DNA of 64,000 nt. Origin: Fabrea salina. Its lineage: Eukaryota > Ciliophora > Heterotrichea > Heterotrichida > Fabreidae. Where the stretch lies: NCBI GenBank assembly GCA_022984795.1, contig JALIHJ010000015.1, forward strand, positions 248,001 to 312,000. The letters run 5' to 3'. The notes under the pieces were generated by a model that was not told where the DNA came from, did no database searches, and saw only the letters and a list, made by a program, of their open reading frames with translations. Position numbers and translations under genes: made by a program. Each line of letters opens with the position of its first letter. Positions within the stretch are counted from its first letter, which is position 1. Below are positions 1 through 64,000 of this stretch, piece after piece.

Positions 1-1037
1 AAGTAGTAGAGCAAGTAGCCTTAAGCCAAGGGTACGACTTAAACACACAAATAACACAAGACTCTGTCCAGGGAGAAACCCTACCCTTTCCCGTGCCTTG
101 CAGTCTAAGAGAGGCCTTCCAGAAGTACCTAGACTTCACTTCACTTCCCAGAAAAGTCTTTATTAAAAAACTAGCCCAGTACGCACAGGATCCCCCTCAA
201 AAAGAAGAGCTCCTTAACTTTTGCTCTGTCAAAGGAAAAAACGCCTTCACCGAGCACATAGAAAAGCCTATGCTGGGCTTGGCAGACCTTCTCACAAAGT
301 ACGACTCTATAAAAGTTCCTTTGGACGAGTTCTTAGCAATGGTGCCCATGATACAGCCCCGCTACTACACAATAGCTTCTTCTTCCTTAGTGCACCCTGA
401 CATTGTCCATCTTACTTTTTCAATAACTAAAGAAGACACCACTCGAGGACCTCGTTTTGGACTTTGTTCTGGGTTTGTGTGGAGGATGTTCGAAAACTCT
501 ACTTACAGAAAAGTCAGAGCCTTCGTCAAAGAAAGTGTGTTCAAACCCAACTATGAAGGAGAAGTAGTGATGGTAGCCACTGGCTCAGGAATAGCTCCTT
601 TCAGAGGCATACTCCAGGAGTGCTCTTTCCTGGGGCAGCAAGGCAAGCCTTTTCCAAACCTAACTCTGTACTACGGAGTCAAAAAAGAATCCCACTTCTT
701 ATACAAAGAAGAATTCGATCAACTCATAGCTCACCAAGAACCCACAAACCTCCACCAGTACGTACCAACAACCCCCTCTGAACAGCCTTTAATCAACAAG
801 TGCTACTTAGCCTACTCCCAAACAGAACCCAAGACCTACGTGCAGCACGTCCTAAGTAAACACACAGAAGTCCTCCGCAAGGTAAGAACTGGACAACTTT
901 TAGGCTGCGGCAACGTGAAGATGGGACAAGCCATTCCCTCCTTGTTTGAGTCGCAGGCTTCGGAAGAGAACCAAGACCCCAAGGAGCTGCTTAAGTGGCT
1001 GCGAGAGAATAATAAGTTGTTAATAGAAGTGTGGTAG
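1..1037 (+). CDS. Diflavin reductase, C-terminal part (NADPH-cytochrome P450 reductase type), 5' truncated by window
   Basis: The reading frame is open from base 3, so the gene begins before the window; the first Met-like codon (GTG at 93) is not the start. The visible 344 residues hold the FAD- and NADPH-binding half of a diflavin reductase. Seen are the FAD motif RYYTIASSS (near nt 358), the NADPH pyrophosphate-binding motif GSGIAPFRG (near nt 583), YYGVKKE..FLYKEEF, the CGNVKMG nicotinamide-binding stretch, and a terminal Trp (IEVW), the position where family members stack an aromatic on the flavin. Such enzymes pass electrons from NADPH through FAD and FMN to P450s or related acceptors, usually at the ER membrane. 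The flavodoxin half is outside the window, so P450 reductase, methionine synthase reductase and NOS-type reductases cannot be fully separated; the YVQHVL segment favours P450 reductase. Confidence 0.85.
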   Translation, partial: VVEQVALSQGYDLNTQITQDSVQGETLPFPVPCSLREAFQKYLDFTSLPRKVFIKKLAQYAQDPPQKEELLNFCSVKGKNAFTEHIEKPMLGLADLLTKYDSIKVPLDEFLAMVPMIQPRYYTIASSSLVHPDIVHLTFSITKEDTTRGPRFGLCSGFVWRMFENSTYRKVRAFVKESVFKPNYEGEVVMVATGSGIAPFRGILQECSFLGQQGKPFPNLTLYYGVKKESHFLYKEEFDQLIAHQEPTNLHQYVPTTPSEQPLINKCYLAYSQTEPKTYVQHVLSKHTEVLRKVRTGQLLGCGNVKMGQAIPSLFESQASEENQDPKELLKWLRENNKLLIEVW

Positions 1038-1227
1038 TCAGGGCAAGGATGATGCTCTCATCAAAATCAGAGAGATTCCTAAACTCATCACGTAAAGTTA
1101 ACTAGTCAGAGATCTTGGTGGGAATGACATCATTGTCAGGAGTAGCAACTTTTTCATCACTGAGGACTTATGAATCAGCAACGAGGAATTTCTGTCATCA
1201 GGAACAGAGTAAAAAAGCTTTCGTCAT

Positions 1228-1617
1228 TTAATTATAACCATGTTTAATGTCTAACTTGTTGTAAACAACCCTCATAACGTTTTTGAGTTTAGGCTGGCCC
1301 TTTGAGTTTTTGGAAGCTAGTAACTTGGCAGCTTTTTTCCTCTGGGTTTTGTTTTGTTGGACTTTTTCTAGTTTTTGTTGTTTTAGTTGTTCTTTGTGGA
1401 GTTTTTGTTGTTCGAGTTGAGTGGCTTGTTGGGTTTCTTTTTTGAACCTTTTGGGTTTGGGTAAGTCATTGCCTTTAGGAGTTGGTGTGGTTCCTAGTTC
1501 TCCGTAGAGTGCTTTGAACTTTTCAGGCACTTCAGGAACTGTTTCTTCTTGGTAGTGCTGAAATACTTTTTTCTTTCTAGAGCTAGCAATTTGCTTTTTC
1601 TTCGTGATTTCTTTCAT
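1228..1617 (-). CDS. Small basic Lys/Gln-rich protein, possibly FYV7/CCDC59-like rRNA-processing factor
   Basis: This gene encodes 129 residues, very rich in Lys and Gln. The chosen ATG (1615-1617) follows the stop of the upstream protease gene by only 5 nt (TAAAG). A longer in-frame extension exists but runs into that protease gene and has no better start. The middle is a charged helix (EQQKLHKEQLKQQKLEKVQQ region). The C-terminus KGQPKLKNVMRVVYNKLD resembles the KGQP....LL.KI ending of FYV7/CCDC59 proteins, nucleolar factors in small-subunit rRNA processing. The N-terminus is KKK-rich, fitting a nucleolar location. Family assignment rests on this short C-terminal resemblance only, so function is tentative; the gene itself is well supported by its tight fit between neighbours. 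Confidence 0.6.
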   Translation of the reverse strand: MKEITKKKQIASSRKKKVFQHYQEETVPEVPEKFKALYGELGTTPTPKGNDLPKPKRFKKETQQATQLEQQKLHKEQLKQQKLEKVQQNKTQRKKAAKLLASKNSKGQPKLKNVMRVVYNKLDIKHGYN

Positions 1618-1622
1618 CTTTA

Positions 1623-2865
1623 TTAGTACTCTGGATTTATTACATCGAATTCGTTTTCGTAAGCCTTGCCGCATCTCCACCCAGCTACTACTACAAAGCA
1701 CACAGAAGCCATCTGCAGCACCACTTTAAGTAGTTCAACTAAGTCGCTTTCTTGGGCAAAAGTTTTGAGTTCAAAGGACTTTTCGCAAGAGCTTATAGGA
1801 GCTAAGGCAATTGTGGCAGTTTCTAGGTCAATCACAGTGTAGAAGTTTTCTAAGAAGTGCCTGCCTAAAAGGATGTTGCTTCCTTCGTAGATTCTCACCA
1901 TACTGCAGTAGTTGTATGAATGCCTGCAGTAGGTCAAAAACGCCTCTAAAGTAAAGTGGAGCTTTGCAGACTGGTTGATAGTTATTGTAATGTTAGGCAT
2001 GGTCTCAGGCGGCCTTATGATTTTTTCGTCTAAGAAAATGTGGTTTTTTTCAGTGCACAGACTCGAGTGGCAGTCTTTTCCGTAGAATTCTTTAAAGGCT
2101 TCAATGGCTTTGCCCAGCAAGTGTGAAGGTATGTAGATGTCGTCGTAAGTAGTGTCAATGATCCCTTCGTAACTCCTAGAGTTAATAACTACACTGCCTA
2201 TTTGGAAAGTTTCTATGTTGAGAGAGTACCTGTCGTTGCGGATTATGGGGAACTTGTAAAAGTCCTCAGAACTATAGTTGGGGTCGAACCCTCCCAAGTG
2301 GAGCAGGGATTCTCCTTGGTTGCAGCAGATTCCCAGCACAGGTTTTAATTCTCCTTTCCTAATAATGAGTTACCTCAACTAAGTTCTCGAAAACAGACAA
2401 CCCGTACATATCATACATGTTCTCTACACCCAAGCCTATGACTCCATCAAAGTCAGGGTGGAAGCTTTCTTCAAGGATTCTTCCGAACAAAGCCTCGTCC
2501 AAACTGAACTTGCCAAACCTAACATGCTCAAGAGATAAAGTTCCACTTGCACTGTACCCAAGCAAGTCAGAATAGTCAAAAGAGCACTCGTTAGTCATAC
2601 GCAAAGTTTCGCCCTTCACGCACATCGGAGAACTTATAGTAATCATTTCAAAAGTGTTTGAGTCAGCTGAGTAGCTTGTTCTTTTGTCTGATTTGCAGCC
2701 AAAACACCCAAAGTCCAGGACCATCAACAAACTAGTTCCCAAACTGACCTGCATGTCAAAAGGCTGTCCTCCTAAGTACACCTTAGTTAAGTAGTGAGTA
2801 TGGTTCTTCGAAAACAACTCAACCCAGTCACCCAGGACTAAACTGATAAGTAACAACAAAATCAT
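1623..2865 (-). CDS. Secreted or membrane-anchored pepsin-like aspartic protease with one tiny intron
   Basis: Two frames join across a GTAA...TAG intron near 2359-2373 to give about 408 residues. Exon 1 starts with a signal peptide (MILLLLISLVLG) and carries the first active-site region VLDFGCFGC, where pepsins normally have DTGS. Exon 2 continues with GELKPVLGICCNQ, LHLGGFD and the second active-site region IIDTTYDDIYIP, where DSGT or DTGT is usual. Both aspartates are kept but their surroundings are unusual, so activity or specificity may be altered. A hydrophobic stretch near the C-terminus (VVLQMASVCFVVVAGW) could anchor it in the membrane. The frame change requires removal of 16 nt, one more than the obvious 15-nt intron. 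It starts 8 nt from the divergent UPF2 start. Confidence 0.75.
2359..2373 (-). other. 15-nt spliceosomal intron (16 nt net needed) in aspartic protease gene
   Basis: On the minus strand the stretch reads GTAACTCATTATTAG, with GT and AG borders and an in-frame TAG ending exon 1. Removal of exactly 15 nt keeps the wrong frame. The downstream protease frame (KGELKPVLG) is reached only if 16 nt are removed, for example by shifting one border by one base. Known heterotrich introns are 15 or, rarely, 16 nt. Confidence 0.65.
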
Positions 2866-2873
2866 CCAATATT
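2866..2873. promoter_or_regulatory. 8-nt divergent spacer between protease and UPF2 start codons
   Basis: Only CCAATATT separates the two ATG codons. Any core promoter and 5' leader for both genes must lie inside the opposite coding sequence or be almost absent. Confidence 0.6.
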
Positions 2874-5579
2874 ATGGAAGATTTAGGCTTCTCGGCAGAA
2901 GAACTCCAGCAAATCAACCAAATGGCAGGTTCAGGCCTTGGAGAGCAAGTCCAGGCAGACTACGAACCCCAACTCCCCCAAGTTCCTAACCTTGACTCTT
3001 TTTCCTCAGAAGCCAAAGCTCAGTACTTCGCCCTCAGAAATGAAGAAACTTTAAAGCTTAAAACCAGACACTGGAACCAGCGCCCAGCCCAGCCAAGCAT
3101 AGCGCCTTTAATCACCAAGCACGAAAAGATTCAAAGGTTCATTAAGAAACTGAAAGGAATTAACGAAGAAACCAGCGAAAGCTTAATGCAGGAAATCGAA
3201 AGCCTCAACTTGTCAAAGTACCTTTCAGAAGTGGCGTGTGCTCTTAGTGAAACCAAAATGAACCAAAAAGACCTTTCTGTACTCGTCAGTGCTGCCTCGA
3301 AAATCCACCAAAAGTACCCTGGGTTCAAAAAGTTACTTGAAGAAAACCTTAAAAAGCAACACAAAGAAGGAGACGTTTTGAAAAAGCGCTCAGTACTTCG
3401 GTTCATAACAGAACTTATAGTGTTTGGACTTTGGGATGACATTAAGGGCTTTTTAAGAGTAATTAATAGTTATGTGAACCCCAAACAAGAAGTTGCCAAC
3501 GAAGAAGTCCGAGTTGAGCAGTTAGGACTCGTCACAGCTGTTATCAGGAACCGCTCAGAAGACTTACTGGGGTTTCCCTCTAGCTCCAGACAAACTCAAA
3601 TCCGAAAAGGCCAAAGTGTAGAGTTCACTAAAAGCTGTGTGCTTGAAGACCACGAAAGACAGCAGTTACTCCAACTACTTACACAAATGCACACTCAAGG
3701 CGCTAAGTCTCTGCAAACTCTGCACCAAGTTGCTTCACAACAAGAAGCCAAAAACAAAAAGATCAAACTTGAACGCAGCGTAGTTGACGAACAAAACCTC
3801 AAAGACGCCAAAGAGTTGCGCTTGAAACTGAGCAGAGGACTTTCAAGTCTGCAAGTGCTTTCTGATTTGATTTGCAAAGATATGATTGACTTAGCTGAAG
3901 TGCACTCTGAAGAGTCCAAAGAAGTTGTAGAAGTAGACCTAAACCAAGTCTTTGAGTCAACCGAAGACAAAGACTTCTACCTCAACTTGCCTGAAATTCA
4001 CCAGAAAAAGCAACCTGAAACTACTTGGGAAGACTTTAGGAAGCAACTTATCCAGTGTGTGTCTAGAGAAATGGTTGATGAACTCTGTGAAGCTTTTCTA
4101 ACTGTTTCAAACAAACACAACCGAAAAGCCCTGATAGACTTTTTAGCTGTGCCTTCTAGACACACTCTGCACTTGGTTCCTTACTACGCACGTCTTGTAG
4201 CTTGTTTAGGACAAACCTACAAAGAGATCTCCACTAGAATCATTAACAAACTAGACGGCGACATTAAAGGGCTCAAAGACTACGCAGACTCCCACTCCAC
4301 TGAACAAAGAATTCGCCAAGTGAAGTTTTTAGCTGAACTCCTGAAAGCCCAAGTTGCCTCTTCAGAAACACTACTCAACCACCTAGAAACCTGCATCAGT
4401 GACTTCAGAGGAGCCAACATCGAAGTAGCAGTTCACATTCTCAGCAGTTGCGGAAGGTACCTGTACCTGCACCCCCAAACTTCTGAAAGGGTTTCTATAA
4501 TGCTTGAAAGGATTCAACGACTCAAAAACAAAAAAAATCTTTCTCCCGAAATAGAACACATGATAGATGAAGCTTGCTTTGCTTGTAAGCCTCCTGAAAA
4601 GCTCCACAAAAAGAAACCCAAGCATCCCTTGTACAGTTACATTTTGTGGGTGCTCAACAAGTTAAGTTCTTCTACTTATCAAGCCACTATCCAAACGCTT
4701 AAGTCACTGCCTATGCCTGAGTCTCAGGGCTTCTTAGTTAAAGCCATAATTAAGTACACTTACCTGTGCAAAGTCCAGAACTTAACTTTGATTGCCAACT
4801 TACTTGCAGCAGTTAAAAACTTTAACCCTCTTGCAGGGACTATTTGTGAACTGGTTGACTCTATTTGTGAAGAGATACTTGTGGACCTCAACGTTAACGA
4901 CTTCAGGAAAACCCAAAACCGACTCTTGATGGTTATGCTTTTAGGAGAACTGTTTTGTTACCGTATAGTGGAACCTGAACTTATTTATGACCTGCTGTAC
5001 TCACTTCTCTACTACTCTGAAAACCAAAACACAGAAGACAACTTCAGGGCTAAGTTAGTTTGGACTCTGCTAGACAGAGTCAAGAACTACTTCCTCAGAC
5101 CCCAACACTCTGAGTTCTTGTCCAAGTTCCTATTGCACTTCCAGCACCACATTGCAACTCGCCAACACAAAACCCTAGAACTAGAGTTCCTAGCAAAGGA
5201 CGTACTCGAAACCTTCAAACCTTCTCTAAAGGCAACTTGCTTTGAAGCCCAACAAAAACCACAGGAAGAACCTGTGCACCAAAGTTCTTCAGAAGGCGAA
5301 AAAGAATTTGAAGAAGAAATCGAAAGCATACTCCAGGAGTCCTTTAAAGAAGCTGAGCAAAGAGCTCCTGACCGAGAAAGAAACATTCCTTCCTTTTTCA
5401 AGTCAGGCAGTCCTAGTAACTTCAACTTGCTAGTCAAACAAGCAGGCAAAGTCAAAACTAAGAACTTAAGTCTTCCAGACTCCCACCCCTTCACTCAGAT
5501 GGCTCTCCACCGAGTGTCCAACCAACAAGAAGACAGAAAAGTACTTTCTCAAAAGGTCAGTAGTCTTGTTGACGAGTAA
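2874..5579 (+). CDS. UPF2: UPF2, nonsense-mediated mRNA decay factor (three MIF4G domains)
   Basis: The 901-residue protein has the order expected of UPF2: a first MIF4G region at about residues 80-290 (LNLSKYLSEVACAL, IHQKYPGFKKLL, RFITELIVFGLW), a second at about 380-560, and a third at about 580-770 with NDFRKTQNRLLMVMLLGELF and YRIVEPELIYDLLYSLL, which in the family binds UPF3. An acidic Glu-rich segment (about 795-830) precedes the C-terminal part (IPSFFKSGSP...), where UPF1 binds in known homologues. UPF2 bridges UPF1 and UPF3 on exon-junction complexes and stimulates UPF1 in decay of mRNAs with premature stops. It is somewhat shorter than animal UPF2, which has a longer basic N-terminus. 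No intron interrupts it. It ends 5 nt from the stop of the convergent EF-hand gene. Having this pathway matters in a genome whose 15-nt introns often introduce stops when retained. Confidence 0.88.
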   Translation: MEDLGFSAEELQQINQMAGSGLGEQVQADYEPQLPQVPNLDSFSSEAKAQYFALRNEETLKLKTRHWNQRPAQPSIAPLITKHEKIQRFIKKLKGINEETSESLMQEIESLNLSKYLSEVACALSETKMNQKDLSVLVSAASKIHQKYPGFKKLLEENLKKQHKEGDVLKKRSVLRFITELIVFGLWDDIKGFLRVINSYVNPKQEVANEEVRVEQLGLVTAVIRNRSEDLLGFPSSSRQTQIRKGQSVEFTKSCVLEDHERQQLLQLLTQMHTQGAKSLQTLHQVASQQEAKNKKIKLERSVVDEQNLKDAKELRLKLSRGLSSLQVLSDLICKDMIDLAEVHSEESKEVVEVDLNQVFESTEDKDFYLNLPEIHQKKQPETTWEDFRKQLIQCVSREMVDELCEAFLTVSNKHNRKALIDFLAVPSRHTLHLVPYYARLVACLGQTYKEISTRIINKLDGDIKGLKDYADSHSTEQRIRQVKFLAELLKAQVASSETLLNHLETCISDFRGANIEVAVHILSSCGRYLYLHPQTSERVSIMLERIQRLKNKKNLSPEIEHMIDEACFACKPPEKLHKKKPKHPLYSYILWVLNKLSSSTYQATIQTLKSLPMPESQGFLVKAIIKYTYLCKVQNLTLIANLLAAVKNFNPLAGTICELVDSICEEILVDLNVNDFRKTQNRLLMVMLLGELFCYRIVEPELIYDLLYSLLYYSENQNTEDNFRAKLVWTLLDRVKNYFLRPQHSEFLSKFLLHFQHHIATRQHKTLELEFLAKDVLETFKPSLKATCFEAQQKPQEEPVHQSSSEGEKEFEEEIESILQESFKEAEQRAPDRERNIPSFFKSGSPSNFNLLVKQAGKVKTKNLSLPDSHPFTQMALHRVSNQQEDRKVLSQKVSSLVDE

Positions 5580-5584
5580 TTAAC

Positions 5585-8500
5585 TTAAGGCTTTGGGTGC
5601 AGTGAGGAAGCCCTGTCTTTGTAAACTTCTAACAAAAATCTGTAGTCAACCCTTCCGTCCTGAGTAGCTGGTTGGAGGAGCTTGGTCCACTGGGGCTGAG
5701 TCAGTCTTTCCTTGAGGATTCCACCAATTACTTCTTTGGCTTGACTGAAGTCTACCTTTCCACTCTGAGCTACTCCGTCCAAACTCAGCTGTAACAACTT
5801 TCGGTTTTTAGAAATCGACTTGCAGATGTCTTCGAACTGGCGGGAGTCTTCCCAAGAGGTTTGCTTGGCTTCTTTAAAAGTGTTCAACCACTCCCGCATA
5901 TCTAAAACTCCGTCTTTTCTGATGTCAATTATGTCAAACAAGTCTTTTAAAACACTGAAAGAAGGAAGGGGTTCTTTGTTGAGTTCACTCAGTTTCTTCA
6001 AAAGGTCTGAAAAGTTCTGGAACCTCAGGAACCCCGACCTTTCAGAGTCGAACTGCTTAAAGGCGTCTTTGGGAGACAGCATAAAGGCAGTCATAAGCTC
6101 CCTCAACTTGTTGAGTTTACTTTGTGCAGCAGCTTTAACTTGCTTTTCTGTGTTAGAAGTTTTGAATCGCTTCGAAAACTCTTGCCAGTCAATCTGTCCG
6201 TCATTGTTAGTGTCTATTCTGCTGAGTAAAGCGTCAATGTCTTTGGCAGTAAGTCCCAAACCTAGTTTCCTAATTGCTTTTCTGAACTCAACAGCTGAAA
6301 TGACTCCTGAAGAGTCCGTGTCCATCTGCTTGAAAACGTCTTCTAAAGAGTAAGGACTTGCCCTTATCAGTCCCTGGAGCTTCTTCAAAGGTTCCTCACT
6401 AGAAAACCCACTTGAAAGTCCAGTGGACCTTGAAGAGTGCGAAAAAGTACTCATGAACTTTCCCTGTCCAAACTCTGCCCTGAAGTCATGGAAACCCAAA
6501 AAAGGCTTAGAAAACGAACTCCAGACTTCTTTGATGTCTGACTGTGAAAACCTTTTAGGAATTAAGGCCTGAACTGCTTCTACAAAGTCTTTTTTGCCTA
6601 CTTTGTTGGGGGGCGACTCCTTGTGGTAGCTCAAAAAGAACTGAAAAGCTGCGTTTATGTCACAGAAGTTAGACCTTATAGCGTCTTTGATCTCTTGGAA
6701 GCTTTGCAGAGAGTAGTTGAACTTCCCAAAAGCAGTTTCCCAGTCCTTAATGCTGAGGTAACCCTTTCTGTGGGGATCTAAGTAAGCAAACAGCTGCTGG
6801 TACAAGTCCCTAGTGAGGTTGAACCCTTTCAGGACTTGGTTGGCGTCTACCCACTGCTGGAAGTGCTCAAAAGTTACTTTGTCAGAAAGTTTACTTACTT
6901 GCTCAAAAGAAGTCACTGTTGAGGTGTACTTACGGCACAAAAACAAACCTATTTGTTGTTTAGCTGCACTTTTCCACTCAGGTGAACGTTTCTCTTCAAA
7001 CAACACTTTAAAGTCTGCAAGGTGCACGGAGTTCCTTTTGTAAGTGTCCATCAACTTGTACAAACGCTCCACTTTAGTAGGAGTTGCGTCTTTAACTTCT
7101 AGTACTTCAACTAAGGCTTTCTGCAAGTCGTTCAAACTCAGCACTCCGTCAAAGTCCCTGTCAAAGGCCCTAAAGGCATCTTCTACAGTTAAGTCTTCTT
7201 TGGCTATCCAAGTTTTCACTGAGTTAAGGACTCCTGACTCCCAGTTCCAAGAGTCTGTGCTTTCAGTAGACTCCAGTTGGGTGTCTTTAAGCACCCTCAA
7301 AAAGTTAGGGTAGTCCACCAGTCCGATTTTGTGTTTATCCATAACTCTGAAGATTTCGCCTTTCATGGGCTCTGAAAGTTCTATGATTCCTTTGAGGCCT
7401 TCTGAGAACTCATTTAGTGACACCAAGCCGTTTGCGTTTTTGTCAATGTTCTTAAAAGCTTCTGAGTAACTAATGCGCTTTTCCACTAAAGCAGCTTTTA
7501 CATCTTGGATGATGCTTTTCACCTTGTCTTTCGAGTGGTGGCTCCAAGAAGCACTTTCTGTGTTCCTCAGACAGATGCTTAAGTCGTTAATGTCTATTTG
7601 GCCGTCTTTGTTGATGTCGAACTTCTGTGCTATTTCAAGCAAAGTGGCTTTTGAGGCTTGCTTGATGATTTTAGTGCTTAAGAAGTTTGCAAACTTGTCC
7701 AAATCAACTTCTTGACCTAATTTGTTCAGGAGTTCTGCTGTAGTTATTTTGTTTTGCTTGATAAAAGCTTTAATTCGGTTAACCACCGAGTGAAAGCTTT
7801 CTTTTGTCTGGGTTTTTTCTAAAGACTCTAGAAACTCGTAGTAGTTTACACTGTCTGTTTGTGTTTTTAAGCAAGTAGCCAGTCTCTGAATCTCTTTTTC
7901 GTTTAAGCCTACTTCTGCTTTGTGTAAGCAGTCTTGGAACTCAAAAGCAGTTACTTGTCCTTTGCTCCCTGAGTCACAGTCTTCAAACATACACCTTAGT
8001 TGTGGAATTCTGTTTCCTAAGTTTTTTCTGATCACTTCTAAGGTCTGTGACTTCCAGTCTACTTTGTAAGAGTCAGGCGAGTAAGACAGCTTGTCAATCA
8101 AGTCCCGGAGGTTCACGTAGCCTTTGGTCCCTGCAGCTGCAGTTGCTAGGCTCACAGCTGTTTTAGGTCCTAAAGAAGGATCGATCCGCGAAAGTTTCTG
8201 TGCTAAGTCACCAACTTCAATGTGACTAGATCCAGGAGTGCTGAGTTTCACAATAAGGTCTTCGGGTTGCAGGCCGTGTTTAAGGATGGTGTCTCTGAAG
8301 GACTGTATTGGCCCTGTTTCTTGGTAGATAAGGTTGCACCACTCACTTATGTCCACTTGGTTGTCTTGTTTGGAATCCAAAGCACGGAACAGCATGTCTG
8401 AGTCTGTCCAACTCATTCCAAACTCACTCATGGCTTTCCTAAACTGCTCTCTATTCAAAGCTCCTCCTGAACCAAAGTTCTTAACTATTTGGTTAAAGCC

Positions 8501-9853
8501 TTCTTCAGTAGTGGTTTGCTTAGCAGTCAGCCAGTCTTTTAGTTTCTTAGTGCATCTGTGAACTACTTCTCTGAAGGACTCGCTTTCCCTAAAAGCATTT
8601 ACGAACTTTTTTTCGTCAATTACTTGTTTTTGGCCTGAAGCTTTCAAAAAGGCCTGTCTGGCTTCGACTTGCTTGACCTTGCCTGAAGTGAGGTTAACCA
8701 TGTAGTCCACAAAGTCGTCAACTAGTAGTTCTGGGCCTCTTTTGGCTCTGGAGTAAACCTCACTTCGGTTGTAGTCTTTGAGGGCAGACTTGACTTTTTC
8801 AATGTTTTGGTCTTTAAAGTTGTTGGGAGTAACTGAAGACTTGCTGCTGAGTATATCACTGAACACTGACACTTCTTCTTGGGGCAAAAATAAGCTTTGG
8901 ACTCCTTTTAAAAGCTGGACAGGAGAAGCACTGTACATGCCTATTTCTCTTAAAAGTGCTTTTAACTGATGTATGTTTAAAGCCAAACCTGCCTTTCTAA
9001 GGACACTTAACAACTGAGTAGGAGCTATGGGGACTCCAGGTCTCATTCCTTTAGTTTTGGACTCTTCCATCACGTCTACTTTGTGTTTCCAGATTTCTCT
9101 AGCAAAAGGCATTACAGAAGCTTTGTTGTAGTTAGCAGTGAAGTCAGTAACTATAGTGCCTGCACTTCTGGACTTAGCAATGGCTTTTCGGTCTAGTGTT
9201 CTAAGAATGTCTTTGTACCTAACTACACTTCCAGTCTTTGCTTTGCTTTGGTTTAGAAACTGGTTAATGTTTTGGTCAGTTATTTCTTCTGCAGTTAAGC
9301 TCCCCAGTATGCTTTTAAAGTCTTCAATCGGAACTGAGTTCTGGCCAGTTGGGTCTTTGGACTGGCACATTAGAGTGAACTTAGCTTTGTTTTCATTTAA
9401 AAGTTTAGTTAGGTCTAGCTGGGTAACTGGAAAGTCTTGTTCACTGTAAGAAACTTTCTTTTTGGGTAAATAAAAATCAATGCTGAGTTGGTTGTTTTTT
9501 ATCAGAAGTGTTCCAACCAGAGGAACTTCTTTGGACTGCAAAGCACCAGACTTAATCGAGGCAATGGTGTTTTGAACAGCACTTTCTAAACTAGACTTAA
9601 CTTGGGCTTCAGTCAAGTTAGCAATTGAAGCAAGTTCTGAGTAGTTGAGTCTAGTGAGTAAGGAGTTAGTGGCTGAACGAGGTCTTGCAGAACTGCTGAT
9701 TCCTAACTCTAAACTAGGAATGAATGTAGGTGTTTCTCCGTTCTTATGAATAAATGTAAAGGTTCCTAGTTTGGGAACAACTACTCCTTGTTTCAAACTT
9801 AACTTTCCTGAAAGGTACTTCCCCAAAGCACTCCAAACTATTTCTTCCGTCAT
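5585..9853 (-). CDS. Giant HU-CCDC81-like and multi-EF-hand protein
   Basis: A single 1,422-residue frame. The N-terminus (VWSALGKYLSGKLSLKQGVVVPKLGTFTF, given here in two parts: residues about 5-20 and 21-33) matches the HU-like domain of CCDC81, a centrosomal protein whose fold derives from bacterial HU. A second HU-like half (about 60-130) contains VPLVGTLLIKNNQLSIDFYLPK-type sequence. From about residue 480 to 1350 there are roughly a dozen EF-hand-like loops. About six look able to bind calcium (DINKDGQIDIND, DKNANGLVSLNE, DRDFDGVLSLND, DTDSSGVISAVE, DTNNDGQIDWQE, DIRKDGVLDMRE), and others are degenerate (DKHKIGLVDYPN, DTYKRNSVHLAD, DSERSGFLRFQN). There is no signal peptide or membrane segment. 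A calcium-responsive cytoskeletal or basal-body scaffold is a reasonable inference, not shown. The start ATG follows TAATTAA, a motif before several starts here. Confidence 0.8.
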   Translation of the reverse strand: MTEEIVWSALGKYLSGKLSLKQGVVVPKLGTFTFIHKNGETPTFIPSLELGISSSARPRSATNSLLTRLNYSELASIANLTEAQVKSSLESAVQNTIASIKSGALQSKEVPLVGTLLIKNNQLSIDFYLPKKKVSYSEQDFPVTQLDLTKLLNENKAKFTLMCQSKDPTGQNSVPIEDFKSILGSLTAEEITDQNINQFLNQSKAKTGSVVRYKDILRTLDRKAIAKSRSAGTIVTDFTANYNKASVMPFAREIWKHKVDVMEESKTKGMRPGVPIAPTQLLSVLRKAGLALNIHQLKALLREIGMYSASPVQLLKGVQSLFLPQEEVSVFSDILSSKSSVTPNNFKDQNIEKVKSALKDYNRSEVYSRAKRGPELLVDDFVDYMVNLTSGKVKQVEARQAFLKASGQKQVIDEKKFVNAFRESESFREVVHRCTKKLKDWLTAKQTTTEEGFNQIVKNFGSGGALNREQFRKAMSEFGMSWTDSDMLFRALDSKQDNQVDISEWCNLIYQETGPIQSFRDTILKHGLQPEDLIVKLSTPGSSHIEVGDLAQKLSRIDPSLGPKTAVSLATAAAGTKGYVNLRDLIDKLSYSPDSYKVDWKSQTLEVIRKNLGNRIPQLRCMFEDCDSGSKGQVTAFEFQDCLHKAEVGLNEKEIQRLATCLKTQTDSVNYYEFLESLEKTQTKESFHSVVNRIKAFIKQNKITTAELLNKLGQEVDLDKFANFLSTKIIKQASKATLLEIAQKFDINKDGQIDINDLSICLRNTESASWSHHSKDKVKSIIQDVKAALVEKRISYSEAFKNIDKNANGLVSLNEFSEGLKGIIELSEPMKGEIFRVMDKHKIGLVDYPNFLRVLKDTQLESTESTDSWNWESGVLNSVKTWIAKEDLTVEDAFRAFDRDFDGVLSLNDLQKALVEVLEVKDATPTKVERLYKLMDTYKRNSVHLADFKVLFEEKRSPEWKSAAKQQIGLFLCRKYTSTVTSFEQVSKLSDKVTFEHFQQWVDANQVLKGFNLTRDLYQQLFAYLDPHRKGYLSIKDWETAFGKFNYSLQSFQEIKDAIRSNFCDINAAFQFFLSYHKESPPNKVGKKDFVEAVQALIPKRFSQSDIKEVWSSFSKPFLGFHDFRAEFGQGKFMSTFSHSSRSTGLSSGFSSEEPLKKLQGLIRASPYSLEDVFKQMDTDSSGVISAVEFRKAIRKLGLGLTAKDIDALLSRIDTNNDGQIDWQEFSKRFKTSNTEKQVKAAAQSKLNKLRELMTAFMLSPKDAFKQFDSERSGFLRFQNFSDLLKKLSELNKEPLPSFSVLKDLFDIIDIRKDGVLDMREWLNTFKEAKQTSWEDSRQFEDICKSISKNRKLLQLSLDGVAQSGKVDFSQAKEVIGGILKERLTQPQWTKLLQPATQDGRVDYRFLLEVYKDRASSLHPKP

Positions 9854-9946
9854 TTAATTATCAGTTAGTTACACTTTAAAAACGAAAAATGGTCCTGAAA
9901 GGTCTCTGAAAAGTAATTCGGGTGACTTCCATAATGTACTCTCTAC

Positions 9947-10179
9947 TCAAACTTCGTAAGAGCCCACCAACACACTTTTCCCGTTAACTTTCTGCACAAA
10001 GGTCACTTGAGTAGTCACCACTCTGTTCATAGAGTTGTTTGCAGTTAAGTAATTTTTTTAGCTGCTTGCCAACTTTGTGCAGTGCTTACAGAAGGTTTTT
10101 GTGTTTCTTTTAGAAAGGACTTACTACGTCTTTCTCTAAAGTACTTTTTGGACTTCTGGCTGGTACAGCAGTTCCCCAT
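9947..10179 (-). CDS. Small candidate acylated protein (MGNCC...), frame broken at an A7 run
   Basis: An ATG at 10179 opens 43 codons beginning MGNCCTSQKSKKY, an N-myristoylation (Gly2) and palmitoylation (Cys4, Cys5) type start followed by a basic stretch. This frame ends at TAA just after a run of seven A. The minus-one frame then stays open with protein-like sequence (YLTANNSMNRVVTTQVTF, VNGKSVLVGSYEV) to a TGA at 9947. A one-base change in the A run would give one 77-residue protein. No 15- or 16-nt intron explains the shift. It may be a sequencing error in the homopolymer, a real frameshift, or chance. It fills the otherwise empty 349-nt gap between profilin and the EF-hand gene. No family recognised. 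Confidence 0.4.
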
Positions 10180-10202
10180 TTATAAGCTAGCGGCTAAATT
10201 AC

Positions 10203-10685
10203 TTAGTATCCTACGCTCCTCAAGTAGTCAGCGAGTTTCTCACATTGCTCGTTGCAAAGGCCTGGGTTCTGAGGAGTTCCATCTGAGGCAGCAAGAGCTC
10301 CGTTCCAGCTAGCAAAGATGACAGCCATGTTGGTTCTAACCAAGCAAGCTCCACCTCCGTGTTTCTTCAAGTAAGTTGTATGCCTTTCCTCGTCATCGTT
10401 GACAAGGAAGTATTTTTCGTTGTTGATTCGGAGACCAGCGCGATGGGTAGTGACTCCTTTGTTGGCTAAAGCTTCTTTTAAGATTTCTAGTTCGTTGACT
10501 TGGACGGATTCAGTTGACTCTCCATCATCAGTTGGCAAGTCCACATTATAAGAACCCAGAGAAAAGTTAGGGGTGGAGGCCCAGACACCCAAGTCCTGGA
10601 TTGACATGAGTGCTCCGTGCTCCACACACCCAGTAGCATCTCCCTTTTGGAGCAGTTGAGTATCGACGTATGCTTGCCAAGACAT
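10203..10685 (-). CDS. Profilin
   Basis: 160 residues from the ATG at 10683-10685; an in-frame upstream extension without an ATG is ignored. The N-terminus MSWQAYVDTQLL and the ending CEKLADYLRSVGY are hallmark profilin sequences. In between are the GALMSIQDLGVWAST strand region and the C-terminal beta strands (KYFLVNDDEERHTTYLKKHG, GACLVRTNMAVIFASW). It is longer than typical 125-140 residue profilins because of an insertion around residues 40-65 (DLPTDDGESTESVQVNELE). Profilin binds monomeric actin and poly-proline ligands and controls filament growth in the cytosol. It is divergently arranged with the START-domain gene over a 103-nt spacer. Confidence 0.92.
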   Translation of the reverse strand: MSWQAYVDTQLLQKGDATGCVEHGALMSIQDLGVWASTPNFSLGSYNVDLPTDDGESTESVQVNELEILKEALANKGVTTHRAGLRINNEKYFLVNDDEERHTTYLKKHGGGACLVRTNMAVIFASWNGALAASDGTPQNPGLCNEQCEKLADYLRSVGY

Positions 10686-10788
10686 TTTTATTCGTGGTTC
10701 GCTTATTCCAATAAGTGGTATTTTTATTAGTCTAAGTAATAAGTGTGCTTTCAAACTATAAAGTTTGCAAGTTAGACTAGTATCATAA
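10686..10788. promoter_or_regulatory. Divergent spacer (profilin / START gene) with three inverted repeats
   Basis: This 103-nt AT-rich spacer serves two divergent genes. It contains CTTATTCCAATAAG (10702-10715), CAAACTATAAAGTTTG (10752-10767), and the pair TAGTCTA (10728-10734) / TAGACTA (10773-10779) enclosing the second palindrome. Whether these are binding sites or chance in AT-rich DNA is not known. Confidence 0.4.
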
Positions 10789-11673
10789 ATGTCAGAAGAA
10801 GCAGTACAGAATAAACTTAAAGAATTCGAAAGGGCTTTTTACAACGACGACTATTGCAAAGAAGTAGAACTTTACAACTGCTTAAGTAAAGCATAACTAG
10901 AACCTTTTGAAGAAGCTAACCACCACTTAGTGATTTCCCACATTGAGTACCATCAGTTCAAAAAGGAATTCCACCACCTAAACAGAACTCAGCAACTGCT
11001 GCAAGAAGTTGAAAACTGGCAAGTAGTCAGAGAAAACAACATGATCACCATTGAAAGCAAAAGTTTAAACACCGAGTTTTTGGTTCGTGCAAAGGTTGTG
11101 ATTAACAAGCCTGCTTTTTACGTAATTGGAGTCTTGTCTGAAATAGACCTGCTAACTACTTGGATCGAACCCTTGGAAACAGCCGAGCTCCTTGCCGAAC
11201 CCTCGCTGTTCAGAAAGTTCACTCGGTATGTACTCAAGTTCCCCTGGCCCCTCAGCAACCGCGAAAGTTACTTTAGTTTTTCCGGAGTGCCTCTTCATGA
11301 CCAAAACGCAGCTTTGATCATTATGTATAGTGTGGAACAAGACCACTACTTGCACCACAAAGTTCCTCCTCCCCCTAGCCACCTTGTCAGAATGATGGTT
11401 CCGGTAGGTGGACTTTATGTGCAGTTTGTGGACTCCAACACCACTGAAGTGTCCTTTGTGGTAGAAACCAACCCTTACATAGTAAGCTTTACTTAGAAAT
11501 TTATACCTCAATCTTTAGTGAACTTCGGAACTAAGCACGTAATGTACTCAATTATGGAATCTCTGAGGAAGAGAGTCCACGAGTTTGAAGAAAGCGAATA
11601 CCTCCATAGAGTCAGGGAAAAACCCCACTATTACCAAACCCTGCGCCAGGCCTTAGAGCAAAACTTTAGTTAA
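10789..11673 (+). CDS. START-domain lipid-binding protein, two 15-nt introns
   Basis: Three exons (10789-10885, 10901-11481, 11497-11673) join without frame change into 284 residues. The first intron removes an in-frame TAA and the second an in-frame TAG. The body matches a START (StAR-related lipid transfer) fold: NWQVVRENNMITIES, VVINKPAFYVIGVLSEIDLLTTW, PWPLSNRESYFSF, a beta-strand run with VRMMVPVGGLYVQF, and a C-terminal helix beginning KFIPQSLVNFGTKHV, typical of START ends. The family binds sterols, phospholipids or ceramide in a hydrophobic cavity. There is no signal peptide or membrane segment, suggesting a soluble cytosolic protein. Start codon chosen because it gives continuous sequence through the first intron. 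Confidence 0.8.
10886..10900 (+). other. 15-nt intron 1 of START gene
   Basis: GTAAAGCATAACTAG; carries an in-frame TAA before removal. Splicing gives NCLKPFEEANHH across the junction. Confidence 0.85.
11482..11496 (+). other. 15-nt intron 2 of START gene
   Basis: GTAAGCTTTACTTAG; ends in an in-frame TAG. Splicing joins ETNPYI to KFIPQSLVNFG, the normal START C-terminal helix. Confidence 0.88.
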
Positions 11674-11686
11674 GCTGTAAATATAA

Positions 11687-12823
11687 ATGGAGGAAGACAT
11701 TCCGAGTTTGCTCGAAGCACTGCATCCTGGAGACTCCCAAAACTACGGAGAACAACTTGCAAACTTGAGTCTTACTTGGAAATACCTTGAGTCTTTGCCA
11801 CCCAACGCTAGACAAGTCAGGATTTTTTACAGGAAAATGGCCTTAAGGGACTTAGAAACTCCCAAAGGGTCACTATGTCTAATTCACGGATTTGGAGAGC
11901 ACAGTGGCAGGTTTATGAACGTAGCTGTGGAGTTTGCGCTGGAAGGGTTTGAAGTTCATTTAGGAGACTTAAGACACTTAGGCTGTTCAGGAGGAGCCAG
12001 GGCTGGCCACGACTTACTAGAACTCCAAAAAGATGTTAACCTTATACTGCAGCAAGCCCGAGAAGACTTGCCTTGCTTCATATGGGGCCACTCAATGGGA
12101 GGTCTTTTAGTAACTACAGTGCTCATTAACAACCCTTCTTTGAAGGTAAAAGCCATCATCACAGCTCCGCTCTACCGCAACCCAGCGCTTAAAGTTAACT
12201 GGTTCAAAATCCAAGCCTTAGAGTTCCTGCAACCTCTTTTGGAAATGCAAGTGATGAACTCCTACATCTGTCCAAGCTCTATCACTCGAGACGACTCCTA
12301 CCTCAAGCAAATGTTTGAAGACCGCAAAATGCTTCCTTTCTTAGGCCCAAAAATGGGCTTGAGTATGCTCCACCATATGAAGCACCTTTGGCAAGCAGTC
12401 AGGCTCTTCAAACACCCTGTGGTGTTTTTCCACGGCAAAGCAGACTCTTTAACTTGCCACAAAGCCACTGTTGAAGTCTACCAAAGGTGCACAAGCCAAG
12501 ACAAAACTCTTAAAATACTAGAAGGAGTCTACCACGAACCCCACCATGACTATGGCAGAGAGGAGTTCTTCAGCACTGTGAAGAACTGGATGGAAACCAG
12601 ACTCCAAGGCAGTCTTGGCAAAGTGGGCTCACTTAAGGTAGGTTACCCAGGACTGCCTAAGCCTTCTAAAGCCAAGTACTTAGTGTTGGCTCTTTTGCTG
12701 GTGTACTTTGTAGTTGCTTACAAGGTCAGAATTACAAACCACGAAAAGATCTGGAAGTCCCTTTCGAAGTTAGCCCTTAAACTAGGGTGGCCTATTTATT
12801 ACTTGCTAAAAGTCTTAGTTTGA
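11687..12823 (+). CDS. Monoacylglycerol-lipase-like alpha/beta hydrolase with C-terminal membrane segment
   Basis: 378 residues. The serine-hydrolase fold is clear: the oxyanion region CLIHGFGEHSGRF, the nucleophile elbow GHSMGG, the acid VVFFHGKADSLT and the catalytic His in EGVYHEPHHD. The HGxGEHSGRY-like motif and overall order place it in the Hydrolase_4 / monoacylglycerol lipase group, which cleaves monoacylglycerols or lysophospholipids. Unlike soluble MGL it ends with a hydrophobic helix (YLVLALLLVYFVVAY), so it is probably tail-anchored, and a short basic C-terminus follows. It starts 13 nt after the START gene on the same strand; both could act in lipid handling, but that link is inference from position. 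Confidence 0.82.
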   Translation: MEEDIPSLLEALHPGDSQNYGEQLANLSLTWKYLESLPPNARQVRIFYRKMALRDLETPKGSLCLIHGFGEHSGRFMNVAVEFALEGFEVHLGDLRHLGCSGGARAGHDLLELQKDVNLILQQAREDLPCFIWGHSMGGLLVTTVLINNPSLKVKAIITAPLYRNPALKVNWFKIQALEFLQPLLEMQVMNSYICPSSITRDDSYLKQMFEDRKMLPFLGPKMGLSMLHHMKHLWQAVRLFKHPVVFFHGKADSLTCHKATVEVYQRCTSQDKTLKILEGVYHEPHHDYGREEFFSTVKNWMETRLQGSLGKVGSLKVGYPGLPKPSKAKYLVLALLLVYFVVAYKVRITNHEKIWKSLSKLALKLGWPIYYLLKVLV

Positions 12824-12858
12824 TTATTTAATTCTGATATTTACAAGGTTATGTATAG

Positions 12859-13011
12859 TTACTTGGCAGTGCGTTTGATCTGCTTCTTAGGGGGCTTCAA
12901 GGCTTTTTGGGCTTGTTTGTTTCTGGCCTTTCTGACGGTGTTTTGGGTGGTTGCTTTGTGTTTGGTCTTCCTTTGAGGCATGTCGGAACCATAGAACTTC
13001 TTTTTGCCCAT
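12859..13011 (-). CDS. Very small basic protein (50 residues), unknown
   Basis: An ATG at 13011, preceded by the AT-rich GTAAAA context seen at other starts, opens 50 codons ending in TAA. The product MGKKKFYGSDMPQRKTKHKA... is about one third Lys and Arg, with almost no acidic residues, and lacks any hydrophobic segment. It resembles nuclear or ribosome-associated small proteins in composition only; no family is recognised. Support comes from the full-length open frame between two genes, the start context and the compositional order. It could still be chance. Confidence 0.5.
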   Translation of the reverse strand: MGKKKFYGSDMPQRKTKHKATTQNTVRKARNKQAQKALKPPKKQIKRTAK

Positions 13012-13060
13012 TTTTACTGCAACAGAAAACTATTTTACTCTTGGGTTTGTTATTTAGGTG

Positions 13061-14482
13061 TTAGCTTGAGAGTTTTTGGAAGTTCTGGATGCCTTCCCAC
13101 TTATTCATTAGGTGAGAAATGACTTCGTTGACTTGGGCGTTGGACTTGGTGAGGGCTTGCATTTCTTCAAGGTTTACTTGTTTGAGGTAGTCGTTGCTTT
13201 CGAGTTGCTTGCTTAGGTAAAGCACTTGGGCTCTTAGTTCAGAGTTGGTGTTGAAGAGTTGGTTGGTTTCGAGTTTGGCGTTGGTTTTTTGGGTTTCTAA
13301 GGTTTGTTGTTTTTCTAAGTTTTGGTTGAAAACGTAGTTGAGTTCTTGGTTTTTTGCTTCTAAACGAGACAAGTACTCAGACAACTCTTTGATTTGGTAT
13401 TCTAAGTTTTGGAACTTCTCAGTTTCGTTCGAGTACTCTTTTTCGAGTTTTTGAGTTTGTTCAAGCAAAGTGTGGTTTTCTTGGGTTTTTTCTTTGAACT
13501 GGGTGAGGTGGTACTGGGTTTCTTTGCGGGAGTCTTGGATTTGTTTGAGTGCTAAGTTGAGTTCTTTGCTTTCGAGTTCTCTGAGTCTTTTGGTGAGTAA
13601 GGTTTCTTGGTGGTTTTTTTCTTGTTCAATTTCAGCTTTGGCTTCAGCTATTTGTTTGGTGAGTTTTTTCTTGTCGGAGTTGAACTGGGCACAGGTTTTG
13701 TCAGCAAGGTCTTTGCCGAACTCAAGGGTTCTGGCTTTGTTTTGGAGTCTGTCTTTTTCAAGGGAGGTTTCGTCGATTATTTTTTGGAGGGACTCTATTT
13801 GGGAGTTGATGGAGGACAAAGTGGTGTCTTCTTTGATCTGGGTTTCGGCTTGAGTGATGCAGGTTTCTAGTTCGCTCAGTAGTTTGTTTTTTTCTTCAAT
13901 TAAGTAGTTTTTGTACTTCTCAGTTTCTTCAAGTTTTTCTGTGGCTTTTTGGAGTTTGAGGGTTTGTTTTTCCAGAGTTTCTTTTAGTTCGTCTGACCAG
14001 GTCTTAGCAAGGTCTCTTTCTTTGGAAATGGATTCAAAGTCCCTTTTGTTGAGGTCTTTCTGTCGAGTTTCTTTTTGAAGTGACTGTTTTAGGTTTTCGA
14101 GTTGACTTGTGAAGTACTCACTGGACTCTTTGTACTTAAAGTTTGTTTCGTTGCGTTGTTTTGAAGCCTGTTCAGTGCACATTTTCAAAGACATGTGGTG
14201 GGTGGTGAGGTCTTTGTTTTGTTGTTTGAGTTGTTGGATTTTGGCTTCTAGGTCTGCTTGCAGTTGTTTGTATTTGGACTTCAAAGCCCAAATGTTCTCT
14301 GCAAGTGGGCCTGTTTCCATGGTTTCAAAAGGAAACGAACCGCTTTGTTCTTTTTCTTTGTCCCTCAACAGGTTTAACTCTAGTTCTAAAAAGTAGATTT
14401 GCTGCTGCAGGTTGTTGATGTACTCCTCTGTAACGTCAGGTTTAGACCTAGTTTGTTTCCTACTTGACTCCCACTTTGACAT
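13061..14482 (-). CDS. Coiled-coil protein, probably cytoskeletal or ciliary
   Basis: 473 residues from the ATG at 14482; a longer frame starts at TTG and is not used. After a short basic N-terminus (MSKWESSRKQTRSKP) the sequence EEYINNLQQQIYFLELEL begins a coiled coil that continues almost to the end, rich in Glu, Lys, Gln and Leu. There is no catalytic domain, signal peptide or membrane helix. The N-terminal QQQIYFLELE motif resembles ones in axonemal and basal-body coiled-coil proteins, but I cannot name the family. Its opposite strand also stays open for up to 127 codons, a by-product of composition. Confidence 0.72.
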   Translation of the reverse strand: MSKWESSRKQTRSKPDVTEEYINNLQQQIYFLELELNLLRDKEKEQSGSFPFETMETGPLAENIWALKSKYKQLQADLEAKIQQLKQQNKDLTTHHMSLKMCTEQASKQRNETNFKYKESSEYFTSQLENLKQSLQKETRQKDLNKRDFESISKERDLAKTWSDELKETLEKQTLKLQKATEKLEETEKYKNYLIEEKNKLLSELETCITQAETQIKEDTTLSSINSQIESLQKIIDETSLEKDRLQNKARTLEFGKDLADKTCAQFNSDKKKLTKQIAEAKAEIEQEKNHQETLLTKRLRELESKELNLALKQIQDSRKETQYHLTQFKEKTQENHTLLEQTQKLEKEYSNETEKFQNLEYQIKELSEYLSRLEAKNQELNYVFNQNLEKQQTLETQKTNAKLETNQLFNTNSELRAQVLYLSKQLESNDYLKQVNLEEMQALTKSNAQVNEVISHLMNKWEGIQNFQKLSS

Positions 14483-14508
14483 GTTAAGTTTTAAATTAAT
14501 TAACAAAG

Positions 14509-15453
14509 TTAATTCTCTCTGAGAGGGATGTCTTCTCCCTCACAAACTTCACAGTCGTTGTACGTACTAGAGTACTCCCGAACTACTCGGTCCTTACTAG
14601 ATCGTTTACTCCATTTAGTTCTGGAGTTCTCGTTTTGGTTGTGGCTCCAGTTACTGCCTCCTTTGAGCTCATGGTATTCGTTACACTCTGGGTCGTAAAC
14701 GTAGTTGTACCTAGAAGCTCCTTTTGAGTCTTTCTCCAGCAAAGAAGAACTTGAACCTGAACTTGAAGTGTCGTCTTTACTTACAGTTGTGCTTTTGTGT
14801 TTCTCGAACCCTACCCCTTCAGTGTCCACTGAGTTGGTTACTGAACCTTTGTTCCAGTTCTTTTTAGAACTGCTTCTTTTGTCTAGGGTTGCTTTGTCAG
14901 CTCCTTTAGCTGAGTAGTCGTACTTCCAGTTGTCAGTGTCACTTACTACTCCAGAGCACTCTTGGTAATACTCAGACTCCGCAGTGCCTGAGTCCTGGTA
15001 GTCGTTTGCCCATTCGTTGGTCCATTCTTCCTGGGTTTGGCTTTGGGCTGAGTCAGAACCTGTGTCAGAGAAACCTTCTTCACTGTAAGTTGTGCAAGTT
15101 TCACAGACTTCAACTTCTTCCTCAGGTTCAGGCAAAACAGGTTCAACTGGTGGTTCTGGCTGAATAGGTTCAGGCTCAATTGGCTCGGGTTCTGGTTCCG
15201 GTTCTGGCTCAACTGGTTCAGGCTTTGGTTTTGGTCGGTCACAAACGCCCCCTGCGCAGACAACATTAACATTGCATTTGTTCTTGCATACATTTGAGTC
15301 TCCGTAACACTGCTTTCGTCCTCCACATTTAGGTTTTGCGCAACTTGATGAGCTACATCCTGGGAACTTCCTAAGGTTCCTGGCTACCACTTCAGCTGAT
15401 GCAAAATGCAAACACATCAATGCTATCAAGAGGATAAATCCTTTGCTTTTCAT
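14509..15453 (-). CDS. Secreted Cys-rich, PEP-repeat and Ser-rich protein
   Basis: 314 residues with a clear signal peptide (MKSKGFILLIALMCLHFASA). After it comes a compact Cys-rich module of about 45 residues (GCSSSSCAKPKCGGRKQC...), then a spacer of PEP/EPE repeats (about residues 75-110), a CETC motif, and a Ser, Asp, Tyr and Trp-rich tail with clusters such as SSSGSSSSLLEKDSK. There is no membrane anchor or enzyme domain. The leader resembles those of the next gene and of the 37.7-kb gene (K-G-F/V-x-L-L). I infer a cargo protein of extrusomes, cortical granules or cyst wall, since such proteins in ciliates are secreted and of low complexity. Function is not established. Confidence 0.75.
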   Translation of the reverse strand: MKSKGFILLIALMCLHFASAEVVARNLRKFPGCSSSSCAKPKCGGRKQCYGDSNVCKNKCNVNVVCAGGVCDRPKPKPEPVEPEPEPEPEPIEPEPIQPEPPVEPVLPEPEEEVEVCETCTTYSEEGFSDTGSDSAQSQTQEEWTNEWANDYQDSGTAESEYYQECSGVVSDTDNWKYDYSAKGADKATLDKRSSSKKNWNKGSVTNSVDTEGVGFEKHKSTTVSKDDTSSSGSSSSLLEKDSKGASRYNYVYDPECNEYHELKGGSNWSHNQNENSRTKWSKRSSKDRVVREYSSTYNDCEVCEGEDIPLREN

Positions 15454-15538
15454 TATAGTCTTTAATATGCCAACTTCTATTTATAGTTGTAGTTCAAAAT
15501 GGTGCATTAAACCTACAGCTGCCCGAAAAGTTAATTAT

Positions 15539-17872
15539 TTATAAGAAGTAAATCAAAGCTACAAACGAAGCTAGTTTTAACTGTTGGTTGTAGCTTGTGC
15601 TTTCAATCTGGGACTTAGCTTGGCTCATCAGGTTTGAGTGTTCCTTTTTATTTAAGTAGTTGTGTAGGTCTTTCAAAGCTTCATCCTCAGAACTCGAAAA
15701 CAGCTCGTAGTCAATGTCAAAAGTGTCCTCAGAACTGTGTGCTTGGGACCCGCCTTTAGAGATGTCTATGGTTCCTTCGTACTCCATGTAGTCAAACTCA
15801 ATGTTCCAGTCGTGTTCTTGTTCGTTCAAGTAGTTGTAGAAGGTTTTGCCTCTAAGGTTGCCTTGCAGGGTTTGGTCTGAAGAGCAGTCTGGGTCCACAC
15901 ACTCAGTGCAGTTTGCTGATTCCGAGCCTTCACAGCTCACTTCTTTTTGTTGGTTGTTCGACCAAATGAAGTGACCTCCTTTGGAAGTCATTTCTTTGCC
16001 TTTGCCTTCGCCTCTAATCAACACGTAGTCTTCGTCTTCTCTCCATTCAATGTCTAAATCGTAGTTGTACTCTAGTCCGTCTTCAATCAGTGTTTCGAAC
16101 TCGTATAAGTCTGACTTGTTTAGGGCGTAGGTGTCGTTGTAAACTAAGTCGTAAACTCTAGGGCACTCTTTAGAAACTATCTCTGAGCTAGGCAGTTCTT
16201 CTGCACTAGAAAATTCTTCAAACAACTCTTCTGGACCAGTTTCAGGCAGTCCTTCAAAATCAATTTCCCCTGCAACACCTTCACCAAATATGCCTTCAAA
16301 CACTTCTTCTGGGCCAGTTTCAGGAAGTCCTTCTTCTGCAACATCTTCGCCAAATATGTCTTCAAACACTTCTTCTGGACCGGTTTCAGGTAGTCCTTCA
16401 AAGGGGATCTCCTCTGTAACATCTTCACCAAATATGCCTTCAAACACTTCTTCTGGGCCAGTTTCAGGCAGTTCCCCAAAGCCAATTTCCTCTGCAACAT
16501 CTTCACCAAATATGCCTTCAAACAACTCTTCTTCTGGGCCAGCTTCAGGCAGTCCTTCAAAGGGGATCTCCTCCGAAATACCTTCACCAAATATGCCTTC
16601 CAACCCCTCTTCTTGGTCAGACAGTACCTCCTCTGAGTTATCTTCAGGAAAACCCTCAAAGCCAATTTCCTCTGTAACATCTTCACCAAATATGCCTTCG
16701 AATAACTCTTCTTCTAGACCGGTTTCAGGTGGTCCTTCCTCTGCAACATCTTCACCAAACATGCCTTCGAATAACTCTTCTTCTGGACCAGTTTCAGGTG
16801 GTCCTTCCTCTGCAACATCTTCACCAAACATGCCTTCGAATAACTCTTCTTCTGGGCCAGTTTCAAGTGGTCCTTCCTCTGTAACATCTTCACCAAATAT
16901 GCCTTCGAATAACTCTTCTTCTGGACCAGTTTCAGGTGGTCCTTCCTCTGCAACATCTTCACCAAACATGCCTTCGAATAACTCTTCTTCTAGACCGGTT
17001 TCAGGTGGTCCTTCCTCTGCAACATCTTCACCAAACATGCCTTCGAATAACTCTTCTTCTAGACCGGTTTCAGGTGGTCCTTCCTCTGCAACATCTTCAC
17101 CAAACATGCCTTCGAATAACTCTTCTTCTGGACCAGTTTCAGTTGGTCCTTCAAAGGGGATCTCCTCTGCAATACCTTCAAACAACTCTTCTTCTGGACC
17201 GGTTTCAGGTGGTCCTTCCTCTGCAACATCTTCACCAAATATGCCTTCAAACAACTCTTCTTCTGGACCGGTTTCAGGTGGTCCTTCCTCTGCAACATCT
17301 TCACCAAATATACCTTCAAACAACTCTTCTTCTGGGCCAGTTTCAGGGAGTCCTTCAAAGGGGATCTCCTCTGTAACATCTTCACCAAATATGCCTTCAA
17401 ACACTTCTTCTGGACCGGTTTCAGGTAGTCCTTCAAAGGGGACTTCCCCTGGAACACCTTCACCAAATATGCTTTCAAACACTTCTTCTGTACTAGTCAT
17501 TTCTTCTCCTGGACCGGTTTCAGGCAGTCCTTCAAAGGAAATTTCCCCTGGAGCACCTTCACCAAATATGCCTTCAAAGCCCTCCTCTGGGCCTTCAATT
17601 TCAGTTCCATCAGAAATGGGTTTTTTCCTACCCTTTAAGCATTCGTTCCCGCCATATACATTTACATCTCCAAAAATTTCTTTTTTTCTGGAAAAGGCTG
17701 GACCAACAGGGGCTTTGCACTTGTGACTCTCCAACTGTCCATGTTCATAGGAGTACCCAAAACCTTTCATGCCTTTTTTGTAGCCATGCCTAAAGGGATC
17801 TCCTGTGTACCTCGCAGAAACTATTTGCAAAGCAAATACACTCAAAAAAAGGAGAAATCCTTTTACTTGCAT
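15539..17872 (-). CDS. Secreted acidic repeat protein (19 tandem EGIFGED-type units)
   Basis: 777 residues: signal peptide (MQVKGFLLFLSVFALQIVSA), a short Gly/Tyr region with two Cys, then about 480 residues of acidic tandem repeats, then a non-repeated C-terminal region of about 190 residues with a CEGSESANCTECVDPDC cluster and predicted beta or amyloid-like segments. Repeat units follow GPEEELFEGIFGEDVAEEGPPET (23 residues written as two halves joined at FGED) or a longer form containing IPFEGLPET. The region is strongly negative, suggesting low-affinity, high-capacity calcium binding as in ciliate secretory granule matrices; this is inference. A C-terminal hydrophobic end (LASFVALIYFL) could be an anchor. 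It neighbours another secreted protein on the same strand. Confidence 0.78.
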   Translation of the reverse strand: MQVKGFLLFLSVFALQIVSARYTGDPFRHGYKKGMKGFGYSYEHGQLESHKCKAPVGPAFSRKKEIFGDVNVYGGNECLKGRKKPISDGTEIEGPEEGFEGIFGEGAPGEISFEGLPETGPGEEMTSTEEVFESIFGEGVPGEVPFEGLPETGPEEVFEGIFGEDVTEEIPFEGLPETGPEEELFEGIFGEDVAEEGPPETGPEEELFEGIFGEDVAEEGPPETGPEEELFEGIAEEIPFEGPTETGPEEELFEGMFGEDVAEEGPPETGLEEELFEGMFGEDVAEEGPPETGLEEELFEGMFGEDVAEEGPPETGPEEELFEGIFGEDVTEEGPLETGPEEELFEGMFGEDVAEEGPPETGPEEELFEGMFGEDVAEEGPPETGLEEELFEGIFGEDVTEEIGFEGFPEDNSEEVLSDQEEGLEGIFGEGISEEIPFEGLPEAGPEEELFEGIFGEDVAEEIGFGELPETGPEEVFEGIFGEDVTEEIPFEGLPETGPEEVFEDIFGEDVAEEGLPETGPEEVFEGIFGEGVAGEIDFEGLPETGPEELFEEFSSAEELPSSEIVSKECPRVYDLVYNDTYALNKSDLYEFETLIEDGLEYNYDLDIEWREDEDYVLIRGEGKGKEMTSKGGHFIWSNNQQKEVSCEGSESANCTECVDPDCSSDQTLQGNLRGKTFYNYLNEQEHDWNIEFDYMEYEGTIDISKGGSQAHSSEDTFDIDYELFSSSEDEALKDLHNYLNKKEHSNLMSQAKSQIESTSYNQQLKLASFVALIYFL
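16190..17620. repeat. Tandem repeat array, 69-bp core period, inside the acidic secreted gene
   Basis: The start of the block GGTCCTTCCT recurs at 16731, 16800, 16869, 16938, 17007 and 17076, exactly 69 bp apart, with near-identical sequence between. Flanking units are longer (about 78-81 bp) variants. All unit lengths are multiples of three, which keeps other frames open on both strands and creates long false reading frames. Confidence 0.92.
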
Positions 17873-17930
17873 ATTATCTCGAAAAACACCGCACTTTTAT
17901 ATAAAATTGAAGGAAAATATGGAAAGATTA

Positions 17931-19229
17931 TTACTTTTTGATTAACCAAAGATAGTCAAGTACCTTTTGGTCTTGAGAAGAAACTTGTTCCCAGAACAAG
18001 TGGGTAGAGTTGAAAACAGTGAGTCTTCCGTAACCTTTAATGGTGTTTTGGCTCTTAGACCAGGGAAGAGGAGTAGGCGACACTGGCGCGTAGGACTCGC
18101 CTTGTCCAGGCATTCCACTGATTATACTTACAGGAGCCCTTCCGTTAACGCACAGGTTTTGGGACTCCTCTTCACAACCCATGCTAGAGTTCTTGTAAGC
18201 AGGCCCAAGTCGCTCGTAAGCGTGCACGTGCCCGAAGAGCAGTAAGTCCACTTTTTTCTCATAAAAAATGTCTTCAAAGCTTGCCCTTACAGTGGGAGCT
18301 GAGTGCAGACAGTCATTGTTGTGCCTTTCCCAAGGAATCCCAAGTAGTCCTGTTTTGTTAGCTGAACAGTAAATAGGCCGGTGAGTGTACATAACTACCC
18401 AGGGGTACTTTTGCCTGTCTAGGTTCTTCAGATCATTCCTTATGAACTCAAGTTGCTGCTGCTGCAACTCAGGCTTTCCTTGAATGACGAACTCAGCACT
18501 GAAAGCAATGAAGTGGGCTTTTCCCGCGTTGAAGGAGTACCAGAAGTTAGTGGAGTTTCCTGGCATTTTGAACCTGTACTGATACTGACTTGTATTGTCC
18601 ATTTCCCAGGACTCGTGGTTTCCTTGAGCTACCATGTAAGGAACTCTGCTGGCAAAGGGCTGAATCATGTTCATGAACTCGTCTCCTTTAGCTCCTAAGG
18701 TGTCTGACAGCTCGTAAGCCATGTCTCCTGCGTGAATGATTGCATCGTATTCGTAGTTTTTGGTTTCAGCTTTAAGAGCATCCACAGTAGAAGTTGTTTC
18801 AGGTTCAATGCCCATGTCACCGTAGACTATGAATTTGCGTGGTTGGCCTAAGTCTGGCTTCTTAGCTTGGAACACAAAAGGCTTGCTCCACCCGCCAATA
18901 TCATCTCCAACTCGGTACTGGTAAAACTCACCAGGGGTCAGGTCCTTCAACTCGGCGTGGCAGGAAAACAGAGTCCTTGTAAAAAAGTGAACGTCGTTGT
19001 TGGGGTAGCTCACCCAAGTGCCTTCTACTTCTGAAGTGTAAGAATTAGTTATCTGATTGGGGTTCTTGATTTGGGTGTACTGAACTTTAGACCCGTAAGA
19101 AGGCAGAATCGAAGCCCAAGAAACATACATAGAAGTTTCTTCATTGCCCCAGGAGACATGGATTTGCTCAGGCTGGAAAAGCGGGAGTGAATTTGCTAAG
19201 CCAACTAATAACAGCGCTAGAAATACCAT
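17931..19229 (-). CDS. Secreted purple acid phosphatase (metallophosphoesterase)
   Basis: 432 residues with a signal peptide (MVFLALLLVGLANS). An N-terminal fibronectin-like domain begins EQIHVSWGNEETSMYVSW. The catalytic domain shows the full metal-ligand series: YGDMG, HAGDMAYE, AQGNHESW, a later TH (MYTHRPIYC) and GHVHAYER. This is the animal/plant purple acid phosphatase type (ACP7-like), with a binuclear iron or mixed-metal centre that hydrolyses phosphomonoesters at acidic pH, in lysosomes or outside the cell. Its length fits the family. No intron is visible. Confidence 0.92.
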   Translation of the reverse strand: MVFLALLLVGLANSLPLFQPEQIHVSWGNEETSMYVSWASILPSYGSKVQYTQIKNPNQITNSYTSEVEGTWVSYPNNDVHFFTRTLFSCHAELKDLTPGEFYQYRVGDDIGGWSKPFVFQAKKPDLGQPRKFIVYGDMGIEPETTSTVDALKAETKNYEYDAIIHAGDMAYELSDTLGAKGDEFMNMIQPFASRVPYMVAQGNHESWEMDNTSQYQYRFKMPGNSTNFWYSFNAGKAHFIAFSAEFVIQGKPELQQQQLEFIRNDLKNLDRQKYPWVVMYTHRPIYCSANKTGLLGIPWERHNNDCLHSAPTVRASFEDIFYEKKVDLLLFGHVHAYERLGPAYKNSSMGCEEESQNLCVNGRAPVSIISGMPGQGESYAPVSPTPLPWSKSQNTIKGYGRLTVFNSTHLFWEQVSSQDQKVLDYLWLIKK

Positions 19230-19273
19230 TATTGGACTGTATGGATTTACTGAAAAAAAAATTTAAGTCCCGG

Positions 19274-20098
19274 TTAACTTAAAGATATCACCAGACTCCT
19301 CACGTACTCATAGGCAGAGTACCCAGCTGCACAACCAATGCAAGTTCTCACAACAGTAGACGTGTAGCCTTTGTAAAAGCCAAGCACTCCTTCGTTTCTT
19401 AGTATAACCCTAAAAATGACTCTTGGAGCCTTAGGTGGTTCACTGATCTGCGCAAGGGTTTTCACAGTGTCAACTGGGTACATAAAGCACCAAAACAAAA
19501 TCCCTCCCAAAGAGGAACTGAACGAGTAGCCCCACCAAGGGACTTCCCCAAACCTCTGGGTTAACTTATGATTTAAATACTCATACACGCCGAAAAACAG
19601 GCCTGTGCCTGGTATTTCTCTTAAGCCCATCATTCCAGTCCCTGTAAACAGCCCAACAATTCCTCTGCTGCGGTAAATAGACTCTACGCAGCCCCCGATT
19701 GAAGTGTAGCACTTAGAACCGTCTTTGTTCCTAACTTGCATTCTGCACTTGACGAGTTCAAACGGCGAAGTAAACGCTGTGATCACTAGCCCTGCCACTA
19801 GTCCCCCTGCTGCCCCTTTCCAGTGACTTTCTTCTAACGGGCACCAGTTATATACTTTTCTGTATACTGAAAACACCAAAGACCCCCTTATGGGAGCCAT
19901 GTAAAGCAAAGTAGACGCTCCACTGTATAGTCCTTTGAGTCCTTCTGCCCTTAGTGACTTCACTACACACGAAGATATTGAAGAGTAGGCCCCTGACTGC
20001 ATTCTCACCCTAACTGTGCTATATAAAGGTTACTCCACTGGGTAAGCACTTAACACAGCTGCGAATCCGTAACTCAAACCAGCTAAGGCTTCTGCCAT
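19274..20098 (-). CDS. Mitochondrial carrier family transporter, one 15-nt intron
   Basis: 269 residues after splicing. Exon 1 (20035-20098) encodes MAEALAGLSYGFAAVLSAYPV; removing the intron at 20020-20034 completes the first carrier signature as PVDTVRVRMQ. The second signature is SPFELVKCRMQ and the third YPVDTVKTLAQ, and the aromatic/Gly motifs follow each (GLYSGAST, GLFTGTGMMGLREIPG, GFYKGYTSTVVR). The RE..G.GLFFGVYEY stretch resembles carnitine/acylcarnitine, ornithine and related carriers. These proteins exchange solutes across the inner mitochondrial membrane. The first helix is short, but the three-repeat structure is complete. Substrate cannot be set from this reading. Confidence 0.9.
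20020..20034 (-). other. 15-nt intron in mitochondrial carrier gene
   Basis: Minus strand GTAACCTTTATATAG. Retention gives an immediate TAA; removal restores the P-x-D-x-x-x-R carrier signature exactly, which makes this one of the best supported introns here. Confidence 0.93.
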
Positions 20099-20209
20099 TG
20101 AAATGTCTTTTATTAGGTTAACTTTGGTAAACTTGAATCTTGAATAGTTTTCTTATTACTTAACCTTTAAACTTATTAGTTTTTTCGGTTTATAAAACTA
20201 CTGACCAAT
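20099..20209. promoter_or_regulatory. Divergent spacer between carrier and PH-kinase genes
   Basis: 111 nt, AT-rich, with TTTTTTCGGTTTATAAAAC shortly before the plus-strand ATG. The TATAAA is a plausible core promoter element by sequence only. Confidence 0.35.
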
Positions 20210-21349
20210 ATGAACACTATATTCAGTTCATTACAGAAACCGGGATCCTGGCAGCAAGTCCAGTCCCTTCCAAAGAGTATCATTAAAGAGTCTTGCCTTT
20301 ACACACTGAAATCCAAAACAACCCTTCAAAAGGCAAACTTCATTATGACTAAGTCTAGTTTGTACAGTCTGGACAACAATGGAGCCCCAACCCACAAACT
20401 CTCCCTCAAATGGAAAACATTTGAACCCTTTTACGAAGAAGACGGCTTAGAAGAAAGGTTCGGCTTCCAAATCTTAAGTAGTGAGTCCTCAATGGACTTC
20501 TACACAGAAAGCCAAGATGACCTGGAAGAGTGGCTAGAAGCACTGGCTAAAGTTTGCATTTGTAAAGACTTTGAAGATGACTTTCTACTTCTGAAACAAC
20601 TTGGAATTGGAGGCTCCAGTGTAGTTTACTTAGCTAAAAGTACCCAGGACCTCAAACACTACTCAGTGAAGTCCTTTTTCAAAACCGAAAACCGCCTAGA
20701 AGAACTAGCTAGAGAAATAACCATCCTCAAAAGCTTAGACCACCCCAATGTAATCAAACTCCACAGAGTCTACGAAACTAGAAACCACATCCACATTGTA
20801 ATGGACTACGCTTCCAAAACTGACTTGTACAAGTTAGTTGTGCACCACGGAAAGTTGTCTGAAGAACAAGTGGCTAGGCTAGTCAAAGAGTTCCTCAGAG
20901 CCGTCAGTTACATCCACTCTAAAGGGGTGATTCATAGAGACATCAAGCTGGAAAACGTCCTTTTAGAAGAGTCAAAGTTGAAACTCATAGACTTTGGGAT
21001 GAGTGCTTTTGAAACGGACTGCTTCAAGTTATGCGGGTCTCCTGGCTACATTGCTCCAGAAATCTTAGATGGAAAACCCTATGGACCCAAAGCAGACATC
21101 TTCAGCACAGGAGTGCTGGTTTACGCCTTACTAAGTGGAGTGATGCCTTTCTGTGGAAGCTCTGAGGCTGAAGTTATGTTTAAAAACAAGAACTGCCAAG
21201 TTGAGTTTCTTCACGAGAACTGGGTTGGAGTCTCCCAAGAAGCTAAGGACTTAGTGGCTCAGTTAACTAAGAGTGACTCTGATGAGCGGGCTTCAGCTGA
21301 AGAAGCACTACTTCACCCTTGGTTCTCTAAGATGCTTAAGTCTGATTAA
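20210..21349 (+). CDS. PH-domain serine/threonine protein kinase
   Basis: 379 residues. Residues about 20-115 form a PH domain (CLYTLKSKTTLQKANFIM..., ending DFYTESQDDLEEWLEALAKV, the typical PH C-terminal helix). A complete kinase domain follows: Gly loop LGIGGSSVVYLAK, lysine in YSVKSFF, helix C Glu in AREITILK, HRDIKLEN, DFG, APE and the DIFSTGVLVYALLSG segment. It resembles AKT in order and CAMK-type kinases in sequence, but ends right after the kinase domain without the AGC hydrophobic tail. A phosphoinositide-recruited kinase is likely; substrates are unknown. Confidence 0.9.
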   Translation: MNTIFSSLQKPGSWQQVQSLPKSIIKESCLYTLKSKTTLQKANFIMTKSSLYSLDNNGAPTHKLSLKWKTFEPFYEEDGLEERFGFQILSSESSMDFYTESQDDLEEWLEALAKVCICKDFEDDFLLLKQLGIGGSSVVYLAKSTQDLKHYSVKSFFKTENRLEELAREITILKSLDHPNVIKLHRVYETRNHIHIVMDYASKTDLYKLVVHHGKLSEEQVARLVKEFLRAVSYIHSKGVIHRDIKLENVLLEESKLKLIDFGMSAFETDCFKLCGSPGYIAPEILDGKPYGPKADIFSTGVLVYALLSGVMPFCGSSEAEVMFKNKNCQVEFLHENWVGVSQEAKDLVAQLTKSDSDERASAEEALLHPWFSKMLKSD

Positions 21350-21442
21350 TTAAGCCAAGTAAATACAGCTAAATAGAAATAATCCCTACCATTAAAAACT
21401 GAGTATAAGTCTGACAAATTGTCTTAATTTGTATGAGTTATA

Positions 21443-24400
21443 ATGTTTTTCTGGGCGTTGGTTTTTGTGTCGCATGCGTGTTACACCGATATCGATCAAC
21501 CACTTGAGTGTGGGGCACCAACCTTTACTTTTTCAGGGGAAGACTTCTTTTGTTACCTTGCAACTCATGACTTCACTAGTGCCGAAGATATTGCAGTAAT
21601 CCAGCTCCCCGAAGGAAGAGTTGAGGTTACTGCCAGCGAGTGTGGGGGTGAAGAATTGATTGAAAACCCTCATTCTGCCAACGAACAACTGGAAACAGAG
21701 GTTTTGCACATAAAAGGTGCAGAGTCTACTGAGCTGGTGCTCAAACCTGACTTTGGGATAGGAGTTGATAAAAGAAGGCTGATTCTTGAGAACTTGACTA
21801 TAAAAAATGAGGAAAAAGGTTACCTTACTCAACCTTTAGTTGGGGCAGGGGAACTTTGGCTTAAGAATGTTAAGTTCGATAATTTCTCAATACCTTGGCA
21901 TAAAACATTTTTATCAGTACAAACTCCGAAATTCAGAAACGTCACATTCCAAAATGTTTATTCAGAAGCGCTCTTTTCTTATTTTGAGGGTAAAGTCGAT
22001 ATATCAGGCTTAACTATCAATAGTCCCTATTCTAACGGTATATTCGCTCGAATTGGTGCTTGGGGGAAAGCTATTTATGTTTCTAATGTAAACATTTCAA
22101 ATTCCAACTTCAAGAAGTTCATAGACATAGACAATAATCATAAATTCAATAATGCAACATTCAACTCCTTCGAAGTAAAATCAAGTACTTTCAGTGAAAG
22201 TTTTGTGCATCTCGAGGGAGGAGAGTCTGCATCATTTGAATCCTTCCAAGTAGAATCGATTACATCTGAAATTGACTTCATCAAAGTAAAGGATGCGAAT
22301 ACTTTATTCAACTCCTTCGAAGTAAAATCAAGTACTTTCAGTGAAAGTTTTGTGCATCTCGAGGGAGGAGAGTCTGCATCATTTGAATCCTTCCAAGTAG
22401 AATCGATTACATCTGAAATTGACTTCATCAAAGTAAAGGATGCGAATACTTTATTCAACTCCTTCGAAGTAAAATCAAGTACTTTCAGTGAAAGTTTTGT
22501 GCATCTCGAGGGAGGAGAGTCTGCATCAGTACAAAAGATTACTTTAGACGAAATATCACAACAAGAAGAAGCCTTTTTTTCTTTTGAAGGCGTACAAAAA
22601 CTAACTCTAGACACTCTAATAGCTAGTTTCACAAGCAAAGAGTGCTCCCCTTTGGTTCAAATAAAAGGTTTCTCGACCCTTGCAATCAAATCACTGAAAA
22701 TCAATGGCCATTCTTGCGAAGGAGACTACAATACAAAGTCTCCTATACTTGACGTAGAGTCTGGTTCTAGTATGTCAATAGCTAACGCGCAGTTTCGGAA
22801 CATGAACTCAGTTTCGTATGTAGGTTATGCCATGAGACTTTCTAAAGTCTTATATCTCTCCGTTTCAAATGTGACTTTTGAAAATGTTAGCAATCAAAAA
22901 GAGTCCATCATAGAACTCGGAACAGTAGCATCACTATCATTCAGCGACTTGGAATTCAAGAACTGCACAGGAGGGTCAAAAGGAGTACTGTTCGCGAACG
23001 CGGGACAACTAGAGTTCGTCAGAGTAAAGTGTTCTTCTTGTGGAAGTCAAAATGGAAACGGGGGAGTCATCTACTACATTCCTTACACCAACACTCACAG
23101 CAACAACAAACTGTCTATCAAGGACTCTACCTTCCAAGAATCAACAGCCCAACTAGGCCAAGGAGGAGCTATTTACCTCAACAGTAACTCTGAGTCTGAT
23201 CAAGTTGAACTTCTACTTGAGAACACTCAGTTCCAAAACTCAAAAGCTGCCAGAGGTTCTGTAATTTATATTGGCGAAACAGTTTCCCTGACCTCTGGAG
23301 TTTTGAATGGAGTTGAAATTTCAGGCAGCTACACCAAGATGGGTGCTCCAATCAACGACCACCACTCTAGTGGGAAACTGCAAATACTCAACTTAAGAAT
23401 CTCTAACTCTAGTGGGTACTATTGTGGAATCTACGGAGAGTACGCCAAAGAAGGAGAGCTCCTGAGCATTTCTAACTCTGACTTTTCAACTGCAAACTGC
23501 CAAGATTCACTTATAAGGTTGAATTCTTGGGTTCAAAACGTGTCTGCAGTGCTTAACAACTGCTCAGTATCAGATGTGGACTACTCTGTTATAGTCCAAA
23601 ACACTAAGTTAAGCATTGTAGACTCTAAGTTCTACAAGTACACTCAGAAAACTTTTGAGGAAATTCAAGGTAAACTGAGCCAAACTGATTACTACAAGCA
23701 GTATTCAGAACAAGCAACTACAACTATTTTGAGTCAAAACTCTGAACTCGAAATCATTAGGTCGGAGTTCAAAAACCAAATCGGAGACTTTGGAGGCAGC
23801 ATCAAACTGGAGTCTTCAAGTGCAGTAGTTAGAAACTCAGTTTTCGAGAAAGGAATCTCCCTGAAAGAAGCAGGAGCTATCTATCTTATGAGAAGTTCAG
23901 TGGAAGTTTATGACACTGAATTCAAAGACTTGAGTTCTGCTGTGGGAGGAGTTTTTTCAGGAACTTTATCCTCCGAAATCACTACTGGAAACTGCACTTT
24001 CAGTGAAGTGTTTGCTTCAAGACTTGGAGGAGTTGCTTTTATGGACTCTGGAAGCATTAAAGTCCTAGACTCTAAAGTATCACACTCAAAAGGCACAGCA
24101 TTACTACTTAATAATTGTGAGGACTTTGAATTGCAAAGTTCTGAGTTTAAGCATTGCGAAGGAGGAGCACTGAAACTAAGTGACTTAACTAGAATCCACA
24201 TAGAAAACTCCACATTCTCAAGTGGCTTAGCAACAAACAACGGAGGAGCTGTTTCTATCAGGAATTCCCAGGAGTCGGACGTAGTATTTACAATCAAAGA
24301 CTCTACTTTCTTCAACAACTCAGCTGCTAGGGGAGGGGCTCTTTACTCTGACAACTCTGTGCTCAACATCACTAAGAGTGCTTTTTACAACAACTCAGCT

Positions 24401-26713
24401 ACTGAAGAAGGGGGAGCAGTCTTTTTGGAGCACACTGGCTTCAACTACAACTCCAGCTCCATCTCTAACTGCTCTTTTATCGAGAACTCAGCCACCAGCA
24501 ACGGAGGCTCCATACACTGGCAAAACGTTAAGCCCCAACTAGAGTCTATTCTCTACCAAAACAACTCTGCAGCTTACGGTGCTGACGTGGCTTCTTATGC
24601 AGTGACTATAGCCCCCACTGCCCAACAAAGGCGTCTTTCTGGGGTTCCAGTAATACAGTACATCCAAGGAGTAGTTCCAGGCCAAAAGGTTCAGTCTCCA
24701 GTAGAACTTTCTTTGCAGGACCATTACGGGAACATAGTCACTACAGACAACTCCAGCAAAGCTAGTATAAAAAGTTCTGAAGCAACTATTTCAGGAACAA
24801 CTACTGTTACAGCTCAGAACGGAGTGTTTGTGCTCGACGACTTTGCTCTGCTAGCTTCTCCCAACCAGAATGTGACTGTCCAAGTCTACGCCAACTCCAT
24901 TGAAGAGATGCAAAAGAGTGTGAAAGACCAAGAAACTACCTTCAACCCAACTGTCTCGATTGAGGTGTATCTAAGGGACTGTGAAGCAGGAGAGTACAAT
25001 ACCGGAACTGAGTGCCAGGTGTGCGAAAGTGGAACCTACAGCTTGAGCCCAGACCAGCCTTGCAAACTGTGTCTTGATGAGGCAGAGTGTTTAGGCAACT
25101 GGACTATGTTTCCAAAACCAGGCTACTGGAGGGTGTCTGAGAAAACTGACAACTTCTACAAATGCCCCAATCCAGATGCTTGTTTAGGGTCTTCTGACTA
25201 CTCTGAGTTTTCAGGAGTCTGTGAAGAGGGCTATAGAGGCAACATGTGCCAAGCATGCAAAAGTGGCTACTCCAGGGTTTCCGAAAACACTTGTGCTCCT
25301 TGCCCTGATCCAGCTGCTAATGTTTCAAGACTAGTGGGAATCCTCGTTCTGGTGGTGGTTGTTTCAGTAGTTCTAGTTATGAGCACACTCAAGTCAGCCT
25401 ACAAGCCCAATTCCCTGCACTCAATTTACATGAAAATCTTCACTAACTACATCCAGTTGGTGTACTTAACTACTCAGTTCAACCTAGCCTGGCCTGAGAT
25501 AGTTTTGGACATGTTTAGTGTGCAGAAATCAACCGCCACTGTAACTGAGCAGGTGTTTTCTGTAGACTGCTACATGAGTAGTGATGAAGGAGATGAAGAG
25601 AACACTGGTGTTTACTTCCAAAAGATCGTGATTATGTCCTTTCTGCCAGCTATAGTGTGGGCTATTTCTGCAGGAGTCTGGGGAGCAATCGCCTACTTCC
25701 GCAATAACCTTATACTGCTCAAAAGGGAACTAGTTGCAACAATGATAGTGCTGTTCTTTCTGTTGCATCCCACTTTGGTTAAAGTTATGTTTTCAGTGTT
25801 TGCTTGCAGAGAAATTGAAGCCCAGGGTTACTGGTTGGTAGAAAATCTAGACATTCAGTGCTGGGACAACACCCACACTTTTTATGCCTTGGCAGTGGCT
25901 TTACCTAGCATCCTTGTTTGGGGAGTGGGTACTCCTTCAGTTATGCTCTACGCTGTCTACAAAAAGAGGAGGTACCTCTTCAAGGAGGACAATAAACTCA
26001 GGTTTGGGTTCTTGTTTAACGGCTACAAAACCTCTAGGTTCTACTGGGAGTTTGTGGTGCTTTACAGAAAAATAGCTGTCGTTTGCCTGGCTGTTTTATT
26101 TTCAAGAATTTCAGTCCAGATTCAGGCCCTTACTTGCCTACTAGTTCTGATCGTTTCTCTCTACTCCCAAGTGCAACTCAAGCCCTTCATTTCTGAGCAA
26201 CTCAACCAACTAGAGAACTTAGCCGTTTTCACTGCAACTATCACCATCTACTGTGGTATCTACTACTTAACAGGAGACCTAGATGAGTACTCCAAAGTGC
26301 TGTTCTTTGTGCTGATGCTTGGCTGCAACCTTTGCTTCTTAGGCTTCTGGCTAAAGTGTATGCTCAAATCAGTAGTTGAAGCATTCATCAATGCAATTCC
26401 TGCACTCAAAAACAGACTTAGAAAAAGCGACGGATTGGACCCAAACATGTACAACGAAGAAAAGGCCATCAAGTCTGGCTACTTACAAGAAGACAAAATG
26501 ATGTACACCCTGATCAAACCCAAACCCAAGCCCCCAGGAGACAATCTGGACGAGTTCAACAGCATGCTTGACATCTACAGAGAGTGTTTCAAGCAGATTG
26601 TTGAGGAGGACGGACTGCAACCAATTCAAGAAGAAATTCTAACAGTTAATGTTGAGGAAGATGGACTGCAACCAATTCAAGAAGAAATTCGAACATTTCC
26701 AACTCAATTCTAG
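21443..26713 (+). CDS. Giant cell-surface protein: beta-helix ectodomain, Cys-rich module, multi-pass membrane domain (paralogue 1)
   Basis: 1,756 residues. After a signal peptide (MFFWALVFVSHACY), residues about 100-1060 form a right-handed beta-helix-like ectodomain with polymorphic-membrane-protein style GGA/GGS repeats (GQGGAIYL, NNGGAVSI, ARGGALYSDNS, NGGSIHW). A filamin/invasin-like module (VELSLQDHYGNIVTTDNSS) and a Cys-rich module (about 1180-1290; CQVCESGTYSLSPDQPCKLC) lead to eight or nine membrane helices (about 1292-1640). Conserved motifs there include LVYLTTQFNLAWP, FFLLHPTLVKVMF, FGFLFNGYKTSRFYWE and an RK pair. A short cytoplasmic tail ends with a duplicated EEDGLQPIQEEI. This architecture is widespread in ciliates and other protists without known function; a sensor, adhesion or channel role is conceivable. 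It sits head to tail with its paralogue, 33 nt apart. Confidence 0.85.
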   Translation: MFFWALVFVSHACYTDIDQPLECGAPTFTFSGEDFFCYLATHDFTSAEDIAVIQLPEGRVEVTASECGGEELIENPHSANEQLETEVLHIKGAESTELVLKPDFGIGVDKRRLILENLTIKNEEKGYLTQPLVGAGELWLKNVKFDNFSIPWHKTFLSVQTPKFRNVTFQNVYSEALFSYFEGKVDISGLTINSPYSNGIFARIGAWGKAIYVSNVNISNSNFKKFIDIDNNHKFNNATFNSFEVKSSTFSESFVHLEGGESASFESFQVESITSEIDFIKVKDANTLFNSFEVKSSTFSESFVHLEGGESASFESFQVESITSEIDFIKVKDANTLFNSFEVKSSTFSESFVHLEGGESASVQKITLDEISQQEEAFFSFEGVQKLTLDTLIASFTSKECSPLVQIKGFSTLAIKSLKINGHSCEGDYNTKSPILDVESGSSMSIANAQFRNMNSVSYVGYAMRLSKVLYLSVSNVTFENVSNQKESIIELGTVASLSFSDLEFKNCTGGSKGVLFANAGQLEFVRVKCSSCGSQNGNGGVIYYIPYTNTHSNNKLSIKDSTFQESTAQLGQGGAIYLNSNSESDQVELLLENTQFQNSKAARGSVIYIGETVSLTSGVLNGVEISGSYTKMGAPINDHHSSGKLQILNLRISNSSGYYCGIYGEYAKEGELLSISNSDFSTANCQDSLIRLNSWVQNVSAVLNNCSVSDVDYSVIVQNTKLSIVDSKFYKYTQKTFEEIQGKLSQTDYYKQYSEQATTTILSQNSELEIIRSEFKNQIGDFGGSIKLESSSAVVRNSVFEKGISLKEAGAIYLMRSSVEVYDTEFKDLSSAVGGVFSGTLSSEITTGNCTFSEVFASRLGGVAFMDSGSIKVLDSKVSHSKGTALLLNNCEDFELQSSEFKHCEGGALKLSDLTRIHIENSTFSSGLATNNGGAVSIRNSQESDVVFTIKDSTFFNNSAARGGALYSDNSVLNITKSAFYNNSATEEGGAVFLEHTGFNYNSSSISNCSFIENSATSNGGSIHWQNVKPQLESILYQNNSAAYGADVASYAVTIAPTAQQRRLSGVPVIQYIQGVVPGQKVQSPVELSLQDHYGNIVTTDNSSKASIKSSEATISGTTTVTAQNGVFVLDDFALLASPNQNVTVQVYANSIEEMQKSVKDQETTFNPTVSIEVYLRDCEAGEYNTGTECQVCESGTYSLSPDQPCKLCLDEAECLGNWTMFPKPGYWRVSEKTDNFYKCPNPDACLGSSDYSEFSGVCEEGYRGNMCQACKSGYSRVSENTCAPCPDPAANVSRLVGILVLVVVVSVVLVMSTLKSAYKPNSLHSIYMKIFTNYIQLVYLTTQFNLAWPEIVLDMFSVQKSTATVTEQVFSVDCYMSSDEGDEENTGVYFQKIVIMSFLPAIVWAISAGVWGAIAYFRNNLILLKRELVATMIVLFFLLHPTLVKVMFSVFACREIEAQGYWLVENLDIQCWDNTHTFYALAVALPSILVWGVGTPSVMLYAVYKKRRYLFKEDNKLRFGFLFNGYKTSRFYWEFVVLYRKIAVVCLAVLFSRISVQIQALTCLLVLIVSLYSQVQLKPFISEQLNQLENLAVFTATITIYCGIYYLTGDLDEYSKVLFFVLMLGCNLCFLGFWLKCMLKSVVEAFINAIPALKNRLRKSDGLDPNMYNEEKAIKSGYLQEDKMMYTLIKPKPKPPGDNLDEFNSMLDIYRECFKQIVEEDGLQPIQEEILTVNVEEDGLQPIQEEIRTFPTQF
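22161..22528. repeat. 147-bp direct tandem repeat, 2.5 copies, inside paralogue 1
   Basis: Copies start at 22161, 22308 and 22455 (49 codons each; the third stops after about 74 nt). I see no difference between copies at the nucleotide level, so the duplication is recent or homogenised. It adds beta-helix coils without breaking the frame. Confidence 0.92.
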
Positions 26714-26746
26714 TTACTAAATTTAAAAATGATCAGAAAATAGTAG

Positions 26747-29700
26747 ATGGAAGTTCTAAGGTTATTAATAGTGGTAGCTAGAGTTAGTTCGCTATTTCTG
26801 CCTGAGTGCTGGGAAAAGCACTGCAAGTCGGAGTTTGTTGGGGACGGAGTGTGCGACTTAGAGTGCAACAATCCCTATTGCAACTTTGACTCTTCAGTTG
26901 ATGACAAGAACTCCTACTTAGAACGCTTTTTAGTTTCTGATTGCTACACAGAGTGCGAAGCCACAAGCTGTGGTATTCACAAGTTAGGAAACGGGGAGTG
27001 CGACTTGGACTGCAACAACTCTAAGTGCGGGTTTGACTTAGCTGACTGCGGGTACTGTGCAGAAGGCTGTATGGTCCACATGCTGGGAAATGGGATTTGT
27101 GATCCCCAGTGCAATACTAAAAGTTGTAGGTATGACTACAATGACTGTGGTTGGTGTGCAGAAGGATGCTTCAAAGAAGATTTAAACAGCTCTACATGCA
27201 AACCTGAATGTAACAACCAAGACTGCGAGTTCCAACTTTACAAGTGTTCTTCGGATCCTTGCTTTTCGAGAGGATGCACCTTAGAGATGAAGAACTCTGG
27301 AGTGTGCTACCCAGAGTGCAACAACTCCGAGTGCAACTATGCTGAGGAGGCTTGCTTTTGTGCTCCAAACTGCAGTTTTGAAAAGCTTAGCAACAGTGTT
27401 TGTGACCAAGAGTGCAATTCAGTTGGGTGCGGCTTTGATAATGGCTACTGTAGAGAATGCTCGCCTGGATGCTTGGAAAAGAACCTTGGGGACTCAGTGT
27501 GCCAGGCTAACTGCAATAATCCAAACTGCATGTACGACAAAGGAGACTGCTCATTGCCTACCAAGGTGTGTGTAGGAGCAGTCCATGACTTGCAATGCAA
27601 CGTGACTTTTGAAACTTTAACTCAAGCTTTGTTTTGCACTCAAAGCAACTACACTGAAGTGATTTTATCTGGAGTAAACACCTTAGAAGCAGTAAGCGAA
27701 GGAGTAGACTGCACCCAGACAGTTGGAGGAGTAGTAGAGACAACTCCCCTTGTAAGTAACAAGTACTCTTCTTTAGAAGGCAAAAACTTAGTAGTGCTAA
27801 AGATAAAAGGACCTGCTGAAATTACTTTTAACAAAAACGTGATGCTTTATAACTCTGCAAAGGTGCTTGTTATGGAAAACTTAGTTCTTTCAGGAAGCCA
27901 AACTGTTTTCACCAAAGGCCAGTGGACAGAAGGGAGCTTCACAGAACAAACTTGCAGTGATGAAAAGTGCTACTACTGCCCTTCAATAGTTCACATAGGC
28001 TCTAAATACTTAGACGACAGGGGAAAAGATATAACCAACACTGTAAACAACTATGGGTACTTTTGCTTTCCAGACTACAAAGAACACTTTTCACCTCCAA
28101 GTTTTTACGCCATGAAAGATGCCCCTTTTAAACAAACACTGCTCACCAACGTTACTTTTAGGAACTTCAGACAGAAATTAAAAGCTTTAGTTGAACTCCA
28201 AGGAACTTTAGTAATGCAAAACGTAACTTTTAGCAGAATCCAAACTCAAACTGCAGCAGTAGAAGTTAAGGAAGGCGCAAATCTAGAGTACACTGGAGGT
28301 TTGGTGGAGTACTTAAACGACGGGTTTGAGTACGAAGAGGAACTTGAAGCAGGAGGGTTCTTAGTTGGCAGTGACCTTAGAGACATTACTCTTTCAAAAG
28401 TTAATTTCACCTTTAACGTAGTAAGTTCAAGTGAGCTTATCTACATTAAAAACTCTAGAGGCACAATAACCATTGAGAACTGCAATTTCAGTTTCAGCAT
28501 ACTTAAGAGCCTGTTAACTGTGGATTCAGAATCCCTAGTTTACAGAAACACCACAATTGTAAGTGGAATAGCACAAGACTACTAAAAGCAACACATGAAG
28601 CTAACTAACTGTGCCTTCAGTAACATTTACTCCGCAGAGGTTTTGATCAAGCACTCAATGCTTTCTTTTGTGCAGAATGTTGAGTTCAGAAACTTAGTAG
28701 TTAAAGACTCAGCTTTAGGAGGAGTTATTAGTTTGGAAAACAAAGGCACACTTACTTTCCTAGAAACTTCAGGTGGCCAAATTTACACAAGAAGGATAGG
28801 AAATAGTCCCCAGTACGTATACTTTCCTCCCCGAAGCATCACACTGCAAAGCATACTGCTAGAAAAGGTCTTCCATTCTGGGTTCCTTTTAAACTTAGAG
28901 TCCCTTCCAAACTTAACCTTAGAAAAAGTCAGTATTCTTAACTCAGGAAATGCCACTCCTTTAGCTGTGTACAACTCAGTAACTAAGCACTTCATAGAGA
29001 ACCCTAACCACTACGTTCAGAAAAACATAACTAATCCAAAGGAACTGTTCTGTGTAAGTGCAGTTCTTGTTAAGAACTCTTTCAACCTAAACATAGAGTC
29101 CGTAGTTATTTCAAACATACTCTGTGCAAACGCAACAAGCGACCTAGACGCGCCTTCAATGGTGTTAAACATTATTGCGCCCAAAGGAAACACTACTTTA
29201 GCAAACCTAAACATCTTTAATATTGCAGGGGCTTCCCAAGCAGGACTAGTGCTGAAAGTGCAGAGTTCCTTTGGAAACTTGGTGTTGAGAAATATCTTTT
29301 TAAACAACTTGTTTAACTCAGTGGACGGAATACTGGGGATATACATTGCAAATTCTTTGGTAGTTACAAACCTGACTGCAAATTTCTGCAGAGGCAACAT
29401 CAAAGGAGTTATGACAACTATAGGAATTCAAGAAGTCAGGATAGATAACTACAACTGCAACGTGTGCACTAGTTTGTCAGGAAACGGAGCAGCTTTGATT
29501 TCTAAACCTGGGATCTTAGGAACTTCAGGGTCTTTACTGCACTTTACAAATTCTAAATTCACAGAGTGTTCTTGCCTGAACGGAAGAGGTGGAGTTCTAA
29601 TGCTGATAAGCGAGTCAAGCAACATACTTGTAGACTTGCTAATAACCAACTTAGAGTGCAACAAAGTAAGTGCTTTAGAGGGCTCCTGCATCTTTTTTAA

Positions 29701-32700
29701 CGAAAACCTTTCCTTCTCAAGGTCACAAATAACCCAACTAGCAATCAAAGAAGCCCACAGCAGCATTGGAGCACCCCTGGATGACTACCACTTTAAAGGA
29801 ACTTTGAGTATCTCTGGCATGGAGGTTTACAACTCAACTGGTAAGTACTGTGGGCTGCTGGGGCAGTACAAACACTCTGGAACTAAACTGACTGTTAACA
29901 ACTTTAAAGGAGAGGGCTGTAGGTGTTCTGAAAGTGTGTTTTCAGTTAGTTCCATGATCAGCAACGTTGAAGTTTACTTTGAAAACTTAGAGTTAACTAG
30001 AAGTTCCCAGGCTTTTGAGTTGGAAAATTGCCAATTCACTGGGAAACACCTTGTGTTTGTAGGCAACTCTAAAACTATTTTAGAAGCCACAAAAAACACT
30101 ATTTTACTAGTCCAGAATGCCACTTTTGAGCTAACTAAAAGCTCTGCTATCGACTTAAGCCAAGGAACTTACCTTGAGTGCCTTAGTTGCTTTTTTTCTA
30201 ATAACGAAGGGTACTCAGTAGTGTCGGTTGAAAAGGAGTCTTACTTCAACATAGACTTCAGTGAGTTCCAAGGAAACAAAGCAGTAGGATCTGGAGTCAG
30301 TTATTCTTTGGGGTCCCAAAAAAGCTACTTAAGAAACTCAGTGTTCCGAAACAACTACTCTTACGGAGGAGGGGTTTTAGAAGTCACCAACTCTGAGTTA
30401 GAAATACTGAATTCAAAGTTTGAAGCAAACAAAGCTGACTCAGAAACTCCCGGAGTAGTTTCTAGTTCCTCAAACGTAACCATTTCAAACTCAACATTTG
30501 CCAACCAATCAGGCCAGGTGTCTGGGTTCATAAGCTTAAAAGCCAAAAGTTTTCTTAGGGTCCTTAACTCTAAGTTTACTCACGGAAGGGCCCTTATACA
30601 AGCAGGCGCTATTTACTCACAGTTCAGCCAAGTAGTTGTTTCTAACTCTGAGTTTTCCAACTTAATAGGAACTCGAGGAGTCATAGGTTGTGCGGTGGAC
30701 TCTAATATTTCAATAGCAGACAGTTTGATTAAAGACAGCCAGGGCTTTTCAGGAGTTCTTTTAAGCGAAGGCGGCAACCAAGAACTGCTCAGAACAACTA
30801 TCAGGAACTGTAGTTCTTCAGCTTTGGTGTTTAACAAAGCCAAAAGGTCCAGCATCAAGAACTCAAACATCGAGTTCTGCGCAGGAACCAGAGGAGGTGC
30901 TTTGGTTAGTTTTGATTCAGAGTTTGTAGAAATTCTGGACTCTAAGTTCCTCAACAACACAGCAGATACGTTTGGAGGAGCTGCTTTTTTCAAAAAGGTT
31001 TCTTCTCAAAGCACTTACGAGATACTAAATACTGAGTTTGTGGGGAACTCTGCAGGCTCAGGAGGAGCCATTTACTCAGAAGACGTTTCAATGAACGTTT
31101 CCAAAACCAAATTTACACACAACTCCGCACAGACTCAAGGAGGCGCAATGAGCATCAACTGTCCTCTTCTAAAGTGCAATAACACACTAAAGGACTCTTA
31201 CTTCGAATTCAACACTGCAGTGCTAGACGGTGGTTCTATAAAGTGGAACCACCGAGCTCCAAACACAAGTAACCTAACATTCTTAAACAACTCAGCAGAG
31301 TACGGAGAAAATATAGCTTCTTACCCCGCAAGTTTGACTTTAATAACTGAACCAAATAGACAGTACAGAAACTCTTCAGTTATTGGAGAACTCACAAACT
31401 TTCCTCCAGGCCAGGTAGTTCCTGAGCCTATTAAGTTTGCTCTTAGTGACGAGTATGGAAACAGAGTGGTAACAGACAACTCCACAGAAGCTAGAATCAA
31501 AAGCAATAGTGAAGAAGTAGTAGTTTACGGCAACACCACTGCTGTTTCTCGAAAGGGGTTGATAGAGTTCGACTCGTTCATAGTATCAGCTAAGCCTGGC
31601 AGTAATTTTACAGTTGAAATCGAAACACTTGGTTCTTCCTTTCTTTTTGAAGTAAGCATGCGTAACTGCCAAAAGGGCGAAATGGAGTCTAGAAACAACT
31701 GCATTAAATGCCCTCAAGGAGAATACAGCTTTTCTCCTCAAGTACCTTGCAAACCTTGTCCCCTGGAAGGAATTTGTTTGGGCAATTGGACAATGTTTCC
31801 TAAAGAGGGTTACTGGAGACCTCATCCTTTAAGTGACAAGTTTTACAGGTGTCCTAGCAAACACGCCTGCAAAGGTTCTCCAGACTACTCAAATTACCTG
31901 GGAAACTGCAGTACTGGCTACACAGGCAACATGTGCCATGCTTGTGCTAGTGGATATTACAAAACGTTTGGCGGAGAGTGCGAAGTTTGCCTTTCCAGTG
32001 AGCTAAATACCTCTAGAATAGTTCTTTTGATGGTTTTGGCAATAGTTTTTTGTGTAGTGACTGTAAAGACCACTTTAAGGTCGGCGTACAAAGTTAAGTC
32101 TCTGAAGTCTATCTATATAAAGATATTCATTAACTACATACAGTTAGTGTACTTAACCACCCAGTTCAACCTAGCCTGGCCTGACTTTTTAGTGGGTCTT
32201 TTCCAAATCCAGGAGTCTACAGCTAATGCTTCTGAGCAAATACTTTCACTGGATTGCTTTTTAGAAGAAAACTCCTACGAAAAGTCTTACTTCTACAAAA
32301 CTGTAATTATGGCCCTGCTTCCTGGAGTGGCTTGGGCTCTTTCAGGTTTGGTTTGGGGAGCAATCGCCTACTTCAAGTTAAAAAAGAGTTACTTGCAAAA
32401 AGAACTAGTTGCAACAATGATAGTGCTGTTCTTTCTGTTGCATCCCACTTTGGTTAAAGTTATGTTTTCAGTGTTTGCTTGCAGAGAAATTGGAGGCCAA
32501 GGCTACTGGTTGGTAGAAAACCTAGACATTCAGTGCTGGGACAACACCCACACTTTTTATGCCTTGGCAGTGGCTTTACCTAGCATCCTTGTTTGGGGAG
32601 TGGGAGTTCCTTGTGGAGTTTTATTTGCAGTTTGGAAGCGAAGAAGGTATTTGCATACAGTGGACAATAAACTCAGGTTTGGGTTCTTGTTTAACGGCTA

Positions 32701-33361
32701 CAAAACATCAAAGTACTACTGGGAGTTTGTGGTAGTTCTGAGGAAGATTCTAGTGATTTGTTTAGCTGTGTTTTTTACAGCTTCAGTGCCAATTCAGGGT
32801 TTGTTGTGTTTCAGTGTTTTACTAGTTTCTTTGTTTGCTCAATACAAACTGAAACCATTCACTTCAGAGCACTTGAACTCTGTGGAGTTGCAAGCTATTG
32901 GAACAGCAACAGTAACCATATACTGTGGACTGTACTACTTAACTCAAGACTTAAGTGACTTAGCCAAAGCTCTGCTTTTCGTAGGAATAGTATTGAGCAA
33001 TGCTTGCTTTATGTTGAACTGGGCGAGACATATGTTTAAAGTAATCTTCAGTGCTTTGGCAAGGCTGATTCCTGGGTACAGACTCTACTTAGCAAGAAAG
33101 GACCAGTTTGACCCAGAAATGTACAACGAAAAGAAAAGGATGAAGGGGTCTTACTACTACGGGGACAAAAAGATGTTTACTCTTTTGAAGGAAAAAGAAG
33201 AGTTCGTGGACCCTTTGGAAAACATCGAAGATATGCTGGACTTATACAGAGAGTCCTTTTACCACTTCAGGAAAGAAGAGGAAACCAAAGTCTCTCCGCC
33301 CAGACTAGAAGAACTCAGTCCTGAACCTTTCTTCAACGAAAAAAGAACTTTACTAAAGTAA
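26747..33361 (+). CDS. Giant cell-surface protein with seven LNR repeats, beta-helix, Cys-rich module and multi-pass membrane domain (paralogue 2)
   Basis: One frame from 26747 to 33361, about 2,200 residues, interrupted only by an in-frame TAA at 28583-28585. The N-terminus has a short leader and seven Lin-12/Notch-type repeats (for example LGNGECDLDCNNSKC and LGNGICDPQCNTKSC), calcium-stabilised disulfide modules. Beta-helix sequence follows (nt about 27,600-31,320), a Cys-rich module (CIKCPQGEYSFSPQVPCKPC), and the same multi-pass domain as paralogue 1 (FNLAWP, FFLLHPTLVKVMF, FNGYKTSKYYWE). Sequence on both sides of the TAA is coding and of one fold. A 30-nt GT...AG segment (28559-28588) contains the stop and is in phase, so splicing it would restore one protein. 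If not, this is two genes or a broken gene. Later LNRs have lost some Cys spacing. Confidence 0.8.
28559..28588 (+). other. Candidate 30-nt intron containing the in-frame TAA
   Basis: Begins GTAAGT and ends AAAAG; 30 nt, a multiple of three. Removal joins YRNTTI to QHMKLTNCAFSN, a natural beta-helix strand. No 15- or 16-nt GT-AG segment covers the stop. Twice the normal intron length in this genome, so unusual. Confidence 0.4.
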
Positions 33362-33373
33362 CTAGTGAATAAT

Positions 33374-34909
33374 ATGGAAACAGATAACCTTAAGCAACAA
33401 ATTGAACAAGAAAGACTAGAAAAAGGTAAAGCCCACGCAGAACTAAGTCTACTGAGTTCCTTGCCTGAAGGCGTCAAGGCTGAGCACTGGAGAGGCTCGC
33501 TGGGGTATGTGATCAAACTAGAAGTAAGCGAACTCGTTTTCAACTACCACCTTGGAGAGGTTTTTCCACACAAAGCTCCAGTACTCACTCTTCAGGAAGA
33601 CAAAGGCTACCCCTCCTTAGCAGACGGACGTGACTTTTTAGGTGAACTCATTGGGGAGTGGCAACCTACAATCACCGTAGTAGACATTGCAAACAGCTTA
33701 CTCAAGCAGTCAAACAGGCAAGGAAGGTTCCACTTAGGGTCGCCGATGTCGCTGGAAACCTGGACTTCTAAGGCCTGCATGGGCCTTTTTTCAGCAATCG
33801 AAGAAGACCCCCAGAACCCTCGCTTTTACAAAGAAAGAGGACTGGTGGTGACGCACACTCACATTCTACAGTTAGAAGTGTCACCTAAGTACCCAGACAT
33901 GGGCTACTTGATTTGTTTTGCAACAATTCAAACACTCAGTGCTATCAAAAGGACCAAAGATGACCCGGACAGAATTATTTTGCAGTGGAAGCCTGTAGGG
34001 GACTGCCCTTCTTTTTCACAGCAGTTCAAAATGAGGGAAGGGGAAGGATTCATTGAACTAGTCTCTAACAACCTTGAAAAATTGGGCGGCAGCATCAAGA
34101 AGAAGTCCAACAAACCTCCTCCAGTGCTTAAGGAAGACGACGTCTCCGCCCAAGGACTCCAAAAAGTAAACATTGAAGAGATCGTTAAAGAAATCACTGC
34201 TTTGGAACAAAGTTTAGGGGCCAAACTAGAAAAACTCAAGATCAACCGACTTATGGAGATGTACTCCAAAGCCATTGAGTTCTACTCTGCTATCAACGAC
34301 CCCCAGTTCGACCAGTACTTTAACAGAATGAAAAACTTTTTCTCAAATGAAAGTGTCATGAAGGTCATGCAAGAGCCCGATGAACCCAGAATAATCAGAG
34401 AACCTGAAGAACCCCTTATAGCACAAGAGCCTGAAGAAGAAGAACCCCAGTCCCAACACCCTTCAATTGATAACGAGCCACAGCCTCTAGAAGAAATCCT
34501 GCCTCAGTCAGAACCAGAGATTCCTGAAAACTGTCAAGAAACTTCAAAAGTCCTAGATGAGTCCAATAGTGAAGCACAGGAACCCGAAGTGCAGGAACCC
34601 GAAGTGCAGGAACCCGAAGTGCAAGAACCCGAAGTGCAGGAACCCGAAGTGCAGGAACCTGAAGCACAGGAACACGAAATACAGGAACACGAAATACAGG
34701 AACCCGAAGTGCAGGAACCCGAAGTACTTTCTCAAGAAAGTAACCCCGAAGACACAAAAACGCCTGAAACAACTGAAGAAGTGCCTCAGCAAGTCGAAGA
34801 AACTAAACAAGAAACACCTGAGGAAACTCAAGAAGCACTAGAAGAGACGAAGGAGACCGAAGAAAGTCCAGAGACTACTGAACCAGAAGGAACTAAAGAA
34901 GATTCATAG
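33374..34909 (+). CDS. UBC-like (UEV/RWD type) plus PH-like protein with Glu-rich repeat tail
   Basis: 511 residues from the ATG at 33374, 12 nt after the previous stop; a GTG three codons upstream is ignored. Residues about 5-115 have an alpha, four-strand, alpha pattern ending KAPVLTLQEDKGYP...GEWQPTITVVDIANSLL, like the ubiquitin-conjugating fold of UEV or RWD proteins; no catalytic Cys is evident. Residues about 130-250 look PH-like (NPRFYKERGLVVTHTHILQLEV, ending EGFIELVSNNLEKLG). A helix and a long acidic tail follow, with ten tandem QEPEV pentapeptides and more Glu/Thr/Pro. It may be an adaptor at membranes or in ubiquitin signalling, but this is inference from folds. Confidence 0.68.
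   Translation: METDNLKQQIEQERLEKGKAHAELSLLSSLPEGVKAEHWRGSLGYVIKLEVSELVFNYHLGEVFPHKAPVLTLQEDKGYPSLADGRDFLGELIGEWQPTITVVDIANSLLKQSNRQGRFHLGSPMSLETWTSKACMGLFSAIEEDPQNPRFYKERGLVVTHTHILQLEVSPKYPDMGYLICFATIQTLSAIKRTKDDPDRIILQWKPVGDCPSFSQQFKMREGEGFIELVSNNLEKLGGSIKKKSNKPPPVLKEDDVSAQGLQKVNIEEIVKEITALEQSLGAKLEKLKINRLMEMYSKAIEFYSAINDPQFDQYFNRMKNFFSNESVMKVMQEPDEPRIIREPEEPLIAQEPEEEEPQSQHPSIDNEPQPLEEILPQSEPEIPENCQETSKVLDESNSEAQEPEVQEPEVQEPEVQEPEVQEPEVQEPEAQEHEIQEHEIQEPEVQEPEVLSQESNPEDTKTPETTEEVPQQVEETKQETPEETQEALEETKETEESPETTEPEGTKEDS
34577..34726. repeat. 15-bp tandem repeat, ten units (QEPEV)
   Basis: Ten in-phase units of CAGGAACCCGAAGTG type, the middle ones varying to QEPEA and QEHEI. A replication-slippage array within the acidic tail. 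Confidence 0.92.
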
Positions 34910-34928
34910 TAAGAATTTTAATGTTACA

Positions 34929-35642
34929 TTAAAAAATTCTGCTTTCGAGCATTTGTTTGAGTTGCTGCATTCCAGCGTTGGTGCTGGGTTGTGTTACATC
35001 AAGTACAAGAGCAAGCATCTGTTTGTTATTAATGTAAGGACAAATTGTTTTGGCAAAGTCCCCGGGCGGTACGATGTACAGAGACTGTTTGCCCAGAGGT
35101 ATAAAGCCTGCCTTACCCCTAGTTTCGAAGTACTCTATGTACTTCTTGAATTCGGCTTCTTGTGTTTCGTTATCAGCTTCCAACAACAAAAGAGATTTAA
35201 AAGAGGCAGAGTCGGGATAAGGAGACCTGTAAGAAATGTCTAAGTGGTACAGAGACTCGGGGAACTCGAAAGTCCCTTTTACACGGTACGCATCCACACC
35301 AACTCGGTGCTTCTTAGACCGCGACAGAAACCCTGACCAAATCAGTTCCTTTTCCTGAGGAGCTGAGTTGCGGCCGAGGTTAACTTCCCACCCAGCTTGC
35401 CTGAGGTTTTTCATTGCCTTTTCTGCCTCACTTCCGAACATCTCTACGAAAGCATAATTAAAGTGTTTAAGTGGAATGCCTTTTGGGTCGTTTCGAATTA
35501 TACGCAAGCTTAGTACAGATCCGTAGGGAGAAAACACAGATGACAGTTGGCTGTTACTTATGCCAACGGGAAGTTTAGATATGTGTAACTTTATAGTTTT
35601 CCGCGTGGGAGAACGAGAGCGCTCACGACAACTAGCTGGCAT
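34929..35642 (-). CDS. RRM plus SPOC-domain protein (Spen/FPA-like)
   Basis: 237 residues. The N-terminus is RS-like (RERSRSPTRK), then an RNA recognition motif (about 17-95: IKLHISKLPVGISNSQLSSVF as RNP2 region, NYAFVEMF as RNP1). The rest matches a SPOC domain: LIWSGFLSRSKKHRVGVDAYRVKG, FPESLYHLDISYR, then a beta strand series with LYIVPPGDFAKTI and a C-terminal LALVLDV. RRM-SPOC proteins such as plant FPA and animal Spen/RBM15 bind RNA and recruit transcription or 3'-end processing factors, often by reading phosphorylated polymerase II tails. This protein is a minimal version with one RRM. It converges on the previous gene with 19 nt between stops. Confidence 0.78.
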   Translation of the reverse strand: MPASCRERSRSPTRKTIKLHISKLPVGISNSQLSSVFSPYGSVLSLRIIRNDPKGIPLKHFNYAFVEMFGSEAEKAMKNLRQAGWEVNLGRNSAPQEKELIWSGFLSRSKKHRVGVDAYRVKGTFEFPESLYHLDISYRSPYPDSASFKSLLLLEADNETQEAEFKKYIEYFETRGKAGFIPLGKQSLYIVPPGDFAKTICPYINNKQMLALVLDVTQPSTNAGMQQLKQMLESRIF

Positions 35643-35710
35643 CTTTTTATTATAGCCATATTTTTCTTAACTACTTTTGAATTTAGTTCCCTTTTTATCG
35701 GAAATTAAAC

Positions 35711-36370
35711 ATGTCAGAAAAGCTCAAGAAACTATTTTGGGCTTGCCCCTCAGGTTCTTGCAACGAATCCCGTTCTCCGCAGTTGTTGAAGAGCCTGAGG
35801 CTTTTGAACTCAGGCTTGTGCTTAGGAATGTTTTTGATGGGTTTTACCTTCTTTCCTGAGATTTACTTCATCTACCTGACGCACTGGGGGGTGGTTCTGA
35901 CGTTCCTGTTTAACTGTGTGTCTTTGGCTAGTCTTGTGTGTAAAGGGGCTGATCCAGTAGCTTACTTGTTGTTTGAGGTGGCTTGGACTGTGGAGTGGGT
36001 GGTCACTTTGCTCTTCTGGACTACCATTGCTCCCTTGGTTTCCTTTGAAGGAGGAGACCTGGTTTACAACTTTGTAGTGCATATCCTTCCAATGGCTTTA
36101 CTGCTTCTGGACTTCAGTTTAAACCGAATCCTGTTTTTAAGGGACCATTATTCTTGGGTAGCAGCTCTGATGCTAGTGTACGTTTTGGGAGTCAACTTGC
36201 CAGTGACCCTTGCTTACCAAACTGTGTACCCTTTAATTACTTACAACAACTTTTGGACCTACTTAATCCTATTTGCAGCTGTATTCATTGCTGTAGCTTT
36301 CTTTGAACTAGCTGTGTACATAAAGAAAAGGCAGTTCTTAAAAAGACACTCTCTATTAATAACTCTGTAA
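35711..36370 (+). CDS. Multi-pass membrane protein, AIG1/FAR-17a-like
   Basis: 219 residues with about six hydrophobic helices: GLCLGMFLMGFTFF, a THWGVVLTFLFNCVSL segment, VAWTVEWVVTLLFW, VHILPMALLLLDFSL, WVAALMLVYVLGV and YLILFAAVFIAVAFFELAVY. The TxWG at the start of helix 2, the His near the fourth helix followed by LLLDFSLNRILF, and the length fit the AIG1/FAR-17a or related Rolling-stone group, some of which hydrolyse fatty-acid esters of hydroxy fatty acids. In AIG1 a Thr and a His are catalytic; candidates here are in THWG and VHILP. The C-terminus is basic (KKRQFLKRH). Assignment is moderate. Its stop lies 2 nt from the convergent kinase stop. Confidence 0.6.
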   Translation: MSEKLKKLFWACPSGSCNESRSPQLLKSLRLLNSGLCLGMFLMGFTFFPEIYFIYLTHWGVVLTFLFNCVSLASLVCKGADPVAYLLFEVAWTVEWVVTLLFWTTIAPLVSFEGGDLVYNFVVHILPMALLLLDFSLNRILFLRDHYSWVAALMLVYVLGVNLPVTLAYQTVYPLITYNNFWTYLILFAAVFIAVAFFELAVYIKKRQFLKRHSLLITL

Positions 36371-36372
36371 AG

Positions 36373-37566
36373 TTAGTTTAGTTTCCCTTGACTTCGATGT
36401 CCTAATTCGTCTGTAAAATCCACCCCACATCCAGCAGGCATTTTCCTAGCATCTACAGAAAGCTCTTCACTAGTGTTTTCTATAAGCACAGGAGTCCTAG
36501 CTTCAGAACAAATGTTGAGTTTTCCACAAGAGTGGGTGAAGGACTTAAAGCCCTGCAGACTCTCCAAGGTGTCTAGTTCCCAGAAGTCTTCGTTAAAGTA
36601 CTCCTCTGTGTCTTTACGCACAGAGTCCAAAGACACTTGCTTATAAGAGTCCTCCAGAGCTTGTGCAGCAAAAGATTCTATACACTCAAAGTTGTATTCA
36701 CAAAGAGGTTTCGGCAGAAGGGGGGACTGGAGTTCCTGCATGATTACTTGCAAGTCCAAGAAGTCAGGACGGAGACTTTCTTCTACTTGGAGCATATGGT
36801 GTAGTGAAGCCTTTACCAACTCGCTGTAGTGTAAGTCGTTTACTCGTTGGCTGATGACTTCTTGGCCCCTCATATTGAGTCCCCTTACGTTCTTCAGACT
36901 TGCCATCCTCAAGAAAGTAAGCCCCAAGCTGAACACGTCGCTTTTGTACATGTTATGGAGGACTTGGTCTTCAAGTCCGTACAACTCGTAGTTGAGATAG
37001 GCCTTTGCGCAAGAAGGCGAGAAGTACACAGGAGTCCCTACAAGGGTCTTGCCTCCAGGGAGTCCTTCGATTTCTTTGCGCGATACGCCAAAGTCACCTA
37101 TTTTGAAGTGGCCAGGTTGCTCCATAAACAAGTTTTGGGGCTTTAGGTCTCTGTGGCAAATCTTGTTTTTCTGTAAAACACTTAAAGCGTCCACTAAGGA
37201 AGTGAAGATTTCAAACAACTCCTTTTCAGTCCACCAAACTTTGCGGCGTTTTCTTCTTTTGATTTCGTCCTCCAAGTCCCCGTTTCCGAAGTGCTCCATC
37301 ACGATCACGAAGCAAAAACTTTCATTTAAATATTCCACAAAACAGTCGTACATCTGGCAAATGTTTGGGTGCTGTGAAGAGGCCATGAGAAGTAATTTGG
37401 CCTCTTCAAGGGCTTCTTGCACTACTGAGAACTTCTCAGAAGTAAACGTTTTAAGGCAAACTGGGTTTGAATTAATCTGGGACTTCAGAATCCGAGTGCT
37501 TTTGTTTTTACCTTTTGTACTTATGACCTCTTCAATTTCGAAGTCCGCTAGACTCATACTCGACAT
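36373..37566 (-). CDS. Protein kinase with altered glycine loop
   Basis: 397 residues. The kinase domain covers about residues 8-285: lysine in VCLKTF, QHPNICQMYD, MEHFGNGDLEDEI, HRDLKPQN, GDFGVSR and a DVFSLGLTF helix F. The region that should be GxGxxG reads ISTKGKNKSTRI and keeps one Gly, and the APE motif reads SPS. Catalytic Lys, HRD Asp and DFG Asp are intact, so activity remains possible with unusual nucleotide binding. The sequence is nearest NEK-like or similar ciliate-expanded kinases. The remaining 110 residues show no known domain. Confidence 0.82.
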   Translation of the reverse strand: MSSMSLADFEIEEVISTKGKNKSTRILKSQINSNPVCLKTFTSEKFSVVQEALEEAKLLLMASSQHPNICQMYDCFVEYLNESFCFVIVMEHFGNGDLEDEIKRRKRRKVWWTEKELFEIFTSLVDALSVLQKNKICHRDLKPQNLFMEQPGHFKIGDFGVSRKEIEGLPGGKTLVGTPVYFSPSCAKAYLNYELYGLEDQVLHNMYKSDVFSLGLTFLRMASLKNVRGLNMRGQEVISQRVNDLHYSELVKASLHHMLQVEESLRPDFLDLQVIMQELQSPLLPKPLCEYNFECIESFAAQALEDSYKQVSLDSVRKDTEEYFNEDFWELDTLESLQGFKSFTHSCGKLNICSEARTPVLIENTSEELSVDARKMPAGCGVDFTDELGHRSQGKLN

Positions 37567-37709
37567 TTATTCAATGGATTTAGTTTTCAAGATTATCGGT
37601 CCTTCGGATCAACTGCTTTATATAGCACTTAAATCTACAGCTGGGTAAAAAGTTTAATACGTAGTTATTTAAGATTTTAAATCGGAATTACAAATTCCGA
37701 TGTTTAAAT

Positions 37710-38465
37710 CTAGGGATTTTGTATGTTTATTTCAACTAGTTGGGGTTCTTTTTGAGGCACCTCTATCATTTCGATTTCTCCTTTGATTGAATGGATCAAC
37801 TCAACTACTTGTCGAGGTGCTCCTGTCACTTCAATTTCTTCTCTAGCTGCATGGATCAACTCAATTGCTTGTTGGATTATTTGAATTAAGTCACTTTCGC
37901 TTGATTCTTCTGTGTACTCATCCAAGTCAGCTTCAAACTGCTCTATGTTTTTGTGCTGCTTAATTTCTGTTTCATGGTACTCACACTTTTGGTGTTCACT
38001 TTTTTTAAAAGTTTTTGTTGAATTGTAGAAACTTTTTGGGCTGTTTTCACTAGTGTTTTCGCTTTTAGATTTAAAAGTTCTGCCAAAAGTATCTGAACTG
38101 TAGCTTTGGCAGCAATGATTACCCTGACACTCAGTTGCCTTAGCACCATTGTCTACTGAGTCTTCAGAGTGCGTGATTCTATGCTTATTCATAGTAAAGC
38201 CTTTTTGGTCCGATGATTCTGACCTGTTTTCAAAGTATCCTGAGTCAACTTTGTGACCACTGAAGTTGCTGGTTTCTTGGGAGTAGGTAAATTGGTTTTG
38301 AGCTTCCTCACAACCTGGGCTGTGGTTTCCCTCAGCACAGTAGTTTTCTACTTTTTGCTTAGTTGGCATATGCCTTAGAGCAAACGAGTCCTTTGGCTTT
38401 CCCTGAGAAGAGTAAGCTTCTGCTATACAAATAACTGCACACAGTGTTAGGATTACTCCTTTCAT
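37710..38465 (-). CDS. Secreted Ser/Asn/Glu-rich protein
   Basis: 251 residues from the ATG at 38465, giving signal peptide MKGVILTLCAVICIAEA. An in-frame extension upstream has no supporting start. The mature part has a few Cys (NYCAEGNHSPGCEE, CQGNHCC), many Ser, Asn, Lys and Glu, and a C-terminal region with two related units (IELIHAAREEIEVTGAPRQV and VELIHSIKGEIEMIEVPQ). No enzyme domain or anchor. The leader and composition resemble the secreted proteins at 14.5 and 15.5 kb, so a shared granule or surface role is plausible but unproven. Confidence 0.7.
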   Translation of the reverse strand: MKGVILTLCAVICIAEAYSSQGKPKDSFALRHMPTKQKVENYCAEGNHSPGCEEAQNQFTYSQETSNFSGHKVDSGYFENRSESSDQKGFTMNKHRITHSEDSVDNGAKATECQGNHCCQSYSSDTFGRTFKSKSENTSENSPKSFYNSTKTFKKSEHQKCEYHETEIKQHKNIEQFEADLDEYTEESSESDLIQIIQQAIELIHAAREEIEVTGAPRQVVELIHSIKGEIEMIEVPQKEPQLVEINIQNP

Positions 38466-38620
38466 TAAAGTAATAATTATACCAGATTTACAAGAACTTC
38501 TATTCATTTTTGGCAGTTACTTAGTAAGTGTTCTGAGCCGCCACTTCCTTTACTAGTCTTAAGTTAACCAGAACCACCAGACAAACAAACCAACACTATT
38601 GGTATGGGAACATTTATTGA

Positions 38621-39862
38621 TTAAAAAGGCAAGATTCTTTTCTTCTTGGACTTGGTTTGTGGGTTGGACTTTTCGGAACTGTAAATTTGTTGAATGTAAT
38701 AAGAGTTAAGTTGGCTTTCAATCCACAAATGCCACTTATGGAAGGGAACTTTTTCTTGCAGAGCTTTTTGGTAAAGGTTTTGGGTAGGGATGGTGCATAT
38801 GGTGTCCATGAAAGGAGAGTTGAGTTTGATTGCTTGAGTAGTGAGGGTGAAGTACTCCTCAGTGGGGTCTTTTCTCTTGACTTTGCTGCAAGGAATACTA
38901 ATGACTTCCCAGACTCCTGAGTCTTCTACTTGGGACTCCTTTTTGGTTTTGAAGATGTCTTCCTCAGCAATGTCTTCTAGGTTGGAGAACTCCGCCATCA
39001 AGGACACAGAGTAGGTTTCTTGTTTGGAAGGGGAGTTTTGTCTTGCGTGTTCTAAAACTTTGATTTCTTCTTCTAGTTTTTCGCAGTGTTTTTTGTACTT
39101 ATTGGACTCTTTAAGTAGTTCTTGGAACTTCTGGGTTTGGGTTTCTAGGTTTTCTTTGCTTTGGGAAACTTGGGTTTCTAGTTCTTTGATTTTGTGGTTG
39201 GAGCGTTGTTTTTCGTTTTCGAGAGAAGCTACTTGGTTTTTGACTTGGTCTAGTTGATCTTGGAGCGAGTTCTTCGACTCCAAAAGGTTTTTGCGTTCCC
39301 TTTCAAGTTCGTAGTTGGTTTTTTTCACTTTGCGGAACTGGGCGTGGAACTCTTCTTTGAGTGACTCAACGTGGAGTTCATACTCCTTGATTTGTGAGGC
39401 TTGGGTTTCAGGGAGTTCCCTGAGGGTGGAGATCTCTTTTTTGAGTTTGCGGTTTTCTGAGTCAAGAACCAGAATTTGCTCCTCTGCAGTTACTAAAGCT
39501 GAATTAATGTCTTCGGACTTTTGTTCTGAAAGTTCCCAGTTAGACTTGAGATCCTGGATTTGTTTTTGCAAGTGGTGGTTCTCGTTTTGGGCAGACTCTA
39601 GACGGTGCGTGTAGTTTTGTTGTTGGTCCTTGAGGGTCTGGTTGTTTTCTAAAAGGAGTTTGGCTATGCCTACTGCAGCGTTAAGTTCTTTTTCGCGGTC
39701 TGTGATCTCTTGAATGGCGTCCTGGAGTTCTTGGAGGGGGTCTTCTTTGTGTTCCTTGCTTTTGCGTTCCAAATAAGTCTGTGAAAGTTGAGCTGCTATG
39801 GACTCAAGCATCCCACTTAGTTGTTCAGTGTTGAGTTCCAAGTCTTCAGAAGTTTTAGCCAT
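38621..39862 (-). CDS. Coiled-coil protein with a possible dynein-adaptor-like CC1 box
   Basis: 413 residues from ATG 39862. Residues about 45-290 form an almost unbroken coiled coil. Its start includes LNAAVGIAKLLLENNQTL, which resembles the CC1 box of BICD, HAP1 and TRAK dynein adaptors (AA..G..LLE.N..L), though the Gly is not in the standard place. The C-terminal 120 residues are not coiled coil and contain an Asp/Glu patch and a basic end (KSKKKRILPF). Its start codon is 10 nt from the divergent SAM-domain gene. Confidence 0.7.
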   Translation of the reverse strand: MAKTSEDLELNTEQLSGMLESIAAQLSQTYLERKSKEHKEDPLQELQDAIQEITDREKELNAAVGIAKLLLENNQTLKDQQQNYTHRLESAQNENHHLQKQIQDLKSNWELSEQKSEDINSALVTAEEQILVLDSENRKLKKEISTLRELPETQASQIKEYELHVESLKEEFHAQFRKVKKTNYELERERKNLLESKNSLQDQLDQVKNQVASLENEKQRSNHKIKELETQVSQSKENLETQTQKFQELLKESNKYKKHCEKLEEEIKVLEHARQNSPSKQETYSVSLMAEFSNLEDIAEEDIFKTKKESQVEDSGVWEVISIPCSKVKRKDPTEEYFTLTTQAIKLNSPFMDTICTIPTQNLYQKALQEKVPFHKWHLWIESQLNSYYIQQIYSSEKSNPQTKSKKKRILPF

Positions 39863-39872
39863 TAAATAAAAG
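39863..39872. promoter_or_regulatory. 10-nt divergent spacer TAAATAAAAG
   Basis: The complete distance between the ATG of the coiled-coil gene (minus) and that of the SAM-domain gene (plus). A TATA-like AT element occupies all of it. Confidence 0.6.
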
Positions 39873-40997
39873 ATGAACCATGCTCCTTTCCACGCAACTA
39901 AAAAAGACACCAAGTACTTCTCCTTCACAAAAGAACCTTTACAAACCAAACTCACCAGTAAAAAGGCCTTTAACCCTGGCAGCCATTACCCACTGAGTTC
40001 TCCGAGTACTGGCAATCCTAGGAGCTACTCCTTGTATCGGAAATACAAAAAGTACCAGAGAAAACCCACCCCCAGCAAAGCCTCACTTAGCGAGTCCCGT
40101 GTAGGCGAACTAGAAATGCTCGAGTTTTTGAGGAGCTGCGGAATGCAGCAGTACCACTTTTTGTTCACCAAAAACGGAATAAAAGACATGGAAACTGTTA
40201 TGGAACTCAAAGAAGAAAACTTAAACGAGCTCTGCATACCTTTAGGCCACCGACTCAAGATCCTCAAAAGACTCCGAGAGTACATAATAATCTCTAGAAA
40301 CAAAAACAGTATATCTGACCACGAAGAAACCAAACCCAGTTCAAAGGAACCCCGCAGCACCAGTTCAATCCAAAAGTCCCACACCTCAACTAAGACCTAC
40401 GAAGAAAAGTCCGACGAAGACCCCAAACTAAGTCTTAGAGAAAAGTTCTTTGGCAAAGGTTTCGAAGAAGAAACAAGACAACCTCCAGTGTCAAATATAG
40501 AAATTCCCCCTGAGTTCCAGAAATTTTTCTGCTGTGTATGCAACAGGAACTTAGCCAACAAAACCCCAATAAAAGCCTTTTCTAAAGAATTTTGCAGCGA
40601 ACAGTGTTACCAGTTGCTTGCCAAAGAAGTCAGTGTAGAGTGTCTGTGTGGGAAAACCCTTCCTAAAAGCGGTGCCAACTACCATCGGGGCAGTTGGTAC
40701 TGCAGCAAAGACTGCAGACTCAAAGAGGATTCCAAAAAGGGACCTGAAGAAAGCACAAAAAGTCCACGCAGCACAATCCAAGAAATTCACTCCTTCTTCA
40801 ACAAAAACGACCAACTTTTCAAAGTGTTTAATATTAAAGAGTACGGGGGATCCAAACCTGAAGAAGTTTTGAGAAGAAAAGCCAAACCTTACTGTCCGTC
40901 TCCTGACATTTTAAATGTCTGCAGGATTTCTGTTCCTCCAAACGACTATTCAAACGAAAGTTTTGAACAGGACGAAGGCATAACTGGATGGGATTAA
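39873..40997 (+). CDS. SAM-domain protein with C-terminal treble-clef-like zinc motifs
   Basis: 374 residues. Residues about 70-135 are a SAM domain (MLEFLRSCGMQQYHFLFTKNGI, MELKEENLNELCIPLGHRLKIL). Residues about 210-290 hold paired Cys motifs: CCVCNRNLANK, FCSEQCYQLL, CLCGKTLP, WYCSKDCRLKE, compatible with FCS/MYM-type zinc fingers. The linker is Ser/Lys-rich. SAM domains polymerise or bind partners; the zinc module may bind protein or nucleic acid. I recognise no named orthologue. The last codons overlap the stop of the convergent PG-rich gene. Confidence 0.72.
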   Translation: MNHAPFHATKKDTKYFSFTKEPLQTKLTSKKAFNPGSHYPLSSPSTGNPRSYSLYRKYKKYQRKPTPSKASLSESRVGELEMLEFLRSCGMQQYHFLFTKNGIKDMETVMELKEENLNELCIPLGHRLKILKRLREYIIISRNKNSISDHEETKPSSKEPRSTSSIQKSHTSTKTYEEKSDEDPKLSLREKFFGKGFEEETRQPPVSNIEIPPEFQKFFCCVCNRNLANKTPIKAFSKEFCSEQCYQLLAKEVSVECLCGKTLPKSGANYHRGSWYCSKDCRLKEDSKKGPEESTKSPRSTIQEIHSFFNKNDQLFKVFNIKEYGGSKPEEVLRRKAKPYCPSPDILNVCRISVPPNDYSNESFEQDEGITGWD

Positions 40998-42109
40998 TTA
41001 CTTTTTTCGGCCCAGGTTACATTAAATGTTGGTTTTAAGAGAGAAGCATTGGTTTCGTACTCCCCTGGACCTAAGCCTGAAGTTGGCAGCATGTAGTTGT
41101 TGGGTCCTTCTTTAAACCTTAAATCTGTCCCAATTAAAACTGAGTTCTGGAAAACAGCAGAGAGGTCGTACTGCCCTGGACCTGGACTTTCTTCTGGAAG
41201 AGTCTCTTTGAACCTTTCTGACTTGGAAGATAGGGGGTTCTTGTACCGTGAAGGACTCCAGTCTAAGTCATAGGACCCCGGCCCTACTCCTACTTCTTCA
41301 TAATTCTTTTGCGAAAACCTGTTGGATTTTGCAAACTTGTAAGAGTTGCGAGAAACCAACTTTATGTTGTAAGCTCCTGGCCCTACCTCGTGGAGATTGC
41401 TGGGCTTTTTGTATGAACTTGACCCAATGTAGGCAGCCCTTATGTTGGACTTTTTGGTGGCGTTGTAAGAACCTGGCCCAACGTTTTCTAGTTGGTAGGG
41501 TTTAAGACAGTCCCTGAAAGTTCCTGACTTGAAGTTGGAGGTTGGTGAGAGATTAGACTGCTCCCTGAACTTGACAAACTTGGCATTTCGGGGCTGGAAC
41601 TGCTTGCGAACACTCAAAGACCTAGACTCGCTGGGGAAGTCAAGTCCAGACTTACTGCGAAAAGGGGACTTGATTTTGTACTCTTTGGGAGGCACATAGG
41701 AGTCCTCGTAGTTAAACTTGTAAGTTTGCTGCATAGGTATAGAAACTGGACTAGGACTGGGGTGGACTTTGAGAGTGCGGATTACTTTCACTTCGGGGGG
41801 TTTTGTTTGGATTTCGGGAGAGTAAGAGCCAGGGCCAGGAGCTGGTTCCTCTTTTTTAGGCCTGAACCTGAGTGCATCTGAACTGAACCTTGAACTGGAC
41901 TTTTTAACCGGCTCAAAGGACTTTAAGTAGGTACCTGGTCCAGGAATGTCTTTGAAGTAGCGAATTTTGAACGAATTAGGGATTTTTTCATTGCGGTTAA
42001 AAGAAAAAGACTGGGAGTTAAGGTAGTTTCTGACTTTGTACTTCGCGGGACCTGGACTTTCTGTTTTGGGGAACTGCATTTCTCGCTTCGACCTTGAAAT
42101 GTCTATCAT
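40994..42109 (-). CDS. PG-rich repeat (SHIPPO/ODF3-type) axonemal protein
   Basis: 371 residues with at least eight PGPG.Y-type repeats: SPGPAKY, IPGPGTY, APGPGSY, VGPGSYN, VGPGAYN, VGPGSYD, SPGPGQYD, LGPGEYE. This is the sperm-tail PG-rich (STPGR) pattern of ODF3/CIMAP proteins, which line the lumen or surface of ciliary doublet microtubules. The sequence between repeats is basic with many Phe, Tyr, Ser and Lys. Its start follows TAATTAA. The stop codon overlaps the SAM gene stop by 4 nt on the other strand. Confidence 0.8.
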   Translation of the reverse strand: MIDISRSKREMQFPKTESPGPAKYKVRNYLNSQSFSFNRNEKIPNSFKIRYFKDIPGPGTYLKSFEPVKKSSSRFSSDALRFRPKKEEPAPGPGSYSPEIQTKPPEVKVIRTLKVHPSPSPVSIPMQQTYKFNYEDSYVPPKEYKIKSPFRSKSGLDFPSESRSLSVRKQFQPRNAKFVKFREQSNLSPTSNFKSGTFRDCLKPYQLENVGPGSYNATKKSNIRAAYIGSSSYKKPSNLHEVGPGAYNIKLVSRNSYKFAKSNRFSQKNYEEVGVGPGSYDLDWSPSRYKNPLSSKSERFKETLPEESPGPGQYDLSAVFQNSVLIGTDLRFKEGPNNYMLPTSGLGPGEYETNASLLKPTFNVTWAEKSN

Positions 42110-42160
42110 TTAATTATTGGAGTTACTTAACTTCACTGGCACAATAAATGCGCACTGCAA

Positions 42161-43294
42161 CTAGTTACTTCTCAAAAAACTATTGACTACCTCAAACAAC
42201 TGGATAGAGTGAGTTTTGTTCCGAACACACTGGTCCAAAACGCTTTCATAAGCTTCTGTAGAAATAGTGCCTTTGCCATGTATAACTTTAGAGTGGAAGT
42301 GAAGCACTAAGTACGAAGTAAACTCAGGGTGGCCTTGGAAACCCAAAACTCTGTTCTGGTAAATGTAGGCTTCGTTCACGCAAGTAGGCGAGGTGTAGAT
42401 TCTAGTTGCTCCTCTTGGCAGTTCCAAAACGCAGTCTCCGTGACACATTGAAACGCTTACTTTCTCAGGAAACTCAAGGTACCCGTGCACTCTTTCGTAA
42501 GACTCTGTTTTGTAAATAAAGGTATTGCAGGGGTTCTTTCCAGTTTTGCCCCCAAAGGCCCTTGCTAGTATCTGGTGGCCTAAACAAATTCCAAAAAACT
42601 TAACTCTTGGGTACTGGTTGTACACAGTAGTAATGAGTTCAATGAAGGGGTGCATCCAAGGAAGTGAGTTGTCGAAAGAGCAGTACTTAGCTCCTGTAAT
42701 AACCACTCCTTTAGCATTACTGAAAACGCCAGGACTAGGTATTTGTCCTCTGGGTACGTTGTAGTGGTTAACTTTTTCCTGGGCTTTGACTATGAAGCCT
42801 CCGTAAAGTGCTTCCCCCAAACCTGACCAGGGTTCGTAGTCTTGCATGTGGAAAATCAAAAAGTCTGGGTTTTCATGGTACTCAAAAGGCGTGTAGAAAG
42901 TAGCTTCTCCCTTAAGTCCAGCTTTAAAGCAATTGACCTGTTCAGCTTGGGTCATTCTAGTTTTAAGTAATTCCCAGTCTAAGTCTTCAACGATCTTTTC
43001 AGAAAATTCCATTTCGGGCAAAGGAACGCAAATGGTGTTTCCGCAGTAAAAGGAGTGGTAAGCAATATGCTTCAAGCATTCCCTCACAGGTGGGTCGTAG
43101 AAGTATTCCAGATGTTCCCAGTAGTTCTCTGACTCAGTTCTGATGTTCAGAAGACTCACTAAGACTCTGCACGTGGCAAAAAAGGGGTTGATGTGGGCTT
43201 CTTCAAGTTTGAACCAAGGAAGTTCGTCTTCAGTTTTCAAACAAAAATAAGAGTCTTCGCTTTTAGTGTATGCAAGAATCCTGAAAGTCGACAT
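42161..43294 (-). CDS. Class I glutamine amidotransferase-like protein
   Basis: 377 residues. The C-terminal half (about 155-375) is a GATase1 domain: nucleophile Cys in FFGICLGHQILARAFGG and the His-x-Glu of VLGFQGHPEF. The oxyanion strand segment appears as VVITGAKYCSFDN. The family takes ammonia from glutamine or acts as gamma-glutamyl peptidase; the lack of a synthase partner and the HQILARAFGG motif favour the stand-alone gamma-glutamyl-peptidase-like type. The N-terminal 150 residues are not recognised. The ATG is 12 nt from the divergent RING-protein start. Confidence 0.78.
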   Translation of the reverse strand: MSTFRILAYTKSEDSYFCLKTEDELPWFKLEEAHINPFFATCRVLVSLLNIRTESENYWEHLEYFYDPPVRECLKHIAYHSFYCGNTICVPLPEMEFSEKIVEDLDWELLKTRMTQAEQVNCFKAGLKGEATFYTPFEYHENPDFLIFHMQDYEPWSGLGEALYGGFIVKAQEKVNHYNVPRGQIPSPGVFSNAKGVVITGAKYCSFDNSLPWMHPFIELITTVYNQYPRVKFFGICLGHQILARAFGGKTGKNPCNTFIYKTESYERVHGYLEFPEKVSVSMCHGDCVLELPRGATRIYTSPTCVNEAYIYQNRVLGFQGHPEFTSYLVLHFHSKVIHGKGTISTEAYESVLDQCVRNKTHSIQLFEVVNSFLRSN

Positions 43295-43306
43295 TTATAA
43301 AGGGCA
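43295..43306. promoter_or_regulatory. 12-nt divergent spacer TTATAAAGGGCA
   Basis: Lies between the amidotransferase ATG (minus) and the coiled-coil RING ATG (plus). Contains TATAAAG. Confidence 0.6.
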
Positions 43307-45307
43307 ATGTTCAGACCTAGACTAGGCACTAAAAATTCCAAAACTAGCGAAGGACTGCCTGCACTTAAAGCTGCCAAAACATACACTTCGTTTCGAAAAC
43401 CCAACCAAACATCCAAAGAAACTCCTGACTCCCAGTTCATCAAAGAACTAGAGTCCAAAATTGACGAGCAAAGCAAAGAACTCCAAAGCAGGAACTCTGC
43501 TGTGCAAAGTTTAGTTGAAAACGTCGAAAGTATCTTTAAAAGCTACAATGAAGAAAAACAAAAGAACTCCAACCTCCAGGCCCAAGTCAAAGACTTGCAA
43601 AAAAAACTCAAGTCCAATGAAACTGCCCTAACAAACAAATTTGAGTCCAGAGCCAAGGAACTCCAAAATCAACTTGCAAAAAGCCAGGCCAATGCATGCA
43701 ACTTGGAAACTCAGCTTACTCAAACTCAAAACAAACTAAGGTTAGTTTCTGGTCAACTCGAAACTCTGCAACACCAAGAAAAGTCCAAACAGTCACTTGA
43801 AGAAGAACACCCTAGACTCAAAGAAACCACTGAAACCCAGAAAAGGAAAATTGAGTTCCTTAACTCAGAACTAACTAAACTCAAAAGCAGCCTACTCACA
43901 ACTGAACTCAAACACTCAAAACTCCAAGAAGAAAACTCTTCACTGAAACAAAAGCACGAAGAACAACTCCAGCTTAAAGCAAATGAGTTAAGTGCTCAAA
44001 TCCACAGAATGTCTAATGAAATTGCTATTCTTAAGAAAGAAAAAAACGATGCTTTTGGTAAGCTTGAAAGAGCTTATAAAGCAACTCAGTCTTCTGAAAG
44101 CAACTCCAGCTTTTCAGCCCAACTCAGAACTATAAAAGACCAACTAGAAACTCAAATTCAAGCTAAAGAAGAACTAAACAGCCAAGTTGATAAACAAAAA
44201 GCCAAAATTCAGGACTTAAACATGCAATTAAACATTGCTTTGGATGCAAAACAACAAACTGAAACTAACACCCAACATCTAGAAGAACTAAACAGCCAAG
44301 TTGAGACCCTAAAAGCCCGAAATAAGGACTTAAGCATGCAATTAAACATTGCTTTGGATGCAAAACAACAACTAGAAGAACAAACAGACCAACTTAACAG
44401 TGTTTTAACTCTAAAACAACAACTTGAAATTAAAGTGCATCAACTAGAAGAACAAACAAGAACCCAAACAGACCAACTTAACACTGCTTTGGTTTTAATA
44501 CAACAACTAAAACAAGAACTTGAAGAACACAAAAACTACTTAAACAAAAGTACTTTTAAAGTACAAAAATTACAAGGAACCATTGAAGAACTGAATCAAA
44601 GACTCAGTTTTTCCCAAAGCAAACTTGAAGTCCAAAAACTCCACTCAGAAGTTTCAGTAGTTTCCAGCCAAAACCAGTGTCAAGCCCAACACGAAAAGGA
44701 ACTCCACAACCAAGTAGACAAACTAAAAGTAATGAACTCCAAACTCAGAGAAAACCTAAGGACTCTAGAAACAAAACCCAAACCTAAAAAGAACTCCCAA
44801 GTCCAAACTGAAAAGAAGCATTCTGAGAAAAAAGCCTTAATAGCCCAGTTACAAATAGAAGTAGCCCACTTAAAGCAAATAAAACACAACCTTAAAGCAG
44901 AACTAAACTCTTTAAAAGAAGCTAGTTTACACACCAAAAACCAAAAAAAAGTTCTTGAAGTCCAGTTGTCCGAAGTTTCAAATATCTTGAAAAGAACTGA
45001 CCAAGTTGCCCTGCAAGAAAAAGAAGAAGGCCTTTTGGCTAAGGAAAAATCACTCAGAACCACTGCTAGCAAACTCAAGCACGTTGTGAAGTCTTTAGAA
45101 ACTGAGCTGAGTTGCATGCAGTGCTTCAACTTAATAGAAAACGCAGTTATAGGACTTCCCTGCGGGCACATAACTTGTTGCAAATGCACTAGTAACTACA
45201 AGTGCGTTCAGTGCTTGCAGCCCATTTCAAACTACATCCCAGTTCCTGTGATCAGCGATATTTCCTCTAAAGTTAACTACCAACTCCAAGTCGTAAGCAG
45301 TGTTTAA
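43307..45307 (+). CDS. Long coiled-coil protein with C-terminal RING finger
   Basis: 666 residues. Residues about 45-590 are coiled coil, rich in Gln, Glu, Leu and Lys. The last 70 residues form a compact RING: CMQCFNLIENAVIGLPCGH, then CCKCTSNYKCVQCLQP, giving C-x2-C, C-x-H, C-x2-C and C-x2-C ligands. RING proteins of this form act as ubiquitin E3 ligases; the coil would provide assembly or a scaffold. A 114-nt internal duplication places two MQLNIALDAKQQ blocks 38 residues apart. The following gene begins 6 nt after the stop. Confidence 0.75.
   Translation: MFRPRLGTKNSKTSEGLPALKAAKTYTSFRKPNQTSKETPDSQFIKELESKIDEQSKELQSRNSAVQSLVENVESIFKSYNEEKQKNSNLQAQVKDLQKKLKSNETALTNKFESRAKELQNQLAKSQANACNLETQLTQTQNKLRLVSGQLETLQHQEKSKQSLEEEHPRLKETTETQKRKIEFLNSELTKLKSSLLTTELKHSKLQEENSSLKQKHEEQLQLKANELSAQIHRMSNEIAILKKEKNDAFGKLERAYKATQSSESNSSFSAQLRTIKDQLETQIQAKEELNSQVDKQKAKIQDLNMQLNIALDAKQQTETNTQHLEELNSQVETLKARNKDLSMQLNIALDAKQQLEEQTDQLNSVLTLKQQLEIKVHQLEEQTRTQTDQLNTALVLIQQLKQELEEHKNYLNKSTFKVQKLQGTIEELNQRLSFSQSKLEVQKLHSEVSVVSSQNQCQAQHEKELHNQVDKLKVMNSKLRENLRTLETKPKPKKNSQVQTEKKHSEKKALIAQLQIEVAHLKQIKHNLKAELNSLKEASLHTKNQKKVLEVQLSEVSNILKRTDQVALQEKEEGLLAKEKSLRTTASKLKHVVKSLETELSCMQCFNLIENAVIGLPCGHITCCKCTSNYKCVQCLQPISNYIPVPVISDISSKVNYQLQVVSSV
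44222..44371. repeat. Duplicated 36-nt coding block, 114-nt period
   Basis: ATGCAATTAAACATTGCTTT and the bases just after it occur identically at 44222 and 44336. Their encoded 12-residue block is unchanged, indicating a fairly recent in-frame duplication within the coiled coil. Confidence 0.75.
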
Positions 45308-45313
45308 ATAATC

Positions 45314-45961
45314 ATGTCAAAACTAAAGTTCCTCTTTGCTTTGGGAACCCTGCCAGGAGTTGCAGTGGGACTCTACGTTTCCCAGTTTTACACACAAAAC
45401 CCAGTCACAAAGCGCTGGGTGTTTCTGCCTATAGACAGAAAACTTGAAAGAGACTTGACGAGAAGAGTTTTAAAGACTTGGGGAAACAAACTAGTTCTTA
45501 GGCACTCAAATGTGTCTCCAGAGTCCGCTATGTTCCAGGGTGTCCAAGAAGTTCTTCAAAAACTCAAAGAAGCCTACTCCATTGAACTTCCGGGTAAGTT
45601 AAAATTGCTTTCAACTGAAGAAGAGTTCCTATACCTGCTGCCTACGGGTGATGTTTTTGTAAGTACAGGCAGAGTTAGAGGACTAAGTCAAAACCAAATA
45701 GCTAACGCAATAGCTCACGAAATAGGCCACTTGCACTGGAGACACTCCCAAGAGTCAATTACTTACACTAAACCCATTGCTCTTTTGGCTGCCTACTCAG
45801 CAAGACACAACCACCACACAACAGAACTCCTGAAGAACTACCTTCTGGAGCCTTCTTACAACTCCACACAAGAAAAGGAGGCCCAGGAGTTTGCGAAGGA
45901 GTTACTCACAAAAGCTGGGTATGCTTTCCAAGAAACAATGTGCCTCAGTTCTCTAAAATAA
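45314..45961 (+). CDS. OMA1-like M48 metallopeptidase
   Basis: 215 residues. The zinc site IAHEIGHLHWRHSQE contains HEIGH, and the third ligand is probably a Glu in STQEKEAQEFAKELL. One hydrophobic N-terminal helix (FLFALGTLPGVAVGLYVS) could target and anchor it in an organelle membrane. The upstream sequence (DVFVSTGRV, LSQNQIANAIAHEIGHLH) is typical of the OMA1/M48C group, which cleave membrane proteins in the inner mitochondrial membrane under stress. It is shorter than OMA1. Its TAA is joined directly to the ATG of the next gene. Confidence 0.78.
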   Translation: MSKLKFLFALGTLPGVAVGLYVSQFYTQNPVTKRWVFLPIDRKLERDLTRRVLKTWGNKLVLRHSNVSPESAMFQGVQEVLQKLKEAYSIELPGKLKLLSTEEEFLYLLPTGDVFVSTGRVRGLSQNQIANAIAHEIGHLHWRHSQESITYTKPIALLAAYSARHNHHTTELLKNYLLEPSYNSTQEKEAQEFAKELLTKAGYAFQETMCLSSLK

Positions 45962-46516
45962 ATGGGAAACAAAAACTCTGAGTGCTCTTCAAAAGCCCAC
46001 TTCAGGAACTTGATGAACCAGGTAACCTCTACTTAGGAAAACCTTGCTGCACTTAAAATCCAGAAGTTTTGGAAACTAAAAAGAAAACGATTTTCTTCTA
46101 AACCCGGAGTTTTGTTGGTGTTTTCTTCCTTCAGCGCAAACCCTCTGCACAAAAGCAGGCACCACCAGTTAACTACTATTCTGTTGTCTAAAGGAGTGGA
46201 CTTCCAGGAAGTGGACTTAAGTGCTTCAAGTTTCAAGTTAGAAAACTCCCAAAGGGAAAAACTGCCTTTGTTGTTTGTCGAGCACCTTTGCTTGGGAGGT
46301 TGGGATGAAGTCCAGTTACTTGAAGACAGGGACTTTTTGAGTTCTATTCTTTTGGGCAAGTTCAAAACTCACTGTTTAGTTTGCGGAAGCAAAAGAACCC
46401 AGTCCAAGGCCTGCAAGCACTGCTGGCACAACTACGAGTTCTTTGAACTCTCCCAACAAAGTGAAACCCAAATACACCTAAGCAGCTCCACTGCTCTGAG
46501 GAAAAACTCTGTGTAA
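45962..46516 (+). CDS. Glutaredoxin-like (GRXCR-type) protein, one 15-nt intron, MGN start
   Basis: Exons 45962-46021 and 46037-46516 join in phase to 179 residues. The start MGNKNSEC could be N-myristoylated. Exon 2 has the glutaredoxin-type order PGVLLVFSSF, GVDFQEVDLSASSF, LPLLFVEHLCLGGWDEVQLLEDRD, but no CxxC active site is seen where thioredoxin-fold enzymes have it. The C-terminus CLVCGSKRTQSKACKHCW is a zinc ribbon like the one in GRXCR proteins, which in animals act at actin-rich stereocilia. The gene starts at the base after the OMA1-like stop codon. Confidence 0.7.
46022..46036 (+). other. 15-nt intron in glutaredoxin-like gene
   Basis: GTAACCTCTACTTAG, ending in an in-frame TAG; removal joins LMNQ to ENLAALKIQKF in the same frame as the glutaredoxin domain. 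Confidence 0.88.
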
Positions 46517-46533
46517 GTATGTTAATGATAAAA

Positions 46534-47616
46534 ATGCACGGGAAAAACAGACCTAGGAGAAGCACGCAACCTATTTCGACACAAGAAACTCAATCTTTCA
46601 ATTTCTCTGGAGTATTTCAAAATGCAAATTCTTCGTTAAACATACCTTCGAGTTTACAGTTCACTCCCAAAAGCAACACCTACAAGTCACCTCAGTCGTC
46701 TTTAACAAATTCAATTAATGGGTCACCCCACCCAATAAAGGGACTTTTTTCTCAAGAGTCGCCTTCCAACTTCAGAGCTTTAGCTGAGTACGAAAACGAC
46801 ATCCAGAAAAAGCGCTTCCAAGTTGCAGAAGCCAACAAACGCACAAAGCAACTCGAACAAGAAATCGAGAAGCTGAAGTTCAAACTCAAAGAAAAAGAAA
46901 ACGAAAACCTCAACTTGAGTCTGAAAATAGAGTCCCTCGAAAACCAAAGAAGCAACTACCCTCAAAAACAACAATCGGTTCAGGAAGCAAAACTCAGGAA
47001 ACTCCAAGAAGCCTTCAAAAACCAGGAACAAGAATTTAAGCAGAAGTTTGACAGAGAAACTTCTTTCCTGCGCAAACAAGTACTTGAGTCTTCCCAAAGG
47101 ATCAAACAACTCGAACAGCAAAACCAAGCACTCAAAAGCCAAATTAATTCAGAAATGCAGAGGAAAATAAGAACCCTCGAAGCAGAAAACCCTAGACAAG
47201 CTAAAACTGAACCCCCTGAAGAAACCCAAAGCAAACAAGAATTCAAACTCCTAGAAACCCACTTCAAAGACCTCGAAGAAATGCAAAACAAACTAGTTGC
47301 TGAAAACGAGTTCCTCAAAAAAGAAATGAGTCGCATGGAACAAAGCGGCAAGGGCAACTTCTCCTTTGTGTCTCGAGACATCCACAAAATCAAAGAAGAA
47401 GTAGTTAAGGTCCTCCGTGTACTCGAAAGCATCAAAGAAGGAAGAGAAGTATCCTTGAAGGTGCTTCTAGGCATAGAAGAAGAACAAATCCTCCCTCCTA
47501 ACGAACAAGTACTCAAAGACATCAAAGAAACCCAAGAGTCCCTCAAAAGTCTACGTCACCTACTTGCTGACTACTACGCTGAACTCTCGGGCCACGACAT
47601 ATGTAATCAACAATAA
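46534..47616 (+). CDS. Coiled-coil protein, unknown
   Basis: 360 residues if the start is ATG 46534 (context GATAAAAATG); an earlier ATG at 46519 adds five residues and lies 2 nt after the previous stop. The first 90 residues are Ser/Asn/Gln-rich and disordered. Residues about 90-300 are coiled coil, starting AEYENDIQKKRFQVAEANKR. The C-terminal 80 residues (HKIKEEVVKVLRVLESIKEG..., LRHLLADYYAELSG) look globular and helical. A centrosome or basal body role would fit the neighbourhood, but no family is recognised. Confidence 0.65.
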   Translation: MHGKNRPRRSTQPISTQETQSFNFSGVFQNANSSLNIPSSLQFTPKSNTYKSPQSSLTNSINGSPHPIKGLFSQESPSNFRALAEYENDIQKKRFQVAEANKRTKQLEQEIEKLKFKLKEKENENLNLSLKIESLENQRSNYPQKQQSVQEAKLRKLQEAFKNQEQEFKQKFDRETSFLRKQVLESSQRIKQLEQQNQALKSQINSEMQRKIRTLEAENPRQAKTEPPEETQSKQEFKLLETHFKDLEEMQNKLVAENEFLKKEMSRMEQSGKGNFSFVSRDIHKIKEEVVKVLRVLESIKEGREVSLKVLLGIEEEQILPPNEQVLKDIKETQESLKSLRHLLADYYAELSGHDICNQQ

Positions 47617-47621
47617 TAAAA

Positions 47622-48842
47622 ATGAATATGTACAGTATAGAGCCTAGATCCAACTACTCCAGCAAAAGAGAACTCGACTACGTCAGTCGCAGTCTAGACC
47701 GCTCCATGCTCCATGGAGTGTCCCTAAACCAAAGCACTTCTCCCGACCCCAAACCCAACAAAGACCGCAGAGCTTCCAAAAACTCAACTCCTGAACCCAA
47801 CCAAGTTTACTACATGCAGCCTAGAAGAAACAGGCCCTTTTTGGACTACGACCCCCAAAGTTTCAATTTTCTAGATCCCGAACCCTTTCAATTTTCCCGA
47901 AAAAGCTACAATAATAACGATTCCCAGGCCAATCTGCAAGTTACTAACAACCCCAAGCACAGAGAAACTCCTGATAGTTTTAGCAACTCACCTGCTCCAG
48001 GATACTCTACCAAACTAAAGAGTTTCCACGCCAACCTGAGTTACGATGAACAAAAAACCATCCGCGAAAGGCAAAAGGAAGAGTGGAGGAAAGCCCTTCA
48101 AGAACAAATGAAGCAACGCCAGGAAGCTAAAGAACGAGAAAAACAAAACAAAATTGAGCGGGAAAAAATAGAGGAAGCCAAACTCAACAGTGAAATTAAT
48201 GAGTTGCGTGACAAGTACAAAAGAGAAATTCTGTACGAAAAGGGCTACTCAAATAACATGCACTATGAACCCAAGGAAAGACAACAACCCAAAGAACATA
48301 AAGAACTCAGGGAACCCCAAAAGGAGTCTTACAAAGAACTCCCCAAAGAACCCTACAGAGAACCTTACAGAGAACCTTACAGAGAACCCCAGAAAGAATC
48401 CCCCAGACCTACTCAGTCCTCTTCCAAGAAGTCGATCCACAACTACAAAGATGTGGACTTTTGGCAAGCCAAAGTGGACTACCAGGCCCAACAAAGCTCT
48501 CTTGAAAACATAATTTCCCGTCTTAAAGAAGAAGCTCGCAACGCAGAGTTCCAAAGACTAGAAGCAATGAAAGAACTAGACAAACTTAAGCAAAACGTAG
48601 AGTCACGCAGTTTCGTTCTACGCTCTCCAGAACCTATGTACTACAGGCCTCCCATCACTCCTCCTAAAAGAAACTTCAGCACTGAGTCTAAGTTCATTCC
48701 TCTAACTAACGCTGGTCACTCCATAATCAACCAGTCCTACAAGCCCAAAGTAAGTTCCAACTACTCCAGAATCGAAGACTCCGACACAAAGTCCCAACTT
48801 GCTAGGCTAGATCAATTGCTTGTTATGCTTTCTTCAAGTTAG
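47622..48842 (+). CDS. CSPP1-like, Arg/Glu-rich coiled-coil protein
   Basis: 406 residues. The N-terminal third is low-complexity with Ser, Asn, Pro. The middle (TIRERQKEEWRKALQEQMKQ and the following charged helix) resembles the central helix of CSPP1 and other microtubule- or centrosome-associated proteins. A short EPYR repeat (48349-48390) precedes a second helix (residues about 280-330). Assignment to CSPP1 is only suggestive. The gene lies 5 nt after the preceding coiled-coil gene on the same strand, and its stop is 2 nt from the convergent TIM-like gene. Confidence 0.55.
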   Translation: MNMYSIEPRSNYSSKRELDYVSRSLDRSMLHGVSLNQSTSPDPKPNKDRRASKNSTPEPNQVYYMQPRRNRPFLDYDPQSFNFLDPEPFQFSRKSYNNNDSQANLQVTNNPKHRETPDSFSNSPAPGYSTKLKSFHANLSYDEQKTIRERQKEEWRKALQEQMKQRQEAKEREKQNKIEREKIEEAKLNSEINELRDKYKREILYEKGYSNNMHYEPKERQQPKEHKELREPQKESYKELPKEPYREPYREPYREPQKESPRPTQSSSKKSIHNYKDVDFWQAKVDYQAQQSSLENIISRLKEEARNAEFQRLEAMKELDKLKQNVESRSFVLRSPEPMYYRPPITPPKRNFSTESKFIPLTNAGHSIINQSYKPKVSSNYSRIEDSDTKSQLARLDQLLVMLSSS

Positions 48843-48844
48843 TG

Positions 48845-49087
48845 TTAAGTTAAATCACTTATACTAGTGAATTCTAGGGATTTGTTGTACCTTTTGACTT
48901 TAGGCAATTCTTCTTCCCACCTGTCTCTCACATAGTTGCGAGTAGCAAAAGCATTAGCTACGCACTTTTTAATGCATTCTTTAGTTTTGTCTTCTAAGTC
49001 AGGAGACTTCATGGAAATGTTGCACAGTTTGAAGCAGTGGTGAGAGAGTCTAGAAACTGTTGACTGAATCACTAGGGCTTCTTCCAT
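48845..49087 (-). CDS. Small TIM chaperone (twin CX3C)
   Basis: 80 residues with the twin CX3C signature CFKLC...CIKKC, separated by 15 residues, within a helical hairpin. This is the Tim8/9/10/13 family, which forms hexamers in the mitochondrial intermembrane space and escorts hydrophobic precursors to the inner or outer membrane. Size fits. Which member it is cannot be told. The ATG is joined to the TAA of the upstream gene (TAAATG) on the minus strand. Confidence 0.75.
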   Translation of the reverse strand: MEEALVIQSTVSRLSHHCFKLCNISMKSPDLEDKTKECIKKCVANAFATRNYVRDRWEEELPKVKRYNKSLEFTSISDLT

Positions 49088-50329
49088 TTAATTATTAAAG
49101 TATTGTGAAGTAATGTTGTAGGCTGCTTCTAATGCCTCAATGTTCTCTGGAACTCCCAAACTGGACTTAGAGTGCAACTGGAGGTCTTTGGAACTCTGGA
49201 CTACTGAAGACCTGGAACGGGCTCTAGCTAGGATAAAGGCTTTTTCTTCTTTGTAGTTGCAACCTGCAGGTTTTTGCTTGGCTTGGTCTAGTACTTTCTT
49301 GGAAGCAACAAACACTAGTTTCTTCTTGAGGTTTTCTTGTTTGGCAAGTTGACTCAGAACAAGTCTTTTTTGGCTCTTCTTGTTTTGGTAGAGTTTTTGG
49401 TGGTTAAGTTCCCAGGTTTGTTTTTGCTTCAAAGTAGGGTTGAACTCAGTGAAGAGTTGGTCCATTTTAGGAGGCTGGGGTTCTTCTATGAGTTGAGCTA
49501 AGGAGTAACTGCAGTTTTTGGAACTTTTAGACAGTTTAAAGGGTTCTGGCTTGGTTGGCGGGATGTTTTTCCGAACAGACTTAAGTTGGTTTTTGAACTC
49601 TTGGTGTTTGGTTTTGAAGTCTGGAGGTTGTTTTGCATTAGAAGTAGGCTTTTGGGAATTTTTTTGGCCTTCAGAAAGGTTCCTGTTCATTTTTTCTAGC
49701 AAACTAGGCTTACTCGTGAGTTTGTGAGTGTAGGTGCTGAAGTGCAGCAGTAATGTCTTAGTTGGTAAGTTTTCTTTAAGTTCTTTTTTGAGGAACTCAG
49801 TGACTTTTATGTCAAAGTCTTGGCTGATTAGTTTTTTGGCGAGTTCCTGGACACTTATTTCTCCATTCTTCTGAATTTCAAAGCAGACTTTCCGGAGTTC
49901 TTCTAGTTGAGTTCTCGAAACAAACATTCTTTTCGAGGGATCTACCACCAAAGCAGGTTGCTTTTCTTGGAACAATTTTAAGAACTGTTCAAAACCCAGA
50001 CAACTCCCTTTGAACTCACTTAGTCTAGTCAAAACTTGGCCCAAGTCAACTTGCCTAAGAGATTGGTGGAGTTTTAGGTTCTTCTCAATAGAGTAAGAGT
50101 TTATGTCTATAAATCTAAACAAGTTGTTTTTAGAGATGGTTTTACTTTTTCCACTCCAAATATTGAAGAGACCCCACAAGTAGTTGCTTAGATCTCCCCC
50201 AAACTCAGCTTCGGCACTTAAACTTTTGGCGGGAAGAATTTCATTGCTTATTTTCTTCGAAATAAAAGACTTCAAATCTTCCATGCCCGCCTCTAACTCA
50301 CTTAGCATCTCCTTTAACCCTGAATTCAT
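49088..50329 (-). CDS. Hypothetical protein, helical N-terminus and basic tail
   Basis: 413 residues. The N-terminal 200 residues are helical and mention an EF-hand-like arrangement without clear calcium loops (FLKLFQEKQPALVV, QKNGEISVQELAKKL). The middle is Lys/Ser/Pro-rich and disordered; the region ATWELNHQKLYQNKKSQKR is strongly basic. No named domain is recognised. No signal peptide or membrane helix. Its TAA directly abuts the TIM-like ATG. Confidence 0.62.
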   Translation of the reverse strand: MNSGLKEMLSELEAGMEDLKSFISKKISNEILPAKSLSAEAEFGGDLSNYLWGLFNIWSGKSKTISKNNLFRFIDINSYSIEKNLKLHQSLRQVDLGQVLTRLSEFKGSCLGFEQFLKLFQEKQPALVVDPSKRMFVSRTQLEELRKVCFEIQKNGEISVQELAKKLISQDFDIKVTEFLKKELKENLPTKTLLLHFSTYTHKLTSKPSLLEKMNRNLSEGQKNSQKPTSNAKQPPDFKTKHQEFKNQLKSVRKNIPPTKPEPFKLSKSSKNCSYSLAQLIEEPQPPKMDQLFTEFNPTLKQKQTWELNHQKLYQNKKSQKRLVLSQLAKQENLKKKLVFVASKKVLDQAKQKPAGCNYKEEKAFILARARSRSSVVQSSKDLQLHSKSSLGVPENIEALEAAYNITSQYFNN

Positions 50330-50437
50330 TTTTAGTAAGAATTAATCATTGCTCCTTTGGGACTAATAGAAATAGTTTTTACTTAAATGAGAATCAGAGA
50401 AGCATTGAACTATACTTAATCCTACATAATAATTACA
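50330..50437. promoter_or_regulatory. Divergent spacer, hypothetical gene / NAXD
   Basis: 108 nt of AT-rich sequence between the two start codons, with TAATAATTACA immediately before the plus-strand ATG. No further element recognised. Confidence 0.35.
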
Positions 50438-51386
50438 ATGAAGATGCTGAAGTCAATATACAGTGACTTCGGACCTTACAAAGGAATAAACGGAAAGGTA
50501 GGCACAATTGGAGGCTGCTTCGAATACACAGGAGCACCTTTCTACGCAGCTATTTCAGCACTTAAAACAGGCGCAGACTTGTCACATGTTTTTTGCACAG
50601 CAAGTGCAGCCATACCAATTAAAAGCTACACTCCCGAACTAATAGTGCACCCTGTTCTCAAAGCTTCTGACGAAAATCCTGAGTTAGAGAACACCCAAAA
50701 CTGGAATCCAGAGCAAATAAACAAGCTAACCAAATGGTTTCCTGCACTTAAAACTCTAATTATTGGGCCAGGACTGGGCAGGGACCCTTACCTATATGAC
50801 TACATGATGCCAGCAGTGATTGCTGAAGCCATTGCCCAAGAAAAACTACTAGTGGTTGATGCCGACGGACTAAACCTTTACTGCAAACAAAAGGATGTTT
50901 ACAAAAGCTACACAGCGCACCATACTAACTCCTAATGAAATAGAATTCAGAAGACTTTGGGAAGCACACATGGAAGGAGAAGCCCCACAGAACTTAAGTT
51001 CCAGACTAGACCAAGAAATCAAGCAGTTAGACCCAGAAGACCCCTCTGTTGCAGGAGTGACCCAACTGAGCAGAGCACTGGGCAACGTGGTTTTAAAGAA
51101 AGGAACTGTAGATATAATCAGTGACGGGCATAAGACTCTGTGCGTAAGTTCAGAGGGCTGTCCCAAAAGGTCTGGTGGACTGGGAGACATCTTAACAGGA
51201 GCTATAGCTAGCATTGCTTACTTGGCTGAGTGCAGAAACATCGAAATAGTAGATGCAGTTGCCCAGGCATGCCTTTTAGTGAGACTAGCATCACTTAAAG
51301 CATTCCAAGAAAAAGGGTGGTCCCTTACAGCCCCTGACGTTTTGAACGTTTTGCCAAGTGTTCTTTCTGAGAGTTTAAGCAATTAA
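50438..51386 (+). CDS. NAXD: ATP/ADP-dependent NAD(P)HX dehydratase, frame change in the middle
   Basis: The enzyme repairs hydrated NADH and NADPH. Part 1 (50438 to about 50930) has GGCFEYTGAPFYAAISALKTG, IGPGLGRD and VVDADGL; part 2 has ILTPNEIEFRRL, NVVLKKGTVDII and GGLGDILTGAIAS, the phosphate-binding loop. The two parts lie in frames that differ by one base. Skipping one base near 50926 gives KDVYKSYTRTILTPN and about the usual family spacing between DADGL and LTPN. A GT...AG segment of 19 nt (GTTTACAAAAGCTACACAG) would also fix the frame but shorten the spacing. Sequencing error, frameshift or unusual intron cannot be told apart. The rest of the protein looks intact. Confidence 0.85.
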
Positions 51387-51387
51387 G

Positions 51388-52101
51388 TTAGATCATAGCT
51401 TTGTAGGCGAGTGACCTGCATCCTGTGCTGGTTAAGACTTTAGATAAGTTGCCAGGACCGCTTAACTTCATTTTGAACTCACTTAAACTGATTTCTTCTT
51501 CTTGCATGAGTTCGTTGATTACTGAAGAGATTAAACTGTCTTTTCCTGCTTGAAGGCTACTTACGTACTCGTTGCAACTTTCTTTAGAAAGCAGCTCTCC
51601 AGAACTCCCTACACTGGCTTTAGGCAGGATTTCACAACTTACCTCCAACAAAGCATTGAGCATGTTAGTTACTTCTGACTTGTCCAGCATTCCAGAAGCA
51701 TCTAGATCGTACTGTTTGAAAAGCCACTCAGCTTTTTCCTGCAGGTCTCCTTTGCCAAGCAGAACCCCTAAAAGTGTTAACTTTTGCAGGTCGTAGAGTT
51801 TCTTTTCATTTTTGAAGTTTGCAAGCAGCACAAAAGTTCTGGAGTCGGGGTTGTTCATTTCGCTGTCTGGAATTTTGAGTTCGAAGAAAGCCCTTTTGAG
51901 TTGAGGAGCACTTAGAGCATTATTCAGTGCTTCGGACTTCAAGCACTTTATGAATTCTTTGGAAACTTTTTGTGAAAAGGCTAGGTTTTTTTCGACCTTA
52001 GCAACTACCTTTTCTTCTCCAGGCAGTTCGGGGTCTGGAACCTGCGAAGGAGCCATTTCGTTGACGCTTTCGGAGTCGTCTGAAGACTGACAACAACCCA
52101 T
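51388..52101 (-). CDS. Acylated EF-hand protein (MGCC start)
   Basis: 237 residues beginning MGCCQSS, a strong N-myristoylation/palmitoylation start. A canonical EF-hand loop (DLDASGMLDKSE) lies at about residue 128-139, and the flanking segments resemble paired EF-hand helices of calcineurin-B/recoverin-like or DUF proteins. The other loops are degenerate. A membrane-attached calcium sensor is the likely role; no orthologue is recognised. It ends 1 nt from the NAXD stop. Confidence 0.7.
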   Translation of the reverse strand: MGCCQSSDDSESVNEMAPSQVPDPELPGEEKVVAKVEKNLAFSQKVSKEFIKCLKSEALNNALSAPQLKRAFFELKIPDSEMNNPDSRTFVLLANFKNEKKLYDLQKLTLLGVLLGKGDLQEKAEWLFKQYDLDASGMLDKSEVTNMLNALLEVSCEILPKASVGSSGELLSKESCNEYVSSLQAGKDSLISSVINELMQEEEISLSEFKMKLSGPGNLSKVLTSTGCRSLAYKAMI

Positions 52102-52109
52102 TTTTATTA

Positions 52110-53234
52110 CTACTTCTTCTTCTTGCCTCGCTTTTTCAGTTTTTGTTTTTTGAGTTTTTCGTACTCTTGACGCAACTTGAGTCCTTTCCAGTGTGCCTGG
52201 ATGAACTCAGCTGCTGCGTCTTTTTGTTTAACGTTGTTTTGGTACTTCCTTCTTTTTTCTTCGTCCCGGCGTTGTTCTTCCATCATCCTTTTTCTTTCGA
52301 GTCGGATTTGTCTGATGTGGTCTTCTACCATTTCAAGGGCTTTTTTGTTTTCTTCGAAGGCTTTGGTTTCTCTTTCGAGGTGTTCACTCAGGTCTTCCAT
52401 TTCTTTGTCGTACTCTCGAATTTTGTCTTCGATCTTGGTAGTTTGGGTTTTTTGTTTCTTGGAAACCAAAGAGTCTTCGAGTTCTTTGTTCTTGGCCCTG
52501 AGTTCAGTGATCTCGTTCTTCAAGTTGTCTTCCTCAGTTTCTAGGTCTTTAATTTTCTTTCCAAACTCTTCTATGATTTTGTCGTTCTTTGAAGCCGTCG
52601 TCTTTTCAATTCTGTTTTTTTGTTGTTCAGTGTCTTTCGAAACCTTGTCTATCTCAGCCATCAAGTCTTTAGTTCTTTTTTTCCTGTTTTCTCGCCCTTC
52701 GTCCCTTTGCTTCCTGAGGTTCGTCAACTTTTCAGTCCAAGCAGCTTCTTCTTCCTTTGCTTTCCGCAGAGCCAACGCAACTTCTTCTAGTTGGTTTTCC
52801 CGGGACCTTTCTTCTTCAATGGGCGTCATTAGTTTCTTAAGCATTAGTTTCCTCAGATCGTTCCAGGCCTCTGCTGGTTTGTACTTAATTCCCTTCTTGA
52901 CTTCATTCTTATTGTGCAGCACTTCCCAAGTGCTTCTTTTAAGTTCTTTTGCAACTTCTTTGGCTTCTTCCGAAACGTTGCTTTCTACGTCGTAAAAGTC
53001 CTTAAGTATCTTGTCCGACGCTGGGTTTTCTCTGTCAAAAGCCTCCAAAGCTTCTCGATGTCTAGCTAAGCACTCAGTCACTTCCCTTCCTGCCCTACTT
53101 TCTAGGTCTTCTTTGTCACTTAGTAGTTCTTCCAAGTACTCTAAGTCAAGAATATTCAGCAACTCTACTTTGTCCACAAATTCATCCATAAGTGACAGTA
53201 TGCGTTGACTGTCAACGTGACTTGGACGAGCCAT
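52110..53234 (-). CDS. IQ-motif coiled-coil protein, DRC9/DRC10 (IQCG/IQCD)-like
   Basis: 374 residues. The N-terminus SQRILSLMDEFVDKVELLNIL resembles the start of nexin-dynein regulatory complex subunits. Residues about 140-330 are coiled coil, with an IQ motif (AAAEFIQAHWKGLKLRQEY) at the C-terminus followed by a lysine tail. In cilia such proteins bind calmodulin and sit in the nexin-dynein link. DRC10 is favoured by the tail, but DRC9 is possible. It starts 8 nt from the previous gene and 34 nt from the divergent CEP19 gene. Confidence 0.62.
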   Translation of the reverse strand: MARPSHVDSQRILSLMDEFVDKVELLNILDLEYLEELLSDKEDLESRAGREVTECLARHREALEAFDRENPASDKILKDFYDVESNVSEEAKEVAKELKRSTWEVLHNKNEVKKGIKYKPAEAWNDLRKLMLKKLMTPIEEERSRENQLEEVALALRKAKEEEAAWTEKLTNLRKQRDEGRENRKKRTKDLMAEIDKVSKDTEQQKNRIEKTTASKNDKIIEEFGKKIKDLETEEDNLKNEITELRAKNKELEDSLVSKKQKTQTTKIEDKIREYDKEMEDLSEHLERETKAFEENKKALEMVEDHIRQIRLERKRMMEEQRRDEEKRRKYQNNVKQKDAAAEFIQAHWKGLKLRQEYEKLKKQKLKKRGKKKK

Positions 53235-53268
53235 TTCTATAACTGCTATTCAAACCCAGTCTAGCAAA
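53235..53268. promoter_or_regulatory. 34-nt divergent spacer, DRC-like / CEP19
   Basis: TTCTATAACTGCTATTCAAA begins the spacer. Both neighbours are probable cilium/centrosome genes, so shared regulation is conceivable. Confidence 0.4.
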
Positions 53269-53697
53269 ATGAAATTTGAACCTGAACAAATAGCTGTCAA
53301 GTACAACCCTCCTAAACTTTGCCTGATCTACTCTGACGGCAAAGAGTCTTATTTCCACGAATTTCCCATCCAAAATGAGGACCTCAACTTGTCAAGTGAA
53401 AAAATCTTCGAAAAACTGGATTTGACCCACCCGGGATATTTAAATCAACTAGACAAAGGCCAAATCCTCAAGTTAATCAAGATGATCAAAGACAACTGTT
53501 CAGGGAAGTCCTTTTCCAGTGCAAACAGGCTAAGAAGCATGGTCCAGGGTGCAAGGCGTTTCGAAGACATCAACAAAGAAATTGGAGACATGGACCTTTA
53601 CAGTTCTGGACAAAACTCAGACCAGGAAATTGACTTTGCTGAACTAGACCGCCAAATGATGTCCTCTGGCAGCGAAGACATTGAACTCCAGCTCTGA
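53269..53697 (+). CDS. CEP19: CEP19-like centrosomal protein
   Basis: 142 residues. The beginning, VKYNPPKLCLIYSDGKESYFHEFPI, written here as VKYNPPKLCLIY and the following strand, matches the conserved N-terminal strand pair of CEP19, followed by the family's HPGYLNQLDKGQILKLIKMI helix. The C-terminus is acidic. CEP19 sits on the mother centriole/basal body and recruits RABL2 and IFT-B to start ciliary transport. No domain outside this small family is visible. It is divergent to the DRC-like gene. Confidence 0.78.
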   Translation: MKFEPEQIAVKYNPPKLCLIYSDGKESYFHEFPIQNEDLNLSSEKIFEKLDLTHPGYLNQLDKGQILKLIKMIKDNCSGKSFSSANRLRSMVQGARRFEDINKEIGDMDLYSSGQNSDQEIDFAELDRQMMSSGSEDIELQL

Positions 53698-53722
53698 ATT
53701 AAATTATAGTTAAATTAACACT

Positions 53723-54505
53723 TCAACAAAGTAAACTTCCCCAAGAGTACAACGCGTGTATATCTGTAGAGGAGGGCCGACTTCCAGAGTCTCCAGTTAA
53801 CAAAACCATTTGGTTAAAACACACAGCAACTACACTTTTCGAGTTAAAAGAAATAGTTACACTAGAGGGTTCGTCTCCCTCAACTGCTAGTGTTTCCGCT
53901 GAAAACAACACTAACTGCAGAAAGGCTTGCACTAGTTGAGCAGAAGGCCCTAAAGTTTTTTTCACCAGTTTGGAGTAAGTTTCCTGGACTCGGAATCTTT
54001 TGTGCTTTTTGTTTGTGTGCTTCTCAGGAAATTCAGTGTTGAGTGAACTTGTGGCAGAACTAAAAACTGTAGAATACTCAGGAAAACTCAGGTACATAAA
54101 CTCAGGGTTTTCTAGTCTTTCTAGTAAGTTACTCATTAGCCGGTCTAAACACTCGTCTACAAGTTTCCTGACAAAATTCAAAAAGGGCTTAAAGGAAGGC
54201 TTTTCTTGGAGTTTACTGTAGTACTCAGACTCAAAGGTGCTGAGCATTGACTCACAAAAAGGTTTGGCGTCTTCTAGAGAAACACAGTTTTCTGCAAAAG
54301 TAGTAATCAAGCCCAAAGGCAAGTGGTTTGCTTTTAGTATACAAGTGAGTTGCTTTGCTTCTATAGTTTGGATTTCGAAGTCAGAACACTGCAGCAAGGA
54401 GTAGGCTTCCAAAGCAACTTGCATGGGGTCCTTTTTGGACTTGCAGAAGTCTTTGCTGTGCAGCACTTTTCCACTTTGAGTGTCAAAGAAAACGTACCTC
54501 TCCAT
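53723..54505 (-). CDS. Uncharacterised protein, possible longin-like fold
   Basis: 260 residues from the ATG at 54505, which is 7 nt from the divergent WBP2-like ATG. The N-terminus RYVFFDTQSGKVLHSKDF and later segments (GLITTFAENCVSLEDA) have a beta-hairpin and helix pattern like longin or roadblock domains of trafficking factors, but this is weak. No membrane helix or catalytic motif. Its start side and the short spacer support a real gene. Confidence 0.6.
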   Translation of the reverse strand: MERYVFFDTQSGKVLHSKDFCKSKKDPMQVALEAYSLLQCSDFEIQTIEAKQLTCILKANHLPLGLITTFAENCVSLEDAKPFCESMLSTFESEYYSKLQEKPSFKPFLNFVRKLVDECLDRLMSNLLERLENPEFMYLSFPEYSTVFSSATSSLNTEFPEKHTNKKHKRFRVQETYSKLVKKTLGPSAQLVQAFLQLVLFSAETLAVEGDEPSSVTISFNSKSVVAVCFNQMVLLTGDSGSRPSSTDIHALYSWGSLLC

Positions 54506-54512
54506 TATAAAA
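54506..54512. promoter_or_regulatory. 7-nt bidirectional spacer TATAAAA
   Basis: The complete distance between the ATG of the longin-like gene (minus) and that of the WBP2-like gene (plus). It is a perfect TATA-box type string. Confidence 0.65.
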
Positions 54513-55214
54513 ATGGCTTTAAACCCACCTGTGCTTCCCCAAGGAATTCCAGCCCCCGTGTCTGGAGAATACATGGTGCTTTGCAGAAACGACATCGACG
54601 CAGAAATTAAACTTGAAGACGGAAGCAAGTACAAAGGAAAAGGTGACCTCTACCTCACTACTGCCAGAATGGTCTTTGTCAAGCGAAAAAAAGGCAACAT
54701 GGACAGCTTCGATGTCCCTTTAGCTTTAATGACTCATGAACAGTTCAAACAACCTATTTTTGGAGCTAACTACATCACTGGTAAAGTCGAACCTTTGTAT
54801 GGACTCATTCCTTGCCCGGGTGTGTTCAAGTTTGCTTTTATGTCAGGAGGAACTGGTACTTTCGTCCCTCTGTTTTACAACATTGTCCAGCAAATCAGAA
54901 GCAGACGAGAACGTCGTCTCGCCGGACCTGACCCTAACTTCATAAATGCAGTTGCTCAAGGACAACTTAGAAATGTTGCTTACGTTGATCCCAACGACCC
55001 CACTACTATTTTTGTGCAGCAACCCCAACAGTCCCAACCTGCTCAACAACCAGTAAACTACTATTTTCCTCAAGGTCCTCCTCAGTACCAACAGCCTCCT
55101 CAGTACCAGCAACCACATCAGTACCAACAGCCACCTCAGTACCAGCAACCCCCTCAGTACCAACAGCCTCCTCAGTACCAGCAACCCCCTCAACATTACA
55201 ACCCACCTAGATAA
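54513..55214 (+). CDS. WBP2-like GRAM-domain protein with PPQY repeats
   Basis: 233 residues. The N-terminal GRAM/PH-like domain matches WBP2: MALNPPVLPQGIP, GKGDLYLTTARMVFVKRKKG, PLALMTHEQFKQPIFGANYITG, KFAFMSGGTGTF. The C-terminus is Gln/Pro-rich with seven PPQY or PHQY units of 18 bp. PPxY binds WW domains, so this is a multivalent WW ligand. In animals WBP2 binds YAP and NEDD4-family proteins. The GRAM core is well conserved; the repeats are the organism-specific part. Confidence 0.86.
   Translation: MALNPPVLPQGIPAPVSGEYMVLCRNDIDAEIKLEDGSKYKGKGDLYLTTARMVFVKRKKGNMDSFDVPLALMTHEQFKQPIFGANYITGKVEPLYGLIPCPGVFKFAFMSGGTGTFVPLFYNIVQQIRSRRERRLAGPDPNFINAVAQGQLRNVAYVDPNDPTTIFVQQPQQSQPAQQPVNYYFPQGPPQYQQPPQYQQPHQYQQPPQYQQPPQYQQPPQYQQPPQHYNPPR
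55080..55190. repeat. 18-bp tandem repeat coding QYQQPP
   Basis: About seven units of CAGTACCAACAGCCTCCT type encode PPQY/PHQY motifs. Slight variation (ccacat) makes one unit PHQY. Confidence 0.85.
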
Positions 55215-55236
55215 CTGTAAATATCTTAAATATTAG

Positions 55237-55893
55237 TTAACATTCAGAAAAGTCGGGAGAGCAAATCGACATTGCCAAAAGAAGAACTAAAATTAAAACC
55301 ACAAAGCCACAAACCAAATACATCTTGATGTTTTGCCACCACATCCTCCGCCTTACTTGTTTGGCCCTTCGCTTCATAGATATTGCTTGTTCACTCATGA
55401 TTTCAGTTTTCTTCACAAGCAACTCGACTTTTTCGCCCCTAGCCAGAACTTTGTCTATGTTTTCAACCATGATGTTTTTGACTTGGTCTACACTGGACTT
55501 CAACTTCTGCAACTTGTCTATGTCTGGGTTCGAACTAAAGTAGTTCATTCGGTTTTTGATCACTTCACTGAATTCTGAATTCACTCCAAAAGCAATCACA
55601 GTGTTCACTACTTCCCCGTACCTAGTCATGAAGTTGCTCTGCATGTCTTCCAAAAACATAAAGCAAACTCTCCTCGGAAATTCAACTTCTGCCAAGCACA
55701 TAAAAACTAGTCCATCCCTAGAACTATAGTGGAAGCAGTAACTATCGTTGTAAGTGTAGGAGTACTTCCCATTCCTAGGCAGTTTAGGCAACAAATTACG
55801 TGTAATCTGGGGAAAGTTCCCCTGGGCTTTAGAGTACTCAGAAAGCACTATATCGGGGTCTCTAACTACCAAAGCGTATATTATTTGTGCCAT
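55237..55893 (-). CDS. VAMP7-like R-SNARE with longin domain
   Basis: 218 residues. A longin domain (about 1-115: MAQIIYALVVRDPDIVLSEY... through FLEDMQSNFMTRYG) precedes an R-SNARE motif (VDQVKNIMVENIDKVLARGEK, written in parts, with the zero-layer Arg in LARGEK) and a C-terminal membrane anchor (MYLVCGFVVLILVLLLAMSI). VAMP7 proteins drive fusion of late endosomal and lysosomal vesicles. Three bases separate its ATG from the upstream helicase stop. Confidence 0.88.
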   Translation of the reverse strand: MAQIIYALVVRDPDIVLSEYSKAQGNFPQITRNLLPKLPRNGKYSYTYNDSYCFHYSSRDGLVFMCLAEVEFPRRVCFMFLEDMQSNFMTRYGEVVNTVIAFGVNSEFSEVIKNRMNYFSSNPDIDKLQKLKSSVDQVKNIMVENIDKVLARGEKVELLVKKTEIMSEQAISMKRRAKQVRRRMWWQNIKMYLVCGFVVLILVLLLAMSICSPDFSEC

Positions 55894-55896
55894 TTA

Positions 55897-58800
55897 TTAA
55901 AACCCTTCTTTCAAAAACTTGCTGACTTTTGCAGCGTGTTCATTGCTGATTATCACGTGGTTGTAAAACTCCTTCCGGGTGCTAAACTCAACTTTGCAGA
56001 TATCGCACTTCAGGTCTATTTCAATCTGGTTTGACTTAGTGTCTTCGCAAAACTGGTAAAAGTCTTCAATTCCGTTCGCCCACAACTCAGGACTCCAGTC
56101 AAGCTCCTTCAGGTCAGGCGTTAAAAGCTTCAAAGGCGACCTTTCGTCCACTAGAAACTTCCCTTCGTGCTTCCACCCAATCAAGTGGCCTTCGACACAA
56201 ACTCCCCAGGTTTCTAGATCTGAGGCATCGTAAGGGAAATTTTGCACAAACTCGCTGTTTTCTTGTTCCTCGTTTAGTTCTGAAATATGGAACACAGAAC
56301 CAAATATTCCTGTAAGCCAAAATATTCCGTGAGTAGGGCTGATTTCTTGAGGCCTAGCGTTGTGGTAAACACATATAACGTTTTGGCACTCAGAACAAAC
56401 CAATCGGGGCTCAGATATTTTTGTAGCTTTGGCTTTGTTGTTGATGGACGCTACCAAGTCTTGTTTCTTCTGGATGATCTTTTTCCTTTGAACTTCAATT
56501 TGTGCCAGCCCCTCTAGAGTCCAGTACCTAACGTCGTCGTAAATCCCTTCCAGTCTAGGAACAGGCCTTAAGTACATTTCCAAGTCCTTGTTGTTGAAGT
56601 CTTTTTTATGCAAAAACAAACACTCTTCAGGCACTTCCTCCCTTACAAGGTCTTCCCACTCCTCGTCAATGTAAGCAACTCTTTCTCTCTGAATCAAGTC
56701 CAAAACCTTGTCCCTGATTTTGCCCACGTCCCTTACGTCTAGAGACCCACCTTGCATCAAGGCTTCTGAAATTTCGCACCTCACTTCATTTATGTCGTTG
56801 ACGTCCTTTCCACTGAAAGTGTGTGTGAACTTAAACTCTGAGTCGCCAACCTTAAAACCTCCGTAGCGGTTTTTGTGTCTCAGGTAAGTTACACTTTTAG
56901 TGAACAACAAAGTCAGAATGTGTGGTAGCAGGGGAATAGGAGGCAGCAAAGTTACTTGGCTTGCAAAGAGTCTGTTTCTTCTTTCTAAAATGTCACAACA
57001 CACAGCCATGTGCAACCTTTCTTTGGAAGCCTCAGTTTCAATTGCCACTTTACAAACTGAGGAGTCTTCAATTATCACTGACAACTCTGAAATGTAGTCT
57101 GAAAAGGACAAACAAAAAAGGTACTCTGGACGCTGCAAACAAGCTGCTTCATCCCTCTCACTTAACTTCAACACAAGTCCTTCTCTAGGTCCTTTCTTGA
57201 CTGCTGAACTCGTCAACCTCGAGTCAGCTTTCCAAGTTTCAATTAGTTTCCCTTTATTGTCCCTTATGTTTTGTTTGATCACCATCCAGTCTCCGCATCT
57301 GTACCTTTGGGCGTAACTTCCTAGCCAGAGACACATTTGGATAGGACGAGGCCATCCTTCTTCTCCAAACTTAATCATAGCTATTCGGTCCTTTGTTTCT
57401 ACTTCTATTTGGTTGGTTTTGCTTTTCTGTTTGACCATTTCTGCTAAGTCATTTGCTTCCACAAAGTCAGGCAACTCATTCACCCTAACAGTCCTCACGC
57501 ACTCAGCCCCCATTATCTGCTGCATTCTTCTTCTAGAAACTTCGTCTTGAATTGAGTAGTGTGAGATCAAGTACTTTCCACTAAAGGCTGCAGCCAAAAC
57601 TACTTTCAGTGTCATCAAGTGGTTGCTTTCAGAGTTGCTCTTAACTCTCAGGTGCTCCTTTGAAATGCCCAGCATCAGCATCCTCCGTTTTAGTTCCATA
57701 AAAGTCACAAAAACCTCCCTTAGGATGTTAGGGTCTAAGTAGTAGTTCATGCACCAAATTCGTTCTTCCCTTGACACTTTTGGCTTTTTAATGTTTGACT
57801 TCAAGTCAAAATTACTTTTGAAAGCCTGGCCCCACTCTTGGTACCAAAACTTGTAGCCCCGCATGAAGGTTATGGGGTCACTGTACACTAAGTTGTCGAA
57901 TTGCAGTTTACTGGCATATCTTTCAGACTCTCTTTGTGCAAACTTAAAACTGGAATTTGCCCCTGAAACGAATATAGGTTTGTCTTGAGAAATGCAAGCT
58001 GCAATGATCAAAGAGTCCTCTAGCGCTCCAAAAACATACCCAAACAAGCATATCCTTGATATTTTGATCTGACAAGGCATGTCAGCGTAGACTCTACCTA
58101 GCCAAGTAAGGTTGCCTTCTAAAGTAAGAGCCCCCATTTGAGTCAAGTACTGAGTTGCTAGTTTGATGTCCTCTATGGAAGGTGGTTGGATTGCTCTGCC
58201 TAAAACAGCTTGAGGTTCTCCTAAGTTGAGTTGCTTGACTTTAAGCACTAGTCTTTCAAGGGGACATCTCTGGATTTCTGGAGTTGAAAAGTTGGGAAGT
58301 TCTTTGTAGAAGCCCCTAGGAATCAACTTGAAGCAAATCCCGTCTGAAACACGGCCTGCTCTTCCTTTGCGTTGCTCCAAAACAGCCTTGCTAGCCCACT
58401 CCATCTGCAGTACTTCGCTCATGGTTCTGGGGTTGTATTTGATTTCTTTAGTCAAGCCAAAGTCAATGATGTACTTAACGTCTGGCAAAGTAATTGAAGA
58501 CTCTGCAATGTTGGTGGAAATGATAACTCTCCTTTTGCCCTGGGGTTTGTTGAAGATGGCTGTGTGGGTTTCTTCAGGTATGGAGGAGTGGAGTCGGCAA
58601 ATCTCAATTTCTTCAGAGTACTCAGGCATAATTTCTTGTTCCAGAGTGTCTGCCATCTTGTTGATTTCGTGGATTCCAGGCAAAAATATCAAAAAGGTCT
58701 GAGGTTCTACTTCTTGGCTGAACTTCTTAACCAAGTGCTGCGACTTTATTATGTAACCTGCTATTTTGTACAGACTGGGCTGAATCCCAACTAGGTCCTC

Positions 58801-59607
58801 TCTGTAGTAAATGGCCAGTTCATCAGTTTCTATTGCTGTCAAAGTAAACGACTCAGAAACCAAATTCAGAATCTCGTGCAAAAAGTAGTCTTTCACAGGA
58901 AAGTTTTTGGCTCCTGCTTGGATTATGGGAGCAGGGTCTTCAATTACTGAACAATACGACTCTGAAGTCTCAGCTATTTTAGGCTGCGACTGAGTTTTGG
59001 ATCCCCACGTTTCGTCGCTGTTTTTTTTGTTCCAACCAGACTCAAACACTCTTTTAATCTCGCTGTCTGCAAAGTAGTTAGCAAAAATACTGGCTTCAAT
59101 GGTTGCTGACATCAGAATGAGCTTAGCTTGATTGTTCAGCAGCATGTGTTTCAGAATCACAAGCAGAAACTCAGTTTCCACACTGCGTTCATGGACCTCG
59201 TCAACAATTACGTGGCTCCACTTTATCTCCTGTGATCCCACAAGTTCCTGAATAAGCATTCCAGTGGTCATAAACACGATCTTAGAGTCCTTTGAGTACA
59301 CACTTTCCCCCTTAATGTGGTAACCCACAATATCCCCCAGTTTGCTGTTCAGTTCCCTCGCAACTTGAGTAGCTACGCCCACTGCTGCTATTCTCCGAGG
59401 CTGAGCAACTGCAATCCTTTGTGCTGTTCCTGTTTGGATTAGGAATTGCGGAACCTGGGTAGTTTTGCCGCACCCGGTATCACCCTGCACTATAACTACT
59501 TGGTTAGTTAGCACAGATCTTGTTATTTCTCCTCTTCTGTCGTGAATCGGTAAGGTCCTTTTCTCTTCCAGTTTTCTTTTTTTGGAGGGCGCGTTCCCAA
59601 ATTCCAT
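55897..59607 (-). CDS. DExH-box RNA helicase with C2H2 finger
   Basis: 1,236 residues. Helicase motifs are complete: GDTGCGKTTQ (I), DEVHER (II), MSATIEA (III), FLPGIHEI (IV region), STNIAESSITLP (V) and QRKGRAGR (VI). HA2/OB-type regions follow. A C2H2-like finger lies near the C-terminus (CDICKVEFSTRKEFYNHVIISNEH as C..C..H..H). DEVHER and the total length recall TDRD9-like or YTHDC2/DHX proteins, but no Tudor or R3H domain is obvious. Such enzymes unwind RNA in small-RNA pathways, splicing or decay; the substrate is open. Confidence 0.88.
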   Translation of the reverse strand: MEFGNAPSKKRKLEEKRTLPIHDRRGEITRSVLTNQVVIVQGDTGCGKTTQVPQFLIQTGTAQRIAVAQPRRIAAVGVATQVARELNSKLGDIVGYHIKGESVYSKDSKIVFMTTGMLIQELVGSQEIKWSHVIVDEVHERSVETEFLLVILKHMLLNNQAKLILMSATIEASIFANYFADSEIKRVFESGWNKKNSDETWGSKTQSQPKIAETSESYCSVIEDPAPIIQAGAKNFPVKDYFLHEILNLVSESFTLTAIETDELAIYYREDLVGIQPSLYKIAGYIIKSQHLVKKFSQEVEPQTFLIFLPGIHEINKMADTLEQEIMPEYSEEIEICRLHSSIPEETHTAIFNKPQGKRRVIISTNIAESSITLPDVKYIIDFGLTKEIKYNPRTMSEVLQMEWASKAVLEQRKGRAGRVSDGICFKLIPRGFYKELPNFSTPEIQRCPLERLVLKVKQLNLGEPQAVLGRAIQPPSIEDIKLATQYLTQMGALTLEGNLTWLGRVYADMPCQIKISRICLFGYVFGALEDSLIIAACISQDKPIFVSGANSSFKFAQRESERYASKLQFDNLVYSDPITFMRGYKFWYQEWGQAFKSNFDLKSNIKKPKVSREERIWCMNYYLDPNILREVFVTFMELKRRMLMLGISKEHLRVKSNSESNHLMTLKVVLAAAFSGKYLISHYSIQDEVSRRRMQQIMGAECVRTVRVNELPDFVEANDLAEMVKQKSKTNQIEVETKDRIAMIKFGEEGWPRPIQMCLWLGSYAQRYRCGDWMVIKQNIRDNKGKLIETWKADSRLTSSAVKKGPREGLVLKLSERDEAACLQRPEYLFCLSFSDYISELSVIIEDSSVCKVAIETEASKERLHMAVCCDILERRNRLFASQVTLLPPIPLLPHILTLLFTKSVTYLRHKNRYGGFKVGDSEFKFTHTFSGKDVNDINEVRCEISEALMQGGSLDVRDVGKIRDKVLDLIQRERVAYIDEEWEDLVREEVPEECLFLHKKDFNNKDLEMYLRPVPRLEGIYDDVRYWTLEGLAQIEVQRKKIIQKKQDLVASINNKAKATKISEPRLVCSECQNVICVYHNARPQEISPTHGIFWLTGIFGSVFHISELNEEQENSEFVQNFPYDASDLETWGVCVEGHLIGWKHEGKFLVDERSPLKLLTPDLKELDWSPELWANGIEDFYQFCEDTKSNQIEIDLKCDICKVEFSTRKEFYNHVIISNEHAAKVSKFLKEGF

Positions 59608-59614
59608 ATTAAGT

Positions 59615-60469
59615 TTACTTACGCATAAGTTGGTCTGGGTTGGGGCAAAGTCTACCTAGAGAAATGGAAGTGTGCATGTCTGGTGACAAGGGCTTTTGGT
59701 AGTTCTGGAAGTGAGTAGTGAAGGTTTGCTGGTAGTGACTCACGTGAGGGTTCGAGGGCGAAACTACCCACTTCCCAATCTGGCCACTGCCCTTTATCAA
59801 GGCCTGTTTGCGTTTCATCAAGTCTTCTTTCGTCAAAACTGAGGCTTTGGCGTTTCTGTCTGCTGTTGGAGTTGTTTGTGGTCTTATCCAGGGCCTGTTA
59901 GCACTCGAGGACCTAATCCCCATAACGGCACTGTTTAGGTGGTCGGTTCTTTGGGACTTGTAGTTCTTAGAAGGGTCTTTCCAGTTGAAGGCATTGGCAT
60001 TCTCTGTAGCAGCCTTTGATTTTCGGAGTATCGCGCTTAAGGAACGCAAACATCCAAGGATTAGTTCCTGGTAGTTCTTGGAGTCTTTGAGGTCCAGCCA
60101 GTTCTGGATAAACATAACAGTCACTTTGGTCAGTACCCAACTGCACTCCAAGTCGGCAAGTTTTTTGTAGTCGAAAATGATTGTTTGAATGCTTTGAGCT
60201 CTTGGACCTGAAAATGAACTTTCGTAAGTAGACATTAGTTGTCTTTTCCTTAACTCAGAAGCAGCTGACTTTATTCCACGGGCTGAGTTGCGGGTTTCAT
60301 CGCCTTCGTTTCTAAATCGCTTTTTCCCTTTGTGCCTGTAAATTGCTCCAATGAGTTTAAGGCCCTTTTTTTCGTCCTTATTTGCTGCCTTCAGCCAGTC
60401 CTCAGCTCCGCTCTTGACTTCTTCCACAAGCACCAAATTCAAAATGTCTTTAAGGCTGTTATCTCCCAT
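59615..60469 (-). CDS. Uncharacterised protein, helical core with basic disordered parts
   Basis: 284 residues. Residues about 1-60 are helical and charged; residues about 100-160 form a helical core (LECSWVLTKVTVMFIQNWL, YQELILGCLRSLSAIL). The rest is Ser/Lys/Pro-rich. No family recognised. It begins 20 nt from the divergent carboxypeptidase and ends 8 nt before the helicase ATG. Confidence 0.6.
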   Translation of the reverse strand: MGDNSLKDILNLVLVEEVKSGAEDWLKAANKDEKKGLKLIGAIYRHKGKKRFRNEGDETRNSARGIKSAASELRKRQLMSTYESSFSGPRAQSIQTIIFDYKKLADLECSWVLTKVTVMFIQNWLDLKDSKNYQELILGCLRSLSAILRKSKAATENANAFNWKDPSKNYKSQRTDHLNSAVMGIRSSSANRPWIRPQTTPTADRNAKASVLTKEDLMKRKQALIKGSGQIGKWVVSPSNPHVSHYQQTFTTHFQNYQKPLSPDMHTSISLGRLCPNPDQLMRK

Positions 60470-60489
60470 TTTATATTCATCAGATTAAC
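60470..60489. promoter_or_regulatory. 20-nt divergent spacer
   Basis: TTTATATTCATCAGATTAAC separates a hypothetical gene and the carboxypeptidase gene. Contains TATATT. Confidence 0.5.
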
Positions 60490-61314
60490 ATGAACATTGA
60501 GTCAGACGTTTTCGAATTCAATAATAGTATTCTAGATCTATTTTGTTTAAATTCAGCCAAAGCCTGGGCAATTTATGACAGCAGGCAATTCAGCTTAATG
60601 GCTGGACTCAACGTTGAAGAGCAACGACAGGTCGCAAGTCTCTCCAAAATAATGACTTGTCTGGTAGTTTGCCAAATCATTCAAGAAAAAAGAATTAACC
60701 CTCAAGATTATTTAACTGTTTCTGAGGAAGCAGCCAACGTTAAAGGAACCTCAGCGAAACTGCAACCCTTCGACGAATTAAGGATCATTGACCTTCTTTA
60801 CGGACTGATGCTTCCTTCGGGAAACGACGCTGCTGTTGCTCTGGGAGAACACTTTGGAGGTCTTGTTGGAGAACGCAAAGGCCTCAAGACCTTCCTTAAA
60901 CTAATGAACTACTTCGCTAAAAAACTCAACTTAGACAACACTTACTTCCACAACCCACACGGACTCACTGCTAACCAAAACTACTCTTCTGCAAGAGACA
61001 TCAGTGTACTGGCAAGTTACTCCATGAGTTACCCCCTTGTTAGAAAAATTGTCAGGACAAAAGAATACGAAGTAACTATCTTCAATCAGGAAACTGGACT
61101 AAGAACCCAAATCTGGCAAAACACCAACAAAATCATTAACAATGAAATAGACGGAATCAAAACTGGAACTACTAAAGGTGCTGGAAAGTGCTTGTGTGTA
61201 AGAGTCAATAAACATTATATAATAACTGTGCTCGGGTGTGACCAAGACTACCACAGATGGGTAGACACCAAAATATTAGCTAAAACTCTTTACCTTTTCA
61301 ATGAAGATCTATAA
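60490..61314 (+). CDS. Bacterial-type D-alanyl-D-alanine carboxypeptidase (peptidase S11)
   Basis: 274 residues. All three penicillin-binding motifs are present: SxxK as ASLSKIM, SxN as PSGNDAAV, and KTG as GIKTGTT. The family normally trims D-Ala from peptidoglycan pentapeptides. Here it lies among eukaryotic genes and has no signal peptide I can see, although proteins without leaders occur. A role in digesting bacterial food walls, or an adapted lactamase-like role, are both conceivable. It was probably acquired from bacteria in the ciliate lineage; codon use does not differ obviously from neighbours. Confidence 0.85.
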   Translation: MNIESDVFEFNNSILDLFCLNSAKAWAIYDSRQFSLMAGLNVEEQRQVASLSKIMTCLVVCQIIQEKRINPQDYLTVSEEAANVKGTSAKLQPFDELRIIDLLYGLMLPSGNDAAVALGEHFGGLVGERKGLKTFLKLMNYFAKKLNLDNTYFHNPHGLTANQNYSSARDISVLASYSMSYPLVRKIVRTKEYEVTIFNQETGLRTQIWQNTNKIINNEIDGIKTGTTKGAGKCLCVRVNKHYIITVLGCDQDYHRWVDTKILAKTLYLFNEDL

Positions 61315-61527
61315 TAATGCACTAATCTCTGCCTTTTTACTGTTCATTTCTCTCGACTTTTTCAATTTTGTGTTGATCTTCCACTCGTGTCTTACGCTTA
61401 TTGAATTTTCAGAGTTTCTACGTCAGTTTTGGTTTATCCTTTAGGCTCTCGACTACTTCAATCACCATGTGTTTGTTTTTTGTGTTCTCTAAGCGAACTT
61501 TTGGGTCTTTTAGTTAAGAAATATAAA

Positions 61528-63231
61528 ATGGAGTGCTCAAATTGCAAATCTTTGGTCGAAAGCATCAGAGCTGTGTTCAACGGCCAGACACTGTGTCTCA
61601 AGTGCTTTTATTGTGAAGAGAAGCTTCTTGAGGAGGAGCATTGCAGTGTATGCAATAGAACAAATTCAAGATCTAAACTTTTCTATTGCTCAGACCAAGC
61701 CTTCAAGTGCCAGATATGCTTTTCTTGGTCAGATATGCTGTTAAAAACCTGCAATCTATGCAGAGAACCAAGTTCCCTCCTCTACTTCAATGTTTCTGAT
61801 GAAGTAGTTTGTGAGCAGTGCTTGAGATTCAAAAAGCTTGAATGCTCCCTGTGCAAGTTCCCATTCCTGAAAAAGTTCTTGGTTCCAGATCGTCATGGGA
61901 ACCTAAAATGCGTGTTTTGTGCCAAAGAAAAAGCTGGGATAAAGGAAATCCCATGCGAAAACTGCGGTTCATGCTTCGGGAATTACTACAGTGCATCTGG
62001 TTCCCTTATAAGATGCTTGAACTGCTATGAAGAAGGGCCTCTCAGAGTAAAGGCTAAACTCCAGGGAAAGTTTAGTTCTTGCTCTACCCAAGGATTCACT
62101 GCCCAAGAAAAGGAGTTCCTCAAAGCAGTCAACAAAATGGACTCCTTTGTTTGGGACAAACTGAATTCTATCACAAAGGGACACTCTAGAATTGAGAAGA
62201 AGGTCAGTGAGTTCACGAATTTGAAACAAGACCTTCAAACTCTTAGTCAAGAACCTGGATTCTACCAATACCCTCCAAAGTACCAAACCCAATCCAGAAT
62301 TCAACTTCACTGAAGCAACTAAGGAATCCATCCAAGTGCTGTTTGAAGCTTTACTAGATGAAGAGAAGTTCAACCTATCAGCTGTAGAAGCATTCAAGCA
62401 ACTCTGGAGTTTCCTGTCCATGAACAGTTTGATGGGAATCTGGCTCAAACTGAAAATTTCTGGGGACAAGCAAATCCAAGTATACCTCTGTGACCGACTG
62501 ATTACTTCTTCGATTTCAGAGGTTCAGGAACTATCCACCTTTTTACCAGCACTATAAGCAACTTCCTTGCTCAAGAAACTACTTTCAGTGTCAAGATGCC
62601 TGATGAGTTCATAGATAACATCAGGGCTGTTATGCTGACTCCCTTTGTGAAGTCCAGTTACTATGCTGAAGTAGACGAGGATCTGCAAGAAAACTACGAA
62701 TCCATTCTAGAAGCAACTCTCCAAGAAACTTACCTCTGCAACCCAGAGATACTTGATGGTTGTGGAGTTTCTTTGATGACGAGAACTGTGCTGATCAAGG
62801 ACTACAGACTAGTGAAGTCCATTACTAGTTCTGAAGTCCCAAAGAAGAGAAAGTCTGAGGAACACCCTAGTCAGCAACTCTACAAAGCTTCTACACTGAT
62901 TTGTTTCCTGCACGAGTTTGCCCACATTCTTGCTAGGGCTAAAGTAGGAAACTCCAAAGAGTTTGTGAAGTTGTACGACTCCCCTCAAAACTTCAAGCAC
63001 AACACTAACCTTGTAGAGAACGGGCAGTACATTGAATACAAACTGCTCAAGGAACCAGTCCTCGGGAAATCCCAGACACTAACTATGAGTGCTGCTGAGT
63101 ACATTCTGGTTCCTGACAACTGGACTGAAGGAGTAGCTGATGAGTTCCAGAATTTAAAGAAGAACACTTCTCAAGAAACCATGACTCTCAAGCACTACGG
63201 TCGTCCATTCTGTTTAATGATTAATGATTAA
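61528..63231 (+). CDS. Cys-rich protein with HExxH motif, split over three frames
   Basis: From ATG 61528, frame A encodes a Cys-rich N-terminus with at least eight Cys-pair motifs (CSNC, CFYC, CSVC, CQIC, CNLC, CSLC, CVFC, CENCGSC), a treble-clef/RING-like or TRIM-like series, to about 62313. Frame B (62300-62557) and frame C (about 62520-63231) continue with protein-like sequence. Frame C ends with FLHEFAHILAR, an HExxH zinc-protease-type motif, and a downstream AAEYILVPD. Two one-base frame changes separate the parts, one at or near a short T run. No intron of 15 or 16 nt fits. Either the host gene is broken or the assembly has two small errors. Confidence 0.6.
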
Positions 63232-64000
63232 AGATGATTAGAGTGTTTTGTCTGTTTATGTTTTGGAAGTAATGCTTTACTCAACTGACTTGTTTTCTAG
63301 TAGAAACTCAGCTAGGTTTGGTTCCTAAATACTTGAGTGTCTAATGATTGACTATTTAAAAGATGTCACTAGGTGTTGTTTCTTTAGTCACTCCTTACAA
63401 GCACTGAGTTTCTGTTTGTATAAAGAACTAGTCTTACTCAACCTAGAATTAAATAGACAAGTATTCAGAGTTTGATTGGTCTGTTTGAGTACTTTGCATT
63501 CCTTAGTTATAGACACCTGCTAATTCAACACTACTGCTTTAAGACTAGCAATGAGTTGTTATTCTGGTGTTTGTTTATGAACTGTCTTTTTGAGTCTTGG
63601 TTGTTGTTCTGGCTTTACACTCGATGTCAGTAGGCTAACTCTATGTTGTCATAATCCCCTAGTAAGTTCTTTCAACTAATAAGAACTTTAGAGTTCAGTC
63701 TAGGTAGAAATATCCTAAGCAACATTGTTGTTTCCCACTGTTCCAATACTCTAGTGCTTAGTTGTGTATTATAGTTAGTTTCCTTTACTTGTCCATGCTT
63801 TCTGTTTGTCTTTTGTTCTTTGTGAAGAAGTTCAGTGGTTTTCAAACCTTGTTACTTAACTCAATAGCCCTTCACACAAACTAGTCATGACATCAAGTTC
63901 CTCTACTAAGTAACTAAGCATACACTCTAGAAAAGGTCTAAACATTGCAAATTCCATCAAAATCATTTCTTATTCCTACTAACACTTTAGGAATAACTAC
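63232..64000. other. Gene-poor stretch, about 770 nt
   Basis: No open frame of useful length on either strand; TAA, TAG and TGA are frequent in all frames, and CTAGT, TTAGT and AACTAGT words recur. I see no tRNA cloverleaf, telomere repeat or inverted repeat. It is the longest gene-free stretch of the window. Confidence 0.6.

Follow-up and report, generated by a model that had tools for sequence, protein, structure and literature searches.

In a TATA-box promoter, the TATA word lies at a fixed distance, about 25-30 nt, upstream of the transcription start. The distance from the transcription start to the start codon has been mapped in several ciliates. In Paramecium tetraurelia, Cap-Seq gives a mean 5′ UTR of 21.7 nt and a median of 19 nt, and the leaders of Tetrahymena are longer, with a quoted median of 88 nt (PMC5485702). 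In Halteria grandinella the 5′ UTRs are extremely short, at about 18 nt, and TATA-like motifs near the start are widespread (PMC7858049). In Giardia, an AT-rich and somewhat symmetric consensus spans the transcription start and leaders may be as short as one nucleotide (PMC3792122, PMC1872034). Some adjacent Giardia genes are transcribed both ways from a single nucleotide (PMC3792122). The heterotrich ciliate Fabrea salina uses the canonical genetic code (PMC10553269), and its long open reading frames (ORFs) read in the standard code (table 11) in the present data. The subject of this analysis is a set of divergent gene pairs in this organism with start codons separated by 20 nt or less, five of which lie in the window, the whole stretch of 64,000 nt that was analysed.

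Gene content of the window

The genome of F. salina has a size of 18.35 Mb. The sequence used here comprises 18,328,466 bases in 103 contigs, with the window at C10:248001-312000. One contig end was examined, that of C10, and it consists of (GGGTGTTA)n repeats that occupy 315515-315985. Spacers and start contexts were compared with a 256-kb sample covering 1.4% of the genome (C10 240001-315985; C1 and C2, 100001-160000; C20 and C30, 50001-80000).

The five divergent ATG-to-ATG spacers of 7, 8, 10, 12 and 20 nt reported in the initial annotation were all located exactly where it had placed them (Table 1). It had also credited both genes of each pair with recognisable products or full-length frames, and this was confirmed: all ten frames are open over their full length, and Pfam matches at a threshold of E≤0.001 were obtained for eight of the ten flanking proteins, those to the GRAM, coiled-coil and RING families falling under Pfam's curated cut-off. 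At the same threshold, no family was found for the minus-strand genes that begin at 54505 and 60469. Rfam and ARAGORN scans of the window gave no matches. A likely-looking continuation frame of the aspartyl-protease-like gene was seen by eye in another reading frame, running towards about 1623. The five spacers are junctions of genes and not chance words. TATA-like words had been attributed to four of the five; strict TATA is found in three only (TATAAAA, TTATAAAGGGCA and TTTATATT...).

Table 1. Spacers and flanking genes of the five close divergent pairs (positions in the window)
Feature	Position	Strand	Remarks
Aspartyl-protease-like gene, N-terminal part with hydrophobic leader	2359..2865	-	Pfam; leader by eye
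Spacer CCAATATT, 8 nt	2866..2873		ATGs 2865(-)/2874(+); A+T 75%; without TATA
MIF4G-domain protein, 901 aa, UPF2-like	2874..5579	+	Pfam
ORF, 413 aa, weak coiled-coil-type matches	38621..39862	-	Pfam
Spacer TAAATAAAAG, 10 nt	39863..39872		ATGs 39862(-)/39873(+); A+T 90%; without TATA
SAM-domain protein, 374 aa	39873..40997	+	Pfam
Class-I glutamine amidotransferase domain protein, 377 aa	42161..43294	-	Pfam
Spacer TTATAAAGGGCA, 12 nt	43295..43306		A+T 67%; TATA word adjoins minus ATG 43294
ORF, 666 aa, weak C-terminal RING-type match	43307..45307	+	Pfam; weak context at ATG
ORF, 260 aa if start is 54505, no Pfam family	53723..54505	-	Weaker upstream in-frame ATGs 54574, 54595
Spacer TATAAAA, 7 nt	54506..54512		ATGs 54505(-)/54513(+); A+T 100%
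GRAM-domain protein, 233 aa, presumably WBP2-like	54513..55214	+	PF02893, below curated cut-off; strong start context
ORF, 284 aa, no Pfam family	59615..60469	-	
Spacer TTTATATTCATCAGATTAAC, 20 nt	60470..60489		ATGs 60469(-)/60490(+); A+T 80%; TATA present
S11 D-Ala-D-Ala carboxypeptidase family protein, 274 aa	60490..61314	+	Homology from residue 22

Genome compaction and spacer length

The gene set of the sample consists of 178 genes defined simply as ORFs, with introns ignored and ORFs with a codon score below 8 excluded (e.g., 35711-36370). A census of introns in the 256-kb sample revealed no excess of GTA..TAG at 15-16 nt, and single 15-nt candidates were seen at L054 and L047, two of the inspected sites described below. 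The coding share ranges from 86 to 92% by block. Median spacers are 16 nt for convergent pairs (n=37), 26 and 37.5 nt for tandem pairs (n=52 and 48) and 52.5 nt for divergent pairs (n=36). With 54505 taken as a start, 10 of the 36 divergent pairs are separated by 20 nt or less (5, 6, 7, 7, 8, 10, 11, 12, 15 and 20 nt), and the short spacers outside the window include AATAA, TATAAA and TTATAAT (5-7 nt). If the first ATG is always chosen instead, the number becomes 9 of 36 and the gene at 54505 overlaps its neighbour by 83 nt. Such pairs make up 5 of 9 divergent pairs inside the window and 5 of 27 elsewhere in the 256 kb (p=0.08). About 716 pairs of this kind are expected genome-wide (Poisson range about 340-1320) if the sample is representative.

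The close pairs had been viewed as something special, a view which is not supported, as a simple compaction model already predicts their number. In this two-flank model each gene contributes one 3′ and one 5′ flank, and the fit uses convergent and tandem pairs only. It gives 8.5 divergent pairs at 12 nt or less, and 8 are seen among the 35 that were counted after a dubious nested pair on C2 (-719) had been dropped from the 36. Since the expected total is close to the total seen, the count of close divergent pairs is what compaction predicts.

The shape of the distribution is another matter. By bin, the model gives 4.1 pairs at 0-4 nt, where none is seen, and 4.4 at 5-12 nt, where there are 8. 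Tandem and convergent neighbours abut or overlap, and spacers of 4 nt or less occur in 18 of 100 tandem pairs (p=0.004) and 10 of 37 convergent pairs (p=0.001) as compared with 0 of 35 divergent pairs. The closest divergent pair is separated by 5 nt, which is also the length of the start word described in the following section. This suggests a floor near 5 nt for divergent pairs, as judged from 35 sampled pairs only. Bearing against the floor, CAT-W4-ATG is above expectation genome-wide as well, with 422 occurrences versus 198 in simulation and 91 for the reversed word. The 5 nt found in the 256-kb sample represent a sequence-level lower limit on the DNA between two divergent genes in a free-living eukaryote. 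A literature search found no paper on Fabrea spacers; an earlier publication may exist.

The A/T start word

Upstream regions were analysed for 176 of the 178 genes, the other two being without an 80-nt upstream stretch. In 120 confident genes, every position from -5 to -1 relative to the ATG has an A+T content of 84-89%, and at least four of these five bases are A or T in 101 of the 120 genes versus 1057 of 4347 internal ATGs. The commonest five-base words at this place are AATAA (11 genes), TATAA (10) and TAAAA (7). TATAA directly precedes the ATG in those 10 of 120 genes versus 3 of 4347 internal ATGs, and occurs no more than three times at any other offset tested. Farther upstream, single positions from -6 to -40 have 58-77% A+T, with no clear peak at -25 to -35 from the ATG in the 120 genes. 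A TATA box at about -30 has no positional signal in its favour, the distance being counted from the ATG and not from the transcription start. An upstream word search in 58 genes returned scattered words, the top one being GTTTAG in 6 genes versus 1.0 expected. A gene for TBP with two strongly scoring repeats is present in the genome.

The initial annotation linked the TATA words to divergent promoters. Such a link is not supported, as tandem genes carry these words too, although an extra enrichment at divergent pairs may exist. Because TATA-like words are found before tandem genes and are enriched at -5 to -1 in general, those in the spacers belong to the general start context of the genome. 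Evidence on the extra enrichment comes from several comparisons. TATAA or TTATA is present in 5 of the 10 short spacers versus 2.07 expected from two superposed independent start contexts (p=0.036), in a model of independent positions that underpredicts TATAA at ordinary starts too (10 seen versus 4.0 expected). In the last 12 nt before the ATG, the same words occur in 9 of 20 close divergent flanks versus 12 of 98 tandem flanks (p=0.002) and 12 of 50 wide divergent flanks (p=0.09), each spacer being counted twice. Genome-wide, they occupy 86 of 312 CAT-W5-ATG sites versus 13 of 63 all-A/T gene starts (p=0.28), and TTATAA occupies 26 of 209 CAT-W6-ATG sites versus 5 of 52 all-A/T gene starts (p=0.81). 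Both of these last comparisons are diluted by single-gene sites, since only 8 of 40 inspected sites are gene pairs.

The 40 inspected sites come from genome-wide counts of CAT-Wn-ATG. For n=3, 4, 5, 6 and 8, the word is found 276, 422, 312, 209 and 106 times, and a codon-chain simulation gives 159, 198, 51, 12 and 12, where the low figures derive from very few simulated hits (a value of 12 represents 4). The simulated numbers are exceeded about 2-fold when n is 3 or 4 and 6- to 17-fold when n is 5, 6 or 8. The reversed-word control, with 249, 91, 118, 50 and 18 occurrences, itself exceeds its own simulation (204, 69, 60, 30 and 3) 1.2- to 6-fold. Among the first 20 listed W5 sites outside the sample, there is coding sequence on both sides at 5, on one side at 10 and on neither at 5; for the first 20 listed W6 sites the numbers are 3, 13 and 4. 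One or two more of the 40 might be pairs if a 15-nt intron were allowed (L054 and L047). TATAA or TTATA is found at 3 of the 8 two-gene sites, 5 of the 23 one-gene sites and none of the 9 others. With 8 of 40 inspected sites flanked by two genes, a CAT-W-ATG site does not predict a divergent pair, and this fraction together with the excess in the control rules out the counts as a census of such pairs. Single gene starts with A/T in front of them seem to account for most of the excess; divergent pairs form a smaller but real part.

Transcription of close divergent pairs

Taken as a whole, the close pairs are probably best explained as ordinary neighbours that share a start word in an extremely streamlined heterotrich macronuclear genome. 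The A/T word in the five bases that precede the ATG of most genes (AATAA, TATAA, TAAAA and similar) is the sole constant 5′ signal found. Compaction would shrink a divergent spacer to little more than one such word, which would then adjoin both ATGs, and in the shortest spacers one A/T word does adjoin both. RNA polymerase II would start close to each ATG, at a distance of a few to about 20 bases, and the easily melted A/T-rich stretch may act as an initiator-like site usable on either strand. The leaders of the tightest pairs would lie within the spacer or run across the first codons of the neighbour. The start word probably doubles as translation-start context, and a strictly bidirectional promoter would not be required. 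Spacers of 5-20 nt imply very short leaders unless transcription begins inside the neighbour. To judge from the spacing, the leaders are likely to be very short; they may be absent altogether, and a single AT element may work in both directions.

A second explanation gives each gene a separate promoter located in the first codons of its neighbour, with 5′ leaders that overlap in antisense. If the median leader were 19 nt as in Paramecium, transcription across spacers of 5-8 nt would begin 11-14 nt within the adjacent gene, and transcripts of Encephalitozoon cuniculi are reported to initiate often in upstream genes (PMC3629993). The initial annotation went further and stated that core promoters necessarily extend into the coding sequence on the other side. 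However, no excess of A+T or TATA is present there in close pairs. In 36 close-pair flanks (20 from the sample and 16 from inspected CAT-W-ATG sites), coding bases 4-60 have an A+T content of 0.571 versus 0.582 in 117 other genes (p=0.33), and TATAA or TTATA occurs in 1 of 36 flanks versus 10 of 117 genes (p=0.46), a comparison of the first 60 nt which an element of unbiased composition would escape. Coding bases 4-15 (codons 2-5) of close pairs have a deficit of A+T, 0.553 versus 0.609 (p=0.024). Also against such promoters, the 10 nt immediately upstream of the ATG in close pairs have an A+T content of 0.82 versus 0.60 at -20 to -11 (12 genes). Promoters within the neighbouring gene are thought of here as a tentative possibility, on the unlikely side.

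A third explanation makes a symmetric A/T element with the core TTATAA a complete bidirectional core promoter, so that both mRNAs would be leaderless or have leaders of less than about 8 nt. It can draw on the 5-7 nt spacers found outside the window as well as inside it, on the surplus of TATAA and TTATA in the ten short spacers, and on the genome-wide occurrence of CATTTATAAATG (26 times versus 4 for the reversed word) and CATTTATAATG (86 times on both strands versus 13). The somewhat symmetric AT-rich initiator of Giardia, with some two-way starts at one nucleotide, is a further point in its favour, but two-way transcription there is unrelated to the symmetry of the consensus according to the authors (PMC3792122). 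The identical words that precede tandem genes also speak against it, as do the several short spacers without TATA (AATAA, CCAATATT and TAAATAAAAG) and the scarcity of two-gene sites among those inspected. Neither TATAA/TTATA nor TTATAA is significantly commoner in CAT-spacer-ATG sites than at gene starts in the diluted comparison given above. Such an element is improbable. The fuller proposal, that a 5-8 nt A/T word, often the near-palindromic TTATAA, could alone provide bidirectional core promoter and translation-start context at hundreds of pairs with both mRNAs leaderless, is to be regarded as distinctly improbable. The figure of hundreds stands for about 700 pairs with spacers of up to 20 nt, extrapolated from the 10 seen in 256 kb on the assumption that the sample is representative.

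With the close pairs, the minimum size of a eukaryotic promoter becomes a question that can be answered by 5′ ends at defined sites. If the leaders turn out to have zero to a few bases, the genome would also offer a way to examine how start codons are chosen in a cap-dependent manner when there is no leader.

Start codons

In 8 of the 10 genes that flank the window spacers, an in-frame stop is found within 12 codons upstream of the start and no in-frame ATG intervenes. The start at 39862(-) is preceded by 41 open codons, none of which is ATG. The start at 54505(-) has 48 open codons upstream with in-frame ATGs at 54574 and 54595, both within the GRAM-domain gene on the plus strand. A start-context matrix was trained on 120 genes, including some of the ten flanking genes and excluding the gene at 54505. 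It scores 54505 at 3.62, a value reached by only 0.9% of 4314 internal ATGs, and the alternatives 54574 and 54595 at -3.73 and -6.68. Over the 15 codons that follow 54505 the codon signal is 0.17 per codon, and over the 30 codons upstream it is 0.000. Because of its higher context score and the codon signal beginning there, 54505 is a better start for the minus gene than 54574 or 54595.

With this matrix, which was trained in part on the same genes, the start contexts of 8 of the 10 score among the top 5% of internal ATGs. Weak contexts are found at 2865(-) and 43307(+). The former ATG opens a hydrophobic leader, as seen by eye, and aspartyl-protease homology begins at residue 25. From 43307 to 44006 there are 234 codons before the next ATG, with a codon signal of 0.14 that equals the genome mean. 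In the S11 peptidase, homology from residue 22 means that a start at the next ATG (60598), 36 codons further, would truncate the domain. An annotation artefact, with the true start of one gene per pair located downstream of the assigned ATG or in a first exon of its own, could appeal to the two weak contexts, to the alternative in-frame ATGs of the 54505 gene and to 15-nt introns, which may exist (candidates L054 and L047) and could hide a first exon, but it is highly improbable given the strong contexts of the other eight genes, a codon signal over the first 15 codons that in 8 of the 10 equals or exceeds the genome mean of 0.14, and the loss of homologous S11 residues and of the protease leader if the next in-frame ATGs were used.

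Comparison with known systems

The repeat at the end of C10, GGGTGTTA, is the complement of a permutation of the Blepharisma telomere repeat CCCTAACA (PMC9942806). Paramecium tetraurelia likewise has a compact ciliate macronuclear genome in which some neighbouring genes overlap; leader lengths are measured in Paramecium (PMC5485702), whereas those given for Fabrea are predictions. Statistics on divergent spacers of 5-20 nt were not found in the accessible part of the Paramecium report (PMC5485702). Halteria, unlike the Fabrea contigs, has mostly single-gene nanochromosomes, and its motif starts, on average, 17 bp upstream of a transcription start which is itself 18 bp from the ATG (PMC7858049), whereas the A/T word of Fabrea touches the ATG. 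Pseudokeronopsis resembles Fabrea in its conserved AT-rich element, which there lies between the transcription start and the start codon (PMC8899921). It differs in that the element is 15 nt long and located on nanochromosomes, as compared with a 5-nt word abutting the ATG in Fabrea.

Giardia is an unrelated organism with a known initiator, that of Fabrea being putative, and its TBP is described as highly divergent (PMC3792122, PMC1872034), whereas the Fabrea TBP has two strongly scoring repeats. A leader of the Giardia type, from one nucleotide upward, would fit within the 5-8 nt spacers of Fabrea. The Fabrea pairs are a case of the known ultra-compact, short-leader organisation of protist genes, in which the 5-nt limit is a modest surprise.

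Chromosome end and a recurrent word

A terminal (GGGTGTTA)n telomere array lies about 3.5 kb past the right end of the window, which is therefore near a chromosome end. Of the 86 genome-wide sites of the word CATTTATAATG, seven are minus-strand copies lying 1.3-2.4 kb into a contig, each in a different contig. Its recurrence near these seven starts suggests a repeated subtelomeric gene or element.

Features discussed in the text (contigs are those of genome G000; bare coordinates are window positions)
Feature	Position	Strand
Carbohydrate-kinase-like gene, divided between two overlapping frames	50438-51386	+
D-Ala-D-Ala carboxypeptidase (S11), bacterial-type, in a ciliate	60490-61314	+
Aspartyl-protease-like gene	about 1623-2865	-
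Telomere array	C10:315515-315985	
CATTTATAATG sites	C16:2257, C41:2062, C51:1824, C52:2031, C63:2096, C77:1357, C89:2340	-

Candidate introns and unusual genes

The carbohydrate-kinase-like gene, which we take to be NAXD-like, carries by eye a 19-nt GT..AG stretch at its frame junction that, as an intron, would unite both frames. At L054, a CAT-W-ATG site elsewhere in the genome, the stretch from about 357 to 530 holds a possible GT..AG intron of 15 nt, with which an ORF grows from 56 to 110 codons. Aspartyl proteases usually possess an N-terminal catalytic DTG motif; it is apparently absent, by eye, from the aspartyl-protease-like gene, which shows an apparent reading-frame change near 2359. 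The S11 gene is possibly of bacterial origin, and no signal peptide is obvious in its protein read by eye.

Codon usage

In the 256-kb sample, codon counts over 107 long ORFs show that NAC is strongly favoured over NAT for Asn (2648:644), Asp (2249:527), His (941:268) and Tyr (1897:361). The C-ending preference is smaller for Cys (765:489) and opposite for Phe (TTC 1326, TTT 1657). There are two TGT-family matches. Asn, Asp, His and Tyr are the four queuosine-tRNA amino acids, and NAC/NAT bias is linked with queuosine.
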